A stretch of DNA of 64,000 bases from Rusavskia elegans. Its lineage: Eukaryota; Ascomycota; Lecanoromycetes; Teloschistales; Teloschistaceae. The stretch's first letter is position 1. The number at the start of each line of letters is the position of its first letter. A program made the position numbers and the translations under genes. The stretch lies in the NCBI GenBank assembly GCA_011316305.1, contig SAUG01000026.1:124001-188000 (forward strand), in the 5' to 3' direction. Positions 1 to 64,000 of the stretch are shown one piece after another. The notes under the pieces were generated by a model. The model was not told the DNA's origin. It saw nothing but the letters and a program-made list of their open reading frames with translations, and did no database searches.

Positions 1-66
1 TACTACCGCCCTCTCTACATCGGATCACCATAGTTTGTCGTGTGCTGACAAGCTTGTTGACATCAG

Positions 67-1433
67 ATACTACACCACTCTCGAGTCATGCCCCTAGTGG
101 GTGGACATCGATACCTCCCGTCCACTGCAGTATTCTTGTGCGAAGTACTCAAACTCACCATATGTACGACCCTCGCCCTTTACGATATGTCCAGGACCAT
201 GTCCCCCTCCACGCCGGCAACGTCTCTGTTCGGTGGGCTGGTGGCCGCCGTCTTCACTGGCGACAGCTGGAAGCTTGCAATTCCAGCAAGGTGAGGTGGC
301 TCAAAGAATTATTCCCATGCGTGTTGAACTTAACTTGAACAGTCTGTACGTCTTGCAGAACACGCTACAATACTTTGCGATTAGCAATCTCGATACCGCT
401 ACTTTTCAGGTTACCTACCAATTCAAGATCCTTCCCACGGCGCTCTTCAGCGTTATTCTGCTCCGACGAAGAATTACTCCTCGGCAATGGTTCGCTCTGT
501 TACTTTTGATGATTGGTGTGGCGGTGGTGCAGAAACCGGCAGCGGATTCAGCCAGCATACCGCCCCGCAAGAACCCACATATCGGCTATGACTTTCCATG
601 GTCACTCACCGGCTTTCGAGGCATAGGTACGCCTGCGATGGCACCTCTAAACAAGCGTTCGGCCACGTATGAGGGCATACAAGAGGATGATGCGCTGGAA
701 CACCCCGGAGCCGATGCATCGATGGGCATTGCGGCCGCTCTGATGGGATGCGTCGTGTCCTCTTTGGCGTCGGTTTACTTTGAAAGGATTCTGAAGGATG
801 CCATCAATCCGGTTTCGCTATGGGTCCGCAACGTGCAGCTGTCCTTCTACTCGATGTTCCCCGCACTTTTCATCGGGGTTTTCTACATGGATGGGGAGAA
901 GATCGCTCGCGACGGTTTCTTTGCAGGCTACAATTGGGCAGTTTGGTCTACGCTACTTCTCCAGGCTCTCGGTGGGATGGTGGTTTCGCTTTGTGTCAAG
1001 CATGCAGACAACATCTCCAAAAGCTTCGCAATGAGTATCAGTATTCTCATCAGTCTTTGCGCCAGCGTCATCTTCTTTGATTTCAAGGTGACAACAAATG
1101 TGAGACTTGGAAATGAACGTACGATCAGTATGTGTTCATGTGGCTAACTATTCGTGTCAGTTCGTCCTGGGTGCAGTCATAGTTTCTTGCGCGACCGGCC
1201 TTTATAGCCGGGCTGAAGGAAAATCACGGCCAGCACCGATTAAAATCCATGAGTACGAAAAAACCACGATCGACCCCAGATCAGCCAAAGAGCGAAGTAC
1301 ACCGATCAAGCATCCGGTAACGCCCTTGAGAACTGAGGGCAAATCGTCATCCAGGCCCAACTCTCCGGCTCGCCACCACTCTAGATTGGGTTCTTCGAAA
1401 GGTTACTTCGGGTCCAGAGATCGGGACGATTGA
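67..1433 (+). CDS. UDP-sugar (nucleotide-sugar) transporter, 5'-partial
   Basis: This is the 3' part of a Golgi/ER nucleotide-sugar transporter of the UDP-galactose/UDP-GlcNAc family (PF04142), a multi-pass protein exchanging UDP-sugar for UMP. Exons 67-290, 343-1099 and 1161-1433 join in phase; the introns are 291-342 and 1100-1160. The exon at 67 follows an acceptor (CAG at 64-66), so the start lies before the window. Family signatures visible are GGHRYLPSTAVFL, SWKLAIPA, ATFQVTYQFKILPTALFSV and VKHADNISKSFA. A loop of about 60 residues between helices and a basic, hydrophilic C-terminal tail are typical of fungal members. The exact sugar cannot be told from sequence. Confidence 0.9.
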
Positions 1434-1879
1434 GAGTCATATCCATAGCTGGATGAGGTTTGTTGTACAAATATCCCTTTCTCGTTGCATGGACAAGAGT
1501 TGCATAGCCAAAGGCGTCGGAAGGTCCAGCGTGGTGTAGATATCCCCACTCGTGCATTGCAGTGATGTCAATCCACGGGATTCCATACGTCTCCATATTT
1601 TCCGTCTGACATCCATCATGCTCACATCCTCATTACTTGTGAATTGAGGTTTGTTGGCTCATCCTGTTGTGGGCGCTAATCTGTATTCCTCAATCAAGAT
1701 CGGCCGCCAATCCGAGAAGTTGTACCTTCCAGGAACGGACACCGCCATTCCATTGCCTTTATTTCTCGTCTACTCCCAGATCTCCCAAGCAATTCCATGC
1801 CACCGTTCGTCCCATCAGTATCAAGCAGCCTCAACCAGGAAACCTCGTCCACCAGACTCCATACCCTACCCTACGCAAC
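1434..1879. other. Intergenic: transporter 3' UTR and HFM1 5' region
   Basis: These 446 bases separate two same-strand genes. The minus-strand open frames here have no recognisable protein features. I see no RNA gene or repeat. Confidence 0.5.
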
Positions 1880-4800
1880 ATGAGTGGGCCAAGCTATGGC
1901 ATTGACAAATTACTAAGAGACATCCAAGGAGCCAGCCGTCAGCACCAGGATGGATCCCAAGACTTTCACAAAGCCTCCGGCGTCCAACCTACCTCTACTG
2001 CATCCTCAAGATACTCATCATCCCTGCCTCCATCCTCACGCTATCAACAGCCAGCCAGCAGGACTTCCTTTGGCCAGTCTTCGCTCCATCAACCGCTGCC
2101 AGTGTTGGACAACTATGACACCCCATTGGATGCTTTCGGTATGAATCATTGTAGCTGAGCCAATCCGTAAAGCTGACATTGCCACAGATCAAGCATTGCT
2201 CGACGGACCCAAGGAACCGAGACAACGATCAAACTACATTAGCAACCGTGGGCAAGCTCGAGCCATACCAAACGACCCATACTTTCCCCAAGATCTCGAA
2301 AAACGACAGTCAAATAGGCTGAGCATCCGTAAGTTACCACCCCCCTTCCTCATCAGCCTGACTGACACAACGTAGCCTCAACTTCAACCACTCAAAACCG
2401 TCTCAGTCTTCGTAAGACAATTCTTTCCTGCTCCCCGCTGCTACGTGCTCACCGTCATCGAAGGTCATTCATTCCAGACGCCACCATCTCAGTTGGCCGC
2501 TGTTCCCTCCTCTCCAACCAATCTAGCGCCCTCAAGTCCTCTAGCTGGCGTCATCCAGAGACGTGAGGCTCAAGCTTCTCAACCCAGCATTCATCCGCAT
2601 AATGGAACTACGTCAACGTCTACATTTCCTTCATTTCGAGCTCAGCCGGTCAAGGACCCGTCATCAACCATCAACCTACGCCATGCCCCACCCATCGTGC
2701 AAGGCATTCAGCTTGTCTCCCCAAGCGAATTGCCGGATCGATTTCGATCAATCTTTCCATTCCCCCTCTTCAACGCTGTACAATCCAAATGCTTCGGAAC
2801 CGCTTATGGAAGTTCGGATAACTTGGTACTTTCCGCACCCACCGGCAGCGGTAAGACTGTAATCCTCGAACTCTCAATCTGCCAACTCATAACCGGCTTT
2901 CAAACGGGCCAATTCAAGATCGTTTATATGGCGCCTACGAAATCCTTGTGCGCCGAGCGACAAAAAGACTGGCAAAGCAAATTTGCCTCACTTGACCTCC
3001 AGTGTGACGAGCTCACTGGTGATACAGATCATGGGCAGCTCCGCATGGTCCAGAACGCTAGCATCATCATCACAACACCTGAAAAGTGGGATAGTATAAC
3101 TAGGAAGTGGAAAGATCATGTAAAATTGATGCAACTGGTCAAACTGTTCCTCATCGACGAGGTACACATTTTGAATGAGGCCCGCGGTGCCTGCCTAGAA
3201 GCAGTCGTGTCCCGCATGAAATCCGTGGGATCCAACGTCCGCTTTCTTGCGTTGAGTGCCACTGTCCCAAACTCTGATGACATCGCGACTTGGCTGGGCC
3301 TCAACCCTACAACTCAGCATGTGCCGGCATGCCGTGAAAAGTTTGGCGAAGGGTTCCGGCCGGTCAAACTACAGAAGCATGTGTATGGTCTCTCCTTCAG
3401 CGGCAATGATTGGGGCTTCGATAAGGTCTGCGATCCCAAGTAGGTGCTCCTCTCCTCCATGCTGGTGTCAGTGCTGATTGACTTAGACTTCCCGAAATAA
3501 TTGCCAAACATTCGCAAAAGAAGCCCATCATGGTCTTTTGTGTTACTCGAAAAGCGACAGTCAGCACGGCAAAACTGCTGGCAAATTGGTGGACCATCAA
3601 AAGTGCCCGAGAGAGACAGTGGGCCGGTCCAACGTTCAAGCTTGTCGCACAAGACCCTGATCTCAAGGGTACGATACATTCACCAATCAGTTTACTGCAG
3701 CTTAACTGGTTACAGAAACCTTGAGCGCTGGAGTAGCCTTCCATCATGCGGGATTGGACCCCTCGGACAGGCATGTCGTCGAGAAGGGATTCCTTGAAGG
3801 ACAAGTCAACGTCATCTGCTGTACATCCACTCTTGCTGTTGGTGTTAATCTGCCTTGTCATATGGTCATCATTAAGAACACCATGTGCTTTCAAGAGGAA
3901 GGATTGAAAGAATACGCCGACCTTGAGATCATGCAGATGTTGGGTCGTGCTGGGAGGTAAGGGAGACTCGTATTGGCTTTATCGGCAGCTGACAATTATA
4001 AAGGCCTCAATTTGAAGATAGCGCTGTCGCAGTGATCATCACGAAACAAGAGAAGCTAGAGAAGTATGAGAAGATGGTCTCAGGCCAACAGCTGCTTGAG
4101 AGCAGGTTAGTAGCTATCAATCAGCCGTCCTGAAAACTTGCTTACGGATTTGCAGTTTGCATCTCAACCTCATTGAGCATCTAGTAGATCCATCTATATG
4201 ACATGATCAAGTCCTAAAGGCTAACTTGTTATGAGAATGCAGAGATCGGGCTTGGTACAATCTCTAGCCTCTATACCGCGAAGCGATGGCTCGCAGGCAC
4301 ATTTCTTTACGTACGCCTCGGCCAGAACCCGGGTCATTACAAATTGGATGGCGACGCTACAGACCTGAATCTCGAAGACAGGATCGAGCGCGTCTGTCAA
4401 CGGGATATTGACCTGCTACTAGATGCTCAACTCGTTACAGATGCAGTAGACAAAATCAAGTGTACTGAATTTGGCGATGCTATGGCCCGCTACTACGTAA
4501 AATTCGAGACCATGAAAGGCTTGCTGAGTCTCGAGCCTCGATCAAAGATGTCAGATATAGTAAGTACCCCTGGGCCGCCTGTCATCTATCAATTGACCGT
4601 CTCAGCTGTCCGTCCTCGTGGGAGCCCAAGAATTCCATGACGTGCGCTACCGAGTAACCGAAAAACGATTACTGAAGGAACTCAATGGCGCAAATGGTAT
4701 TAAGTACCCTATCAAGATCGATATAGCTCTTCCCGAACACAAGCGCAGTCTCATCATACAGTCAGAGCTTGGTGGTGTGGAATTTCCAGCTGATGAGCAA

Positions 4801-7142
4801 TTTAATAAGTTCAAGAGACCATATCAGCAAGACAAGAATATTATCTTTAACCACATTCATCGTCTCATTAGATGTGTGGTCGATTGCCAAATACACCTTC
4901 ACGATGCGGTTACTGTCAGGCATGCTTTAGAGCTTGCACGCGGCTTTGCAGCTAGGGTCTGGGATAACAGTCCCCATCAAATGAAACAAATACCCAATAT
5001 TGGGCCTGCTGCCGTTCGGAGATTAGCAAATGGAGGCATCAACAGCCTCGAGAGCTTGGAAGCGGCAGAGCCGCACAAGATTGATATGGTACTCAGCAAG
5101 CATCCACCGTTCGGCAGCCGGATCCTTGCCGTATTGAAGGATTTTCCTAAGCTAAGGGTGTCGGTGAAGATGACAGGCAAGGTTAGGTCCAATACTGAGT
5201 CTCGCGTCGTGGCACCTGCTGACCCCTTTTTGTAGGACGTGAAGCAAGGACAGCCAGTCAAGATCAAGATTAAAGCCGAGCTGGGTTTCATGAACATCAA
5301 GCCGCCCGCATACTTCAATCGAAAACCCGTGCATGTCTGTTTCCTTGCGGAAAGGTCAGATGGGAACCTAATTGATTTCCGCCGCTTTAGGTAGGTGGAT
5401 TCCAATTCAGGCATTAGGGAGTGGGCTGACCTGCTGCAGTGGCACAAAGCTCGATAACGGTCAAGATATCTTTCTGTCCGTCGATCTGTTGTCGCATACG
5501 CAATACGTCACCTGCTACGTTATGTGCGACGAGATAGGTCAGTCATGGTGGTGTCCTAGAACAACGTTGTATGAGCTCACGATATTCTAGCTGGTACCCT
5601 TCGGTATGCCGAGCTCAGACCTGGCCTTCCAGCGTCGACATTCCCATCTTTGCCCCTGAAGACGGACCAAGGTCAAAACCGTAATCAGCCGGAAAGAAGA
5701 GGGTTCGATAACACATCAAGAGGATCCAAGAAGAACTCAAGTGTCGAGAGTCCAGTGACTGTTCAAGGTGATGAGGAACACTATGACAACGACGTCGCAG
5801 ATGCAGACATGTTTGAAGCAGGTGAGTCTGTTTTCGCGGGTGGTTCTGGGCAGTGCAGCTAACTGTACATGGTGAAGCTACCCAGCTAGACTTTCATCCC
5901 ATCGAGTCATTTGAAAGAAAGGATGAGTCCCAGTTTGCTCGAACCAAAATGCGCAATATCCAGCCCCGTGATCAGGTTGAGGCAGATGTTGGTGAGTGGG
6001 TGCCTACTCAATTGGAAAATGGGAAATGGGCGTGCAATCACAAGTGCAAGGACAAGAAAGGGTAGGTGCAATACAGTTACGGGAATCCGGTTCTAATGTT
6101 TGTCAGATGCAAGCATTTGTGTTGCCATGAGGGCGTCGATAAGCCCCCCAAAGCGCCAAAGAAAAGTGGAATAACGAATACTTCTGTGGAGGGAACCAAG
6201 ACCAAACCCATCTCCAGTGGTCGTACGAAGCAACATACTGTGCAAAGTAAGCCACACATGGGTAAATCTACACCGCCGAACAATTGGAAAGGTATCGAGA
6301 CTGTGAACCTGGCTCACAAGAAAGATCCCAATGAATACGCCAAGGTGGCTCCACGAGCATACAGGTCGCTGCATCAGCTACACGAAAAGGTGAATAAGGA
6401 CCATCGAACGCCCACCATGACCAACATCAAGCCATCATTTTCATACAAGAAAGGCGAGCAGCCAACGTTCAGCTTCTTGGGTCAGACGGCTAAGAGTAGC
6501 CAGCGCAACGAAGAGCCTTCCAGCGACTATGATTCGGGTTTCCTGGATGACCTCCCATCGCCTTCGGCGCTGCTGAGGACTAACCATAAGGCGAAAGACG
6601 ATCTCGACCTTCAGAAGGTAGACTATGACAACACAGGAGATGATCATGGTACCTTCGGTTCCGAACACGATAAGTTGGGGGATGATGAAAGCGATGCACA
6701 GACAAACGATGGAAGCGATGCGGACCCAGCAATCTTTGCCGACACTGAGTATGAGGAGGCTATGGAGAACCTTGATCCTGGAGGCTACGTCGAGGCCTCG
6801 CACTATTTTCAAGGGTCACAACCGGAGCGGACTGGAGATAGGACAGCTTACGACAAGCTTTTCATGTCAACGGATAGCCCAGTGAAGCCATCAAGCCCGA
6901 ACGAAAAGCGGAAGACTCCGGAATGGCCTGATATTGAGCCTAACGTGGAGCATGCGGTCCACAAGGAAAAGAAAGCCAAAGTCGACAATGCTTCAGACTC
7001 TGCACCTCTTCGGCCATCGTCAAGTAAAGGTAATCAGGGACTCACTCCGGCACCGACAATCAAAGCAGGCTATCCATCTTGGGTTTACGAGTTTGACCCA
7101 GCGTTTATTGCAGAGTGGGAACCGTATGCGGAATTTGTATGA
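1880..7142 (+). CDS. HFM1: Meiotic DEAD/DExH-box DNA helicase HFM1/MER3
   Basis: HFM1/MER3 is a Ski2-like helicase of the ZMM group that stabilises recombination intermediates for class I crossovers in meiosis. Exons read 1880-2138, 2188-2328, 2376-2411, about 2527-3439, 3487-3668, 3716-3956, 4004-4105, 4156-4183, 4236-4559, 4606-5181, 5236-5390, 5440-5537, 5591-5821, 5878-6061 and 6107-7142, which sum to 1501 residues. Walker A APTGSGKT (about residue 250), DEVH (about 355), LALSATVPN, TLAVGVNLPCH and QMLGRAGR are present, followed by a Sec63-type region with IPNIGPAAVRRLANGG (helix-hairpin-helix). A Cys/His cluster CNHKC..GCKHLCCHEG lies near residue 1150, before a long disordered tail. The acceptor near 2526 is the only uncertain junction: the nearer CAG at 2475-2477 does not keep frame. 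Confidence 0.92.
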
Positions 7143-7655
7143 CGAGTATGACCCCTTGCTTGCCCATTCGACGCTACTGCTTGGTCTGCAAACTCACCAT
7201 AGGAGATACAATAGAAGATCTAAGCTGGCTGACTGGTGATGATGAAGAATTCAAGAAATACATTTGGGCCGAGCTGTGAAAGGAGTAATATCCAATATAG
7301 TAGTGCTGAACTCATTCCTGCGGTATGTAGCTCAGAATTCATAAGAAAACACAAAGACGTGAATCGAGTCAATGTATCTTCACTTGGTCCCTTCAACATT
7401 TTCCCTATTCTTCAGCAAAAAGTATACGCCCCATCACGATAGATTGATAGATGGATGTTTCTAGGAGGTTCCTGCATTAGTTCTGAGGGTCGTTGCAGGC
7501 AGACGTACCAGTCACACCTTCCGTGTTGAGTTTGTTTCGGATGAATGAATATACCCGTTTGCACGTCACATACCGCCACTTGAAGCAAACAATCTTGTTA
7601 GACACCTCATTCAGAACCTGAAACAACTTCTTCTACTCATGATCAAATTTCAACC
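7143..7655. other. Intergenic, nothing recognised
   Basis: About 510 bases between two plus-strand genes, presumably the HFM1 3' UTR and the promoter/5' UTR of the next gene. The short open frame near 7236 has no coding character that I can support. Confidence 0.5.
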
Positions 7656-9733
7656 ATGGGTCGTCTGAACTATACAAACGTGAGGCGTCTTTCTCTGCAA
7701 TTCGGGCTCAAAAGCTTACATCCCCGTTGACAGCGTAAAACAGAGGGCCTGAAGTTGGGCCAGTCGATCGCCAAAGACCTGGTATGACACAGAAGACATG
7801 TAACAGACATGCTGAAAGTACTGAAACGGCCGCAGAGCAAACGCATACCACCGGGCACCGGTTCGAAGTCTGCTTTGCGGGATCCGGTCGTTGAGCTTGA
7901 CGTCACGGCCAAAAACCTGGGAGCGGACGGCTTTCAAGAGGTCGCCGACGCCCTGACGAGGTCGCTTGAGTACCATGGCGACACTGGCCGAGTCGTCCAG
8001 CTGGAAGAACTATGCCTCAAGGCCAACAGGCTCACCACGAATTGTTTGCCAGCACTCGCCCGTATCATCAGACTTGCTGCTCATGAGCTGCGGGATCTCG
8101 ACATCTCCGACAATGTTTTCACCATCGCAACCCCTCACGATGCAGATGCCTGGGAGGGTTTCCTGGAGTCGTTTGCCGACTGCTGCGTACTAAGGCGGAT
8201 CGACCTGAGTGGCAATCCCCTAGGTTCGAAGGTATTTGAAATACTGGCGAGGGTATACAGCAGGGAGCCCGCCATCGAGCCCCTGCTGCATGGTGACGCT
8301 GAAGACACTCTGCTCAGCCACACGCCAAATCGAAGGGTTACCTTGGGCGAGAACGAATCTCTCGATCAACAAACGAGGAATCTGAGCCTGGTCTCGGCCT
8401 CGGATACCTATTCTGATGACGATGACGAAGGACATATCTCCGTGGAAGAAGGAAAGCTTCGACTTGGGGTCGGACATGGTTGGTCTACTCTGCTTCTTGT
8501 CAGCGGCATGGTTGACCGTTGCTACTGTCAGACCCGAAATCTCTTGGAAAAGATCAACGGCAGACTAGCCTTCCCCATCTTACTGGCGACAATTTTTCGA
8601 CCAGAGGCTTGCGATCTGTGCCATACTTGATCTTCGCCAATACAGAAATGACGGATGCGGGTGCGTTGCATTTGTCCTATGTTCTCGCTTGTCATCATCC
8701 ACCGGATCGGTTACTCAAGCAAGTTCCACCCCCAAGACCCGGTCATCAAGTTCAGCTTCTGGATGCTTACGATAATGAGACCGGATGCCAAGGTCTCATA
8801 TATCTACCTAATGACCGGGTCAGCAGCCCGGGTCATAGGATGCTCGAATTAAGTGAGAGCGCCCGTCAATTCCTGTTAGACGATGATCGGCCGGCTCAAT
8901 CGCCAGATTATTCTCAGATCCACTTCAGCAGAAGTCCCTCTATTAGGAAGACATCCACAACGCAGTCGGGTTCTTCCACATCTGCATCGGGATCTCGACG
9001 GCGGAGCGGCACAAAAGGAGAACAGCAAGAGCTTACAGGAAGCGAAGCACTCCACATTGAACTGGATCGAGCCAGGAGCCGGATACAGGGCCACATCCTG
9101 AAAGACATAGGGGTGCAGAGCAACGACCTCTGGAGCACAGCACTTCGAACGCTAGGCATATGCCGCATCCTCTGTCCACCTAAGCCACCACCCGAAGAAG
9201 TCCAGATACCCAAAGCGAAGGAAGTGCATATCAGCCCATCGCCGCCAGTCCAAGATCCTGGACAGACGGCCAACGACTCTGCATTCCCGGCCTTGCCCAA
9301 AGCACGCACGAAACCATTTGTTGGATACCTTGACCTCTGGGCCCCTCAACTCGCATCGAAGAGTCCCAATGTACCAGTAACGCCTCAACCAAAAAAACAG
9401 ATCCTTAAGGTCAAGACCACCACCCCAAGTCCTCTCCCCATCGCCACGACTTCCCCAACAACAGTAAGCCCCAAGACCGGTGTGCTACCAGTGCACCCCT
9501 ACCGATCCGATCTTCTTCGTGGCCTTCCGGAAAAAACCTGGGCACGCATCATTGGTGATTATCTCGCAGCAGATAAGTTCATGAGTCGGCACCAGCAACA
9601 CACAGTTCTACAGTGGGCTGTGGATCGGAGGACGTTGGCGAAGGAGATGGAATCGTTGGGGAAGCCTGAAAGTGCGCAGATCTGGAAGGTGCTGGAGGGT
9701 ATGGGCTGCTTGGCCTATGAGGGTGACTTCTAA
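7656..9733 (+). CDS. Leucine-rich-repeat (RNI-like) protein, fungal
   Basis: A conserved fungal LRR protein of unknown role, about 651 residues. I place the start at 7656, not at the ATG at 7809, because three introns then join in phase: exons 7656-7679, 7734-7791, 7807-8478 and 8532-9733. This gives the start MGRLNYTNRKTEGLKLG followed by the in-frame DMLKVLKRPQ. The LRR part lies in roughly residues 65-180 (LEELCLKANRLTTNCLPALA, ELRDLDISDN, LRRIDLSGNPLGS), with a further unit just after the third intron (LIFANTEMTDAGALHLSYVL). The rest is Ser/Pro-rich and probably disordered, ending in a short helical region (WARIIGDYLAADKFMS). No signal peptide or membrane segment is seen. It may be a scaffold; that is inference. 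Confidence 0.82.
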
Positions 9734-10072
9734 GCCTGTACTGACATGATGGATCATTTTACAGGGAGGCGAGGGGATTGAAAATGTGATCACGATCCGG
9801 CTGAGGCTTTTATGATTCGATAGACAACTTCATGCATCAGGGGTAGTGAGAAACCTCATACATTTGTAGCAACATTGTCCCTAGGGATGAATGTGTCCCC
9901 GCGTTAGGGGGATTTGAACTTGCTATCGTATCTGTTCTTTCGACAGAGTTTTCTTATTCGAATGAAGGAGATCGCTAATACAATTGCGAGTCTCTCACAT
10001 CATTATCAACTTTTGGGAACGCATCCTACACAGACGTTTTTCTGACCACACAAAACACACACACCATTCCCA
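9734..10072. other. Intergenic between LRR gene and degraded gene
   Basis: About 340 bases of 3' flank. It contains a short CA-rich microsatellite near 10048-10062. Nothing else is recognised. Confidence 0.5.
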
Positions 10073-10123
10073 ATCGCAAGGGGGCCAGCAGTCGGTACCT
10101 CGATATGGGATTTCGTCCTGACC
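10073..10123 (+). repeat. Copy A of a dispersed motif with core CAGTCGGTACCTCGA
   Basis: The 15-base core at 10089-10103 is identical to cores at 11232-11246 (minus) and 45155-45169 (plus), and similarity continues for about 15-20 bases further (TATGGGATTTCGTCCT here). Read on the other strand the three copies give a similar peptide (R-T-K/R-x-x-I/V-E-V-P-T). It may therefore be a relic of a coding segment or a terminal repeat. Copies A and B are inverted and flank the degraded gene between them. Confidence 0.5.
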
Positions 10124-10135
10124 ATTGCTTTACTG

Positions 10136-10860
10136 CTACGAGCGTTTATTCGATGGAGTAAAGACTGAGGGTAGAGTGGATAGCCTGAACAAACCTTCCG
10201 AGAAGTTGAAGATGTCTGTGAGAGAGTCCTCTTTCGTGTGGCGCCAAATCTTTTCCGTCAGTTGCAGAGACCGCAATCCGCACAGACTTCTGATCAGCGA
10301 CATGTCGAGCGCACTGTTCCACAACTGTAACGCGCCGGGACAGAAATCCATTTCGAAGCGAAGGTTTCGGACAAGGCGCTTCTGGTCGACGCTTCTGGTC
10401 ATCATGAAGCGATTGAATGTCGCGCGGTCGGGAAAAGAGAACGTATTGGTGTTGCAAAGTATCCAGTTGGCTTCGACGTACGTCTGGCGGCATACGCCGA
10501 AAATACTCAGGTCCATTGTAGAGTGTCTGCGGAAATGGATGGAGTCTGGAGGAGAAAATGTTGTCGAGGCGGCAATGGAGGTGGGCCCCACGCCAAACAG
10601 ACATCTCCATCGTTCACCCACTTCTTGTCAGCTTCGTTTTCCGGACAGTCATGTTCACAGATGGCGTTGCTCCATGGACTACAATCGAAAGTTTCCTGGT
10701 ATAATCTGTCGTGGGTTTCGAAGTCGAGCTTGGTTCCAACGTGATTGTATTTGAGGTGGATGAGTCTCTCTCCTATGGGATCTCTCCATATCCAATTTCG
10801 GAGCTCAGGCGGCAGCTGTAGCAGAGGCGATCCTGCTGCGTTTCGAGCAATGCTGCAGCA
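10136..10860 (-). pseudogene. DUF7730/F-box-like fungal protein, degraded or mis-spliced
   Basis: The minus strand encodes pieces typical of the large fungal family with an F-box-like start and a CRQ-x-Y-x-EA motif. Near 10830 it reads LLQLPPELRNWIW, then CEHDCPENEADKKWVNDGD. In another frame it reads IFGVCRQTYVEANWILCN and FSFPDRATFNRFM, running to a stop at 10136. An intron of about 65 bases (donor GTGGGG, acceptor CCGCAG) would join the two frames, but its signals are weak. Upstream of LLQLPPEL no ATG occurs before a stop, so the 5' end is missing or lies in an unseen exon. The function of this family is unknown. Copies A and B of a dispersed motif flank it in inverted orientation. Confidence 0.6.
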
Positions 10861-11206
10861 CGAGTAAGTTCGGTGATACTATGAACCTCAAAGGGAAAGG
10901 CAGAACTATATGGACTTCATGGAAGTCTGGCGAGTAGAGCGGGTAACGTGCTTCCTAGGTTTCTCTTCTTTCCGCTTGCTCGTCTTCAAGACGACACAAT
11001 CAGAATTGGAAGAGTCACATCTCCCTGAGCTGATTGAGTCGGAAAGCAAGGACTGATAGGCTCGTCAGAACAAGGATAGATCGCAATGTGGGACGTACAG
11101 TGACCAAGAGAGCTGGTGCATAAGACACAGATCCAAGTCACTACCAGGCCACTACTCTGTTGAAAAAGACGCTTTGAACAGATCCAGTAGCTGTATAATG
11201 GTATAA
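10861..11206. other. Non-coding stretch upstream of degraded gene
   Basis: About 350 bases. A minus-strand open frame at 10986-11231 has no recognisable features. I see no promoter element I would defend. Confidence 0.4.
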
Positions 11207-11262
11207 GGCGATCGAGAACGAGAGCCCTCATCGAGGTACCGACTGTTATGTGCCTCTCATTG
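11207..11262 (-). repeat. Copy B of the dispersed CAGTCGGTACCTCGA motif (inverted)
   Basis: The minus strand contains CAATGAGAGGC, then the core (11232-11246), then GAGGGCTCTCGTTCTCGAT. This is closer to copy C at 45.1 kb than to copy A. With copy A it forms an inverted pair about 1.15 kb apart. Confidence 0.5.
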
Positions 11263-11445
11263 CGATTGATTTTTGTTCTGAGATAGACCAGAAGGAGTAG
11301 CGGTGGGGTGTGGGGGAATTGGCGCTAAGACGCGATGTCAGGTGATTTGACTGGTACTAGAAGCCGTTGAACTAGCCAGAAGGAGACTGACAACGGGCCT
11401 AAAAGTCCAACGTCATATTGCAGTGTTCCTGCGGCCGTGAGTTGA

Positions 11446-12252
<807 letters not shown>

Positions 12253-12436
12253 ACATGAGGGAATTTCAGCAGGGGTTGTATGACGTTGACGAGTTATGGA
12301 CATGTAGAGCGTAAAGACCAAATAGATATAGATCTAGCCATTGACAGAAATTAGACAAGGCATTGCATGCACCCCACAACACCATTCCCACAACCTTCAA
12401 TTCCCCATCCACTTCCTATCTCCCTCCACACCAAAA

Positions 12437-13100
12437 ATGTCCACCACCACAACCAAACCGCCCAAACCCCCCACCCACATCCCCCCCACCACCAGTCCCC
12501 ACCCCCTCACAACCCTCACAGGAACCCACCCCCTAACCCTCGGCCCAAACACCTACATCCACCTGCGCGCCATCCTCTCCACAACCCACGCCCCGCTCGA
12601 AATCGGCGCCCACTGTATCATCGGCGAGAAAGCCATACTCGGACTCCAGCAAAACGAAAACGAAAAGGAAGAAGAAGAAGAAGAGAAAGAAGATATTATA
12701 GTGCTATTAGAGCATCACGTCGTCATCGAACCAAAAGCCGTTGTCGAAGGGAGAAGAATAGGGACGGGGACGATGGTGGGTGTGGGGGCGACGATTGGGA
12801 AAGGGGCGTGTGTTGGGAAGGTATGTAATGCATCTCTATCTACTCTTCATGAGTCGGATTGAATAATGCTTTTTTCCCAGTAACATAGAAGTAATGAGAA
12901 CTGATTTGTATTGTCAGTACTGCAAAATCGGACCCCTCTGCTCCGTCGCTCCTTATGATAACATTCCTGACCATACGGTCATATACGGTTACAATGAGCG
13001 GCGTACGGATCGTAGCGGGATGGAGGAATTGAGGATGAAGGCGGTGGAGCAGCAGGTTGAGGTTTTGAAGAGAGCGGAATTCGCTGCACGGAAGAAATGA
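12437..13100 (+). CDS. Dynactin subunit 6 (p27)-like, left-handed beta-helix
   Basis: Dynactin p27 pairs with p25 at the pointed end of the dynactin Arp1 filament and helps dynein bind cargo such as early endosomes. Exons 12437-12820 and 12918-13100 join at VGK/YCKIGPLCSV and encode 188 residues. Hexapeptide-like turns are visible (YIHLRAILS, IGAHCIIGEKAILGL, VVIEPKAVVEG, GTMVGVGATIGKGACVG), followed by the family motif IPDHTVIYGYNERRTDRSG and a C-terminal helix. An acidic insert of about 15 residues (NENEKEEEEEEKED) breaks the beta-helix at a loop. Codon use in the first half is extreme, with runs of C. Confidence 0.85.
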
Positions 13101-13315
13101 TTTCGGATCCGGGAGGTGAGCAAGTCAAAGCATTGAATGCAAACGCATAGTTGGTTCGAAAAGCAAATTGTAGCATTAGAGCTACGTAGTTTACAAAAGT
13201 TGTACTATCGCGGACATGCATCCTCCCATTCCACAGCGCCGAAGGTGCAATAGTAGACGCCTGAGCGCTCGCACCGAAGCCTCTTTTCCGAGCAAATGTC
13301 AAATCAATAGTGCAC

Positions 13316-16300
13316 TTATGATTCTTCAGCACCACCCCGGATTCTCTTCCCATCGCTTCCATGCTGGTTACCTTCACTGTCCTCTCTTAGTCGCTTGCTG
13401 CCTTGAGGCACAAACTGCTTCGCTGCAGCATTCAGCTGCGTGGGACTCGGTGCCGTTTGTGGAGGAGCCTGCATTGGATTCGTGGTTACTGTCGAAGGAC
13501 CTCCGCGGCCGCGCCCTGGTTGTCCTCTACCCCTAACACCTCCTCGGTTCATGGTCCCTCCCCTGGGCATCGGTAGACCGGAATGGTGTAGTCCTCTCAA
13601 AGTGGCAGGGCCAGTGCCGGCATTGGGGTGGTTGTTACTTTGAGCCTGAGGCTGTGTTTGCCTGGGAAGTAGGTTCGATGATGTTTGACTTCCCAACGGC
13701 TGTTGGTCAGGATTGGTAGGGCCTTTGGGTGGCTGGGGGGCTCCCCTGACTGGCTGGCTGGGTTTTGTAGACGGTTGACCAAGATTCTGATTCGCAGTGT
13801 TATCCTGCACTGGAGCCTGTGTCGGTGCAGAGGCCTGAGCCGCAGATGTTGATGCTTCAGGCCTTTGCGTAGCCTGAGTCTGCGGCTGCTGGGGTTGCTG
13901 CAGAGTGGTGATGGGGGTCGGCTGACCAAACGATCCAGTGTTTGACGGCGCCTGAGTTTGTGGAGATCCAATTCTCGGAGAGCCGGTCCTACGCTGTTGC
14001 AGAGAAGCTTGGGATACACTGCCATTCCGCACGGGAGTCTGTGCATTCGTAGATCTGAGCGGTTGCTGTCCTGTCGAGATCGCTGGCCTCGCGCCTTTGG
14101 CCGTTTCCCAAACCTCAACTACTGGTTTCTGGGGCGTTTCATTGGCTGCTCTCTGCACAATGTCCAGGCGGAATTGAGCGAGCCTCCCCTTGGACTCTAC
14201 GAGGTTGAGCTTCAACTGATGTGTTCTTCCTTCGTTAGTCACCGCCGTTTCCTTGTCAGCTTTTGCTTTCTGTTCTGCTTCCACAAGCCTTGCTGTCATC
14301 TCTTTCACGTGTTCCTCCTTCAACTGATTAGCCAATGCTGTCTTCGCATCCGAAACCTTTTGATTGATGTTCCGAGCCAAGATACCTCTGACTGTCGCGT
14401 TCGTGGCAACAAACTGCTTCGCTTCAGCATCTGTGGGTTCCCAGGATGCGTTTGTCACTGGAATCTCTGCCTTTTCGGAAGTTTCGACCTTCGCCTCCTG
14501 CGGCTGCTGTTCGGCAGACGCCTTGAATTCAGCAAACCGCATCTCTTCCTGCCGTTTAAGTTCGTCAATCTCCTCCATATGACGGTGTTTGAGGTCGTCA
14601 AGCTCCTTTTCATGGGCTGTACGCAACGCCTGCAGAGCCTGTTCCTTGTCGGCGCGAACCTGTTCTTTGCCTTCATTCAGCTTCCTAGTCAATTGCTGTT
14701 TCATGGTTTGCGTTCGTCGCTCGAAGACTTCTTCGGCTTTCTGCACCCGCTCGTTGTGCCTGGCCTCCAACTCGTCCTGGATGGCAGCACGCATGGCCGA
14801 CAGTTGCTCAGCAATCGACTGTCCTGCTTCTTCTGCAGTAGGCTCCGTTGAAGACGCTTGGATCGATACAGCAGCACGGAGGTCACGCGCATCTTGCTGA
14901 GCTTGCTCGAGGTCGCCTCGGAGCTTGTCGATCTCGTCGGGTGATGCACTCGGAGGGCCAGGAGTTTCAGTCGCCAACGCTTGTGTTCGAAACTTTTCGA
15001 GCTCCGTGTCAGCTGCGTCAAGCTTTCGCTGGATTTCTTGTATACGACTCTCGAGCTCCGATATTTTTACATTAGCAGCGGCAACCTCATTCTCGACCTT
15101 CGACTTCTGGCTATCCACCTCGTTCGCTCTTGTCTCGGCTGCGGCAAGCTTCTCTTGTAGCGTTTGGATTTCTGCTGGGTCTGGTGGGCTGTCCCGGTCA
15201 GCCTTCGCTGGTTCATTCTCATCGACCTGCCCGTCCTCTGAGCCAGTCGGTGCATGGGCGTTCGATGTAGCTTTGGCGGCATCCTGTACGGCTTGATCCT
15301 TGTCCGCATTTGCCTTGACAAGATCCTGTTCCAGCTGCTCCAGCCGCTGCTCGAGCTCCTGCTTCTCTGTGGTTATTGCTTGCAGAGCGGCATCCCTGTC
15401 CCGTATAGTGCCCGTCAAGGTTTTCGATCTGGTTTTGAATTGATCCGTGAGTCGCGATTTCATCTCGTCAAGTCTCTCCTTGGTCTGTTCCTGCGCCTGG
15501 GCGATCTGAGCATCGATTTGTTCTTGTAGTGTCTTCTTGGACGACAGCAGCTCGTCCCGTTCGGTTTGCAGTCCTTGCAGCTGAGTCTTCAGAGCTTCCA
15601 ACTCAGCAGGATCAACACGATCATACTTTTTGAGTATATCCTGGTTGCGTTGCACCCAAAAATCGCGATCCTCCTGCAATAGCTTTGTCTCCCCGGCAAG
15701 GGTCTCTTGCTGGGCTTTCAGATCACGAACTTCAGCCTGCAGAGGTTCAACCTGTGCAACCAATTGCTCTACTTCTCGGATCTTCTGTGCCAGCGATGCT
15801 TGCGCGAGCCGTAACTCGTTTCGAAGGGTTACATTGCTCTCACGGAAAGTATTCAGCTCATTGATCGTGTCCATGAGCTTGTTGTGATTCAAGGAGGATC
15901 GTTCACTATTTTCTTCAACGCGTCTTTGCTGATTGAGTTTCACGCGCGTCTCATCAAGTTGGGTTTGGGTATAGTCCAGCTGCTGCTTAAAGCGTTTGGT
16001 TTCCTGCGTGGATAGTTCAAGCTGCACATCGATAATCTCTTTCTCCCGACGTAGATACTTGATGACTTCTTGTAGATTCTCCAGACCCGGATGGGTAACC
16101 GTGCTCTCTGGTTGGTCATTTTCGTCAGCAGCGTTGCGTTTCTGCAAATTAGCTATCTGAGTGCCGAGCGTCTCCAGTTGTTGATGCAGCCGATTGTTCT
16201 GGTCCGCAAGACCTTCTTTTCCTTCTCTCAAATCCTCCAATTCACGCTCATATCGTGCCTTAGAATCCAGCCAGCTGTCTTCGCTCTGGGCGTAATTTGT

Positions 16301-19300
16301 CCGTGCAGAGTCCCTCTCCGTTCTTAGCTCAACCATTTGGATTTTGAGCTCATTGTTCTCCGCCCGAACTTTCTGCACAGTCTTTGCAGCTTCGGCGTGT
16401 TTCACCAGTTCGTTCTCGTAATTCTGCTGTGCCTGTTGAGCAATGACTGCTTGAGCTTTTAAATCTTCCTGGTGGAACTTGGCAGCCGTGGCATGACGGT
16501 CGTCTTGATCTTTCAGACGTGCAATATCCGCTTCGAAGCTTGATCTCTGCTCCTGAAGCTGACGGTCGATTTCGGCTTCCTTGGCACGCATGTTCGTAAG
16601 CTCCGAATTGGTCGATGCCAGTTCAGCATGGATTTCATTGATCCGTTGTTCGAGTTCCTGGATCTTAAGGTTCCTCTCTTCTAGCATCCTGTCCATGTCT
16701 TGACGATAGAGCTCTTGGGTCTCATTGAGGCTTTGCATATCCTCTTCATATGATTGACTGATCGTCTTGTACTGCTCTACTTGGCCCCTAGCAATTTCTA
16801 AATCATTCTTCGCTGAGACGAGATCCTTCTTCAGTTCAGAAACCTCGTCAGCCAGCTCCTGCTCTCTACCAGCGGAGTCTTGTTGGACGTCGCCATTAAG
16901 CTGGGCTGTCTGGTCATCAGAATTATTGGTCAAGCGATAGGATGCAGCAGGCTGTTGAAGTTGAATGCGTTCTTCTGCGCTTCGAAGTTCTATGGTGAGT
17001 TCGTCAACGCGGACCTGTAGATGATCACGACTTGTCTTCGCAGCAGCGAACTCCTCGCGGGCAGAGCTAAGGCTTGCAATGAGATCGTCTATTCTCTTCT
17101 GGCTTTGCTGATGCTCGTATTCTCGGCGGTCGGAAGTTCTCTTGTATTCTTCACCTTGATCCGATAGCGCCCGCTTGGTTGTTTGGAGCTCGAATTCCAA
17201 CGAATCAATTCGCGACTGGAGTTTATGCCGTTCCTCACTTTCAGTTTGCTGGTTCCTGTTAAGTAGGTTCTGGAGATCGACGTTAAGAGTGTTCAGTCGC
17301 GTTTTTTCTGCGAAATGCGCCTCATTGTCCGCATTAAGCCTCTTCTTGATAGTCTCGAAGAATTCTTTTTCCGCTCGAAGGTTCGCGTTTTCGTTCCGCA
17401 TGCTGTCCAGAAGACCCTTAGCTTCAACCAGATCTTCCGCGACTTGCTGCGTACGGAGGTCCTGCTTAGCAGCGTTGTCTGAGAAGAACTGTTTTTGATT
17501 TTTAAGCTCATTGTTTTCGGTCCTGAGCATCTCATAATTTGACTGAAGCATTTGGTAGCGCTCCAAGGCGGAATTTAGCTGACTCTTACTCCCAGCAACT
17601 TCACTACGGAGTTCAGAAGATGTATTCGAGAGCTTGTCGACTTGCTCCTTCAGCGTTCTATGGTCCGTTACAGCTTCTGTTCGGTAATTATCAAAGTGAG
17701 ACTGCATATCTTTGAGCAGCTTCGCGTAGTCAGACATGTCCTGTGTATGTGGGGATTGTTCGATGCTGTTGATCATCCTTGATTGAGAAGGTGTCGTAGG
17801 AACCACGCCTCCATTGACTGACTCTCCGAACACAGATTCGCCATTCCCGTCTCGAGGGAGCTGGCCCCTATGTGTAAGCATCCGTCGGAACATGTCTCGC
17901 TCACGTATGTAGCTTTGTGATTGAGTCAACAAAGACCTGATTTCATCCTGACACTGCTCGTACAGCTGCTTGTAGTCATTGGGGTCTTTGCCGGCCTCAG
18001 CGTCGTTTCGTGCGGCCTCTTCTCGCTCCATTCGCTCCCCAAGCTCGCGCGTTATCCTCAGTAATTTTATGTTTTGTTCTTGCAACTCTGCAGTAGTCCG
18101 GAACATGACGAGTTCTGCAGCGATGAAACGATCAGTATCAGTCATTCCGGCCACGTCAGCTTCGCCACGAGCCAGCTGCTCAAGCTGCAGTTGCTGATCG
18201 GCGCTGAAATTGTCCAAGCCCTTGTCTCGCCGATCCAGTTCGAATAAAAGAATCTTGGTTTGTGTGCTGAGATCGCGGAGCTGCTGCCGAAGCACCTCGC
18301 CCTCTTTGACTTTGGCTTCAATCTGGCCAGCCGCTTTTCGAGCACTCTTTACAGCCTGATCACGTTCCTTGCCAATATGATCGACCAAAGACGACATCTC
18401 AGCGATGTTCGATTCAAGTTGTGCCTTTTCCGTACGGAGCTCCTCGATTTCTGGCTTCATCACCTCTGCGCTAGCTAGCATTTCATCCACAGATACTTTA
18501 AGCCGCTCGTTCTCCTGTTTCGCAACAGCAAGCTCGGTCCTGAGCTGGCCATTGTGTGCAACAAGCTGTGTGGGGTTAAGACGTTCTCTTAGGCGAGAAC
18601 GCCCTGGAGAAAAGAAGGACGAAGCTGGAGAGCTTGCTCGACCGGGTGTCGAGGGTTGTCCGTTGGTCCCATCATGAAGAGGCGGATCTTCTCGGAGTTG
18701 TGTACGCAATTCAGTGAGCTCCGCCTGAAGCTTATCTACAAGCTCGTTCAACTCTTCAATCTTATGCTCGGCTGCTTCTCTTCCATCGCTTTCGGTTTGA
18801 ATCTCAGATGCAAGCTTGCCGAGTTGTGCTTGAGCATTCTCTTTCGTAGCTTCGAGCTCGTTATGTAATTCATGTAGCCGTGCCTGATCCGTGCTTGCAG
18901 AGTTTCGGGTGAGCTCAATGAGTCGCTTGTTGGACTCTGCATTCTTCCTATAGGATTCTTCTGCCTGTGTCGCCTCATCTGACAATTGCTGAATACGTGA
19001 AAGGTACTCCTCCAGTTTCTGGCTCAGCTCGTCGATTCGATTACGAAGTGTTTGTTCCGTGCGACGAGCAGTATCAAGATCATTTACTGACTCCTCGTTT
19101 TGCCGCTGCAAATCGGAGATGCGGGCAACTTTGTCCCTACGGAACTTAGTGTATTCGTCGGTCTTTGCTTTCAATTCACGATCAAGCCAGTCGTTGTTGC
19201 GTTTCAAATGCTCGATCTCTTGCTGTAGATTTTGCTCGTGGTATTTAGCGGTCGAGACGTTGGCATCGGCCGATTGTAATCTTTGTTCGAGACTTGTGAC

Positions 19301-19864
19301 TTCTTGTCGCAGGTCGAGCGTTTTAGAATGCTGAACCGTCAGCTCTTCTGCAAGCTTGTCGTGTGCTATAGACTTGGATTCCAAGATGGACAAGGTGTCA
19401 CGATTTGAAGATTCGAGTGAGGATATCCGGGTCTTCAAAGCTGTTACCTCAGATGTTGAGCTGGTTGTAGAAGTCTTGAATTCCTCGAACTCTGCCTTGA
19501 CAGAAGCTTTTGATTGTTCTGGAGATGATATTATCAGCCTTCAGCACTGCAGAGGTTATCAGAAACACGGACCTTCTTCGTGGAGTTTCCGCCTGAGCTC
19601 AGCAGCTTCTTTCACTCCTTTGTCGATCGAACTCTTCAAAACACGACTTTTCGATTCCCCGCCGCGTACAGCATTCTCGAGCTCAATGTTGAGCTTGAGC
19701 TTCTCAGCTTTGAGCCCATCATATTCATGGATCCGTGGTGAAAGGCTTGCAAGGAGATTCCGGACGAGGTCACTGGTAGGCGTGTCAAGCAATGTGTTGA
19801 GTGAAGCCTGTGGCACCGCAAAAAAGGCCGAGAGTCGAGGGATATCTAGCTCTGCAGCTGCCAT
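13316..19864 (-). CDS. MLP1: Nuclear-basket protein Mlp1/TPR (nucleoprotein TPR)
   Basis: A giant coiled-coil protein of the nuclear pore basket (TPR/Mlp1), which acts in mRNA surveillance, export and chromatin anchoring at the pore. Exon 1 is 19864-19573 and exon 2 is 19518-13316; the 54-base intron is in phase (HEE-E-QSKASVK). The 2164 residues are close to yeast Mlp1 (about 1875) and human TPR (about 2360). The N-terminus MAAAELDIPRLSAFFAVP is typical. Almost continuous Glu/Gln/Lys/Arg/Leu heptads run to about residue 1750, then a Gln/Pro/Thr-rich low-complexity tail follows and a basic NLS-like end (GSKRLREDSEG, GKRIRGG). The start at 19864 is preferred over 19885 because family members begin MAAAE. 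It shares a short upstream region with TFIIE-beta. Confidence 0.95.
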
Positions 19865-20225
19865 GATGAGGGTTGTGTATGTCAACCAACGCGAGGCCTG
19901 GCGCTCATCTTTGTCGTAGCATGACGAACGGTAAGCTGTCGCCGCAAGGGTTGCTGCACGACGAAGTCGGTGTCCCTATGGGAGTAGAAAGAATGACCTG
20001 GGGGACCAGCGCAGTGATTCGTAGTGGTGGATGGTGATCTTGAAGAATGATATTGTAGTGAATTTGATGAATGAACCTCAATTCTGTACTGTAGGACGGC
20101 ATTTTGCCTAGCGTGTGTGCGCATATCCATATCCGCCCTACAGCGGCTCGGCGGGATGAGTCGCTCCAGTTCCATGTCTTTCCTCACCTCAATACTCTGA
20201 GTTACCAACTGCTTCCATCGTCAAG
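19865..20225. promoter_or_regulatory. Head-to-head intergenic region, MLP1 and TFIIE-beta
   Basis: The start codons of two nuclear genes are 361 bases apart on opposite strands, so both promoters must sit here. I see no convincing TATA box, as is usual for fungal housekeeping genes. Confidence 0.6.
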
Positions 20226-21095
20226 ATGTCTTACCTTCAGAATAAAGTCCAGTCTTTCAACGCCAACTTAGGTACGGTCGCTGGTAAGATTTCCAACAAA
20301 CGCACTGTCGGGCCACCCCCAAAACCTGTTGCTTCCCCCACACCCTCTGCAGCCTCGGATACCTCGAAGAATGATCTCAAACGGAAACGAGCCGATCTTC
20401 CGCAGGTACCCTTCTCGCAGCCAGCGGACACGGGTGTTGGCCAGCATATCATGACCCAGGTCACCTATGCGATCGACCATCTCAAGAAGAGAGACGAGCC
20501 TCAGACCTTTGCTGCAATCCTTGAATACCTGTCCATGCAGACTCGTGAAGAGAGCTATAAGAAAGCTTTGGAGAAGATCCTGATCCAGCATGACAAGGTA
20601 AACTATGAGCCTAAACGGGAAGGACATCCTGCCGTCTTCAGTTTCCGGCCAGTGCACAACATCCGCTCCGCTGAGAGCTTGTTAAGGTACCTTCAGGCGC
20701 AGCATACTGCCCAAGGTCTCAGCGTCAAAGAGTTACGTGATGGCTGGCCAGGTGCTGAGGATGCGATCAGTAAGCTTGAATCCGAGGGGAAATTGCTGGT
20801 GACACGGAACAAAAAGGACAATCATGCCAGGATGGTTTGGCCGAATGATTCGTCCCTGAATTTTGAGATCGATAACGAGTTCAAAGCTATTTGGCACAAA
20901 ATAAAGTTGCCCGAGCCTGGTGCTCTGGCCGATGAGCTGGAGAAGGAGGGCTTGACTCCTGCAAATAAACATCGGCTCACGAAGAAGCCGGTCAAAGCTC
21001 AGGAAAAACCGAAGCGTAAGGCAAGAGCTGGAGGGAAGACGACGAATGTGCACATGGCTGGCGTTTTGAGGGACTACTCGCATTTGAAGAAGTGA
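20226..21095 (+). CDS. TFA2: Transcription initiation factor IIE subunit beta
   Basis: TFIIE-beta acts with TFIIE-alpha in the RNA polymerase II pre-initiation complex, helping recruit TFIIH and open the promoter. The gene has no intron and encodes 289 residues. The N-terminal MSYLQNKVQSFNANLGT and Ser/Pro linker are followed by two winged-helix units: the TFIIE-beta core (TQVTYAIDHLKKRDEPQTF through HDKVNYEPKREGHPAVFSF) and a second one (LLRYLQAQHTAQGLSVKELR through GKLLVTRNKKDNHARMVWPN). A basic C-terminal tail (RLTKKPVKAQEKPKRKARAGG) ends HMAGVLRDYSHLKK, matching the conserved fungal end. Confidence 0.93.
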   Translation: MSYLQNKVQSFNANLGTVAGKISNKRTVGPPPKPVASPTPSAASDTSKNDLKRKRADLPQVPFSQPADTGVGQHIMTQVTYAIDHLKKRDEPQTFAAILEYLSMQTREESYKKALEKILIQHDKVNYEPKREGHPAVFSFRPVHNIRSAESLLRYLQAQHTAQGLSVKELRDGWPGAEDAISKLESEGKLLVTRNKKDNHARMVWPNDSSLNFEIDNEFKAIWHKIKLPEPGALADELEKEGLTPANKHRLTKKPVKAQEKPKRKARAGGKTTNVHMAGVLRDYSHLKK

Positions 21096-21558
21096 ACCGG
21101 CGTTGATTTATGGGAACTGAAAGATACCCCCAGGCATGGACATGGAGTTTTGGGATTGCGGATTCCAGGGGACCACTCTGAAACTCTACGAAGTTGCTAT
21201 GATGATACCACAAAAGCTTTGGAAGTGAAATGGGAGTTGTAGATGGGCAGGTAAAAAATCAAAGGTTCATTATAGACTGCCGAGACTGCTAAATATCAAT
21301 GGCTACTTTCGGATGACGCGCGGGAGCATGCGGTCGTAAGGTTGGTTGATCTTGAAGTTCTCCAAGAAGCGTTCGGTTTGGGCGCCCCAGTATCTGTCGG
21401 ACGGCACTTAGATCTCGCCAAAAGCAGCCCTTTCTATTTAGATTACCTGTAAAAAAAACTTTAGCAGAGTCACTTGAGGTCTTGAAGCTGATTACCAAGA
21501 TTGTGATTGGATGCAAAGCCATGCGGGATGGCCGGGTATCATGTTTTGTCGTATGCCT
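21096..21558. other. Convergent intergenic region, nothing recognised
   Basis: About 460 bases between the 3' ends of TFA2 and COQ3. The minus-strand open frame 21289-21522 is short and unlike any family I know. No RNA or repeat is seen. Confidence 0.5.
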
Positions 21559-22440
21559 CTAGGGATTTCTTCTAATTCCAAAGAAGTAATTGCCCCAACG
21601 CTCTCCACCGGTCACCATCCTCCATCCGATTCCTGGAACATATACACAACCTAAAGCCTTCATCCCTCCGTTCGCTCCCCATCCCTCCTGGGCCTCAAAG
21701 TAAGCTCTTATTTGATTTTCGTTGATATATTTGGACCAATCATGTGTTCCCCTAGGGACCAAGCCCATAACATCTTCGGCCACAACCTTCGTAGTGAGCC
21801 AGCTTGTCCACGTCCGAGCAATCGTGCTGAGAATAAGCCAGCCACCGGGCTTAACGAACGGGAGGCAAGATCTCAAAAACTGCGCAGGGGCACTGATATG
21901 TTCAATGACCTCAAACAAGCTGACGACATCGTATTGTTCCTTTGGCAATTGAGGGACATCGAGATCCTCAATTGCCTTGTTCAAATACTCCAGTCTTCCC
22001 GGCTCCTGTAAGATTGGGTCTTTTCGTGCGTGCTGCTTCGCTACCTCTATCACATCCATGCTCGGATCAATTGCGGTGACCTTTGCGGTGGTGGGCAGTC
22101 GTGCGGCGCTTTCCGCGAAAATGCCACCTCCGCAGCCGATGTCGAGGTAGCGGAGTCCTTGTTGAGTTGTTGAATGGGGATTGAGAGCATGGCAGCTGGA
22201 GATGAAGTCGTGACGGAGTGGGTTCATGAGGTGCAGGAGGCGAGAGGATCCGTACGGATCCCACCAGGTTGAGGCCAAAGCATTGAAGTGGGACACTTCC
22301 ATAGGATTGACGGACGAAGATGAAGTTGCATAGCTGCGGAGGGCCTGAAACCCCCGAGCAAGGCGTAAGAAGTTACCAGGAGCTGAAAGGCGAGTTGCGA
22401 TCATTCTTCCTGGTGATGAAGCTCGGTGTGAGATTGGCAT
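21559..22440 (-). CDS. COQ3: Ubiquinone biosynthesis O-methyltransferase, mitochondrial
   Basis: Coq3 is a SAM-dependent enzyme that carries out both O-methylations of coenzyme Q synthesis at the inner mitochondrial membrane. The single exon encodes 293 residues. The N-terminus, from MIATRLSAPGNFLRLARG to the Ser-rich stretch near residue 45, is a typical mitochondrial presequence; translation could start at 22440 or at the in-frame ATG at 22404. Methyltransferase motif I is YLDIGCGGGIFAESAARL. Coq3-type features follow: FNALASTWWDP, LRHDFI, VSLFEVIEHI, PGGWLILSTIARTW and GTHDWSKYI. It lies head to head with mitochondrial PheRS, another nuclear gene for a mitochondrial protein. Confidence 0.94.
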   Translation of the reverse strand: MPISHRASSPGRMIATRLSAPGNFLRLARGFQALRSYATSSSSVNPMEVSHFNALASTWWDPYGSSRLLHLMNPLRHDFISSCHALNPHSTTQQGLRYLDIGCGGGIFAESAARLPTTAKVTAIDPSMDVIEVAKQHARKDPILQEPGRLEYLNKAIEDLDVPQLPKEQYDVVSLFEVIEHISAPAQFLRSCLPFVKPGGWLILSTIARTWTSWLTTKVVAEDVMGLVPRGTHDWSKYINENQIRAYFEAQEGWGANGGMKALGCVYVPGIGWRMVTGGERWGNYFFGIRRNP

Positions 22441-22682
22441 TGCCCTCGACTCATGCTGCTACCGTCCTTCGATGAGTGCCAGTCCAAGCTTCCAACCTCA
22501 AGGAGTATCGATACATCGTCTCGAGTGGCTTCCGTTACGTGGACAGTGGAACTTCAAGCTCTGGTAGAAGAGATGTCGGTCCACGAGGTGAAATTGCGCT
22601 CTTGAAAGTCAATGATCAAGCGCGATTGGCGCTGAACCGGAGCTCATCTTTATTTAACTTGCGTTGTTCTTCCGAAAGCGAC
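22441..22682. promoter_or_regulatory. Head-to-head intergenic region, COQ3 and mitochondrial PheRS
   Basis: The two start codons are 242 bases apart on opposite strands, so this short stretch carries both promoters. Both products go to mitochondria, which makes shared control plausible, but no known element is evident. Confidence 0.55.
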
Positions 22683-24205
22683 ATGAAGTCTGCGGCCTCC
22701 AGAAGAGCATTCAGGCTTGTGCAGGATCGATGGACGGCGACAGGCATCCGGTGGTCATGTCAGCAGAGATCGTCTCTGCCGGTGGCCTCTCAGCGGTGTC
22801 AATCCACAAGTATGTACAGTACTTGGCCTCGCGCAGACAACTCCTCCTGACACAGCGCACTAATCTCGTCACAGATTCAGACCCAGAACTTGAGATAGAA
22901 GGTAGAACCTATCAGACCGATCCCTGGACCAATGTTCCACAGTCCATTCTCTCACTCTTACCTCGTCGTCTTCATCTCCAACCATCCCACCCGGTTTCAT
23001 TGACCCGCGAGCTCATCGAATCTCGCTTCCCTTCGCCTACATACAATCACCACAATGACCTCTCCCCCGTCGTAACGGTAGCCCAAAACTTCGACTCCCT
23101 AGGTTTCCCTGCAGACCACCCTGGCAGGAATCGCTCAGACACATACTACGTCAACAAAGACACTGTTCTACGAACCCACACCAGTGCCCACGAAGCAGAC
23201 ATCTTCCGGCAGAATGCCAGCGAAGGCTACACCATCAGCGCAGATGTGTATAGACGAGACGCTGTTGACCGCAGTCATTATCCCGTTTTCCACCAAATGG
23301 AAGGGGCACGGATGTGGGATCGGAGGAAAGTACCCGGAGGAAATATAGCAAAAGCGGTATGGGACGATCTTGCGAGGATGCCAAAACATGACCTTGAGGT
23401 TGAGGATTCTAATCCGACAGTCCATCCCGAAAGAAATCCGTTGCAAGCGAAGCACCACTCACTAGAAGAGGTCGAAGCCGTTGCTGCCCATCTCAAACGG
23501 TCGCTCGAAGGCGTGGTCGTTGAACTCTTTTCGAAAGCCAAGCAAGCTGCAGCTGCAGCTAATGGTCCTGATCCACCAATCCACGAAGAACCTCTGAAAG
23601 TCCGTTGGGTAGAGGCGTATTTCCCTTTCACGAGTCCCTCCTGGGAACTCGAGGTCTTTTGGCAAGGCGACTGGCTCGAGATTCTCGGTTGTGGCGTCAC
23701 CAAACAGGATCTCTACATCCACGCCGGCATTCCCAATCACATTGGCTGGGCCTTTGGCGTAGGTCTCGAACGTGTTGCAATGTTGCTGTTCTCCATACCC
23801 GATATCCGCCTTTTTTGGTCTCGAGATAAGCGCTTTCTATCGCAGTTCGCTACTGTCGACAACATCAACCGCTACAAGTCGTTTTCGAAGCATCCAGCGT
23901 GTTACAAAGACGTAGCGTTCTGGCTCCGCAGCTCTAGCAGCAGCGCAGGCGGTGGGTTGAGGAGTAACGCCCAGGACTTCCATGAAAACGACGTCATGGA
24001 AATTGTGAGAATAATTGGGGGTGATTTGGTGGAGGATGTCCGGTTGGTGGACGAATTTCAACACCCAGTGAGCCGAAGGAAGAGTCTCTGTTATAGGATC
24101 AATTATCGAAGTCTGGAGAGGACGTTAACGAATGAGGAAACCAATGAAATGCATGAGAGTGTGAGAGGCGAGTTGGTGAAGAAGCTGGGTGTCGAGCTAA
24201 GATGA
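22683..24205 (+). CDS. MSF1: Phenylalanyl-tRNA synthetase, mitochondrial (monomeric)
   Basis: Mitochondrial PheRS charges tRNA-Phe in the matrix as a monomer. Exon 1 (22683-22809) encodes a presequence rich in Arg/Ser without acid residues (MKSAASRRAFRLVQDRWTAT). A GTATGT donor and the acceptor at 22873-22874 lead in phase to exon 2 (22875-24205), total 485 residues (yeast Msf1 469, human FARS2 451). Class II motifs are visible: FHQMEGARMWDRR, VEAYFPFTSPSWELEV, GDWLEILGCG and GWAFGVGLERVAMLLF. A C-terminal ferredoxin-like anticodon-binding domain begins at SKHPACYKDVAFWL. The frame of exon 2 stays open upstream without a good ATG, which is why the two-exon model is preferred. Confidence 0.93.
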
Positions 24206-24463
24206 AGAAGACCACAACAAAGCTGTAAACACTCAATTAATATCACAAGCTCTTCTCATGACAAAGTTCCTGGCTGAATCTACGAGTGGTTGATGCCTCA
24301 CATTATTTAGATGGCTCGGTATAACTGTGGTAGAGCGGAGCCTAATGTACAGTCAAATGACTCCGTCGCTGTCCCGCCATATTTACACAAATTCGAAGTA
24401 TTCCACCCTGAGGGTGGCTAATAGCCTAGGAAGCCAAGATGAAAGGATCTGCCCAAGGTTTCT
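24206..24463. other. Convergent 3' flank, nothing recognised
   Basis: About 260 bases between the stop codons of the PheRS gene and MGE1. Confidence 0.5.
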
Positions 24464-25351
24464 CTATGAGTTTTTGACAACACCGACTTTCGCAGCCTAG
24501 AAATGTGTTAGCCCAAACTGCGACCTTTTTCCTGGTGACCTGGAAGGGCAAAGATAGGACTTACCCTTAGCACCCTGCCATTTAACGAAAACCCCTTCTG
24601 CTGCGTCATGAAGACCTGCCCATCCTCTTTCCCATCCACTTTGGTTTGAAATGTCGCCTCATGCAGGTTAGGATTGAACATCTCCCCTTCCCCTTCACTG
24701 GGATCAAATCTCTCCATGCCGTGTTTCTTCAATGTGCCCATTAATATCGTCTCCGTCATCTTGAGCCCATCATACAGATTCGCCAGGTCTTTGTTATAGT
24801 CTTTGCTTCCGGGCGGAGTATCGGGGTCACTGTTTTGGGGAGCAAGTTTGGAGGCAGGGACAGTGCTGAGGGCTCGATCAAGGTTGTCGACGCTTTCGAT
24901 GAGATCGGCGGCGAATTTTTGGATGGCAAAGTCGCGGGCGGATTGGACGTCGCGCTTCGTTCTGTCCTGGAGATTTCGGAAGTCGGCGACGGAACGTAAG
25001 TAACGGTCCTAGAGTTTGGAAGGAGAAAGTCAGTTTAAGCAATGAAGCGCATTATGGGAGGCGAACTTTTAGGTCGATGATTTCTCGATTTTTGAAATCG
25101 AGCTCTTTCTTTGTTGGATCTTCTTGCTCTTGAGCCTCTGAAGAGGCGGAGCTGGTGCTTGGAGGTTCAGATGAAGGGTTTGTGGCAGGCTCTGCAGCTG
25201 CGGAGTAGTATCTTTGGGACGGTAGTCTCTGATATGAGGAGAGGGCGGGCAACCGTTGGGTGGCACCTAGTATTGTGGGTGTCGTTCTTGATGCATAAGG
25301 TGGTAAGTGCCTGACGGCTTGTACATGTCTCAGTAGCGATCTTTGAATCAT
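24464..25351 (-). CDS. MGE1: GrpE nucleotide exchange factor, mitochondrial
   Basis: Mge1 releases ADP from matrix Hsp70 in protein import and folding. Exons 25351-25067, 25008-24565 and 24496-24464 join at codon boundaries to give 253 residues. The start MIQRSLLRHVQAVRHLPPYA is a mitochondrial presequence; an in-frame ATG at 25390 would add 13 residues. The GrpE dimer helix is DPTKKELDFKNREIIDLKDR to RFAVADF-like RSVADFRNLQDRTKRDV, followed by FAADLIESVDNLDRAL and the beta domain GMERFDPSEGEGEMFNPNLH with the end VLRAAKVGVVKNS. The last exon codes only 10 residues. It shares a 184-base upstream region with the next gene. Confidence 0.93.
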
Positions 25352-25535
25352 GTTCGTATGGTGGATGGGTACAAATGGCAATGTTATCAAAAGTGCTCCT
25401 CGAAGATTTTAGATATCGACAACGGACATCGGACGGGATCGGCGCCGACAAGCGCTGCCGCCGCCAGCGGGATTACGTCGTCCACTCATTATTGAGATCT
25501 ATCCCAGGCTGGGACATACTGCTGCTCCTTCGATC

Positions 25536-25999
25536 ATGGCTTCAAAGCGCTCAAAATCACCTTCGGCTTATCGCAAGCCTTGTAGTATCTGTGAAAAGCC
25601 GCGAGATGTCTTGGTCCGTTGCCGCATCGACGATACTATGCAATGGAACTTTGTCTGTCCTGGTTCTTGCTGGAGAGAAGTCTCAGGCGGAGTGGTCGAT
25701 GGTACCGAAGATAAACCAAATTATGTCTACGGGGGAATGTGGAAGAACAAGCACGCTGGCGTCTCCGCGAAGAAGCCCAAGAACAAGGACACAGCAGCTA
25801 TCAAAGATTGGTCGGAGTCTCAATCCGACTATACCCAGAATGACAGAGTCAAGCACGGGACAAATTGTGGATTTGCAGGAGAGGCCACAAGTCTAGTGGC
25901 GAAAACGCTCCCGGTCTGAGCTACAGATACTGGAATGAGGCTCCTTCTTCAGCTTCTGACAACCAGCAGTCTGTGGAGAATAACACCAACATCACCTGA
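25536..25999 (+). pseudogene. Small Cys-rich fungal protein with apparent one-base deletion
   Basis: I do not know a name for this small protein, but it looks conserved. It starts MASKRSKSPSAYRKPCSICEKPRDV, with CxxC, RCRIDDTMQWNFVCPGSCW, YVYGGMWKNKHAGVSAKKP and YTQNDRVKHGT. The frame from 25536 then runs out of character and stops at 25919. One base over, from 25865, the sequence reads LWICRRGHKSSGENAPGLS and YRYWNEAPS to a stop at 25997-25999. Adding one base in the AAA run at 25862-25864 would give 154 residues, and no GT-AG intron restores the frame. The Cys pairs suggest a metal site (inference). Either a real frameshift or an assembly error is possible. Confidence 0.65.
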
Positions 26000-26146
26000 A
26001 AGTTAGGCTTGTCTCTCATCGTTGACATCCATCTGAGATGTAGTATTTACAGTTTCTTCCAAGTCCATTGTCATAGTCTCGATTACCCGTCACAACAGCC
26101 TTCCTATCTTACATCATCAAGTCATCGACTTTCATACAGTCGGCAG
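26000..26146. other. Convergent 3' flank
   Basis: A short stretch between two convergent stop codons; nothing recognised. Confidence 0.5.
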
Positions 26147-27685
26147 TTATCGATATGTCGAACATGCTGAGGCTTCCATGGATCCAATCTCTTGCTCTAT
26201 CTCGGCCAGCAGAGCTGCGACGCCAGCATCGGCGTAAATTTTGATCGACTGCACACGCTGGGGCTCGTTGCGGGGAAATTGATCTTCTTGCTCGGGACTC
26301 TCGGGAGGTGTGTGCTGCTCAGGAATATCTCTTGCGATTGGCCTCAGCGTCAATGCAGCAGCAACATGCTCCAGCAGCTTCTGGCGAACACGGCTCCGTC
26401 GATTCTCAGCTTGCTCAGACTTGCGAATCCAATCGTCGATGGAGTTGTCGATATCAGCAAGTGTCTCTTCTTGTTTCAAGATATTTTCCCGGGAGAAGCT
26501 TGTCATATGTGGAGACTTCAGATATGAGATCATCCTTTCATGGAGGCTCTTTCGCCCTTGACGAAGGGACTGGTATGTCCTTTGCAAGTACTCGCAACGG
26601 TCGTCAAGTTCCCGTAATTCCTGCAATCGTCAGCGCCAGTCCATTATCGTTCTCCAGGGAGCTTACCTTGGAAAGTATGCTCACATCCTTGGCCTGCAAC
26701 ACTTCGAAATGTGAGACTTGCTCATCTGCCTGCTGTATCAGACCCCGAAGCTCTACATCAGTAACCTGATGCGACGCCTCTGCTGCCTTGAATCCTATAG
26801 GCAAATCTCGACCTCGATTATTGGTCGATGGGCTTCGGACAGCAGGCTTACTGTACCTTCTGTACACTGAACTATCCTTGCTTGCTAGTCGACCTCTTGT
26901 CACCGCAGAAGCATCGGAAAGCCATCGCTGATGAGTTGACGTTGTCGAGCTTGGAGTTGGCGATATTTCAGATATTTGAGAATTTGATGTCTCCAGCTTG
27001 TCAACTCTCTTCGGTCGGGACGGACTTTCTAGTCTAAAGAGTTTGCTCCATAAACTGTCGGGAGATGGTTTATCGATGGCGCTCATCGGATGTGACCGAC
27101 CTAAAAGGCTTTCTAACCGCCTTGTATCAGTGGGGAGCCGCGGCGAAGCTCGGCCAACGGTGCTGCTTGATGAGGTTGCAGAAGATGCTGTGCTGTAATT
27201 GGTCGAAACAGAACTATGTGCTGAATGTTGACGTCCGTCAGCGCGTGGCGAAGCCCTTCTTTCTGTCCGTGGTGATTTGGGTGGGACCCTGGGTGGTAAA
27301 GTATCAGGGTCTCGACAAGATTCTGTCGATCTGTTTTCATCTCTCTTTTGGTCCTTTGATATGTTTGATGGGATGATCAAAGGAGGTAACTCTCTAGCCA
27401 TCAAGGAAGATGACCGTTTCGTCGACTTCGAGCTGGGACTTGCAGTAAGCGATCCCTCATGGATTTCCAATTCCGTCATAAGCTTCGAGAATTCAGCCGC
27501 TCTTGGCGTCAATTGATTAGACTCTTCCGACAAACAACGCAGGGTGACTGCTGGAACACTCATTGATCGCTCGGGCAACGGTGGTCGTCCCGGGATGGTA
27601 GCTGTCGCTCATCAGTCAAACTTTCATATACGAAAAGTCCGTCCCACTCACGAGAATCCAAACAAGCCTCCTGGACAGTGGTCAT
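26147..27685 (-). CDS. Conserved fungal protein, disordered N-terminus and C-terminal coiled coil
   Basis: Function unknown. Exons 27685-27652, 27601-26667 and 26620-26147 join in phase to 480 residues. The start MTTVQEACLDSPTIPGRPP was chosen because a GTGAGT donor and GCGACAG acceptor link it directly to PLPERSMSVPAVTLR in the long exon. Residues about 20-290 are Ser/Pro/Arg-rich and probably disordered, with a central segment (DSLWSKLFRLESPSRPKR) that looks conserved. From about 295 the protein is helical (VTDVELRGLIQQADEQVSHF, ELRELDDRCEYLQRTYQSLR, SIDDWIRKSEQAENRRSRVR) and ends in an acidic helix. It may be cytoskeletal or cell-cycle related; that is inference only. Confidence 0.8.
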
Positions 27686-29984
27686 ACGACCTAGATCGAC
27701 TGACGGCAAGCTGGCTTTCGCCCTTTTAGGCCACAAGGCTCCCGTCTTACTCGGGTCAAAGGTCGTTTTTGGCAGTGTCTCCTTTGATGCCGACTTCCTT
27801 GATTTTACTGAACCATGATTGTCTCCAGCGCGCTGTCCTGATAAAGGTGCGCTCTCAAAAACCTTGGCTGGGACTAAATCATCCCACATCAGGGTTGAGA
27901 TAGGCCTCTCATTCGAACTCTGCTTCCTTGTCAATAACCAGATCTCTTCAAAGTGTTGTTCTGACGATCTACCATTGGAGAAATTTCCTCTTCGAGCGAA
28001 CTGTCCACGCTCTCGGCCCTTGTTGGGAACATAGTTCTCCTGGGTGGAGGAGGTATGGGCAAGGATTGTGCCCACGCAACGAACCATATGCTGAACAGGT
28101 AGTCCGTTTGAGATGTAGGAGGATGAATATCACACATATACTCCTGCAAACAGCGGCAGTTTCTATTTGCAGAGCAACAGGAGGTTGCTAAGGGGTCGAT
28201 GAATCCTCGATTGGTTCTAGTTTCAGGTACCCGCACACCTATTATGTTTTGGTGGAACGGTCCACGTGGGGCGAACGCCACAAGGTCTGTTCCATCAGAG
28301 TCATGCATACACTCTCGAAGGCGGCCTTAAACGCATGTGCGTCTGGCCCTACCACCTTTCGCCCCTACGCTCCGTTCACACCACCACTTAGCCTCCCATC
28401 CTTCGAATTGAACTCTAGATATCTGATATGTTCAGCAATCTTTGGAAACGTGGTTGAGGTCCTCCGAAATACTGGTAGACTGCTCTACATCAATGCATTT
28501 ACGCCCTGGATGCTCGTAGTGTGGGCACCCGCACAACGAGCGTTTGGAGTTGATCGGCACTGTCCGGGGTTGAGCTCAGATAAGCGCAAAAGACTAAAAC
28601 TATAGATCGAGAGAGGTGTTGATTCGTTGAATCGGCGCAGGCCTGATTGCTGGTCACAGCTGATTCATGAAGCCACTTTTCTGTGGGGCTGGGAAGGGAT
28701 TGAGGCAAGGACGGCAGGGGAAAATCTACGCGCAAACCGATGCCACGATTTACCTCCATAGCCTGTTTTGCATTACGCGACTGAATACCTCATACAGTTG
28801 GTGTCCTCTGGGCAAGATGATTATTGCATCAGGCAAGGAAAGGCAACGCTTGCTCAACGACTTCTTCACCGGCATTCATCTGTCAGACGAATGACATGCC
28901 AAACGTGACCCGGGTGCCTGAAACACCGTTGACGATTCCATCCCTGGAATCAACCCCCAGTGATGGATGATTCGACTTCTCACCTATGTCACACACTATC
29001 AAGATCTATGCTTCAAAGTGAGAACGAGATTCTGGCCGGCCTTTCTCAAGTAAAGCGTAGGCAGATCCAGCTAAATGACCGACAAGGTGGTGGAAGAACT
29101 ATCCCACCTTCCCGCGCTGCAAGCTAAAAAGGCCGTTTTCCTCTGCTGTTTGCTAATGTACTCAGAACCATGGAAGCACCTTGATATGCTATCTCGATCC
29201 TGAACTTGAACTTGAACTTGAACTTTAGTTCGAGGTTCAATGCTGCGAAGCATTAGGGTAAAACCTGATGCTCGCTTTGGGAATCCCCACCCCCTGGCCA
29301 TGTGGTCATCGGTGCGGCATCTGTTACGAAATCGATGTCGTACGTAGAAGGATGTCGAATGGAAGAATAGTCCGAGGCAAGGGTTGGGAAACTGGGTTTT
29401 GTGCCGTCTGATGTGCAAAGCGCAGGTTGTTGATTGAACGGGCAACCAGCTGAGCTGGCACCCAGAAGTACGATGATACGGGAGACGGGTCGCATAGAAG
29501 TCTGCAAATTCTCCGATACAAAGGAACCGTGGCAGCTGATGCATCATGACGCCATCCTTTCATCAGAAATCTCCCGAATAGCTCACCATCGTTGTTTGGT
29601 TGTGCATGAATCACCGGCAACAAAGGGATGGAAAGGGGGTTCAGTCTGACAAGATAAGGAGGAAGATAGGAGCAGAACACTTCTTGCCGAGGAGAGATAA
29701 TTATTAAGATATAATAGCACGGTTGACGACCCCACATACCCAAATCTGAAACGACTCCTGATCGCCTTCATACCTTAATTCATATCGATCCCACGAAGGT
29801 CGAAGCTAAGACCAAGGCTTGCCGACTTTTTGCCGAACTCTCGAAGTGGTTAGCGCGGTACCTGGCGCTAGCTCATCCAGTGTGCGAACCTCGCCGGAAT
29901 TTCGCCCATTGTCAAAGATTCGTCTCGACTCATGCTGTGTTAATATTCGCTTGCTCTCGTCTTTAACCAAATTATGATGATTAT
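27686..29984. other. Gene-poor stretch, no supported gene
   Basis: About 2.3 kb with overlapping short open frames on both strands, none with recognisable motifs or splice-consistent extensions. A hexamer tract (TGAACT)x4 lies at 29201-29225. A hairpin TAGCGC-8-GCGCTA lies at about 29852-29871. This begins the accessory island that continues to about 39.4 kb. Confidence 0.5.
29201..29225 (+). repeat. Hexanucleotide microsatellite (TGAACT)x4
   Basis: Four direct copies of TGAACT, read directly from the sequence, in a non-coding region. Confidence 0.9.
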
Positions 29985-30890
29985 AGCCTACAAAAAGTTT
30001 GGATTTGTCGTTCGATATCATTGCGTTTTAATCTGTCCTAAAAAGCGATAGTAACGTATATTAGATTGAAGGCCTATATACGCTGTACGGTTGCTTCAGA
30101 ACTCAGACCTATACCGTCGAAATTTAAGCGAGATTAAAGAGTGTTAGAACTAGAGTCTAGTAGTTACTCTATCTAGCTAGACCCTAAAAATTTCGTCGGT
30201 CGCAGGTCTGAATTTAAGACTACGAATTTCGGTCAGGTTAATACTCGTAATTTCCCGAAAAGTCCCTCTTCGTCTAACGGTTAAATACAGATTTAACTAA
30301 GAATCTAAGTCTACTAAACCCTTCCCGCCGCGAGATTTTTATCGTCTCTAGAGCTGTCTTCTAATATCGAGGCCCTTATCGCGTTTTCTCCAGCTTTTCT
30401 AGCTCTTGACGTCGAAAAAACTCGATTTTCGACGTTTTTTCGACGTTTTTTCGAGAATCTCTACGAAATCTTAAGCTTTTATCTCTATTTCTCGCTCCGT
30501 CGCTAGCTAGAGCTTAGATCTAGGCCCGGAAAGGCTTTTTATCGTAGGAGATAAAAGGCGTATTCTCGTCGTTAATATCGACGAAAAAGAGAGATTTCTT
30601 ACTAAGATTGCGACACGAGGAAAAACGGGAGAGAAAAGAAAAGACGTCTCGATAAATAGAGATCTAACTTACTTAACCTCGTTATTGATTCTGTACGACT
30701 ACGTAGAAGAAAAAAAGAAATTTCGAGAAAAAACGTAAACAAACGAGTATTAACCTAGTAGAAAATCCGGGTATTAAGCTCAGACTCCCTACTAATATCG
30801 TATTAGTCAGCTTTTTCTAGGCTTGGCATACACGTTTTACCCGGGCATGACTATGACGATATTATATAGGGAGTCTGAGAGCTGAGGCAA
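29985..30890. mobile_element. AT-rich, RIP-like mutated repeat relic
   Basis: Composition changes sharply from the flanks. TpA, TpT and ApA are abundant, CpA and TpG almost vanish, but CpG remains common (for example repeated CGACGTTTTTT near 30427-30455). CpA-to-TpA loss with CpG kept is the signature of repeat-induced point mutation in Pezizomycotina, which acts on duplicated DNA. No open frame survives, so the original element cannot be named; a transposon is the likely source. The right end carries a 101-base inverted-repeat hairpin. Confidence 0.7.
30779..30879. repeat. 101-bp terminal-inverted-repeat hairpin (MITE-like)
   Basis: CTCAGACTCCCTA at 30779-30791 pairs perfectly with TAGGGAGTCTGAG at 30867-30879. 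After a short mismatch, TAATATCGT pairs with ACGATATTA. The central 55 bases, or so, do not pair well. This is the layout of a miniature inverted-repeat element or a transposon end. Confidence 0.75.
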
Positions 30891-31448
30891 CTGTACGGAT
30901 GATCAACCCTCCGCCAAGCCTCGAGTCGGGACATATTTCCCCTTGCAATCACCAAACTCCTATCTGAAGCAAGTCAGTCGCCACTTCGGAGACTCCAATG
31001 TCTGGACATGATTAACGGCATGGACCGATCGAAATGCATTTGGTGTACCGCACTTTGATCTGTTAGTATGCTCATTGAGGCCCATTTAACAGTGACACAG
31101 AGCAGTCGGCCTGAAGTATCCGCTTTGGAGGCCATGTAACACGTGGCCAACGAAATCTTGGGAACAATACCTGGGTAGGCGGTACCGTTATCTTGATATA
31201 GGACGCTTCCTATCCTTCCGTAAGTCAGACAAGCTTTCACAAAGCATCACCGAGAGATGAGTTCACCGCAGCATTGGTTCTTCATTTCCGCGTGCTTCCC
31301 CTATCGAATAGAAGGGCTGATTTGCTGTTCAAAGAAAGCTATTCATAAACCACATGCATGCATTTTTAATGACAGGATGCATACAGTATCATGATCGATC
31401 CGGAAAATCAAAGCCATCACATGCTCGCAACCATCTGATACAATCTTC
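30891..31448. other. Intergenic in accessory island
   Basis: About 560 bases of normal composition after the AT-rich relic. No gene is supported. Confidence 0.5.
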
Positions 31449-32006
31449 TTAGAACCCATGGCCCATGCTCTGTTGATGTCCTCGGCCTCGACGTCCACCG
31501 GCCTGACCATGGCCTCGGCCGCCGCCGCCACCATGTCTTCGCTCTCCTGGATGTCCAGGGGCTCGCTCGCGTCCACCTCCACCGCCACCGTGTCTTCTAT
31601 GGCTTTGTCCTCCTATTGGTGGCCCACCTCCAGGCAGTATTATGCGCCATGGGGCAGCCTCATCGAGGAATCCCTCAAGTATCTCTTCATAGAATGGTTG
31701 TAGGAATCGTCGAACTTGACGCGGATCCGGTTGTCCATCATAGCCCTTGTCGGCAGCAATCTCAACTACTCCCTGGCCTTTCGCATTTTCACACCCTCCT
31801 CCAGCGCCACAGCCTTGCTCTGGATGGTCACACCGATGGGGACCGCCAAAAATTTCGAACATGATTTAGTGCCACGGTCCAGGTCGTGGTCCACCAGCAA
31901 GGCGGGGAACGCTGAAATCAATGATCTGGCCATATTCATCCTCGTATGTGACCAGTTTGCCGTCATCGGCCCGCTCTCTACCACCTCTGTGACGACCGTG
32001 AGCCAT
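31449..32006 (-). pseudogene. Island family member 1 (H-x4-C-x5-C-E protein), in-frame stop
   Basis: The minus strand reads one continuous frame from MAHGRHRGGRERADDGKL at 32006 to HQQSMGHGF at 31449, broken once by TAA at 31866-31868. Downstream of the stop it reads MFEIFGGPHRCDHPEQGC, then GAGGGCENAKG, giving H-x4-C-x5-C-E as in the three neighbours. After an acidic helical part (RRFLQPFYEEILEGFLDEAA) the tail is Gly/Arg/His-rich (GGGGGGRERAPGHPGERRH). No plausible intron removes the stop in frame. It may be a pseudogene, may start at the ATG at 31862, or may rely on readthrough. Function unknown. Confidence 0.6.
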
Positions 32007-32148
32007 GGCGGCAGGCGGATGAAATAGAAGTGGAGTAGGATATGTCGTTTGCCTTTTTCTTGTTGCTCTGTGAGAATCTTGATGAAGATACTCGTGTAGT
32101 GCCGACCTGTTGAAGAGCAAGAGAAGGTAAAAAGCTGATGGCGGAAAA

Positions 32149-32159
32149 CCTTATATACC
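32149..32159 (-). promoter_or_regulatory. TATA box GGTATATAAGG of island gene 1
   Basis: The minus strand has GGTATATAAGG 143 bases upstream of the ATG at 32006. The same 11 bases occur upstream of island gene 2 at 33561-33571. A strong TATA box is uncommon in this window. Confidence 0.6.
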
Positions 32160-33560
32160 GGCTCAGCCCATAACCAGAGAGTCATACTTGAGAGGCAACG
32201 AAAAGCCCCAGTCACACGAAATCCTACGTAATACACCAAGACTATCCAGTCGATGATATGCTACTATTTACAAGACTCATACTTCGGCTCATGGTGAAGG
32301 CATCAACGCAGCAGCGGTGCTCGAAATTGTACAAACCTCAAACACATTTCGTCGATGAAGGCAATGTGATACTGCGTGGGAATATGCTTAGATTATCATA
32401 CAGGTACCATCTAATCCTTCATCAAACGACGACTAACGCTATCCCAGGGTATGGATCACACGTGATGTAACGTCTTTAACGTCGAGACGTCGACAGTATT
32501 GTCATGGGACAGCAAAGCCAGTCTACTCAACCGGGCGCACGAAGGCCTCCCCGATGGTCATTCAGATCTTTCGGTGGTAGTACATCCCAACTGAAATTCA
32601 TACTCATGTCAGTGAGCTACACCCGACAATGAAGTACAGAATAATGAACCCGGCTCGGCTCAAGAGACGTGGTATGGCATTATGATGAAAGGTTCTTGTA
32701 TGTGCTGTGTCGTCTCATGAGAAAGTTTGCGCCACCCCCAAAGCCCTTTGAGATAACAACTGAGGCGAGTGCACAGTAGATGTGTACAATCGTGATAATA
32801 TTGAGATGATCTATGAAATCTATGTGCATGAAGAAGGAAGTAGGGCCAGTAGGGCTGGCCCTATGACGCTAACCACTCTAGGTTAGCATCCGCTGATATG
32901 ATAAGAACCCAGCCAATGAGCAACCGTAACAACAACCTACACAATCTTGTTCAAATCTTGTCGAGGAAGGTCATAATAAATTTGTCGGATTAAGAGCACT
33001 GAAAAATCAGCAAACGCGTTCACCAAATCGCTACCATCATCCCAAAGTTCCAGCCGCAAAGCACGATTTCATGCACAGAAGTGCTTAACACAATGCGAAC
33101 CTCATAAGTATCTACCCACCACGACACATACGAAGATATCCTTTGTTCCTTTGACAGTTATTCTCAGCTTGGCAATCCGTCCTCTGGACAGCAAACAAGC
33201 CTGGAAGGCATATAAGCACATGACTGTCCACACAAAAAGTGATAACAACTCTGTCGGTGTAGCCGATCCCTAATATTTGTCGATCCCTCTTCTCTTCTTT
33301 TCTTTACTTCGAACATATCGAACAGTTGGTCCTGTTTCATCTAGTAGGGCGAAGACCGAATACTGTTGACCCCTTATTTTCTGTCGAAGAGTTTCATGTG
33401 CATTGTGCTTTATATCATCACTTCTTAACAACATTGTTGGGAAGAGATTATCATTGGTCTATACTCTACTTGATATATTTCTTCAGGGCAACGCGTCTTA
33501 ATTTCGTCAGTCGAAGTCATCAGTTTTCGAAGGAAATGATGAAGGGACATCTTTCGAAGG
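32160..33560. other. Intergenic of island genes 1 and 2, with tandem hairpins
   Basis: The region lies between two divergent paralogues. Two adjacent perfect hairpins are at 32841-32863 (arms TAGGGCCAG/CTGGCCCTA) and 32868-32887 (arms GCTAACC/GGTTAGC). No coding region is supported. The stretch 33281-33560 is probably upstream DNA of island gene 2. Confidence 0.5.
32841..32887. repeat. Two adjacent perfect hairpins
   Basis: Nine-base arms with a five-base loop, then seven-base arms with a six-base loop, only four bases apart. No tRNA T-loop follows, so this is not an intact tRNA. Confidence 0.7.
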
Positions 33561-33571
33561 GGTATATAAGG
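33561..33571 (+). promoter_or_regulatory. TATA box GGTATATAAGG of island gene 2
   Basis: The element lies 214 bases upstream of the ATG at 33785, followed by a pyrimidine-rich leader. It is identical over 11 bases to the element upstream of island gene 1. Confidence 0.65.
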
Positions 33572-33784
33572 GCAGCTTGGGTCCTTCTTCGTCCTTCCTT
33601 TCTTCAACCTCCCAAACCTTCGAATTTTCATACTTTTCCACCAACTCCACATTGCAAGTATCGATCAATCAACCTCTCAACCAAACAATCATTCCTTCAC
33701 TCAGCCAAGATATCAGACTAGGATAACCAACTACCTAGCAATCGTCTTCAAGTCCCCGAACAAAACTACAAACAACCAACCAAG

Positions 33785-34765
33785 ATGCCCCGCTACGGTT
33801 ATCCAAGGCACTCATACATTGGTCGCGGCGCTCCAGTGTACTACGACCCACTCACTGGGGAGTACTACGACAACCCCTCAGACGAAGACGACTACTACGG
33901 GTACGACTACGGATACACAATGCCTGCTGGTCGCACAGATTATGAGAACGCACTGCCTGCCTGTTACGCAGATGGTGCACCGCTCTCACCCCCCACGGTA
34001 TGCCATTCAGGCTGCCGCAACCTAAGCCACCGGATACCGTCCGGAGGTCTTCCGGAAGGAGCTTCCCTCGGTGGATGCCATCAGGTTGCCCTCGAGGAGC
34101 ACATCTGCCTAACCCATGTCGCAGGGGGCTGTTTTGATGGTGGGATATGCGAGCGTCTAAATCAACGCATCACGATGGAGACGATTGCGCATATTGGCTA
34201 TCCGGCTTCGTCGACGGCAGCATTGAGTAGGCGACAGCGGGTGCGGGTTGCCGCTGGGTTGCCTGCTGGTCCGGCTGATCCCCCTCCTTCTCCTGCCCCT
34301 GGGATGCATGCGGCGCAAGGGGTACGTGAGCGGCGAGGCGGACAGTATGAGCAGTGGGGATATGGCCAGGAACGTGGTAGTGCTGCACACCGAAGCCGCG
34401 AAGGAGCACCTCTTCGACGGCCTCGTGGACTGGACACATTCGAGGATGGTCCCGTAATGAGAGGAGGCCGCGGAGAAGGTGGCCTTAGAGGCAGGCCACG
34501 AGAACCTAGCGGAGGTTTCGTCTTGCCAGATGAGGTCGAGGAGGACCATATGATGGAAGGAAGTGGCCCCGTTGACCTGGGTGGGCGTCCCCATGGTAAT
34601 CGACGTCACGAAGCCGCTCAACCTGGGCCCAGCAGACGTGTCCGCGGACCGGAAGGAGGACACAGAGGCATGGGCGGACCTAGCCGTGGACATGGACAAG
34701 GTAGTGGAGGGCGCGACATGGTTCCTCGTGACTACGATTTTGAGGGCCAAGGTCGGAGAAGATAG
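33785..34765 (+). CDS. Island family member 2 (H-x4-C-x5-C-E protein)
   Basis: Unrecognised protein of 326 residues with no signal peptide or membrane segment. Residues 1-45 are Tyr/Asp/Gly-rich (PVYYDPLTGEYYDNPSDEDD). A module at about 95-162 reads GCHQVALEEHICL, then H111-x4-C116-x5-C122-E123, RLNQRITMETI, and QRVRVAAGLPAG. Island gene 3 matches it along this whole length (RVARGYPAG at the end). Residues 165-326 are Gly/Arg/Glu-rich with RGG-like steps (MRGGRGEGGLRGRP, GGHRGMGGPSRGHGQGSGG). The conserved His and Cys suggest a small metal or redox site, and the tail suggests nucleic-acid binding; both are inference. A TATA box lies 214 bases upstream. Confidence 0.75.
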   Translation: MPRYGYPRHSYIGRGAPVYYDPLTGEYYDNPSDEDDYYGYDYGYTMPAGRTDYENALPACYADGAPLSPPTVCHSGCRNLSHRIPSGGLPEGASLGGCHQVALEEHICLTHVAGGCFDGGICERLNQRITMETIAHIGYPASSTAALSRRQRVRVAAGLPAGPADPPPSPAPGMHAAQGVRERRGGQYEQWGYGQERGSAAHRSREGAPLRRPRGLDTFEDGPVMRGGRGEGGLRGRPREPSGGFVLPDEVEEDHMMEGSGPVDLGGRPHGNRRHEAAQPGPSRRVRGPEGGHRGMGGPSRGHGQGSGGRDMVPRDYDFEGQGRRR

Positions 34766-35821
34766 GCTTGAGTAGCCTATTGTATGCTTGAAAGGTCGGA
34801 TCGATCGAAAATGGCGCATAAACGCACGGAATGAAGTTCGACAAGAGGGAATGGGCTGTAAATCTCATTCATCTAGACAGCCTGAAATAACAAACCAACA
34901 TCTATACGAATAAGATGAACACATCAATGTGTGAAATAAGCAAGCCTTCCTACCAATCAATACCCCTCTGCTTTGACATCCAGCACACCAAATGTGAAAG
35001 CCTTATGAGAAATCCAGATCCATAATCCTTGACTATACACCACCCTGGCTACTTTCGCCAAATAGTCTGCCTTTGCGCACACTGAGGAAAAGCCAGCCAG
35101 CCCCCTTAGAGCAGTGTGCTGGGGACTCCTTCCTTCTCAAAGCTTCCGATTGATCCTATGAACTTGGTAGTAGTTCCAGCGGAGCATATGGCGGACGACT
35201 ATAAACATACTACGCTTTTCACTCTCTTGCGATATCATATTTACCACCGGCAGCAGTATAAACGGGAGTGGTAGGTAGCCGATAAATAAGAAGAGGACCG
35301 TGGATTCTTACCTTCCGCGTTGATTTCCTGGGCTGAGAGACGACGTATCGATGCACCGTCTATAACCGAGCTACAAACAAATCCGTCTTGAGTGGTGGTA
35401 TTCAAATTACTGTAAACCTCCAACAGATCTCAAATACCCACTAAGATCAAGTCAACTGTAGGGCCCCCGTTTTGGTGGGTTTGTGAAGGTTCACAAATAC
35501 AGAGAGGCTACGAGCATCGATATCCCAAAATATAGAACTCATGTTCAAGTTTCATCAGATCTGTTCGCGTCTACTTACTTACTCCCCACCGCAAGCGGTT
35601 CAAAGAAGTCATATTGGCAGCGGCGGTCTGATGTGCCGTCTAAGGATAGTAAATATCGTCTACTGGAAATGCCGATACTATGATTCGGAGCGATATTCTA
35701 AAAACCCTGTCTCGTGGAATTAAGAAAATTATCTCTTAAAGGCTGGACAGTATTCCCCTTTTGTTTTCATCGAACCCCTGAATTCAGGGGTATCCCAAAA
35801 CAGCCTAGCGCTACCCCTGAA
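34766..35821. other. Convergent intergenic between island genes 2 and 3
   Basis: About 1.06 kb between two stop codons. It ends with a perfect 18-base palindrome (35774-35791) and a direct repeat of its left arm (35813-35820). No gene is supported. Confidence 0.5.
35774..35791. repeat. Perfect 18-bp palindrome ACCCCTGAATTCAGGGGT
   Basis: The sequence equals its own reverse complement and contains two back-to-back CCCCT/AGGGG units. ACCCCTGA recurs at 35813-35820, next to the stop codon of island gene 3. Confidence 0.85.
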
Positions 35822-36745
35822 TCAGCTCACGGAGTACGAGTACCGCTCGTCCCAGACGTAATCCGCATTATCGTTGTCGTGGTCATCGTACTCGTTGTCG
35901 TCATTCTCACATCCGTTCCCTCGATCTCCTCCACGGCCCGCGAACTCATATTCCATGCCGTGTCCACCATGCTGGCCACCACCCATTTCGCCCATTCCAC
36001 TGTGGGAGGCATAAGGTCCGCGTCCTCCACCTGATATGATACCACACCTACCACTCCGAACGCTCACGCCATTGGCAAAGCGACTTCCCATCTCGCTTCC
36101 CCCAACAGCACGGCGTCGCTGGCCTCTACCCCCCATCTCACTCCCCCCAACAGCCCGCCCTCGCATGCGTCCGCTCCCACGCCCAGGCCCACCAACCCAC
36201 TCACCCTCATCCCCAATCCCCAACACCCCCTGCCCAAGATTCCCCTGCCCCGAACCCCGCCGTCGCCCACCATCCTGATCCCCATCCCCATCCCCATCCC
36301 CTCTCAACCCAGCCGGATACCCACGCGCAACCCTCAGCGCCTGTCCAATACTCAAACCACGAGGATCCACGCCTCGTTGCCGGAGTTCACGGAGGGTGGA
36401 GCGGTGATGGAGACGCTCGCAGCGGCCGTGGCGGTAGCATCCACCGGGGACGTGCCGGAGAGTGATGTTTTCTTTTTGGGCGGCGCGGTGGATGGGGCCG
36501 AGCGGGCGGTTGGAGGTGGGGTAGGGGTGTAGGTTGTATGTTTTGGGTGAGGAGGGGGAGGGGTGGGGTTTGTATTTATGGGGGTAGGAGGGGGGGTCGT
36601 GGTGGGTGTTGAGGTGGTAAGATCGCGCCGGGGGAGGAGCGTATATGTCGTAGACTGCGGCTGGTGGAAATGGGTAGGGGAATATTGCTGATGGTTCATA
36701 ATCGTCTGGTGAAGATCGTTGGTGGCGAGTGAGGCAGTTACCCAT
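35822..36745 (-). CDS. Island family member 3 (H-x4-C-x5-C-E protein, possible lipid anchor)
   Basis: Unrecognised protein of 307 residues. It begins MGNCLTRHQ, which fits an N-myristoylation site (Gly2, Thr6) with Cys4 available for palmitoylation, so membrane attachment is possible. Residues 20-85 are Pro/Tyr/His-rich. The module at about 83-145 reads PIHRAAQKENITL, H98-x4-C103-x5-C109-E110, RLHHRSTLRELRQRG and ALRVARGYPAG, parallel to island gene 2. The tail is Gly/Arg/Asp-rich with an internal repeat (RAVGGSEMG twice) and an acidic end (ENDDNEYDDHDND). The sense strand is almost free of G in the first third and very G-rich later. Confidence 0.75.
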   Translation of the reverse strand: MGNCLTRHQRSSPDDYEPSAIFPYPFPPAAVYDIYAPPPARSYHLNTHHDPPSYPHKYKPHPSPSSPKTYNLHPYPTSNRPLGPIHRAAQKENITLRHVPGGCYRHGRCERLHHRSTLRELRQRGVDPRGLSIGQALRVARGYPAGLRGDGDGDGDQDGGRRRGSGQGNLGQGVLGIGDEGEWVGGPGRGSGRMRGRAVGGSEMGGRGQRRRAVGGSEMGSRFANGVSVRSGRCGIISGGGRGPYASHSGMGEMGGGQHGGHGMEYEFAGRGGDRGNGCENDDNEYDDHDNDNADYVWDERYSYSVS

Positions 36746-37418
36746 GCTGGTTGGTTGGTCGGTCGTTCGGATGGAGGGAAGAAGATGGTGGACTGTGAGG
36801 TGAAGTACTGATTTGGGGTTGGAGGGTGGTTTGGAGGTCGAGGAAATGAGCAGGAAGAAAGTTGTTCATAGACCCAATGGAACAGACCTTGTCACATCCA
36901 CCGCAAGCGTCGAGTTCGTCAGAGTGTTGAGGTGCGAATAAAAAACTAACATCATCCTTAGGGTTTCGTATCACCAGAATAATGTGTTGAGACCTTCTTG
37001 ACACTAGAGAAAGAACTGATATCATTGCGTACTCGTCGGAAGACTTTGTATGAACCAAAGAAAGTAACTCTACACTCTTGAGAAAAGGTATGCATCGAGA
37101 AAATTGCCGTCACAGAGGAGTTGAGACCATAAACTGTTATGTTGGAGAAAGCAGAGGTAAAAGTGTAATCCTTTCTTGCATCTATTGCTGTAGCAATATT
37201 GAGGAGAGAAAATCCATGAGAAATTGCAAGGGCAGCTGTGGGTGAAAGTATTCTTTGTGGAATCTTACTGAGACAGCCCTTCTCCTTAAGTGTGCTCTGC
37301 CGAGCTATGTTTCGTTGTGATCATGTGAGTAAAGCTGCTCACATGTGTCTCTTCGTTCGACCAGGGGTTCCAGTATGCTTTTCCCACCAAAGGAAGCAGA
37401 CGCTAAGACGGTGAGCCC
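36746..37418. other. Intergenic between island genes 3 and 4
   Basis: About 670 bases holding the upstream region of island gene 3. No TATA element like those of genes 1 and 2 is visible, and no open frame is convincing. Confidence 0.5.
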
Positions 37419-38708
37419 TCACCTGCCCACGACACACCATACGATCATACCGAAATCAATCCCATTGAATCCATCCTCCTGAAATCCCGTTGCCGAACGG
37501 CCCACCGCCCATTGCGCTGCTTTGATGAGTTGGCTCCACGGGTGCACCGGCGGCCTCGCCATGTCTCGCATTGTTGAGTTGATCTCCAGTCGCACTGCGA
37601 GGTTAGTCCGAGGGAGCCTGAGATACGGTGGCTCGGTCCGTTGCTTGAGCTGTCCCGGGTATGCCGCGACGAGGGAGGAGAGATGCTGGAGTGGTAACTC
37701 CCGCACGGTATAGTGCTTCGTCCAATTGAGCCCGAATCCATGACACTCTGCGGGCAGCGCGCGCTGAAAGTGGTGAGGTACTTCAATTGTGGCTAGTCTA
37801 GCACGGCGCCGTGCTTCTTGCAATTGAGCTTGTGGTGTAGGGGTCCGGTTCGCTTCTTGACCACCCGCAGGCATAGGGCTCTGAGGGGGGCGAGATACTG
37901 CATTTGCTGTTCCTGCGCGTCGTCGTGTTTCTTCTGTTTGAGCCTGGGATACGGTGGGCTGGCGTACTTCTTGACCGCCGTCGGGCATCGCGTTCTGAGG
38001 GGGAAGAGGTCCAGCAGCAGCTGTTCTAGCATGGTGCTGTACTTTTTCTGCTTGAGCCTGTGACGCGGTTGATCGAACACCTTCGATAGCTTGGCGTCGC
38101 AGGACTTCCGCGTGCAGTTCATCTACCCGAACTGTAAAATGTACAATATGGTCTTTAAGTATCTGTTTATAATATGGCATCTCATCTTGACCCGCTGTCT
38201 CGAGCTGGCCGGGAGCAGGTAGTCGAGCCCTCCTATAACGTCCACAAGCCCTAGGTTGAAGAGGCAGCTCTGTCGCCATCAGCAAGGCGTCCCGACCCAC
38301 TACATGCTGAAGACCGGACATGGAAAGCAGACGTTGGACGGTAAGCCGCTGGGCGATTTCGCAGGTTCCACCCTCATGGCACCCACCGGGGATGTGGGAG
38401 AGCGCAATTCCTTCCTCCTCTGCGATCTGGTGGCAACGGCCGATGAGTTGATTCCCCTCGATAGCTTGGGCTGGTGTTGTAGCAGGGGTCTTTCGCTGTT
38501 GAGTGTGCATCCCGCCTGTTTGACGCTCCTCTGGGTTCTGATTGTTAGGCAACGGGTGGTGGGAAGTCATCCCGTCTGCCCGACGCTCCCCAGGCTGTCG
38601 CATGTTGGGTACTGGATGGTGCGAAATGAGACTCTCAAGATAAGAGTCCTGGTCACCTCCACGAGGTGGATGAGGACGAGCGATGCTAGGCACTAGTCCT
38701 TGTCGCAA
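37419..38708 (-). CDS. Island family member 4 (H-x4-C-x5-C-E protein with internal repeats)
   Basis: Unrecognised protein of 429 residues. The N-terminus contains two copies of SHHP-[VL]-PN-x(3)-P-[GE]-ER (about residues 29-62). The family module reads RCHQIAEEEGIAL, H105-x4-C110-x5-C116-E117, IAQRLTVQRLLSMSGL. From about 215 to 320 there are three tandem units of about 35 residues built on SQAQ-x-E and MP-x-GGQE. The C-terminal part is different from genes 1-3: it is not Gly/Arg-rich but looks folded (PAECHGFGLNWTKHYTVREL, LPRTNLAVRLEINSTMRDM, IDFGMIVWCVVGR). It is the most divergent member, so it may be a fusion. Function unknown. Confidence 0.72.
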   Translation of the reverse strand: MRQGLVPSIARPHPPRGGDQDSYLESLISHHPVPNMRQPGERRADGMTSHHPLPNNQNPEERQTGGMHTQQRKTPATTPAQAIEGNQLIGRCHQIAEEEGIALSHIPGGCHEGGTCEIAQRLTVQRLLSMSGLQHVVGRDALLMATELPLQPRACGRYRRARLPAPGQLETAGQDEMPYYKQILKDHIVHFTVRVDELHAEVLRRQAIEGVRSTASQAQAEKVQHHARTAAAGPLPPQNAMPDGGQEVRQPTVSQAQTEETRRRAGTANAVSRPPQSPMPAGGQEANRTPTPQAQLQEARRRARLATIEVPHHFQRALPAECHGFGLNWTKHYTVRELPLQHLSSLVAAYPGQLKQRTEPPYLRLPRTNLAVRLEINSTMRDMARPPVHPWSQLIKAAQWAVGRSATGFQEDGFNGIDFGMIVWCVVGR

Positions 38709-39465
38709 AGTCCGACTGGTAAGTACTTGGGTGTAGTCCGAGTAGAGCTAGAAGGATTTCTTGCTATAGTGAAGATAGCGGTCTGACCGGAATGTAAAGT
38801 CCAGAAGGTAGAAGCCGGAAGATTCAATATAATTATATCTTTCTAAGAAGCCCTCATCACTAATGATGTGAGGAAATAATACACAGTTCCCAGCAGAAAG
38901 GATTCTTTTGACCAAAAAGGCCAATAACGGGCCTGTCGTTAAGTATTCAGCAATCATAGACCAGGTTTCGACATATTTCTACAAAAACCTATAACAATGC
39001 ACAGAGAAGACATCGCAAGCCTTGGTGCTATTGAAAGAAATTTGCACGATACTGGATGATATACACTTGAAGAAAGCGAAGCAGATAGCAATCAAACATC
39101 CACACGAGAACAGGTGAAGAGAAAGAGGAAAGCATAATCCGATACCTTGCAGATCTCGCGGAACATGGGGCCATAGGGGCTTGTCATCTTACTGTTGAGT
39201 CAACATACCCAGCTTCCGTCCCATATGAATTAGTAGTCCACCTTTGAGCGCCTTGCAGAAGGGTATCATAACATTAAGTCCACCCGAAATAAACCAATGA
39301 CCGCTCCAGAATCCAATTCCATCAAAAGTCCTCAGGTACGCAGAGCACCCGATGTGGGTGTTATCGAGGTATCGGATGACTATTACCGATTGAAAGAAAG
39401 ATGTCGACTGCTATTAGCGCCATCGTGAACGTCGTTCATTCAAACACATAACCTTGCCTTCCCGC
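38709..39465. other. Intergenic at right edge of the island
   Basis: About 760 bases, AT-rich near 38800-38960. No gene, RNA or repeat is recognised. Confidence 0.5.
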
Positions 39466-41748
39466 TCACCATCCCTCTTCCCTCCCACCGCCCCAAGCCT
39501 CGTCCTCCAGCTCCCATCCTCTGTCCCTCTCGCCCACAGCATCCAACATCACAACACCGCTGCTCATCGTCCTCTTCCTTTCATGCCTGGCCCTTCCTTT
39601 GCCCATACCCAGCAAAGTACCCCCATACATGTTTCCGCTACCCCCGAAGTCATCATCTTGCGCAGGTGAGATGGGGGTGAGGGGGCTCAAGCGGTTACTT
39701 CTCGGCGTTGAGGGCAACATGTCACTAGTGTTGAAACTCGACGCCGAGGGTGAGCATTTCGGTGGCGGGAAGACGATAGGAGGCGCTTGCCGAGGGGCTT
39801 TGCGGGTAAAGGCGGAGCTTTCTGAAGATGAAGGCACTTGGGGAAAGGCGAAGGAGCCATCGGATCCATTGCTTGAGCGGTACATGTGGCTGTGGAAAGC
39901 TGGCAAAGACGGCGGAGGTGAGCCAGAACGATCCGACCCGAAATACGGTACTCGCCCGTCAGTGCCAGCCGTCTTGGGTCGTTGATTGTCGTTGAAGTTA
40001 CGTGCAGCCTCTTGGCGTATGTTGGCTCGCTTTTTGCGCATGGCTTCGAGGAGTTCGCCTTCTTCGGCGGTAACGGTCATGATCTTGCTCCCATGGCCGA
40101 ATTTCTGATCCTGCAACTCTGTGGATGTTGTTTTGAAGGATGGAGGCGAGGAAGCCAGAGAGGAATCTTCGACGGATGTTGTGGAGGCTGGAAGGGACTT
40201 CACACTCGTACTCTCCCGCCATCTCATTGACGATATTCGTTGCTGTAGCTGAGGCCTTTCCGGTATTTTGGGGACAGGAGGTATTACCTCCGATTCACGC
40301 TTGGATCTGCGGGGGGAGGTATTGGCTACCGGCTTAGGTTTGATAGCCCTTACCCTTTCAGCGCTTGTGACGACCACATCATCGGCAATGGCATTCTGGT
40401 CGACACTATCGCGGATAAGATGTCTCCTGTAATTTTGCAATTCGGTAGTAGCCGGTTGTTCGCTTTCATCATCTGACGATGAAGATAGCTCAAGAAAGCT
40501 TTGATTCAATAGGTCTGCTTTGGCACTCGTCACGCTTTTACTTCTTCTTTGGGGGCAGGTATCTGACGAGGTCTCCTTGGATCCAGAATTCTGCGAGTCT
40601 TGCATCCGGTGTTGTCTTGGCGGACCTGCTGGCTCGGATCCAACTGAGTCTTCTCTGGCAGGTGGCTCGCCCTCAATCTTCTTGTCGAGATGGCCTTGCG
40701 GACGGTCATTCATTTGGTGGCGAAGGTCGTTCAAACGTTTGTTCCAGAATTGTCTATGAGCCTTGGCGTCGTCCACTTCAGCGCCTGGGGCGGGATCCTC
40801 GCTCAGACCATCAAACCAGTGTTGCGAACCAGCTTCTGGCTTTTTGATATTCGTCTTCAGTGTATCCACTCCCAGATCCAATTTATCAAGTCTAGGGTCG
40901 TCTGGCGATGGTTTCGCCTCCTTCGATTTGGACTCTTTTGCCTTTCTCCTTTTCCACCAATTCGGCCGCCCTGCAGACCCAGACTGGGGGCTGCTTGGGT
41001 ATGACAGTTGTGTCGGCGACTTTGACACCTCGTCGACTGATAGTATTGGCCCGGTAGATAAGTGAGGTTGGGGGAAGAGGTCAGATAAGTTCAGACGTGT
41101 GGGATTGTGGGCTGGTGCAGGATTCGAAGCCGGCCTTTGTTCATCCTCGATGGCTGGGGAGATGTCTGTTGAAGCATCTTGGCTCAATGGGCTTGAGATG
41201 ATTGGTTGGCCCTTGCGGAGAGCCATATCCCGAGCTGACGAGGCTGAGGTCTGCTGCGAAATGGACAGAGGAGACCTGGCGGGGTCGTAATAGGACCTGA
41301 GGGTAGAAGAAGAGCCGTAGAAATGCGGTCGTGGACTGGATTTGTCGGACATGCTGTCTGTGCCTGGAGAACCTTTGGTGAAGCGTTCGCCCAAAACCGG
41401 CGAGGAAGACTGGTTCCGTAGATTATACGAAGGACGACGAGATGAGCCCCTCGAATCGGACATGCCCGGGAAAGGGAAACCGTCTCTTGCTGCCGCGTCA
41501 CTCTCAGCGTCGGAAATGGTCACACTCATGAAGCTCGGCTTCTTCCGCAGTGCCTTCCTGGACGCTTTGCTCGTGGAAGGAACTGGGTCCAGAGTGCCCA
41601 GGACCCGTTCGGCCTTGGATCCTGGATCCGTGAATGGAGAGCTGTCATGACTGTCGTTGGGCGTGTTCAAGGAGGCAGGGCTGCAGTTCTTGTCATCGCT
41701 AGCTTTCCGACCTGGCAGCGGGAAGGAGAATTTGAAGGTTCGAGGCAT
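39466..41748 (-). CDS. Large Ser/Pro-rich fungal protein, function unknown
   Basis: A single open exon of 760 residues with no recognised catalytic domain. It begins MPRTFKFSFPLPGRK, a basic-aromatic start. Most of the protein is Ser/Pro/Asp/Lys-rich and probably disordered, with islands that look conserved: LNLSDLFPQPHLSTGPIL, RPNWWKRRKAKESKSKE, SQHWFDGLSEDP and AHRQFWNKRLNDLRHQM. A helical segment near residue 570 (ITVTAEEGELLEAMRKKRAN) precedes another disordered region. Many SP/SR sites suggest phosphoregulation. The length and absence of stops over 2.3 kb make it a real gene. It may act in polarity or cell-cycle control; that is inference. Confidence 0.8.
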   Translation of the reverse strand: MPRTFKFSFPLPGRKASDDKNCSPASLNTPNDSHDSSPFTDPGSKAERVLGTLDPVPSTSKASRKALRKKPSFMSVTISDAESDAAARDGFPFPGMSDSRGSSRRPSYNLRNQSSSPVLGERFTKGSPGTDSMSDKSSPRPHFYGSSSTLRSYYDPARSPLSISQQTSASSARDMALRKGQPIISSPLSQDASTDISPAIEDEQRPASNPAPAHNPTRLNLSDLFPQPHLSTGPILSVDEVSKSPTQLSYPSSPQSGSAGRPNWWKRRKAKESKSKEAKPSPDDPRLDKLDLGVDTLKTNIKKPEAGSQHWFDGLSEDPAPGAEVDDAKAHRQFWNKRLNDLRHQMNDRPQGHLDKKIEGEPPAREDSVGSEPAGPPRQHRMQDSQNSGSKETSSDTCPQRRSKSVTSAKADLLNQSFLELSSSSDDESEQPATTELQNYRRHLIRDSVDQNAIADDVVVTSAERVRAIKPKPVANTSPRRSKRESEVIPPVPKIPERPQLQQRISSMRWRESTSVKSLPASTTSVEDSSLASSPPSFKTTSTELQDQKFGHGSKIMTVTAEEGELLEAMRKKRANIRQEAARNFNDNQRPKTAGTDGRVPYFGSDRSGSPPPSLPAFHSHMYRSSNGSDGSFAFPQVPSSSESSAFTRKAPRQAPPIVFPPPKCSPSASSFNTSDMLPSTPRSNRLSPLTPISPAQDDDFGGSGNMYGGTLLGMGKGRARHERKRTMSSGVVMLDAVGERDRGWELEDEAWGGGREEGW

Positions 41749-42837
41749 GATGAAGGTCGATCAAGACGCTGAAACCTTGGGAAGTAGACCGTGTGCAATG
41801 CTGCATGCAGCACGACGGCGGGGGTTTGATATGCGACTCTCCTCTAAAATGGCTGGTCTTATCCGACCAAATTATTCTGCCGTGTTCATGGAAATGACCT
41901 GGGATGGGTAAGGACCGTTTCCTTTCTTTCTTGGCCGTCAGAACAGATGATATAGATATGCCAACGGCTGTCGATAGCATCGAGATCCTTGAGGGTGAAT
42001 GGGTTCTTCGATTGGACCGCACAGCAGAAGTGGAAGCAGGAAGATGTCGCATGAAGGCCGCAACGGCAACAGGCTCCTCCTTTTCCGCCATCACTTTCGG
42101 GGGGATTGCCTTATTATTGTGGGCCTTGTGATGTTGCTCGGGGCCGCAATTAGCAGTTGGTTAGTGTGCAATCTCGCTCGAGCCGTCTGCAGAACGATGG
42201 ACTAGACGCTTCCAAGCGTGTTCCAGGGAGGAGTTAAGGAGTAAAGTAAGGTAATCGGCCGTCCAGGGATCCGAGTTCCCAACGCAGACGATCGGCTGCC
42301 GATCGCATCTCGTACCTTGCAGGCTAAAGTAAAAAGGAACGAGAAAGTCAGTAATCTCAGCTCACACAAGTGATAATTTCACCAGGTTGACCAAGCCTTG
42401 AACTGTATCCGTAAAGGGTTATTGCTCGTGGTCGTGGTCGGGGATAGACCCAACCTCAGATGACAACTACTTACTTTAGCTACACAAAGCATGCTGATTC
42501 GCCCTCGTGTAATCATACTCTCATTCGCTCTTGCCATTATTGACTGTAGTACCAGCTCGTTACAACGGTTCTACCAGTACCACGTTGTGCCCCAAAGCCA
42601 TCGTCATAACGATAATGCGACTGTCTCACAAAACATGCTATGACCCATGCATTCACAACTTAATTGAACGAGCTCGTGCTCCTCGATCACGAGAAGCTGC
42701 TGTCCCCATATCCCATGACTCCTTTGATACCGCTGCGTCACTTGATTCCCCCTGCTTACTGGTGGGACAAGCACGTTTTACTACGCTCGTCGTACTGTCA
42801 ACACGTGTTAGCTCAAATTACACATCGCCACCCTGGA
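41749..42837. other. Intergenic; HOP1 3' flank and upstream of the Ser-rich gene
   Basis: About 1.1 kb. A short inverted repeat (CGATCGGC-T-GCCGATCG) lies near 42289-42305. The open frames here lack coding character. Confidence 0.45.
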
Positions 42838-44983
42838 TTATATTCCACGCACGCAGTGGCCGATAAGGCTCATAGGATTACCGTAGAGTCGTTGTCTCTT
42901 CTCCGCTTGAGCGGGGGAGTTGAAGCGAACCAATGCGTTGCCTTTGACTGGCAACACTGGCTGCAGGAATCCTTCTTCCTTTAGTCGTTGTACCAATTTG
43001 GCGACAGTATCTCTATCATATATATCTAGGTTTAATCAGTTTTCACCGGACATTGGACCACCACAGCGCTTAACATACGAAGCCTTCGCTTTAGTTCTGC
43101 CTGTGCTGACGGAGGTCTTAGACCATACAGCAACCAGAGACAACGCCGAGCGAGGGCAAGGTTTTCCAACTGCCTCAGCCTCGGTATGTCGTCTTGAGCA
43201 AATAGACAACGATAGCACACATGGGCATGTTCATCTGGTAGCACCGACGAGATGTACCCGTAACAATGATCGTGCTGCCAGCTCTTGCAGTAGCTGCACT
43301 GCACCTGCATGGTAGAGCTTTTTCAGCACAGAACACTTCTCGAAGAGATTGTTGAATACGTACCATCTTCCCTTCTTCGTGGTTAAAATTGCATTGGCAG
43401 TATACATGCCCTCCATCGTCACTTGCTGTCCAATCCGGAGCTCCTCTCTCCTCAAGACGTCGAGCCGACTCCCTCGACAGCCTTATGTAATGTTGAGATG
43501 GATCCGACGCTGGAAGCCCCTGAGTGGCGATAACATCGCCCTGGACACTCTGCGAAACATGAGAGCAATCCTCAGCCAAGTTGGCGATCATTGTGTTGGG
43601 GGAAGTCTCTGGAAGTGTACGACCCTTAGACGGATGTGTGATCATGGTGTCCAACGGGCTTTGTGAGATTTGAAGGTGACTTTCGTTCCCTGGCAAATAG
43701 CTATTGCAGGGCTGTTCGGACTGATCGTCGGGGTGCGGAAAGCCGTTGTTGCTGCGGGCTATGGCCCGGTCTTGAGGGCTGTCGACAACTCTTGACACGG
43801 TTCTGTTATGGTGCATACGCTCGGGAATGCCATAAAGATCATCAGGGTCGACTTCATCTTCTCCTACCGGCTGCATATGCGTGATGTCCAAACTTACTCT
43901 GTTTGAATAAGCTCTGCCCCAAGCGTTGTCATAAGTACAGCATTACTGACCGATGGTGGCTGGAGTCCATTGAGCCTGCTTTGATCATGTTGGGTCGCCA
44001 GTCGCTGTTGTCCGGCACGGTCATGCGTCTTTCCGCGCTAACCACGAAGCCGTAGAGCTGGAAGTCGCAGCACGGTTCAGGCAAATGGAATAGATGGCAG
44101 GTTAGGAATCGAGTATCTGTTGAAAACCTGTCCTTAAGATCATGACATTGAGCTGTGTCAAGCACTGCTGACTTACTTGGGAGGTCAGGCATCTTCTCTA
44201 TTGAGGACGAAATACCTCTGAACAGTTCATCCAGGCCTGACCTAGCGCTTGCAATGGACATCGGGCTGGCGGATGATCCAGAAACTGCAAGGTCGGCCAG
44301 ATGCCGGCCCTCGTAATAGTGGAAGCGAAATGTATACGACTCAATGATGTTGGATCGGTTTGTCGGATCCGCGCAGATACAAAATTGTGCTGCGGTGGTA
44401 GTTTGCTTGAGTATGCCTTGTAGGATGCCATTCTGTGCGTCTGTTATTTCATTGTTCTGGTCAACGAGGGAGAACGCTTGCCAGCCAATGGAGGAAAGTC
44501 TTGACGCCGGGGTGCGAGTGCTGAATCAAGAGCTTTAGGGTGCGGGAAGAAGCTGCTTGACCGACGGGGTGTGAGTGAATTCTCTGCCTTTTCACACTTG
44601 GTTGGTTGCTGGTGCGATGCTGATAGTATTCTTCGGCATCTGTGCGTATGGCGTCAAAGCTACGGTCCTCGAAGCATCCGTTTGGGAACAAGTGACTGAT
44701 TCTCATCAGAAGACGTTCGTCAATAAAGGTTCCGGACACATTACCGTAGATATGTGATTTGAGCGAGCTGTAGCGGTGAAAGTCAAGGGATCTGCCTCTG
44801 CAAGAAGGGCGGCAGTAAACGTACCGACGAGTGTAGGAGGGTGTAGACCAATGCGAAGCTTTGCTGCTGTGCTTGTTGCTGATGAAGGTTGGGTGGCTGG
44901 ATCGTCTCTACTACCGTTGCACTGGCGGATGTCTGATTGAATTTCCGTTTCAGCGCAGGTTTGAATTGTACCTGAGCCATCAT
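42838..44983 (-). pseudogene. HOP1: HORMA-domain meiotic axis protein Hop1, one-base frameshift
   Basis: Hop1 coats meiotic chromosome axes, recruits Mek1 and promotes double-strand breaks. Exons are 44983-44825, 44767-44745, 44695-44177, 44116-43951, 43898-43364, 43304-43079 and 43025-42838. HORMA features include QSFALVYTLLHSSLAQITYL, HLFPNGCFEDRSFDAI, RSNIIESYTFRFHYYEGRH and LPNTRFLTCHLFHLPEP. A PHD finger follows (YCQCNFNHEEGKM, VQCSYCKSWQHDHC, VCYRC), and the last exon holds the winged-helix part (YDRDTVAKLVQRLKEEGF, ALVRFNSPAQAEKR). All junctions are in phase, but exon 3 switches frame at about 44481 (CATTGGCTG/G/CAAGCG). The sum is 1816 bases, so removing one base gives 604 residues. 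It is either a broken gene or a sequencing error. Confidence 0.85.
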
Positions 44984-46494
44984 GAAGATGTCTCGGAATG
45001 AATGGACGAAGCACGAAACACGACCTTATGGAAGATTGTTGTGTAGGATGCATGCAGAGCTGGAAAGTGGATGATAACAAAAAAAAATCTTTCAAGCGAG
45101 ATCCTAATTCATTCACCGAACTCGTCGTTTTCACGATCAATGAGGGGCGTCCAACAGTCGGTACCTCGACATGGGATCTCGTTCTATCGATGGTTTAAAA
45201 CCTCGTGTGCAGCTGCTATTCGAAGTTCAAGCGTACGTTCCATGGCGCATTGTAATGATATGCAATAGCACCAACAAAGGACTTTTTAGCGGTCCACGTT
45301 GCGATCGATTCTGAAATGACGAGCGTGAGACATTCAAGTCCATGCACCGAGTATTACCTTCCAAACTCATGAGCTTATTATGAAGACTTGAACCTGGCCC
45401 ACTTGATGTGTTTTCACTTCGAACTATATCGGTCACCATGGGTAAGACTTCACGAAATGAATCATCAATATTGCCGAACAGTTTCTGGAGCATCGAAAGA
45501 AAGGCACAACCAATCCGATCATCTCTTCAAGGTTGTGTCGTGCTCGGTCAGAAAAGACACTTACGGCGATGATGCAAGAAACATGATTAGCATGAACACA
45601 ACTCTGATCTCGCTTCATGATAGACTGCGGTATCAATGTGAAGATGAGAGCGACGCCTAAGGAGGGTTGATTTGCGAAAGTCCATCCTGCTGAGCGACCC
45701 TCAAAGCGTCAAGGTATATTCGAGATGCCATCTTGCACAGGGACCCTGCAGCGGCAAGGAGCGTCCAAGAGGGCGCATGGAAGAAGTCTATCATGTGTGG
45801 CACCTTTTCGGGGGCGCTCTCACGGCTGTTGGATGTTGTAGGAATGTTGAGAGTATGAAGTTCCTGGATAAAGACTCTGTAGGTAGGCACCGAAGAGGGT
45901 GGTTTCTGCGTTGAGATATGTGATTGCTGTGTTGGCAACATCAATGTACTTGGAAGGTTGTGTGGATAGATGGGCTTTCAGGCTCGACTGCATGTCATCT
46001 GAGAGCGAATGCGGCCGGCAATAATACAGCAAGAAGAGGTGGATGGATGGAACGGAACGTCGTCTGTTGGCTTCCAATAAATGAAGGATCCCCTCGGGTG
46101 AGGCTCTCGTTCACTAGCGCGGCTTGCCCTTCACCACTTTCAATACCTTACTAATGCCCCACAGTCTCATCATCACACGAAGTAAGTTTCGATAGCTCCA
46201 GTCTCCCTGGACTTCTACGTGCTTGCTTTCATCTTGTAGCTTCAAGCTACCAGCCACGATCCGCAGGTCTTCCGGCTTTCTCGGATCTCTCCAACTTCTC
46301 CAGCGCTCAGCTGCCTCTTCTCGAATTTCTCTTCTCGCACCAGCATTACGGGAATACATAATCACCCTTTCTAAGACGACGTGCAGTATGAACTCTTGCA
46401 ATCACGATTTCCCGTAGAGCGTACCTCCGATCCACGCGCTCCTCCCGCGTCACCATCGTGTAACAACCTTCGCCCGACCCTCCATATCTCCATC
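44984..46494. other. Intergenic with unassigned minus-strand coding-like pieces
   Basis: About 1.5 kb between the starts of HOP1 and the Cdc4-like gene. Three minus-strand open stretches (46401-46114, 46077-45820, 45944-45657) have protein-like composition, for example DMQSSLKAHLSTQPSKYIDV and DWSYRNLLRVMMRLWGISK, but I could not splice them in phase or recognise them. Copy C of a dispersed motif is at 45141-45190. Confidence 0.4.
45141..45190 (+). repeat. Copy C of the dispersed CAGTCGGTACCTCGA motif
   Basis: The 15-base core at 45155-45169 is identical to those at 10089-10103 and 11232-11246. The surrounding CAATGAGGGGC and TGGGATCTCGTTCT also match copy B with few changes. It lies about 170 bases upstream of the HOP1 start. 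Confidence 0.5.
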
Positions 46495-49400
46495 ATGGAT
46501 CCGCCACGGTACCTCTCATCAAGGAACTCGAGGTTCTCAACACAGCCCAGTGACTCCTCGGAGCCATCGTCAGCTTCCATCTCAAGCCAGTCACGCCAAC
46601 TCGTGGGACCTGCACCTGCCGGGACGTGTACCCCAGCTCAGAATATTTCGCAGAAAAGGAAGAGAAGGACTACCACAATCGCGCCAAACGATTTCTTGGG
46701 CCAGATGTCTCTCGCTCCGGCAACGCAAACGACCGTCGTTACAACAACAACTACCACTACCACCGAATTCCCACCCCTTGTGATCAAAGCTCCTCGCAAT
46801 GTGCACGATCTTGACCCTGTCGACTACCCTTTGGCCAGACTGCGGACGCCAGCCTCCCTTAGAAACGTGCAGTTCACTATTGGCGATCAGACAGCCCTTC
46901 TCAAAGAAGCCGATGACACTATCAAAAGTGTAAATGAGGTTCGTCCGAATCTGGTTCTGTAAACTCAGAAGCAAGCTAATACCTTTTCTCCCACATGTAG
47001 TGGGAACAGCAACAGGCTGCGTTGCGTGAATCTAAGGGCGTTCTACGTTCCACCACTAATTTAGAGGATGGGACCGAGAGCTGGACGGATCGAACAAGGG
47101 TGGTGACGAATTCGCATCTAAAGCGGCCACTCTCACCAGTCTCTATTTCCGAGGCCGCTCGCATTGCAGGCCAATCGAGGCCTCGAAAGCGACGACATCG
47201 TGTTGTTGAACAGTCCAGTGTGAACGACATCAAGCCCGAACACTATATAAAAGAGTCTTCTCGAGCTAGCTTACGCCGAAGTTCAAGATCTACCCCCAAC
47301 CGAGCAATACCACAGCTACAACCCGAGGGCCATTCGCAACGGAACGGCCACGAAATCGAAGGGCAGTCATCTCGAGGACAGACTTTCAGAGCGGAAGCAT
47401 CGAGCTCGGGACCCCAGACATTGAGTCCCAGATCCGAGGTTCCCAGCGCGGCTTCGTTCCTCGAGCGGTCCCATCATTTGGGAGGTAAATCAACTGACCA
47501 TGACGATCAACTCTACATCACAGCCGGAGAAACCAGAGAAGATTCCGATCTCCCTGGTGCGGTCACTCCGGTGCGAACTGAAGACGATGTAGTGGATCAG
47601 CATCTACCTGTGGAGCAAGGCCCTTCCACCCGACCGCTTCGTCCAACCGTTCTGGACACAACAACTGCCCAAGATATGAGTCTACCTAGCCCTAGTCTGT
47701 CTCCTGTCACCGCTGCTCTAAATCTACGGAATCGGGCCAGCTATTTCGACGAAAGTGTTCGTGAAGGGCATTGCGGCTTGAGCTTCAATAGCACTATTGG
47801 TCAAAGCCAAGGAAGCCTGAGCCAAGACACGGTCACCGAATATCCCATACCGTCACAGAACGAAGCGACGACACCACGGGCGTTAGAAGAGGATGCGCTG
47901 CAGGACTCGGGGCTCCAACCCCCACACCTTTCCATGATGAGCATCCCAAACATGATAGATACTTTGGAGGCAATGCCGCTTGAGATGCAGGAATTCGTTA
48001 TGTATCAGCTGCTGAAACGGTGCTCAAAGCCTGTGCTCAAATTCGTGGCCGACGTCGTCAATCCTGCTCTGAAGTGCGACTTCCTTTCTCTACTGCCACT
48101 GGAGCTCTCTCTCAACATCGTCGGTCACCTTGATGTCAAGAGCCTCTGTCGTGCCGCCCAAGTCTCAAGGAAATGGAGACAGATCATTGACTCGGATGAG
48201 GAAGCCTGGAAGCGACTATTCGACGCTGATGGTTATACCATCCCGGATGGAGAGCTTCAACGAGCCATTCGAGAAGGATGGGGCTGGCAGCATGCTTCGC
48301 AACCCAACGATTGGGAGCAGGATCTGGCTGCCCTGGGGAATGCACCTTCTGATTCCGAGCAGTCCGTATGCTCCCACCACGTACCTTCTACAAACCCAAA
48401 ATCAAGCGAGCATCTGGCGAACGATCTTGCCTCTACAAGCACAATATCTAAGCGATCAAAGAGAAAAACGACGAGCAAAGCCAAAGGCAAGAGCCGCAAA
48501 CGGCAAATGAGGCACGAAGCCAAGTCGGTTACTCCGATGCCCAGTTTCGATGCGGATGCCTTGCTGGACGCAACCTCGGGGACAGAAGGCCCCTACGCAG
48601 CAGCTAGTGCGGCAGCAAAAGCAGTGCCTTGCCCAAAGATTGGGTTGCCGCACTTCAGAAACCTTCATCTGTTCAAGTCGATCTATCAGCGACATCACAT
48701 CATTCGTAGGAGCTGGATGCAGGATAACTCGAAACCAAAGCACATCGCTTTCCGAGCGCATCAGCGCCATGTGGTCACCTGCTTGCAGTTCGATACCGAT
48801 AAGATTCTCACGGGCAGCGACGATACCAACATCAACGTTTATGATACCCAAACAGGCGCCCTTCGCAAGAAGCTAACCGGTCACGAAGGAGGAGTATGGG
48901 CGCTCCAATACGAGGGCAACGTGCTCGTCTCCGGGTCCACTGATCGATCTGTCCGCGTTTGGGATATCGAGTTGGGCAAATGTACCCAGGTGTTCCAGGG
49001 GCACACCTCGACAGTCAGGTGTTTACAGATTCTGATGCCTACCGAGGTGGGGCGAATGTGCGATGGGCAACCGATCATGTTACCCAAACAACCGCTCATA
49101 ATCACTGGGTCAAGGGACTCCAACCTACGAGTGTGGAAGCTGCCGAAACCAGGCGATCCCGAGTTCTTTCAGGCTGGTCCGCCGCTGGACGACAGCGAAT
49201 GTCCGTATTTCGTCCGTGTACTCACCGGGCACCACCACTCGGTCCGCGCCATCGCCGCGCATGCAGATACGCTGGTCAGTGGCAGTTACGACTGTACCGT
49301 CCGTGTCTGGAAGATTTCGACTGGCGAAACGGTCCATCGGCTGTCTGGACACACCCAGAAAGTCTATAGCGTGGTGTTGGATCCGAGGCGGAATCGATGC

Positions 49401-49995
49401 ATCAGTGGATCGATGGACAACATGGTAAAGGTCTGGTCTCTTGACACAGGATCCGCCTTGTACAACTTAGAGGGCCACTCGTCCCTCGTTGGTCTTCTCG
49501 ACCTACAGCACGACCGACTGGTATCAGCGGCTGCCGACTCTACACTTCGCATCTGGGATCCGGAGACGGGGGGCTGCAGAGCCACACTGAAGGCTCATAC
49601 TGGAGCGATCACCTGCTTCCAGCACGACGGACAGAAGGTCATATCTGGATCCGATCGAACGCTCAAGATGTGGAATGTCGCGAACGGGAAATTCGTCAAG
49701 GATCTTCTGACCGACTTGAGTGGTGTGTGGCAAGTGAACTTCAACGAGCGGCGATGTGTTGCGGCGGTCCAACGCAATGGTCTCACATATATAGAGGTAT
49801 GCTCGCTCTGTCTGTCCTGCTTGAGTAAACGGCTAACTCGATATGTGACAGGTCCTGGATTTCGGCGCGGCCCGAGACGGCGTACCAGAAAGCCAACGCG
49901 GCCACCGGATTGTCGTCGACGTCTACGGTCACGAAGCTGTCGATGAACACGACATGACTATGGTGGATCCGGATCACATAGTTATAGACGAGTGA
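46495..49995 (+). CDS. F-box/WD40 ubiquitin-ligase receptor, Cdc4/Pop1-like
   Basis: Substrate receptor of an SCF ubiquitin ligase; Cdc4-type proteins bind phosphodegrons, for example of CDK inhibitors and transcription factors. Exons 46495-46938, 47001-49796 and 49852-49995 join at codon boundaries to 1127 residues. The first half is disordered and Ser/Arg-rich. The F-box (LLPLELSLNIVGHLDVKSLC, AAQVSRKWRQIIDSD) is at about 510-550, followed by YTIPDGELQRAIREGWGWQ as in Cdc4 relatives. A basic linker (KRSKRKTTSKAKGKSRKR) may be an NLS. WD40 repeats run from about 730 to 1070 (GSDDTNINVYD, GSTDRSVRVWD, GSRDSNLRVWK, GSYDCTVRVWK, GSMDNMVKVWS, AAADSTLRIWD, GSDRTLKMWN). The end YIEVLDFGAARDGVPE comes from the last exon. 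Confidence 0.93.
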
Positions 49996-50783
49996 GATGG
50001 TCTCGCCTACGCAACATTCTACATTGTGCTGGGGTGTCGGGGACGAAGGATCGGACGGTAAGATACACGAGATGGAAAGACGAACATACCAGTACAGTTG
50101 CCACGACCCTGGAAAAGAGCATTGTTTGCACCCTGCATCGAGATACCCACGGCTGAGAGTTTTTATGGACCTTGAGCATTCTTCCTCCTTCGCGGATTAG
50201 AAAGACGCATGTCGATATTTGCTAGCGCTGGGCTTTCACTGCATATATGATTCATTCACGAGCATCGAGCGGAGGGAACATTATAATTCTAGACGAAAAC
50301 ATAATCCGTATATACGTTCGTTTCTCAACCAATGCTTCTTTTATCCGTATTTTAGTTATAGTGTTTTATGATAGGTGAGGTAGCATGTGATTTGGTGATA
50401 ATATTGTCTGGAGGAGTCATGGAGATTTCAATTAGGTCGTCATTTGGTTTGCTATGTTTTGTCTTGCTGGCTACATACTATATCTATTGAGTACAAATGA
50501 CTGCCCTACATCCAAGAAAGATGAGTCGATGTTAAAATGCGACAGTCACTGTCGTGGCTTGGCTGCGTGGACTAGCGGTATTCAGGGGTACAAAAGCGTT
50601 ATGGGATGACTCAAATCCGAGAAGACGAGCAATCTGGGATCGGAATATATATCTTTGGCGAAAATCTTGCATGGTTCCATGATTCAAGTCTATAGCACAC
50701 ATTTGGATTTCTTTGGTGTGGCTGCATCACATCCCTCAACTCAAGAGGTTGAATCGAACATTCAAGTGGACAGCTGCTCACCA
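49996..50783. other. Intergenic, 3' flank of Cdc4-like gene
   Basis: About 790 bases, AT-rich around 50280-50480. No gene is supported. Confidence 0.5.
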
Positions 50784-51580
50784 ATGTCGGCACATAGATT
50801 GGGAAATCACTCGGTGTTCCCTATTCTGAGATTGAGCGGCGAGGTTCGCAACCAGATATACCGCGACATCATTGGACCGAAATTGCCTTGACCAGTCTCG
50901 GTGTATTGCGAACAAAAAGCGGGAATATAGGTCTGTGGGGGACTTTTAGCCTTTCAACGTTGCGTTCTTCTTCCTTGAACCGACAGATCAATCGCGAATT
51001 TTCCGACATCCTCTGGAACATCCTGGGCGTCGAATGGAAGAACGACCACTTCGAACTGGATAAGAACGACGTTGCCCGTTTTGTATCGATGAAGCGTCTG
51101 CAGCGCTGCAAGCTGATCCTCGAATTGCCCCAGAACCGGAGACCTTCACAGACAAGCCCCCCGATCTCGTATTATTATACTCGCCACCCCATCACCGCTA
51201 TGTCCATGGAGGTCGAGCACACCGTCTTCGGTTTGGCCCATAAGCTGAATCAAATGCTGCATTTGAGGGAAGTCCATCTCGAGTACAATGAGAGCGACGG
51301 AGCCTTCGACAGAGATTTTTTCCTGAGATGTCGAAGCGTGCTCCTCGCCTTGACGGCAGACGTTTCTGATCTGAACTCGGGACTTTCACTGGTATTCGGC
51401 AGCCTCTGGCATAGTTCCCAAGGCAACATCTCTGCCACTGTCAGCTTCGAGAAGCACGGGTCTTTTTCGTTTCTCGTTCAGGCCAGTCGCGGCCAGTACA
51501 GCCCATCTCAGGTTGTTGATGCCGAGCCATTTCCCTCTCTCGAGCGACGCCGCGGTGCTGCAGGCCAAGATCTCCCCTAG
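50784..51580 (+). pseudogene. DUF7730/F-box-like fungal protein, frameshifted
   Basis: The start MSAHRLGNHSVFPILRLSGE and VRNQIYRDIIGP resemble the N-terminus of the expanded fungal family of 'LRNxIY' proteins of unknown role. The frame ends at 50891, but LTSLGVLRTKSGNIGLWGTF continues in another frame from about 50888, with SLNRQINREFSDILW and FVSMKRLQRCKLILELPQN. A one-base loss near 50886-50888 explains this; no intron fits. The continuing frame runs to 51580, where it overlaps the 3' end of the opposite EngB gene by about 195 bases, so the true stop may lie earlier. It appears to be a decayed accessory gene. Confidence 0.5.
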
Positions 51581-52381
51581 GGGCTTCGGTCCGGCAACAT
51601 CCATGGCATCTAATTCGACCCTGATGGACCTGGCTGTCTGCTGTAGAGCAGTCGCGTTGCGTTGCAATATCTGGTGGGTCGGATCTCGACCCTTGGGAAA
51701 CAGTATTCGATCAACTTTAGAGAGTACGACTTGGTGAGAGATGGCGCTCTCACGCAGAGCTTGTAGTAGAGACTCATCGGAGCGCTTGACGCCGTGCATA
51801 CTGTCAATGAGCACGAACGCTCGGACAAGCCTGTTAACAGTCAGTAAGAGCCTTTACCACAAGATGCCGCCGTAGAATGCGTACTGTTTCCTACCAATGA
51901 GATACTTCATGATTTCCTCACCCCACTCGGCTCGACTCTTGTGACCGTAACCGGGCATGTCCAAAACAGTAAGCCTTCCAGGATTACCCTGCTCGTCTTC
52001 ACCTCCAACGGCGAAGAAGTTCATCGTTTTCGTCCTGCCCGGATTTTTGCTGGTATGGCATATATTCTTGTTCACCAGTTTATTGAGAAGGCTCGACTTG
52101 CCAACATTAGATCTGCCAAGGAAGGCGACCTCTGGCACCTGACCTCGGGGGACATTCCGGAAGGTTGAAGAAGAGTATAGAATCTTTGGCTCTCCGCGGA
52201 GGAAGAATTGTTCAGCACGGCGGCGTTGTTTCGTGGTAGGAGCGACGGTATCCCAGTGGCACGAGAGAAGGCTCTCGTAATCCGAACTGACGGCTTTTGC
52301 GGGAGCGTGGGATGAAGCTTGTCTCAGGAAGCATGACGAGCGACTGGCATAGGCTCCTCGGAAACACCAAAAAGTTGTCAT
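51386..52381 (-). CDS. EngB/YihA-type GTPase, mitochondrial
   Basis: A TrmE-Era-EngA-EngB superfamily GTPase; bacterial EngB helps assemble the large ribosomal subunit, and fungal forms are thought to act on mitoribosomes. Exons 52381-51885 and 51830-51386 join in phase at YLIGRKQ/LVRAFVLID, giving 313 residues. G1 is FLGRSNVGKSSLLN, G2 TSKNPGRTKTMNFF, G3 VLDMPGYGHKSRAEWG, and G4 LSKVD. The N-terminal 50 residues have few acids and suit a presequence. An insert of about 60 residues before the last motif and an extended C-terminus are typical of fungal forms. It diverges from the FMC1-like gene, 216 bases away. Confidence 0.9.
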
Positions 52382-52597
52382 ATAGTGTTACATTTCCAGC
52401 CAACGTCGATGAGATTGCGACTTGAGCACGGGCCAGATTTGGTAGGGCTGAGATAGAACGGAAGCGTTCCGCTGCTGTTTCTTCAATTCTCGTTCCTCTT
52501 ATCTTTTACTCTAGATTTCAAGCCATCACATCCAATACTATCAGATCGGTCTCCCGTACATAATAAGAAGCTTCAATTAGAGATACGTCCCCACGAA

Positions 52598-52918
52598 ATG
52601 GCCTCAAGCTCAGCACGCGCTCGATCACTGTACCGCTCACTCCTCCGCGAACTGCCTCAACGCCCACTTTCGGCGCCATCGCTGGTTCAGCAACGCATTC
52701 GAAATACCATTGCTACACAGCCACACGACAATGCTCAACTAGAGATGGACCAGGTAGAGCAATATGTTCACTACGCAAGAGCACAGAGAATGTATACGAC
52801 GCTGCTCGAAAGGTACAACCCAGGGATGGAAATGGACGAGGAAGAACGCGTTCGCTTGACGGCAAGAAGGGTGGGAATGGATTTGCCGGACGAGTTCGTA
52901 CGGAAGCACAAGTCTTGA
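52598..52918 (+). CDS. FMC1: ATP synthase assembly factor FMC1-like, LYR-type
   Basis: Small mitochondrial matrix protein of 106 residues without introns. Fmc1 partners Atp12 in assembling the F1 part of ATP synthase. The LYR-like start ARSLYRSLLRELPQRPLS, the central YVHYARAQRMYTTLLERYNP and the conserved RVRLTARRVGMDLP fit fungal FMC1 proteins. Its neighbour across a 216-base divergent region is a predicted mitochondrial GTPase, so the pair may share control (inference). Confidence 0.85.
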   Translation: MASSSARARSLYRSLLRELPQRPLSAPSLVQQRIRNTIATQPHDNAQLEMDQVEQYVHYARAQRMYTTLLERYNPGMEMDEEERVRLTARRVGMDLPDEFVRKHKS

Positions 52919-55249
52919 GGCAGTGCTGGTCGAAGCTGCAAGATAATGTTGCTTCTTCTGGTCCGGTTCCACTCATGATTGTCCTGCATAAGGGAGCTTG
53001 CTACGGCTAGAACGGAATCGAAATTCGGTAGTAGAGCACAAGCACGACACAACGCAAGACGGTGAAGGTCCTAAGTATCGAGACGGCCACGGGCTCTATT
53101 CAGCCTTCAGAGTGGATGAATGACCGTGGGATGGATGTACTGCCTAGGGTCAAGCACACGTCCAAGATCACACCATTGATTGTGCAGGAACGGGCTTAAT
53201 CTGCTACTAAGAATGAGTTTGGACCTGCTGCAGCTGGATGTCCGTCTCGCTGGGAGAAAGGATTCCATGGTGAATTGGATGTTCTCAGCGAACTCGCCTC
53301 GGGCCTTCAGCAACATGTTACAGTTGGCAGGGTTGGTGGTTCAGTCAGTATGCTCGTAGATTGGCGGCGCTGAAGGGCATCTTGGATGAAACTGGCATTG
53401 TAGGGGATCCAACGACGCCAGTGCGGCACGAAGATTATGCAATGCTGTCAAGGGAAGCAGTCGGCTATTATAAACAGATGCATGTTTCCAATGCAGAGGC
53501 GCAGTGAATGCAAGCAGCAATGGTGGAGATTGATTGAAACGTCAGTGGTAAGGCCAGGCAAGGCCAGGCAAGGCCAGGTATGCCTGGAATCTGGAGAGGC
53601 TCCATGTCGGATAAGAATGATGCTACGTATACAGGAGGGTCAGGCTTCATTCAGCGGATCAGCGCTTCGGAGGCGCTTCCTCTACAGGCAGGAGTATCCT
53701 CGTGGGCAAATTTAGATGTTGATGCACGATGATGGAGCAGGCAAAAGCACCGTCTTCGTTTCGGTAAGCAGAGGCCTGAGTTGACAAGTCGACACGCCTT
53801 CTGCTTCCGGCTGGGCGATCGATTCTTCATGGCCTCGTCTCTTGCAGCAAACAGGAGAGGTTCACGGCGTCGGTTGGTTCTCGTCGGTTGACGAATACGC
53901 CTACTGCCTGCACACGATCCATTTCAAGCCGAAGCTTAATCAGCCAGAGGCAGATCAAGCGTCTTCATTGATCACGGATGCTTCTTGGCTTGCTGCGCCT
54001 GTCCACACGAACAAGATGCGATGAACTGACACGGCCCGCATGATTCCAGATTGCGTGTGGAAAGTGGCATGTTGAAGAGCATGATACCGCCTGGACACGC
54101 ATGGTGAAGATGTGTGGCTGATGCTTTCCAAGGGTCGTGCCTCGGTCGCTCAGCTGTGTCCGGATCCAGTGTTGGTGTCTTCTCAGACTCCTCCGCGGTT
54201 GGCTTCCTTCCTGCCCTTGTGACTCCCCGACAGAGATGGTAGAGCCGACCCTACCGACCTTACGCTTGATCACTTACCATCCAGAGTCTGGCTCGTCCGG
54301 AGCTGCTCTTAAACATGGCCGGCTCGAGCATCGTGACTGGTCGATCATCCGCAATTGGGATCATCCCTCCGCCAAACAGGCAGATGGTGATAGTCTCCAA
54401 CGAGTCCACTACTGGTTCATTTGCCCACTGGGGCATCTCACCCCCGATCCAGTATACCCCAGCCATCCACCACCAACCACCACCGCCCGAATTGAATCGG
54501 CGTCCATCTGCCCCTTTTGGACCGGTTCTTTAGGTCAGGAGAACCGGACAGACGGGGGATGATGGTATAAGCTTGTGCTGACTTCCACCTCGACCACGCT
54601 TCAGCTGTCCCTTCTGTCAATCACCAGCCTAGGACTAGTTTCGCATCGACCCGGAATGACAGCTGCGTACGACCTGCATCAGACGACCTCGAGGAAGCGC
54701 GACCAAACATTGAAAAGTGTTCCAGCTGGTTTCGAACTCCCGCTCATAAAGAGGGCTTGTACGGCGCTGCAAGCCATCAGAGCGACAAACAGACTTCACA
54801 CACCGTCTTGAGGCGAGCGCTGTGTCATCATAGTGATTTCGCCGCACACGGGTGCTTGGAAGCAGGCATCGTGTGCCGTCGAGGCTATCATTGGACGTTT
54901 CGCCCTTCGCGAATCTCGAAGCCACCTGAAACACAACTCCTGTTTTCAAGCCACCGCGACGCGACACATACTGCTCCGTCTTCTCGAGTCTGTGCCCTAC
55001 CACTTGGCCTCTGGTCCATCAGGACGCGCGCTAATCCGAGACTCAGGGGTTGGCGGCGTCCAATCAACGTCGCTGCTGCCACGCATACTCTCCTTCGTGC
55101 CCATTCCTCCGACCTCTCACCCGCCTGAGGAAGGGGTCGAGCTGTCATTCTTCAATCCGACCACCAGTCATCCTCGTTTATTAACCACAGCTGCAGGCCA
55201 CTGATTCCCTGGCTGCTGTTTTCCCTCCAAACATCCAACGTGGGCACAC
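52919..55249. other. Gene-free stretch upstream of the cyclin
   Basis: About 2.3 kb. Open frames up to 141 codons (54137-54562) exist on both strands but none shows family motifs. A 10-base tandem repeat lies at 53550-53579. The area probably holds the cyclin promoter and the FMC1-like 3' flank. Confidence 0.45.
53550..53579 (+). repeat. Tandem repeat, three copies of AAGGCCAGGC-like 10-mer
   Basis: Three consecutive units read directly; the last ends in T rather than C. Confidence 0.85.
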
Positions 55250-56025
55250 ATGCACAGGGGTCGGCCTCTGCTTCATCTTCACTTCTCCGCTCCTTCATAA
55301 AAACATCTCTTCGTCCCTTCTCTTCGAAACATCACACGGCTAGTCCTTGTCTCTGTCTTTGATTCTTGCATCGCTGGACTTTTGTTGTCTTTGTCACTGT
55401 TTTCTGTGCCGCTTCCTCAACTGGCTTGAGGTTGTCCTGACAGAGAGACCGTTGGGGATTTGAAGACTCTGGGGATCTTGCACCGACCAAGCCAACATTC
55501 GACTCACCAACGACATCGACGCAACGTCATTCGACTGACTGCAAAGACTGCATTTCATCATCGCTCCTGTCTCTCTCTTTGACCTTCTTGGACCCACCAA
55601 CAACGCTTAAGCTTCCCGCTTTGTTGAAGCGATCCCCTGAATATCAATTGTTCCGTCAGGCAAAGCCCGAGGCTCCTTGTTCCAACAAAGCGTAGCCATC
55701 GAATACGCCTACCACCATTTGACTTCCCTCAGCTCGGTTTGACTACGATACCTCTCCTGCTCAATAAGACCTTGAGTCTACCGTATTGTCTTTGGATCCA
55801 ACACACCTCCGCTGGTCGGATTATTGCCCTTCTCAAGACGCACTATTGTGCCTCTAGGACCATATTGTCCTCAAGACCTTATTGATTAATTTAGCCTGTC
55901 TTACGACGAACGACCTCACGCAAGCTCCTCTTCTAGCAACTGGCGGGCATCTGAAGAGGTTGGTCGGTAATCTTTCTGCATCCTTCATCTTTTCATACAT
56001 CGTCCAAGATCTTTCAACCTCCAAC
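55250..56025 (+). promoter_or_regulatory. Long pyrimidine-rich leader of the cyclin gene
   Basis: Sense-strand C/T richness begins near 55250 and continues to the ATG at 56026, with a weak TATA-like CATAAAAAC near 55297. This looks like a 5' UTR of several hundred bases. An in-frame upstream ATG occurs at 55882 (48 codons before the chosen start). Confidence 0.45.
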
Positions 56026-57231
56026 ATGGCAATGCCTTCAGTATCACAAAACAAGGCCGCCTTGGACCACTTCATCATGCTGCCCGTCTCTTCATCCATG
56101 GTGTCTTACCTTGCAGACAAGGCCAGAGCAGTCATCCGGTGTGAAGAAAGACCTCTTAACAAGCACATGCTGCCGACCCCCCCCTCAACACCCCCTCAAG
56201 ATGACTCAAGATCACCTCTACAGCCCGCTCTACCGTCGTTGGAAGTTTTCATTCAATCACTGGTGGACCGGTCTCACGTTCAGGTCCCAACCCTCATGAG
56301 CTCCCTGATTTACCTCTCCCGTCTTCAACAAAGATTACCGCCGGTTGCCAAGGGCATGCGTTGCACCGTTCACCGCATCTTTCTCGCCTCTCTCATCCTT
56401 GCTGCTAAAAATCTCAATGACTCCTCACCGAAGAACAAACACTGGGCCCGCTACACCTCGGTCCAAGGCTACGATGGCTTTAGCTTTTCCTTGACCGAAG
56501 TCAACCTTATGGAAAAGCAATTGCTACACCTCCTCGAATGGGACCTTCGCATCAACCCCGAAGATCTCTACGTCCACCTCGAACCTTTCCTTGCCCCCAT
56601 TCGCCTTCAGCAACAGAGACAGGCTGCGGCCGCGGAGTCCGACCGCCTGGCTCGTCTTCGGGAAGCGGACATCCTCGCGCAGCAGCGTCTCTATTACAGC
56701 CAATCCCATAAAGTCCTTCCTTCCGCCCCTTCGATGCCAAATCTCCTCGCCACCAGCAACCTCCACGCCTCTCGATCCACCTACGGCACCGCATCCTACC
56801 TCTCGGACCTCGAACGCTTCACCTCCGAAGCCTCAGTCCGCGCTGCCCGTCGTCCTCTTCGCCAACCGCATCACCAGCGCAACCGTTCCATCTCCCCTCC
56901 CTCCGCCAACGCCGTCCCAGGCCTCAGCAGCGACAGCAGCAGCGGTCCCTCCTCCCGCTCCTCATCCACCTCCCCACCCACCACCTCATCCCGCGGCACC
57001 CCAGCTTCAAGCGTAGGTTCTTACGTCGATGATTGCTACACCCAACCATTCATCCGCGGCACCTCCGCCAGCCCTCTCTACATGGAGAGCATCAGCAATT
57101 CCAACTTCAAAACGCATCACATGATGCATGAGGATAAGCCCGTGGCCAAGAAACCGAGAATGGACGGCGGTATCCTGAGCAGATTTTTGAACTCGGCGAG
57201 AAATGGGGCGGGGTATCGCGTTCGGGCTTGA
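56026..57231 (+). CDS. Pho85-type cyclin (PCL1/PCL2-like)
   Basis: Cyclin of the PCL group, partner of a Pho85-like CDK in G1 progression and polarity. One exon, 401 residues from [20 protein letters not shown]; an in-frame ATG at 55882 would add 48 unconserved residues. The cyclin box spans about 75-195: [86 protein letters not shown]. After it comes a Gln/Arg helix and a long Ser/Pro/Thr-rich tail ending [20 protein letters not shown]. The long leader suggests translational control, as is known for G1 cyclins in yeast (inference). Confidence 0.9.
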
Positions 57232-58047
57232 TGGCAGCTGCCAAGTGTGAATGGATATGATGTTATGATTTTGAACATGCCAGTCATGTGGGTGGATGAT
57301 GATGAAATTGAAGAATCTCTCGCTATCATTGTTCTTTCATCATCGAAGCGATCTTAGCAAGCGAGCATTTGGGCGGCTGTTTTTGATGGGGATTCGTTGT
57401 TTTATTGTCCCATCATGCCAGGGAACATTCATCCAATAGTGATGATGAGGAAAACCACGAGAGCGAGATCTACAGCCGTGCTGGATCTGTTCATGAAAGA
57501 TACAAAGAAAGAGAGAAGGTGATTCTCTCCGATGAGATGATGAATCAGGATATTTCTGAGTATGGATAGGAATGGAATACTATGATCTAATGGATTTTGA
57601 TGATCAAGTGCTTTTTGCGATTGGACATTATTATAAGTGAGAGGAATTTGAAGAACCTGGCTGGATTACGATACAAGTGATCATGATATCTCTATTGGCT
57701 TGGGGCAAGAAAATGATGAATGATCGATGGACGAGGTGGATGCTCTGGTTGTGAAGCCACAAACTGAGTAGGTCTGCACCACCAGCACAGTAGGAATCAT
57801 CGGATGTCGACTGAGTGATAGTGAACCAAGTTTGCATAGAGCAGTCATACTTGATAAGCATGTGATTGAACGTGATGCCTGCTCCTTGATGCTTTCACGG
57901 TTTTTGCAGTCATCGTCGAGCCGCCCGGATATATGGTACAAGCCAGCCGCCTCTCATTTCACTCGCTCCTCACTTCTGTCTTTCGTCATCCGAGCCATGA
58001 CGTGTCACCACCCATCACATCATCTGTCTCTTCACTGGCCTTCCTAC
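57232..58047. other. Convergent intergenic, nothing recognised
   Basis: About 800 bases between cyclin stop and the end of the small minus-strand gene; AT-rich 3' UTR-like sequence. Confidence 0.5.
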
Positions 58048-58350
58048 TCAAGCACCACCCTCCCGCTTCGCATATTCATCCTCCATCCTCTCCTCATACT
58101 GACGATCCGCATCGGTGACATCCTCGATCGTCCTGTTGCTGTCCGTACCTCCTTGGACTGCGGCAGCGCCACCGGCTGGGAGGCGAGTGGTTTCGGAGAC
58201 GGCAGGCTGGCCGGCTTCTTGCGAGGTGCGGTGGATGGTTGTGCCGGATGGGTTGGAGATGGTGGCTTCCGTGTATTGGTTACCGGTGCCATCGCTGGCG
58301 GAGGAGTAGGTTGAGGATTGGAAGGTGCTGTAGGAGGTGGTGTTCGACAT
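58048..58350 (-). CDS. Small Ser/Thr-rich fungal protein
   Basis: A 100-residue protein without introns that I cannot name. It starts MSNTTSYSTFQSSTYSSASD, continues ATISNPSGTTIHRTSQEAGQ and ends in a charged helix (EDVTDADRQYEERMEDEYAK). The Ser/Thr/Tyr-rich start followed by NPSGTT-x-H resembles a group of small conserved fungal proteins of unknown role. There is no signal peptide. A pyrimidine-rich leader on the minus strand upstream supports the start. Confidence 0.7.
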   Translation of the reverse strand: MSNTTSYSTFQSSTYSSASDGTGNQYTEATISNPSGTTIHRTSQEAGQPAVSETTRLPAGGAAAVQGGTDSNRTIEDVTDADRQYEERMEDEYAKREGGA

Positions 58351-60610
58351 AATGGGTATTTTGGTAGGTCTTGCTGGTGAGGATGTTTGAATTTGCAGTG
58401 GAAGGTTGTTGCTGAGATGGCTTGATGATAGGGTTAATATTTGAAGTGTGGTTTGGTGGCCGACGGTTTCTTATTTACCAAGCACCTGCACTTGAGCAAC
58501 GTAAGTATGACGTCACAGCCCAAGGGTCCAGAAACAATGGGACAGGCGAGGAACAACGGAGATGTTTCCGTGGATTTCAGAGGTAACGGCCCGGTCAAGG
58601 GCCAATCTCATCAATGCTAACTTGTAGCTATGTCGACCGTCGTGAGATTGTAAAGTTTGCTCATCATTGAAAGCGCCTGTTTCGAGGTGTAGGAAAGGTT
58701 ATTTGTACTGACATTATGTGAACTTGGCTTCTTGCCCGATAGACCGACAGGACATTCGATATAGCATTGGACATATATCTAACAAGACGCACGTCAGTCG
58801 GATCTCAAGCATAGCGTCGCGGCGATGCTAGCAAACTCGAGTACAGTCAGAGAAATCAATCTCGTCTTCGCTAGTAATATTACCAGCTTGGACATATGCT
58901 TGTCATTGTGATATTGTAACTCATCATTCGGAGAGATGTCGATAAAGGCGACATGGTCGACTTACAGATGTCCAGGCTGATCCATGTTCGATATTCCTCA
59001 GCGGGTCTCCTGGTGCAAACGAGTGTCTATGATCCCTATCGCAGATCAGATTCATTACGAAGTTGAGCAATGTAAGCAACATGTGACAGGGAACATTCGT
59101 GATCAGATTTGCATGAATGGTAAAAAAAAGGATGTGTCTACATCGGTAACCCGAATCAGACTCGTCATCTAAATTGATCATCATATAACGAAGGGGAAGC
59201 CCAGGGAAAACATCGATACTCACATGCACACCGGTAGCTTGCCCATGATCGTCGTAGATACCAAAAGCACGAGCAAGCACGGATCCAAATGTTTGCTGAC
59301 AACTGAATGTGACTTCTGCCAGGACTTGAGGTTGTCTAAGTCGCAGACCAACAGGATAGTAACCCAGGCGCTAAGGGTCTGCGCCTAGCAAGCAATGACA
59401 ATGAAGGCCACATAAGCGGTTCTGTGTGACTCCGACACCACGGACTATCTCTGGTTCACAAGAGGCTTTACGGAGTCGCAAATGGTGAGGAAGGTAGGCC
59501 GTGGCACGAGGACCTGGAGCTTGTCGGGAGCGAGTCAGCGAACACTCCAGCGTGTGATCGAAGGGTCAGAAAGGATTCTTGAGAAATGATCAGTGGGCGA
59601 GGTTTTCTAGGCCTGCCACAAAGGGCATATCGTCTCTTAGCAGCCTTGACTGCCATCGGAGCCCAGTGCCATTCATCCTCTCGTACAATGCAGAAAAAAG
59701 TTGTTGGTTATGGGACCTTTCGTACCTTCATGGGACCCTGAGCACCTCCTGCCCGAAGAATGTTATCCTCATGAAGTTGCCTGTACATCAAGCTTCTATT
59801 AGCAACGTTGAACTGTCCTTTGATACTCAGAAGTAGGATTGCTTGGTGGCGGGAGAAGCTCAGTCAAAGCCATTTGGTTTCGTCAAAGACCGCGAGGTCT
59901 CAGCCGGTAATTTCCAGCGTATATTGAATAAATTGATCATCAGGGCGTTCGGTTGTGCGAAAGGTTGGGGGAATAGCGGAGAGAGGCACTGTACCTCAAA
60001 CCATGTGCGTGGATTTCGGTCGACCTTCAATTGATGTCAGCAACGATCGCAACGGCGAGGAAAACAACATTTGGTGGACACAAGAGTATTCGATCAGACT
60101 GACGTGTTGCAATTCAAGTTTCATACCCCTTGAGGTCAAAGACTCTAGTTTTGCGGTTTAAACAAATCATCACACGAGATGGAAAAGCTGAACGAGATGT
60201 GGGAAAGACTCACCCTTCGCAAGGGTACAACCACCGCAACGAAAGCCATGCCGATGTTGGGATGTTCTTTAGGGCTTCCCCAAATGCGTTTCGAGGTCAC
60301 ACAGGGCGCTCCAGCAGTGAAGACGTAGTCCAATCATAACCTTGGAACGGAAAGCAATTGTAGCTGGAATTGGAAAATCGAAAGGTTTAAAGAAAGGGAA
60401 AATTGCCAGAGGTTTAATCCAGTACGTCCAATCTAGCTAGCGCTGCCGCCGACACGGGACGTGTGCTCCCATTCTAATCCCGTCACCCACCACCGGGTCC
60501 CGTTGCTCGATCGACCTTACGAAGGCCATGAGACCGTCCTCAAACTGTTTCAGAAGTCCTCTCTTGAATGCGTGGTTCGAAAAGACGCCGGGTATTACCG
60601 GGCCGAGGTC
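58351..60610. other. Gene-free stretch
   Basis: About 2.3 kb with only short open frames in all frames and no recognised motif, RNA or repeat. It may contain a non-coding transcript or decayed sequence. Confidence 0.4.
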
Positions 60611-60613
60611 ATC

Positions 60614-60642
60614 GCGGGGCAATGGAGATACACAAGGTGGGG
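60614..60642 (+). promoter_or_regulatory. Candidate CreA/Mig1-type sites upstream of FBP1
   Basis: GCGGGG (60614-60619) and GTGGGG (60637-60642) both match the CreA consensus SYGGRG and lie 242-270 bases upstream of the FBP1 ATG. Paired CreA sites are usual in glucose-repressed gluconeogenic genes, but the motif is short and can occur by chance. Confidence 0.4.
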
Positions 60643-60883
60643 AGGGCTGGCGGCGGTTGATAGACTCTGGTCGAGTTGACTGACCTTCTATTACCCCCCC
60701 AATGGAGCTTGACGTATGTGTGTAGACCTGCAATTATACCTCAATCAAGTTCTTCAATTCCGTCCAGACTCCTCCTGACCGTCGAGCCAACATTGAAACC
60801 CTCACTGTCTCAATCCTGTCCTTCCTCACAATCGTTGTTGACTTCCTTCGAGCCTGCACATTCATTGATCAAGCATCTCTACA

Positions 60884-62003
60884 ATGGAGACCACAACGAA
60901 CGGCGAGGCTGCTGCACCCGTGGCTCAAGAGAAAATCAACACCGACATCGTCACCCTCACCCGTTTCCTGACCGAAGAACAAGCCAAACACCACGAAGCC
61001 ACCGGCGACTTCACCCTCCTCTGCCACGCCCTCCAATTCTCCTTCAAATCCATCGCCTACTACATCCGCCGCGCCACCCTCATCAACCTCACCGGCCTCG
61101 CCGGCTCCTCCAACACCACCGGCGACGACCAAAAGAAACTCGATGTCATCGGCAACGACCTCTTCGTCGCCGCCATGCGCACATCCGGCAAATGTCGCCT
61201 CCTCGTCTCGGAAGAAGAGGAAGAATGTATCGTCTTCAACGAGAACCCGACAGCCAGATACGCCGTGGTCTGCGACCCCATAGACGGCAGCAGCAATCTC
61301 GACGCCGGTGTCAGCGTCGGCACAATCTTCGGCATCTTCCGCCTCCCTGAAGGTGCCAAGGGTCAGAAAGAAGAGATCCTACTCCCCGGCACCGAACTCG
61401 TCTCCAGCGGTTTCACAATGTACGGTGCTAGCACGCAACTAGTGCTGACGATGAAGAGTGGAGGCGTCAATGGCTTCACCATGGATAACGCATTGGGCGA
61501 ATTCATCCTGACGCATCCGAACATGCGGATACCAAAGTCGAGAGCTATATATAGCGTCAATGAGGGGAACAGTCTCTACTGGGAGGAACCCGTGAAGGAG
61601 TATTTCAATACGCTGAAGTATCCGGTGGGCAAGAGTGGGAAGCCCTACAGTGCGAGGTATATTGGGAGTATGGTGGCGGACGCATATCGAACGCTGCTGT
61701 ATGGGGGGATCTTTGCGTATCCGAGCGATAAGAAGAGTCCAAAGGGAAAGTTGCGGATTCTGTATGAGTGTGCACCCATGGCTATGGTGTTTGAGAACGG
61801 TATGTTCACGGCCACTTCCACCGCTGTGCAAGAATCTTCTGATGCTAACCCTTTTCTCTATAGCCGGCGGTCAAGCGGTCAATAGTCGGATGGAACGTAT
61901 GCTCTCCGTCGTACCAGAACACATTCACGACCGGTCGGGCATCTTTATGGGCAGTCAAAACGAAGTGCAGAATGTAATCGAGGTACATAAGAAACACATG
62001 TAA
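60884..62003 (+). CDS. FBP1: Fructose-1,6-bisphosphatase
   Basis: Cytosolic enzyme that hydrolyses fructose-1,6-bisphosphate to fructose-6-phosphate, the committed step of gluconeogenesis. Exons 60884-61799 and 61864-62003 join in phase (VFENAGGQAVNSR) to 351 residues, the usual size. Key motifs: NDLFVAAMRTSGKCRLLVSE, metal-binding VVCDPIDGSSNLDAG, YGASTQLVLT, the substrate loop RYIGSMVADAYRTLLYGGIF, and the active-site signature GKLRILYECAPMA. The N-terminal region has the expected TLTRFL helix. The Pro-N-degron known in yeast is not evident at the start. Two candidate CreA sites lie upstream. Confidence 0.96.
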
Positions 62004-62165
62004 GAGATGGCCGTTGGTAGATAAAGAGATTCGTCATAAACAATAGTAGTGCGCAACCTTTTCTCGCACTTCATCACGCCTTTCGGTGGGTCAAGGCCTG
62101 TTGATTGCGAAGATTGGTAGTTGTTGCCTTTCAAGGCTATCTCGATGTCATACATTTGATCCTAT

Positions 62166-63481
62166 CTAAAATTTTGGGAAAAACATCGGCGTGTTCTTCT
62201 TCCACTCCTGGTAGTCCCTCCTGTCCCCATACCTCTTGTCGTACTTCCCCTCGCTCAACGGGATCCCACTCACTTTGAACAACAACAAGCTCACAAAAGC
62301 CGGACTGACTCCCGCCATCGCCAACGCCGCCGCAATACCCAATGGCCCCCCTGCCAGTCCAATCCCCACCTGCCCTACGTTGCTCACTAGCACACCCCCA
62401 GCGAGCGTGGCGATCCCCGTCCACAAGGTGACTTCGCCGAAGTAGTTGGGATGTCGTGATTTGGACCAAAGACCGCGGGTCAAGAACTCCTCACTGTGCT
62501 TCTTGGTTTTCTTTTCCTGCACCCATTTGTTCTTCTGACGGTCCGCGGTGACTTCGAAGGAAAAGCCGCCGACAAAGAGAAGTGCACCGAGGATGTCGGT
62601 TATGCCGATTGCGGCAGGTAGGGTGGAGAAGAGGGATGCAGGAAGGGCGTTGATGGCGAGGACGGGCATGAGCTAGATTCAACGTCAGAAGGATGACCTG
62701 TTTTTAGGTAGGGAAATTGGGAGGGGTTGTGAAGGGTTCAATTGCTTACACAAAGGGTGACCCAAGTTGCTTGGGCGAAAAAGGCGCCGAGAAATTTAGG
62801 CGGTGAGTTCCGGATGTCATCGAAGCGGGAGTCGGTACCCTCGTCTGATGAGATTCGGGAGAAAAGGTAAGTCCCCACTGTTGGTCAAAAAGGTTAGGAA
62901 GGTTTCACAGAGTACTGTAACGCCTGATGCTGAAGGTTGTATGACACATGCGCTCTTCCGTCACGCAGTGACCCGGCCAGGGAGAAGTCGATGAGTAAAA
63001 AGTCATCAGGTTGGGAGTGCCCAACAAGACTAATTGCACCAATACATGTCGTACATTGCAGGTTATCCGATGCCAAAGTACTACGCCATTGATAGAGCAA
63101 GAAGGAGAAAGATAGACACAAGCAAGACTCACATCTAGTAGCCCACACACTGACAGCTGCACTCAGAGCAACTTGTCTCCAATTAAATCCCCCTCCATTA
63201 CCCGCCAATGCCGCAAGAATACTGGGCCATGCTGGCTTCGCCGATCCTGCAGCAGCGGCCGCAACTCGAGCACGGATTGTCGGGAGGTAGAGGCTCAATG
63301 CAGTACACGAGATATAGGTCACAGAGCCAGAAAGGTCGTAGAAGCGTTCAGTCTGTGCGACTATCGAAGGTACCGCTACGAGGCCTTGGATGGTATACGC
63401 AAGGCCGATCGAGGGCACCAGAGTCGAGAGAAAAGGGCGGGAGAAGTTCGTGGCATGGAGGAAGGAGTGAAGGAGCGTCAT
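62166..63481 (-). CDS. DUF1295 / steroid 5-alpha-reductase-like membrane protein
   Basis: Multi-pass membrane protein of the DUF1295 family (PF06966), related to the isoprenylcysteine methyltransferase and 5-alpha-reductase fold; substrate unknown. Exons 63481-63133, 62877-62750 and 62672-62166 join in phase (WATR/LGTYLFSRISSD; TLC/LMPVLAINA) to 327 residues. The first intron, 255 bases, is unusually long here. Hydrophobic helices alternate with loops such as RFDDIRNSPPKFLGAF. The family signature EVTADRQKNKW and the catalytic-like LTRGLWSKSRHPNYFGE are clear. The end KRYGDRRDYQEWKKNTPMFF matches relatives. Confidence 0.9.
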
Positions 63482-63778
63482 GACTTAGGGGAGGCAATGG
63501 GAAGGAAAAGGTTGATGAAAAGGTACTGAGTGCTGTCCTTTTTATCATCTGAAGTCGAGGGAGCCGTGCCGTGGGGTCGGAGGGACGGGACCAAAGTTTG
63601 GCCGACAACACGAATACGTCAATCCGTGCCACGGTTAATACGGTAAGGTCGGTAAGGTAAGTAACAGTGAACTGGAGAGTAAAGGGTTGGAAATACGGAT
63701 GTAGAAATAACAAGACATCAACAACGATAGCTTGCCTCCCAAGCGCCAAGTATAATTACAAGGACTCGTGTCTCTGTT
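63482..63778. other. Intergenic upstream of DUF1295 gene
   Basis: About 300 bases between two minus-strand genes; nothing specific recognised. Confidence 0.5.
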
Positions 63779-64000
63779 TCACCTCTGAGACAACATCGAC
63801 CACAATGTACTAACGCCCTCGGGGTTTTTGTCGGGATAGACGTAGAAGGCGAGGGCTATTGATTATGTTAGCACACAAAGCATGATCTCGATAAGCCATG
63901 GAAACATACCAATGATGATGTACATCCCGATTAGCATCGCTCCCTCAAGATAGTTCGATTTGCCGTCCGAGATGAGGTAGTTGGTGACCAGTACTGCCAG
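63779..64000 (-). CDS. Vacuolar Ca2+/H+ exchanger, C-terminal end (partial)
   Basis: The window cuts into the 3' end of a CaCA/CAX family exchanger like yeast Vcx1, which loads Ca2+ into the vacuole. Exon 63910 onward (to the window edge and beyond) encodes NYLISDGKSNYLEGAMLIGM and YIII, and after the intron 63856-63909 the last exon reads ALAFYVYPDKNPEGVSTLWS to a stop at 63779-63781. The SNYLEGAML-x-GMYIIIALAFYVYPD end is characteristic. The rest of the gene is outside the window. Confidence 0.88.

Follow-up and report, generated by a model that had tools for sequence, protein, structure and literature searches.

Four neighbouring genes (Table 1) each encode one variant of H-x4-C-x5-C-E, and the four variants lie where the earlier note had placed them, with first His codons at 31826 (-), 34115 (+), 36454 (-), and 38396 (-). 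These are the only stop-free matches in a six-frame translation of the window (the whole stretch of DNA analysed here, 64,000 nucleotides long), whereas 30 first-order Markov simulations of the window gave a mean of 0.17 matches and a maximum of 1. The simulations, together with conservation across species (see below), rule out a chance or low-complexity resemblance of the four genes.

Table 1. Genes and features at the locus (positions within the window)
Feature	Position	Strand	Basis or remark
Gene 1 including upstream part (branch B)	31449..32006	-	Translation; ATG 32006, stop 31449
Gene 1 motif, HPEQGC-GAGGGCE	31788..31826	-	Six-frame motif search
TATATAAGG box, 151 bases upstream of gene 1 ATG (32006)	32149..32157	-	Window search
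TATATAAGG box, 222 bases upstream of gene 2 ATG	33563..33571	+	Window search
Gene 2, 326 aa, single open frame	33785..34765	+	Best conserved member
Gene 2 module, aa 90-166	34052..34282	+	AlphaFold2; conservation in 32 modules
Gene 3, 307 aa	35822..36745	-	Open frame; N-terminal part in another frame in P0024
Gene 3 module	36305..36505	-	Boundaries counted from His codons
Gene 4 open frame	37419..38708	-	First in-frame ATG 38603
Stretch matching P0020-P0023 C-termini, stop inside	37459..37734	-	Frame differs from gene 4 open frame
Gene 4 module	38247..38447	-	Boundaries counted from His codons

Genes 2, 3, and 4 share a module of about 70 residues set within mostly low-complexity proteins. Their pairwise local alignments give z of 11-22, with none of 300 shuffles per pair matching the score, and the range becomes 11-27 when the C74 copy is included. 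Judged by their sequences, these three genes are true paralogues. The same alignments uphold the view that genes 2-4 have a helix in common before the motif, and the similarity after it, previously ascribed to genes 2 and 3, now takes in gene 4 as well. The pattern given for the helix needs correction to H-[QR]-x-A-x2-E-x-I-x-L, and the His or Cys said to stand ahead of its His is Ile in gene 3. The tails of genes 1-3 are, as described, rich in Gly (0.37, 0.23, and 0.30, respectively) and contain Arg (0.16, 0.17, and 0.12). RG dipeptides number 3 in the 70 residues of the gene 1 tail, 9 in the 161 of gene 2, and 7 in the 155 of gene 3, while the gene 4 tail has none.

Gene 1 stands further off, with local alignment z of 4.6 against gene 2, 1.6 against gene 3, and 3.6 against gene 4. 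Profiles of the branch containing genes 2-4 (branch A) and of the branch containing gene 1 (branch B) nonetheless align (hhalign 96.3%; E 1.7e-9, calculated for this one comparison), and by sequence gene 1 is a member of this second branch along with the C205 copy, both being distantly related to genes 2-4 and the C74 copy.

Only gene 2, of the four, is clearly intact to judge from its reading frame. Its orthologue in Rusavskia elegans is 93% identical over 95% of the length, with 67 of 67 module residues identical. The frame is kept across genera, and the YDFEGQGRRR-type C-terminal end is reached in several species. The remaining genes spoil the earlier picture of four healthy divergent genes, since genes 1 and 4 look broken and the N-terminus of gene 3 is shifted in frame relative to its closest relative.

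The start of gene 1 had been put at 31862, but an ATG at 32006 (MAHGRHRGG...) opens the same frame further upstream. From there the frame runs for 46 codons to an in-frame TAA (31868-31866), beyond which come the module and then the Gly/Arg-rich tail. The stop sits within GPWH*I, where the C205 relative from branch B reads GPWHRI, and that relative aligns across the break, the single TAA included. Inspection by eye led us to reject an intron hiding the stop, because the C205 copy has both the GPWH that precedes the stop and the Cys motif that follows it.

Gene 4 looks impaired at both ends. Its C-terminus, earlier described as folded-looking, proves to be off-frame relative to the C-termini of four orthologues (P0020-P0023), and the frame matched by P0022 contains a stop in the window. 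The usual start codon is also missing: five of seven gene-4-type relatives start at a codon that here is ATC (38684-38682). Here too an intron was considered; it was rejected on the ground that P0022 matches two stretches whose window coordinates overlap.

The module of gene 3 is nearest to that of the C74 copy (z 26.8; fork 98/96), and the closest relative of the whole gene is P0024, whose N-terminus corresponds by frame comparison to a different frame. Gene 3 begins with MGNC, a myristoylation-type motif, and this reading of its start was dropped because the N-terminus of P0024 fits the other frame.

Beyond the cluster, the genome holds two clear additional copies, one weak copy, and one broken one; the C41 copy has both stops and frame changes. 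From the sequences, then, this looks like a birth-and-death family in which some copies look worn out. One might go further and regard the genes as mostly relics, the decaying copies of a young family with little present function outside gene 2. The in-frame stop of gene 1, the off-frame end and missing usual start of gene 4, the N-terminus of gene 3 shifted relative to P0024, and the state of the C41 copy all speak for this. However, a single-base assembly error is possible at each break, and the preservation of gene 2 (its 93% identity to the Rusavskia protein, its unchanged module, and its single frame across genera) speaks against it, as do the modules of genes 3 and 4, whose identity to those of the nearest relatives (P0024, P0017, and P0018) is 96-97%, against greater change in the tails. 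The relic explanation seems to us unlikely.

Homologue searches, each scoring only roughly the 8,000 best word-sharing candidates, found 28 homologous proteins; the 19 that carry organism names all fall in the lichen subfamily Xanthorioideae, where they cover six genera. As far as searched, and as sequence similarity goes, the family appears confined to the fungi of these lichens. This fits the lineage-specific family without a named domain that had been suggested, as does the failure of genes 1-4 to match Pfam. The earlier note had suggested looking for clustered homologues in sister species, and to judge from contigs of equal length and from locus numbers that are consecutive or near, some of the cluster seems to be present in three sister genera. 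A viral origin was considered and rejected, a scan of viral contigs for the module having found nine stretches that matched by pattern, none of which was confirmed.

The residues singled out in the earlier note are retained by the branch-A homologues, with His in 32 of 32 aligned modules, the first Cys in 31, the second in 32, and Glu in 30 (Asp in the other 2). Across the branch-A alignment, E105, H111, G114, G115, C122, and G138 occur in 32/32 modules, and H99 and C116 in 31/32, C116 being lost in P0005; the set comprises branch A alone and was assembled by similarity searches, a procedure biased toward conserved positions. In 13 of the 14 pairs compared, conservation is higher in the module than in the tail (the exception, P0020/P0021, has 88% vs 89%). 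In 4 of 13 alignable pairs the N-terminal part surpasses the module in conservation, so constraint is not limited to the module.

Upstream of genes 1 and 2 lies the sequence TATATAAGG, which occurs in the window exactly twice, at these two genes (0.10 expected). The C74 copy from branch A has the same box at -186, and the distance from box to ATG ranges from 151 to 222 bases among the three.

The searches matched the module to no catalogued domain. Genes 1-4 match no Pfam family at E<=1, hence no zinc finger, C2H2, CCHC, or TAZ; of the two outcomes that the earlier note had named as speaking against its proposal, a hit on a known Pfam domain and the loss of H, C, C, and E from every homologue, neither occurred. 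Nine relatives gave only two Pfam matches, both below the cut-off and neither to a redox family. The C205 protein has a weak match to PAS_4 and nothing else (E 0.0074, 16.9 bits against a cut-off of 23.1), the C193 copy has none, and NCBIfam has none for genes 2-4 and two relatives. Titles and abstract openings in the literature searched name no such family. For the 77-residue module of gene 2, AlphaFold2 confidently predicts a four-helix domain (pLDDT 89.8, pTM 0.77; helices at 8-15, 32-48, 52-56, and 60-67). Comparison of the predicted fold with the PDB found no convincing match (the best Foldseek E was 1.5, with VIA covering 18 chains). The set of His and Cys residues and the interhelix loop resemble those of zinc-braced helical domains such as TAZ, which would suit a zinc-finger or adaptor domain already known but diverged beyond the reach of sequence tools; we find this reading rather doubtful.

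The candidate ligands in the gene 2 module are H99, H111, C116, and C122, together with E123, and it is possible from the sequence that they form the small metal or redox centre envisaged before. In a redox module, C116 and C122 would form a reversible disulfide tuned by His, perhaps sensing oxidation as the lichen dries and is rewetted. The C-x5-C lies where a helix starts in the model, its cysteines are present in 31 and 32 of the 32 modules, and TATA-box promoters, common among regulated genes, were found. Against this, H99, H111, and the Glu, as fixed as the cysteines, go unexplained, and neither genes 1-4 nor the nine relatives match a redox family in Pfam. We consider such a module improbable and favour a metal, because the second His, H99 (31/32), is equally fixed.

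The preferred reading, which we hold tentatively and rate at somewhat less than an even chance, is an intracellular metal-braced helical module joined to a Gly/Arg-rich tail, in a family evolving by duplication and decay. H99 in helix 1, H111 and C116 in the loop, and C122 at the start of helix 2 would bind one metal ion, probably zinc. The metal would pin the loop between the two helices to make a small intracellular docking module, which may bind a partner protein or nucleic acid. The tail would interact weakly with RNA or with other proteins, joined perhaps by the fixed C-terminal YDFE-type motif of gene 2 and many of its orthologues. H111 is not kept throughout branch B: the C205 copy has a Cys nearby, and hhalign pairs this Cys with C108 in the gene 2 protein, which leaves a clean exchange of ligands unsupported.

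The genes would then encode regulated nuclear or RNP adaptors, neither enzymes nor secreted proteins, a view favoured by the tails rich in Gly and Arg and by N-termini that show no obvious signal sequence. In other fungi, effector genes typically belong to a restricted lineage, change fast, and cluster next to a repeat, and one might accordingly imagine effectors secreted toward the alga, their cysteines disulfide-bonded. By inspection, however, genes 1-3 and the C74 copy encode N-termini that are polar or rich in Pro and Tyr, with no clear hydrophobic signal stretch, and secreted effectors rarely carry long Gly/Arg tails. We rate this effector reading as very improbable.

The Calogaya protein P0015 has a finger-like stretch behind the module, whose counterpart in the window's genome shows weak C2H2 matches (E 0.00076, below the cut-off). 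P0015 also has stretches similar to parts of two genes, one encoding an Stb3 domain and the other giving a borderline Ebp1_C match, and most of its tail is present, by inspection, in P0027. A Pfam search found no finger in P0015 or P0027, whose gene models could be wrong. The stretches of P0015 align with regions of the Stb3 and Ebp1-like genes that lie outside the named domains, and so shed little light on the role of the module.

A bolder version, which we regard as distinctly unlikely, would have an undescribed metal-braced four-helix domain born within the subfamily and duplicated into a two-branch cluster (His-His-Cys-Cys and His-Cys-Cys-Cys), now forming the folded head of nuclear or RNP regulators, TATA-regulated and rich in Gly and Arg, that only these orange lichens possess. 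A small domain predicted with confidence, for which Pfam, NCBIfam, and the PDB offer no convincing counterpart, known so far from one group of lichen fungi and caught in the midst of duplication and decay, offers a convenient case for the origin of folded domains and a concrete candidate for Xanthorioideae-specific genes. Its importance would be greatest if expression proved to be linked to the lichen state.

Among known systems, TAZ and other zinc-braced helical adaptors are alike in having helices joined by a loop that bears His and Cys, but the spacing in TAZ is unlike the H-x11-H-x4-C-x5-C of this module. C2H2 and CCHC fingers have similar numbers of His and Cys, but here the order is His-His-Cys-Cys and the spacing is different; genes 1-4 are Pfam-negative with respect to fingers and TAZ alike. 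RGG-box RNA-binding proteins lack a parallel here in any additional Pfam domain of genes 1-4, such as an RNA-recognition domain, but their Gly/Arg-rich sequences with RG repeats do resemble the tails. The nearest likeness is found within the Xanthorioideae themselves. Three proteins from MAGs, Q9199_007356 of Rusavskia elegans and LQ339_003849 and LQ339_003848 of Xanthoria mediterranea, carry the annotation "hypothetical protein" and no precomputed Pfam domain, but they are relatives of genes 2 and 4 and belong to the same family.

The window occupies C140:124001-188000 of a 44.16-Mb assembly of 217 contigs. Its four neighbouring genes (1 to 4; strands minus, plus, minus, minus) had been put forward in an earlier note as a candidate new family sharing an H-x4-C-x5-C-E motif. 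All four motifs were confirmed where that note had placed them, and no other stop-free match to the pattern occurs in any of the window's six frames; across 30 Markov simulations the matches averaged 0.17 and never exceeded 1. The family is real and so far without a name. Further copies lie on other contigs of the same assembly (see table), including a weak one on C193 (E 0.0018 from the C205 copy, 4.6e-5 in the reverse direction). Lower matches came from C160 (E 0.05, three stops) and from C75, C139, C207 and C35 (E 0.04-0.6); since the genome search scores best candidates only, the number of copies is a lower bound.

Features of the window and further genomic copies of the module
Feature	Location	Remark
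AT-rich dispersed repeat	window 30001-31000	search query 30300-30900
Gene 1, in-frame TAA	window 31868-31866	
Gene 1, ATG	window 32006	
Frame antisense to gene 2	window 34157-34819, minus	220 aa
Gene 3, open frame	window 36745	starts MGNC
C74 copy	C74:14609-14815	open frame of 272 aa
C205 copy	C205:286499-286705	gene-1-like
C193 copy, weak	C193:195400-195624	no stops
C41 copy (L014/L015), branch B	C41:159548-159767	broken; stops and frame changes

Alignment scores, compared with 300 shuffles per pair, divide the family into two branches. Genes 2, 3 and 4 and the C74 copy form one family (branch A; z 11 to 27), and gene 1 has a single strong partner, the C205 copy (branch B; z 26.5). Links between the groups are weaker than within them: the C205 copy scores z 6.9, 3.8 and 4.7 against genes 2, 3 and 4, 3.7 against the C74 copy and 9.3 against the homologous protein P0015, and gene 1 scores 4.6, 1.6 and 3.6 against genes 2, 3 and 4. 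Profile comparison joins the two groups (probability 96.3%, E 1.7e-9 for a single comparison, 54 columns; 75.6% and 2.4e-5 with the C205 sequence alone). A tree of 31 module rows and 75 columns, from which P0025 was excluded, separates a gene-4 branch (support 100/100) and a gene-3/C74 branch (98/96). Forks among gene-2-type proteins are weaker (84/92 and 81/78), P0015 and P0027 find no placement, and fine placement is unsure because of long branches.

Protein searches, each scoring about 8,000 candidates, returned 15 proteins at E<=0.01, 22 at E<=1 and 23 at E<=10, 28 different ones overall. The protein nearest to gene 2 (93%) is from Rusavskia elegans, a Teloschistaceae lichen fungus. Organism names accompany 19 of the 28, and all 19 are Xanthorioideae (Rusavskia, Flavoplaca, Calogaya, Xanthoria, Squamulea and Polycauliona). 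PMC9907504 describes 24 mycobiont genomes chosen to represent Letrouitiaceae and all three subfamilies of Teloschistaceae; its table shares four species with our homologues, namely Flavoplaca oasis, Xanthoria mediterranea, X. steineri and X. aureola. Among the approximately 8,000 candidates per search, no homologue came from Xanthomendoza fulva (Xanthorioideae, same table) or from the genera of other subfamilies. As far as searched, the family appears confined to one lichen lineage. Same-sized contigs and locus numbers that are consecutive or near (LQ339_003848/003849, Q9226_003125/003126, Q9169_000229/000232) suggest that its members lie close together in three genera.

The branch-A alignment holds 32 modules (28 proteins, genes 2 to 4 and the C74 copy). 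In gene 2 numbering, E105, H111, G114, G115, C122 and G138 are each kept in all 32, H99 and C116 each in 31, and E123 in 30, with Asp in the other two. P0025, the only sequence without H99, seems to reflect a faulty gene model. P0005 (Calogaya), the only one without C116, has also lost the leading Cys of a C-x3-C-x4-H stretch near the N-terminus, a stretch kept by 17 of 19 gene-2-type proteins; this joint loss may hint that C116 and that Cys belong together. Conservation was higher in the module than in the tail for 13 of 14 pairs; the N-terminal part surpassed the module in 4 of 13 alignable pairs. The module's fold is well predicted: AlphaFold2 gave four helices (77 residues, 29 rows; pLDDT 89.8, pTM 0.77), an earlier model having reached 77.3 and 0.71 (116 residues, 23 rows). 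PDB comparisons yielded no convincing structural match, and sequence searches no convincing match among solved structures. In branch B, three sequences show a His with three Cys, and correspondence of the extra Cys to H111 is uncertain. The C205 protein has a weak, below-cut-off PAS_4 match.

Gene 2 and its relatives share one frame through to a conserved C-terminus, where 11 of the 19 gene-2-type proteins carry [YS]-[DEA]-F-E in the last 25 residues; the remaining eight include partial proteins and ones whose tail has another frame or a fused stretch. The open frame antisense to gene 2 is probably a by-product of that gene's composition. Gene 1, read from its ATG, meets an in-frame TAA. The end of the gene 4 open frame is off-frame relative to P0020-P0023, which match the other frame (51.7-66.3% identity over 89-92 columns); a weaker alignment of P0020 and P0021 (43-45%) continues in the open frame too. 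A stop interrupts the frame that P0022 matches, and where five of seven gene-4-type relatives have their start codon, the window reads ATC. P0017 and P0018 share 87-90% identity with gene 4, and both are short models, of 181 and 172 aa. P0024 matches the gene 3 module at 65 of 67 residues, and its first 106 residues best match another frame there (77.8% over 81). The gene 3 open frame has a myristoylation/palmitoylation-like start, and P0024 lacks that frame. The frame breaks, stop and absent start in genes 1, 3 and 4 may reflect decay, or any one of them an error of assembly; the family appears to be partly decaying in this genome.

The sequence TATATAAGG occurs twice in the window (0.10 expected; none of 100 shuffles reached two, though it had been noticed by eye, so the count is not blind), 151 bases upstream of the gene 1 ATG and 222 upstream of that of gene 2. 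It recurs 186 bases upstream of the C74 gene, and TATATAATC is present at the C205 copy. Genes 3 and 4 showed no TATA[AT]A at a distance of up to 300 bases. The neighbouring AT-rich repeat has repeat-induced point mutation indices (TpA/ApT) of 1.45 and 1.29. Counting itself, it matches the genome at 42 places, and its best copies elsewhere are 94% identical.

The mechanism of the family is unproven. From its four fixed His/Cys residues the module would be a putative metal binder, and a metal-braced module with a Gly/Arg tail, acting in a nuclear or RNP role, is a tentative proposal that we hold to be somewhat doubtful. In the same genome as the window, three genes resemble the tail of P0015 (Calogaya cf. 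arnoldii): one is C2H2-like (C2H2 E 0.00076, below cut-off), one bears an Stb3 domain (E 2.6e-35), and the third has an Ebp1_C match that falls just short of its cut-off. Because the matched stretches fall outside the Stb3 and Ebp1_C domains, our confidence in the proposal was lowered slightly. By inspection, P0027 (also Calogaya cf. arnoldii) has most of this mosaic tail in common; in P0015 the tail also contains an internal repeat around its finger-like stretch. The genes resembled look transcription-related, and, judged from these likenesses and the Gly/Arg tails, a nuclear or RNP role would be the likeliest guess.
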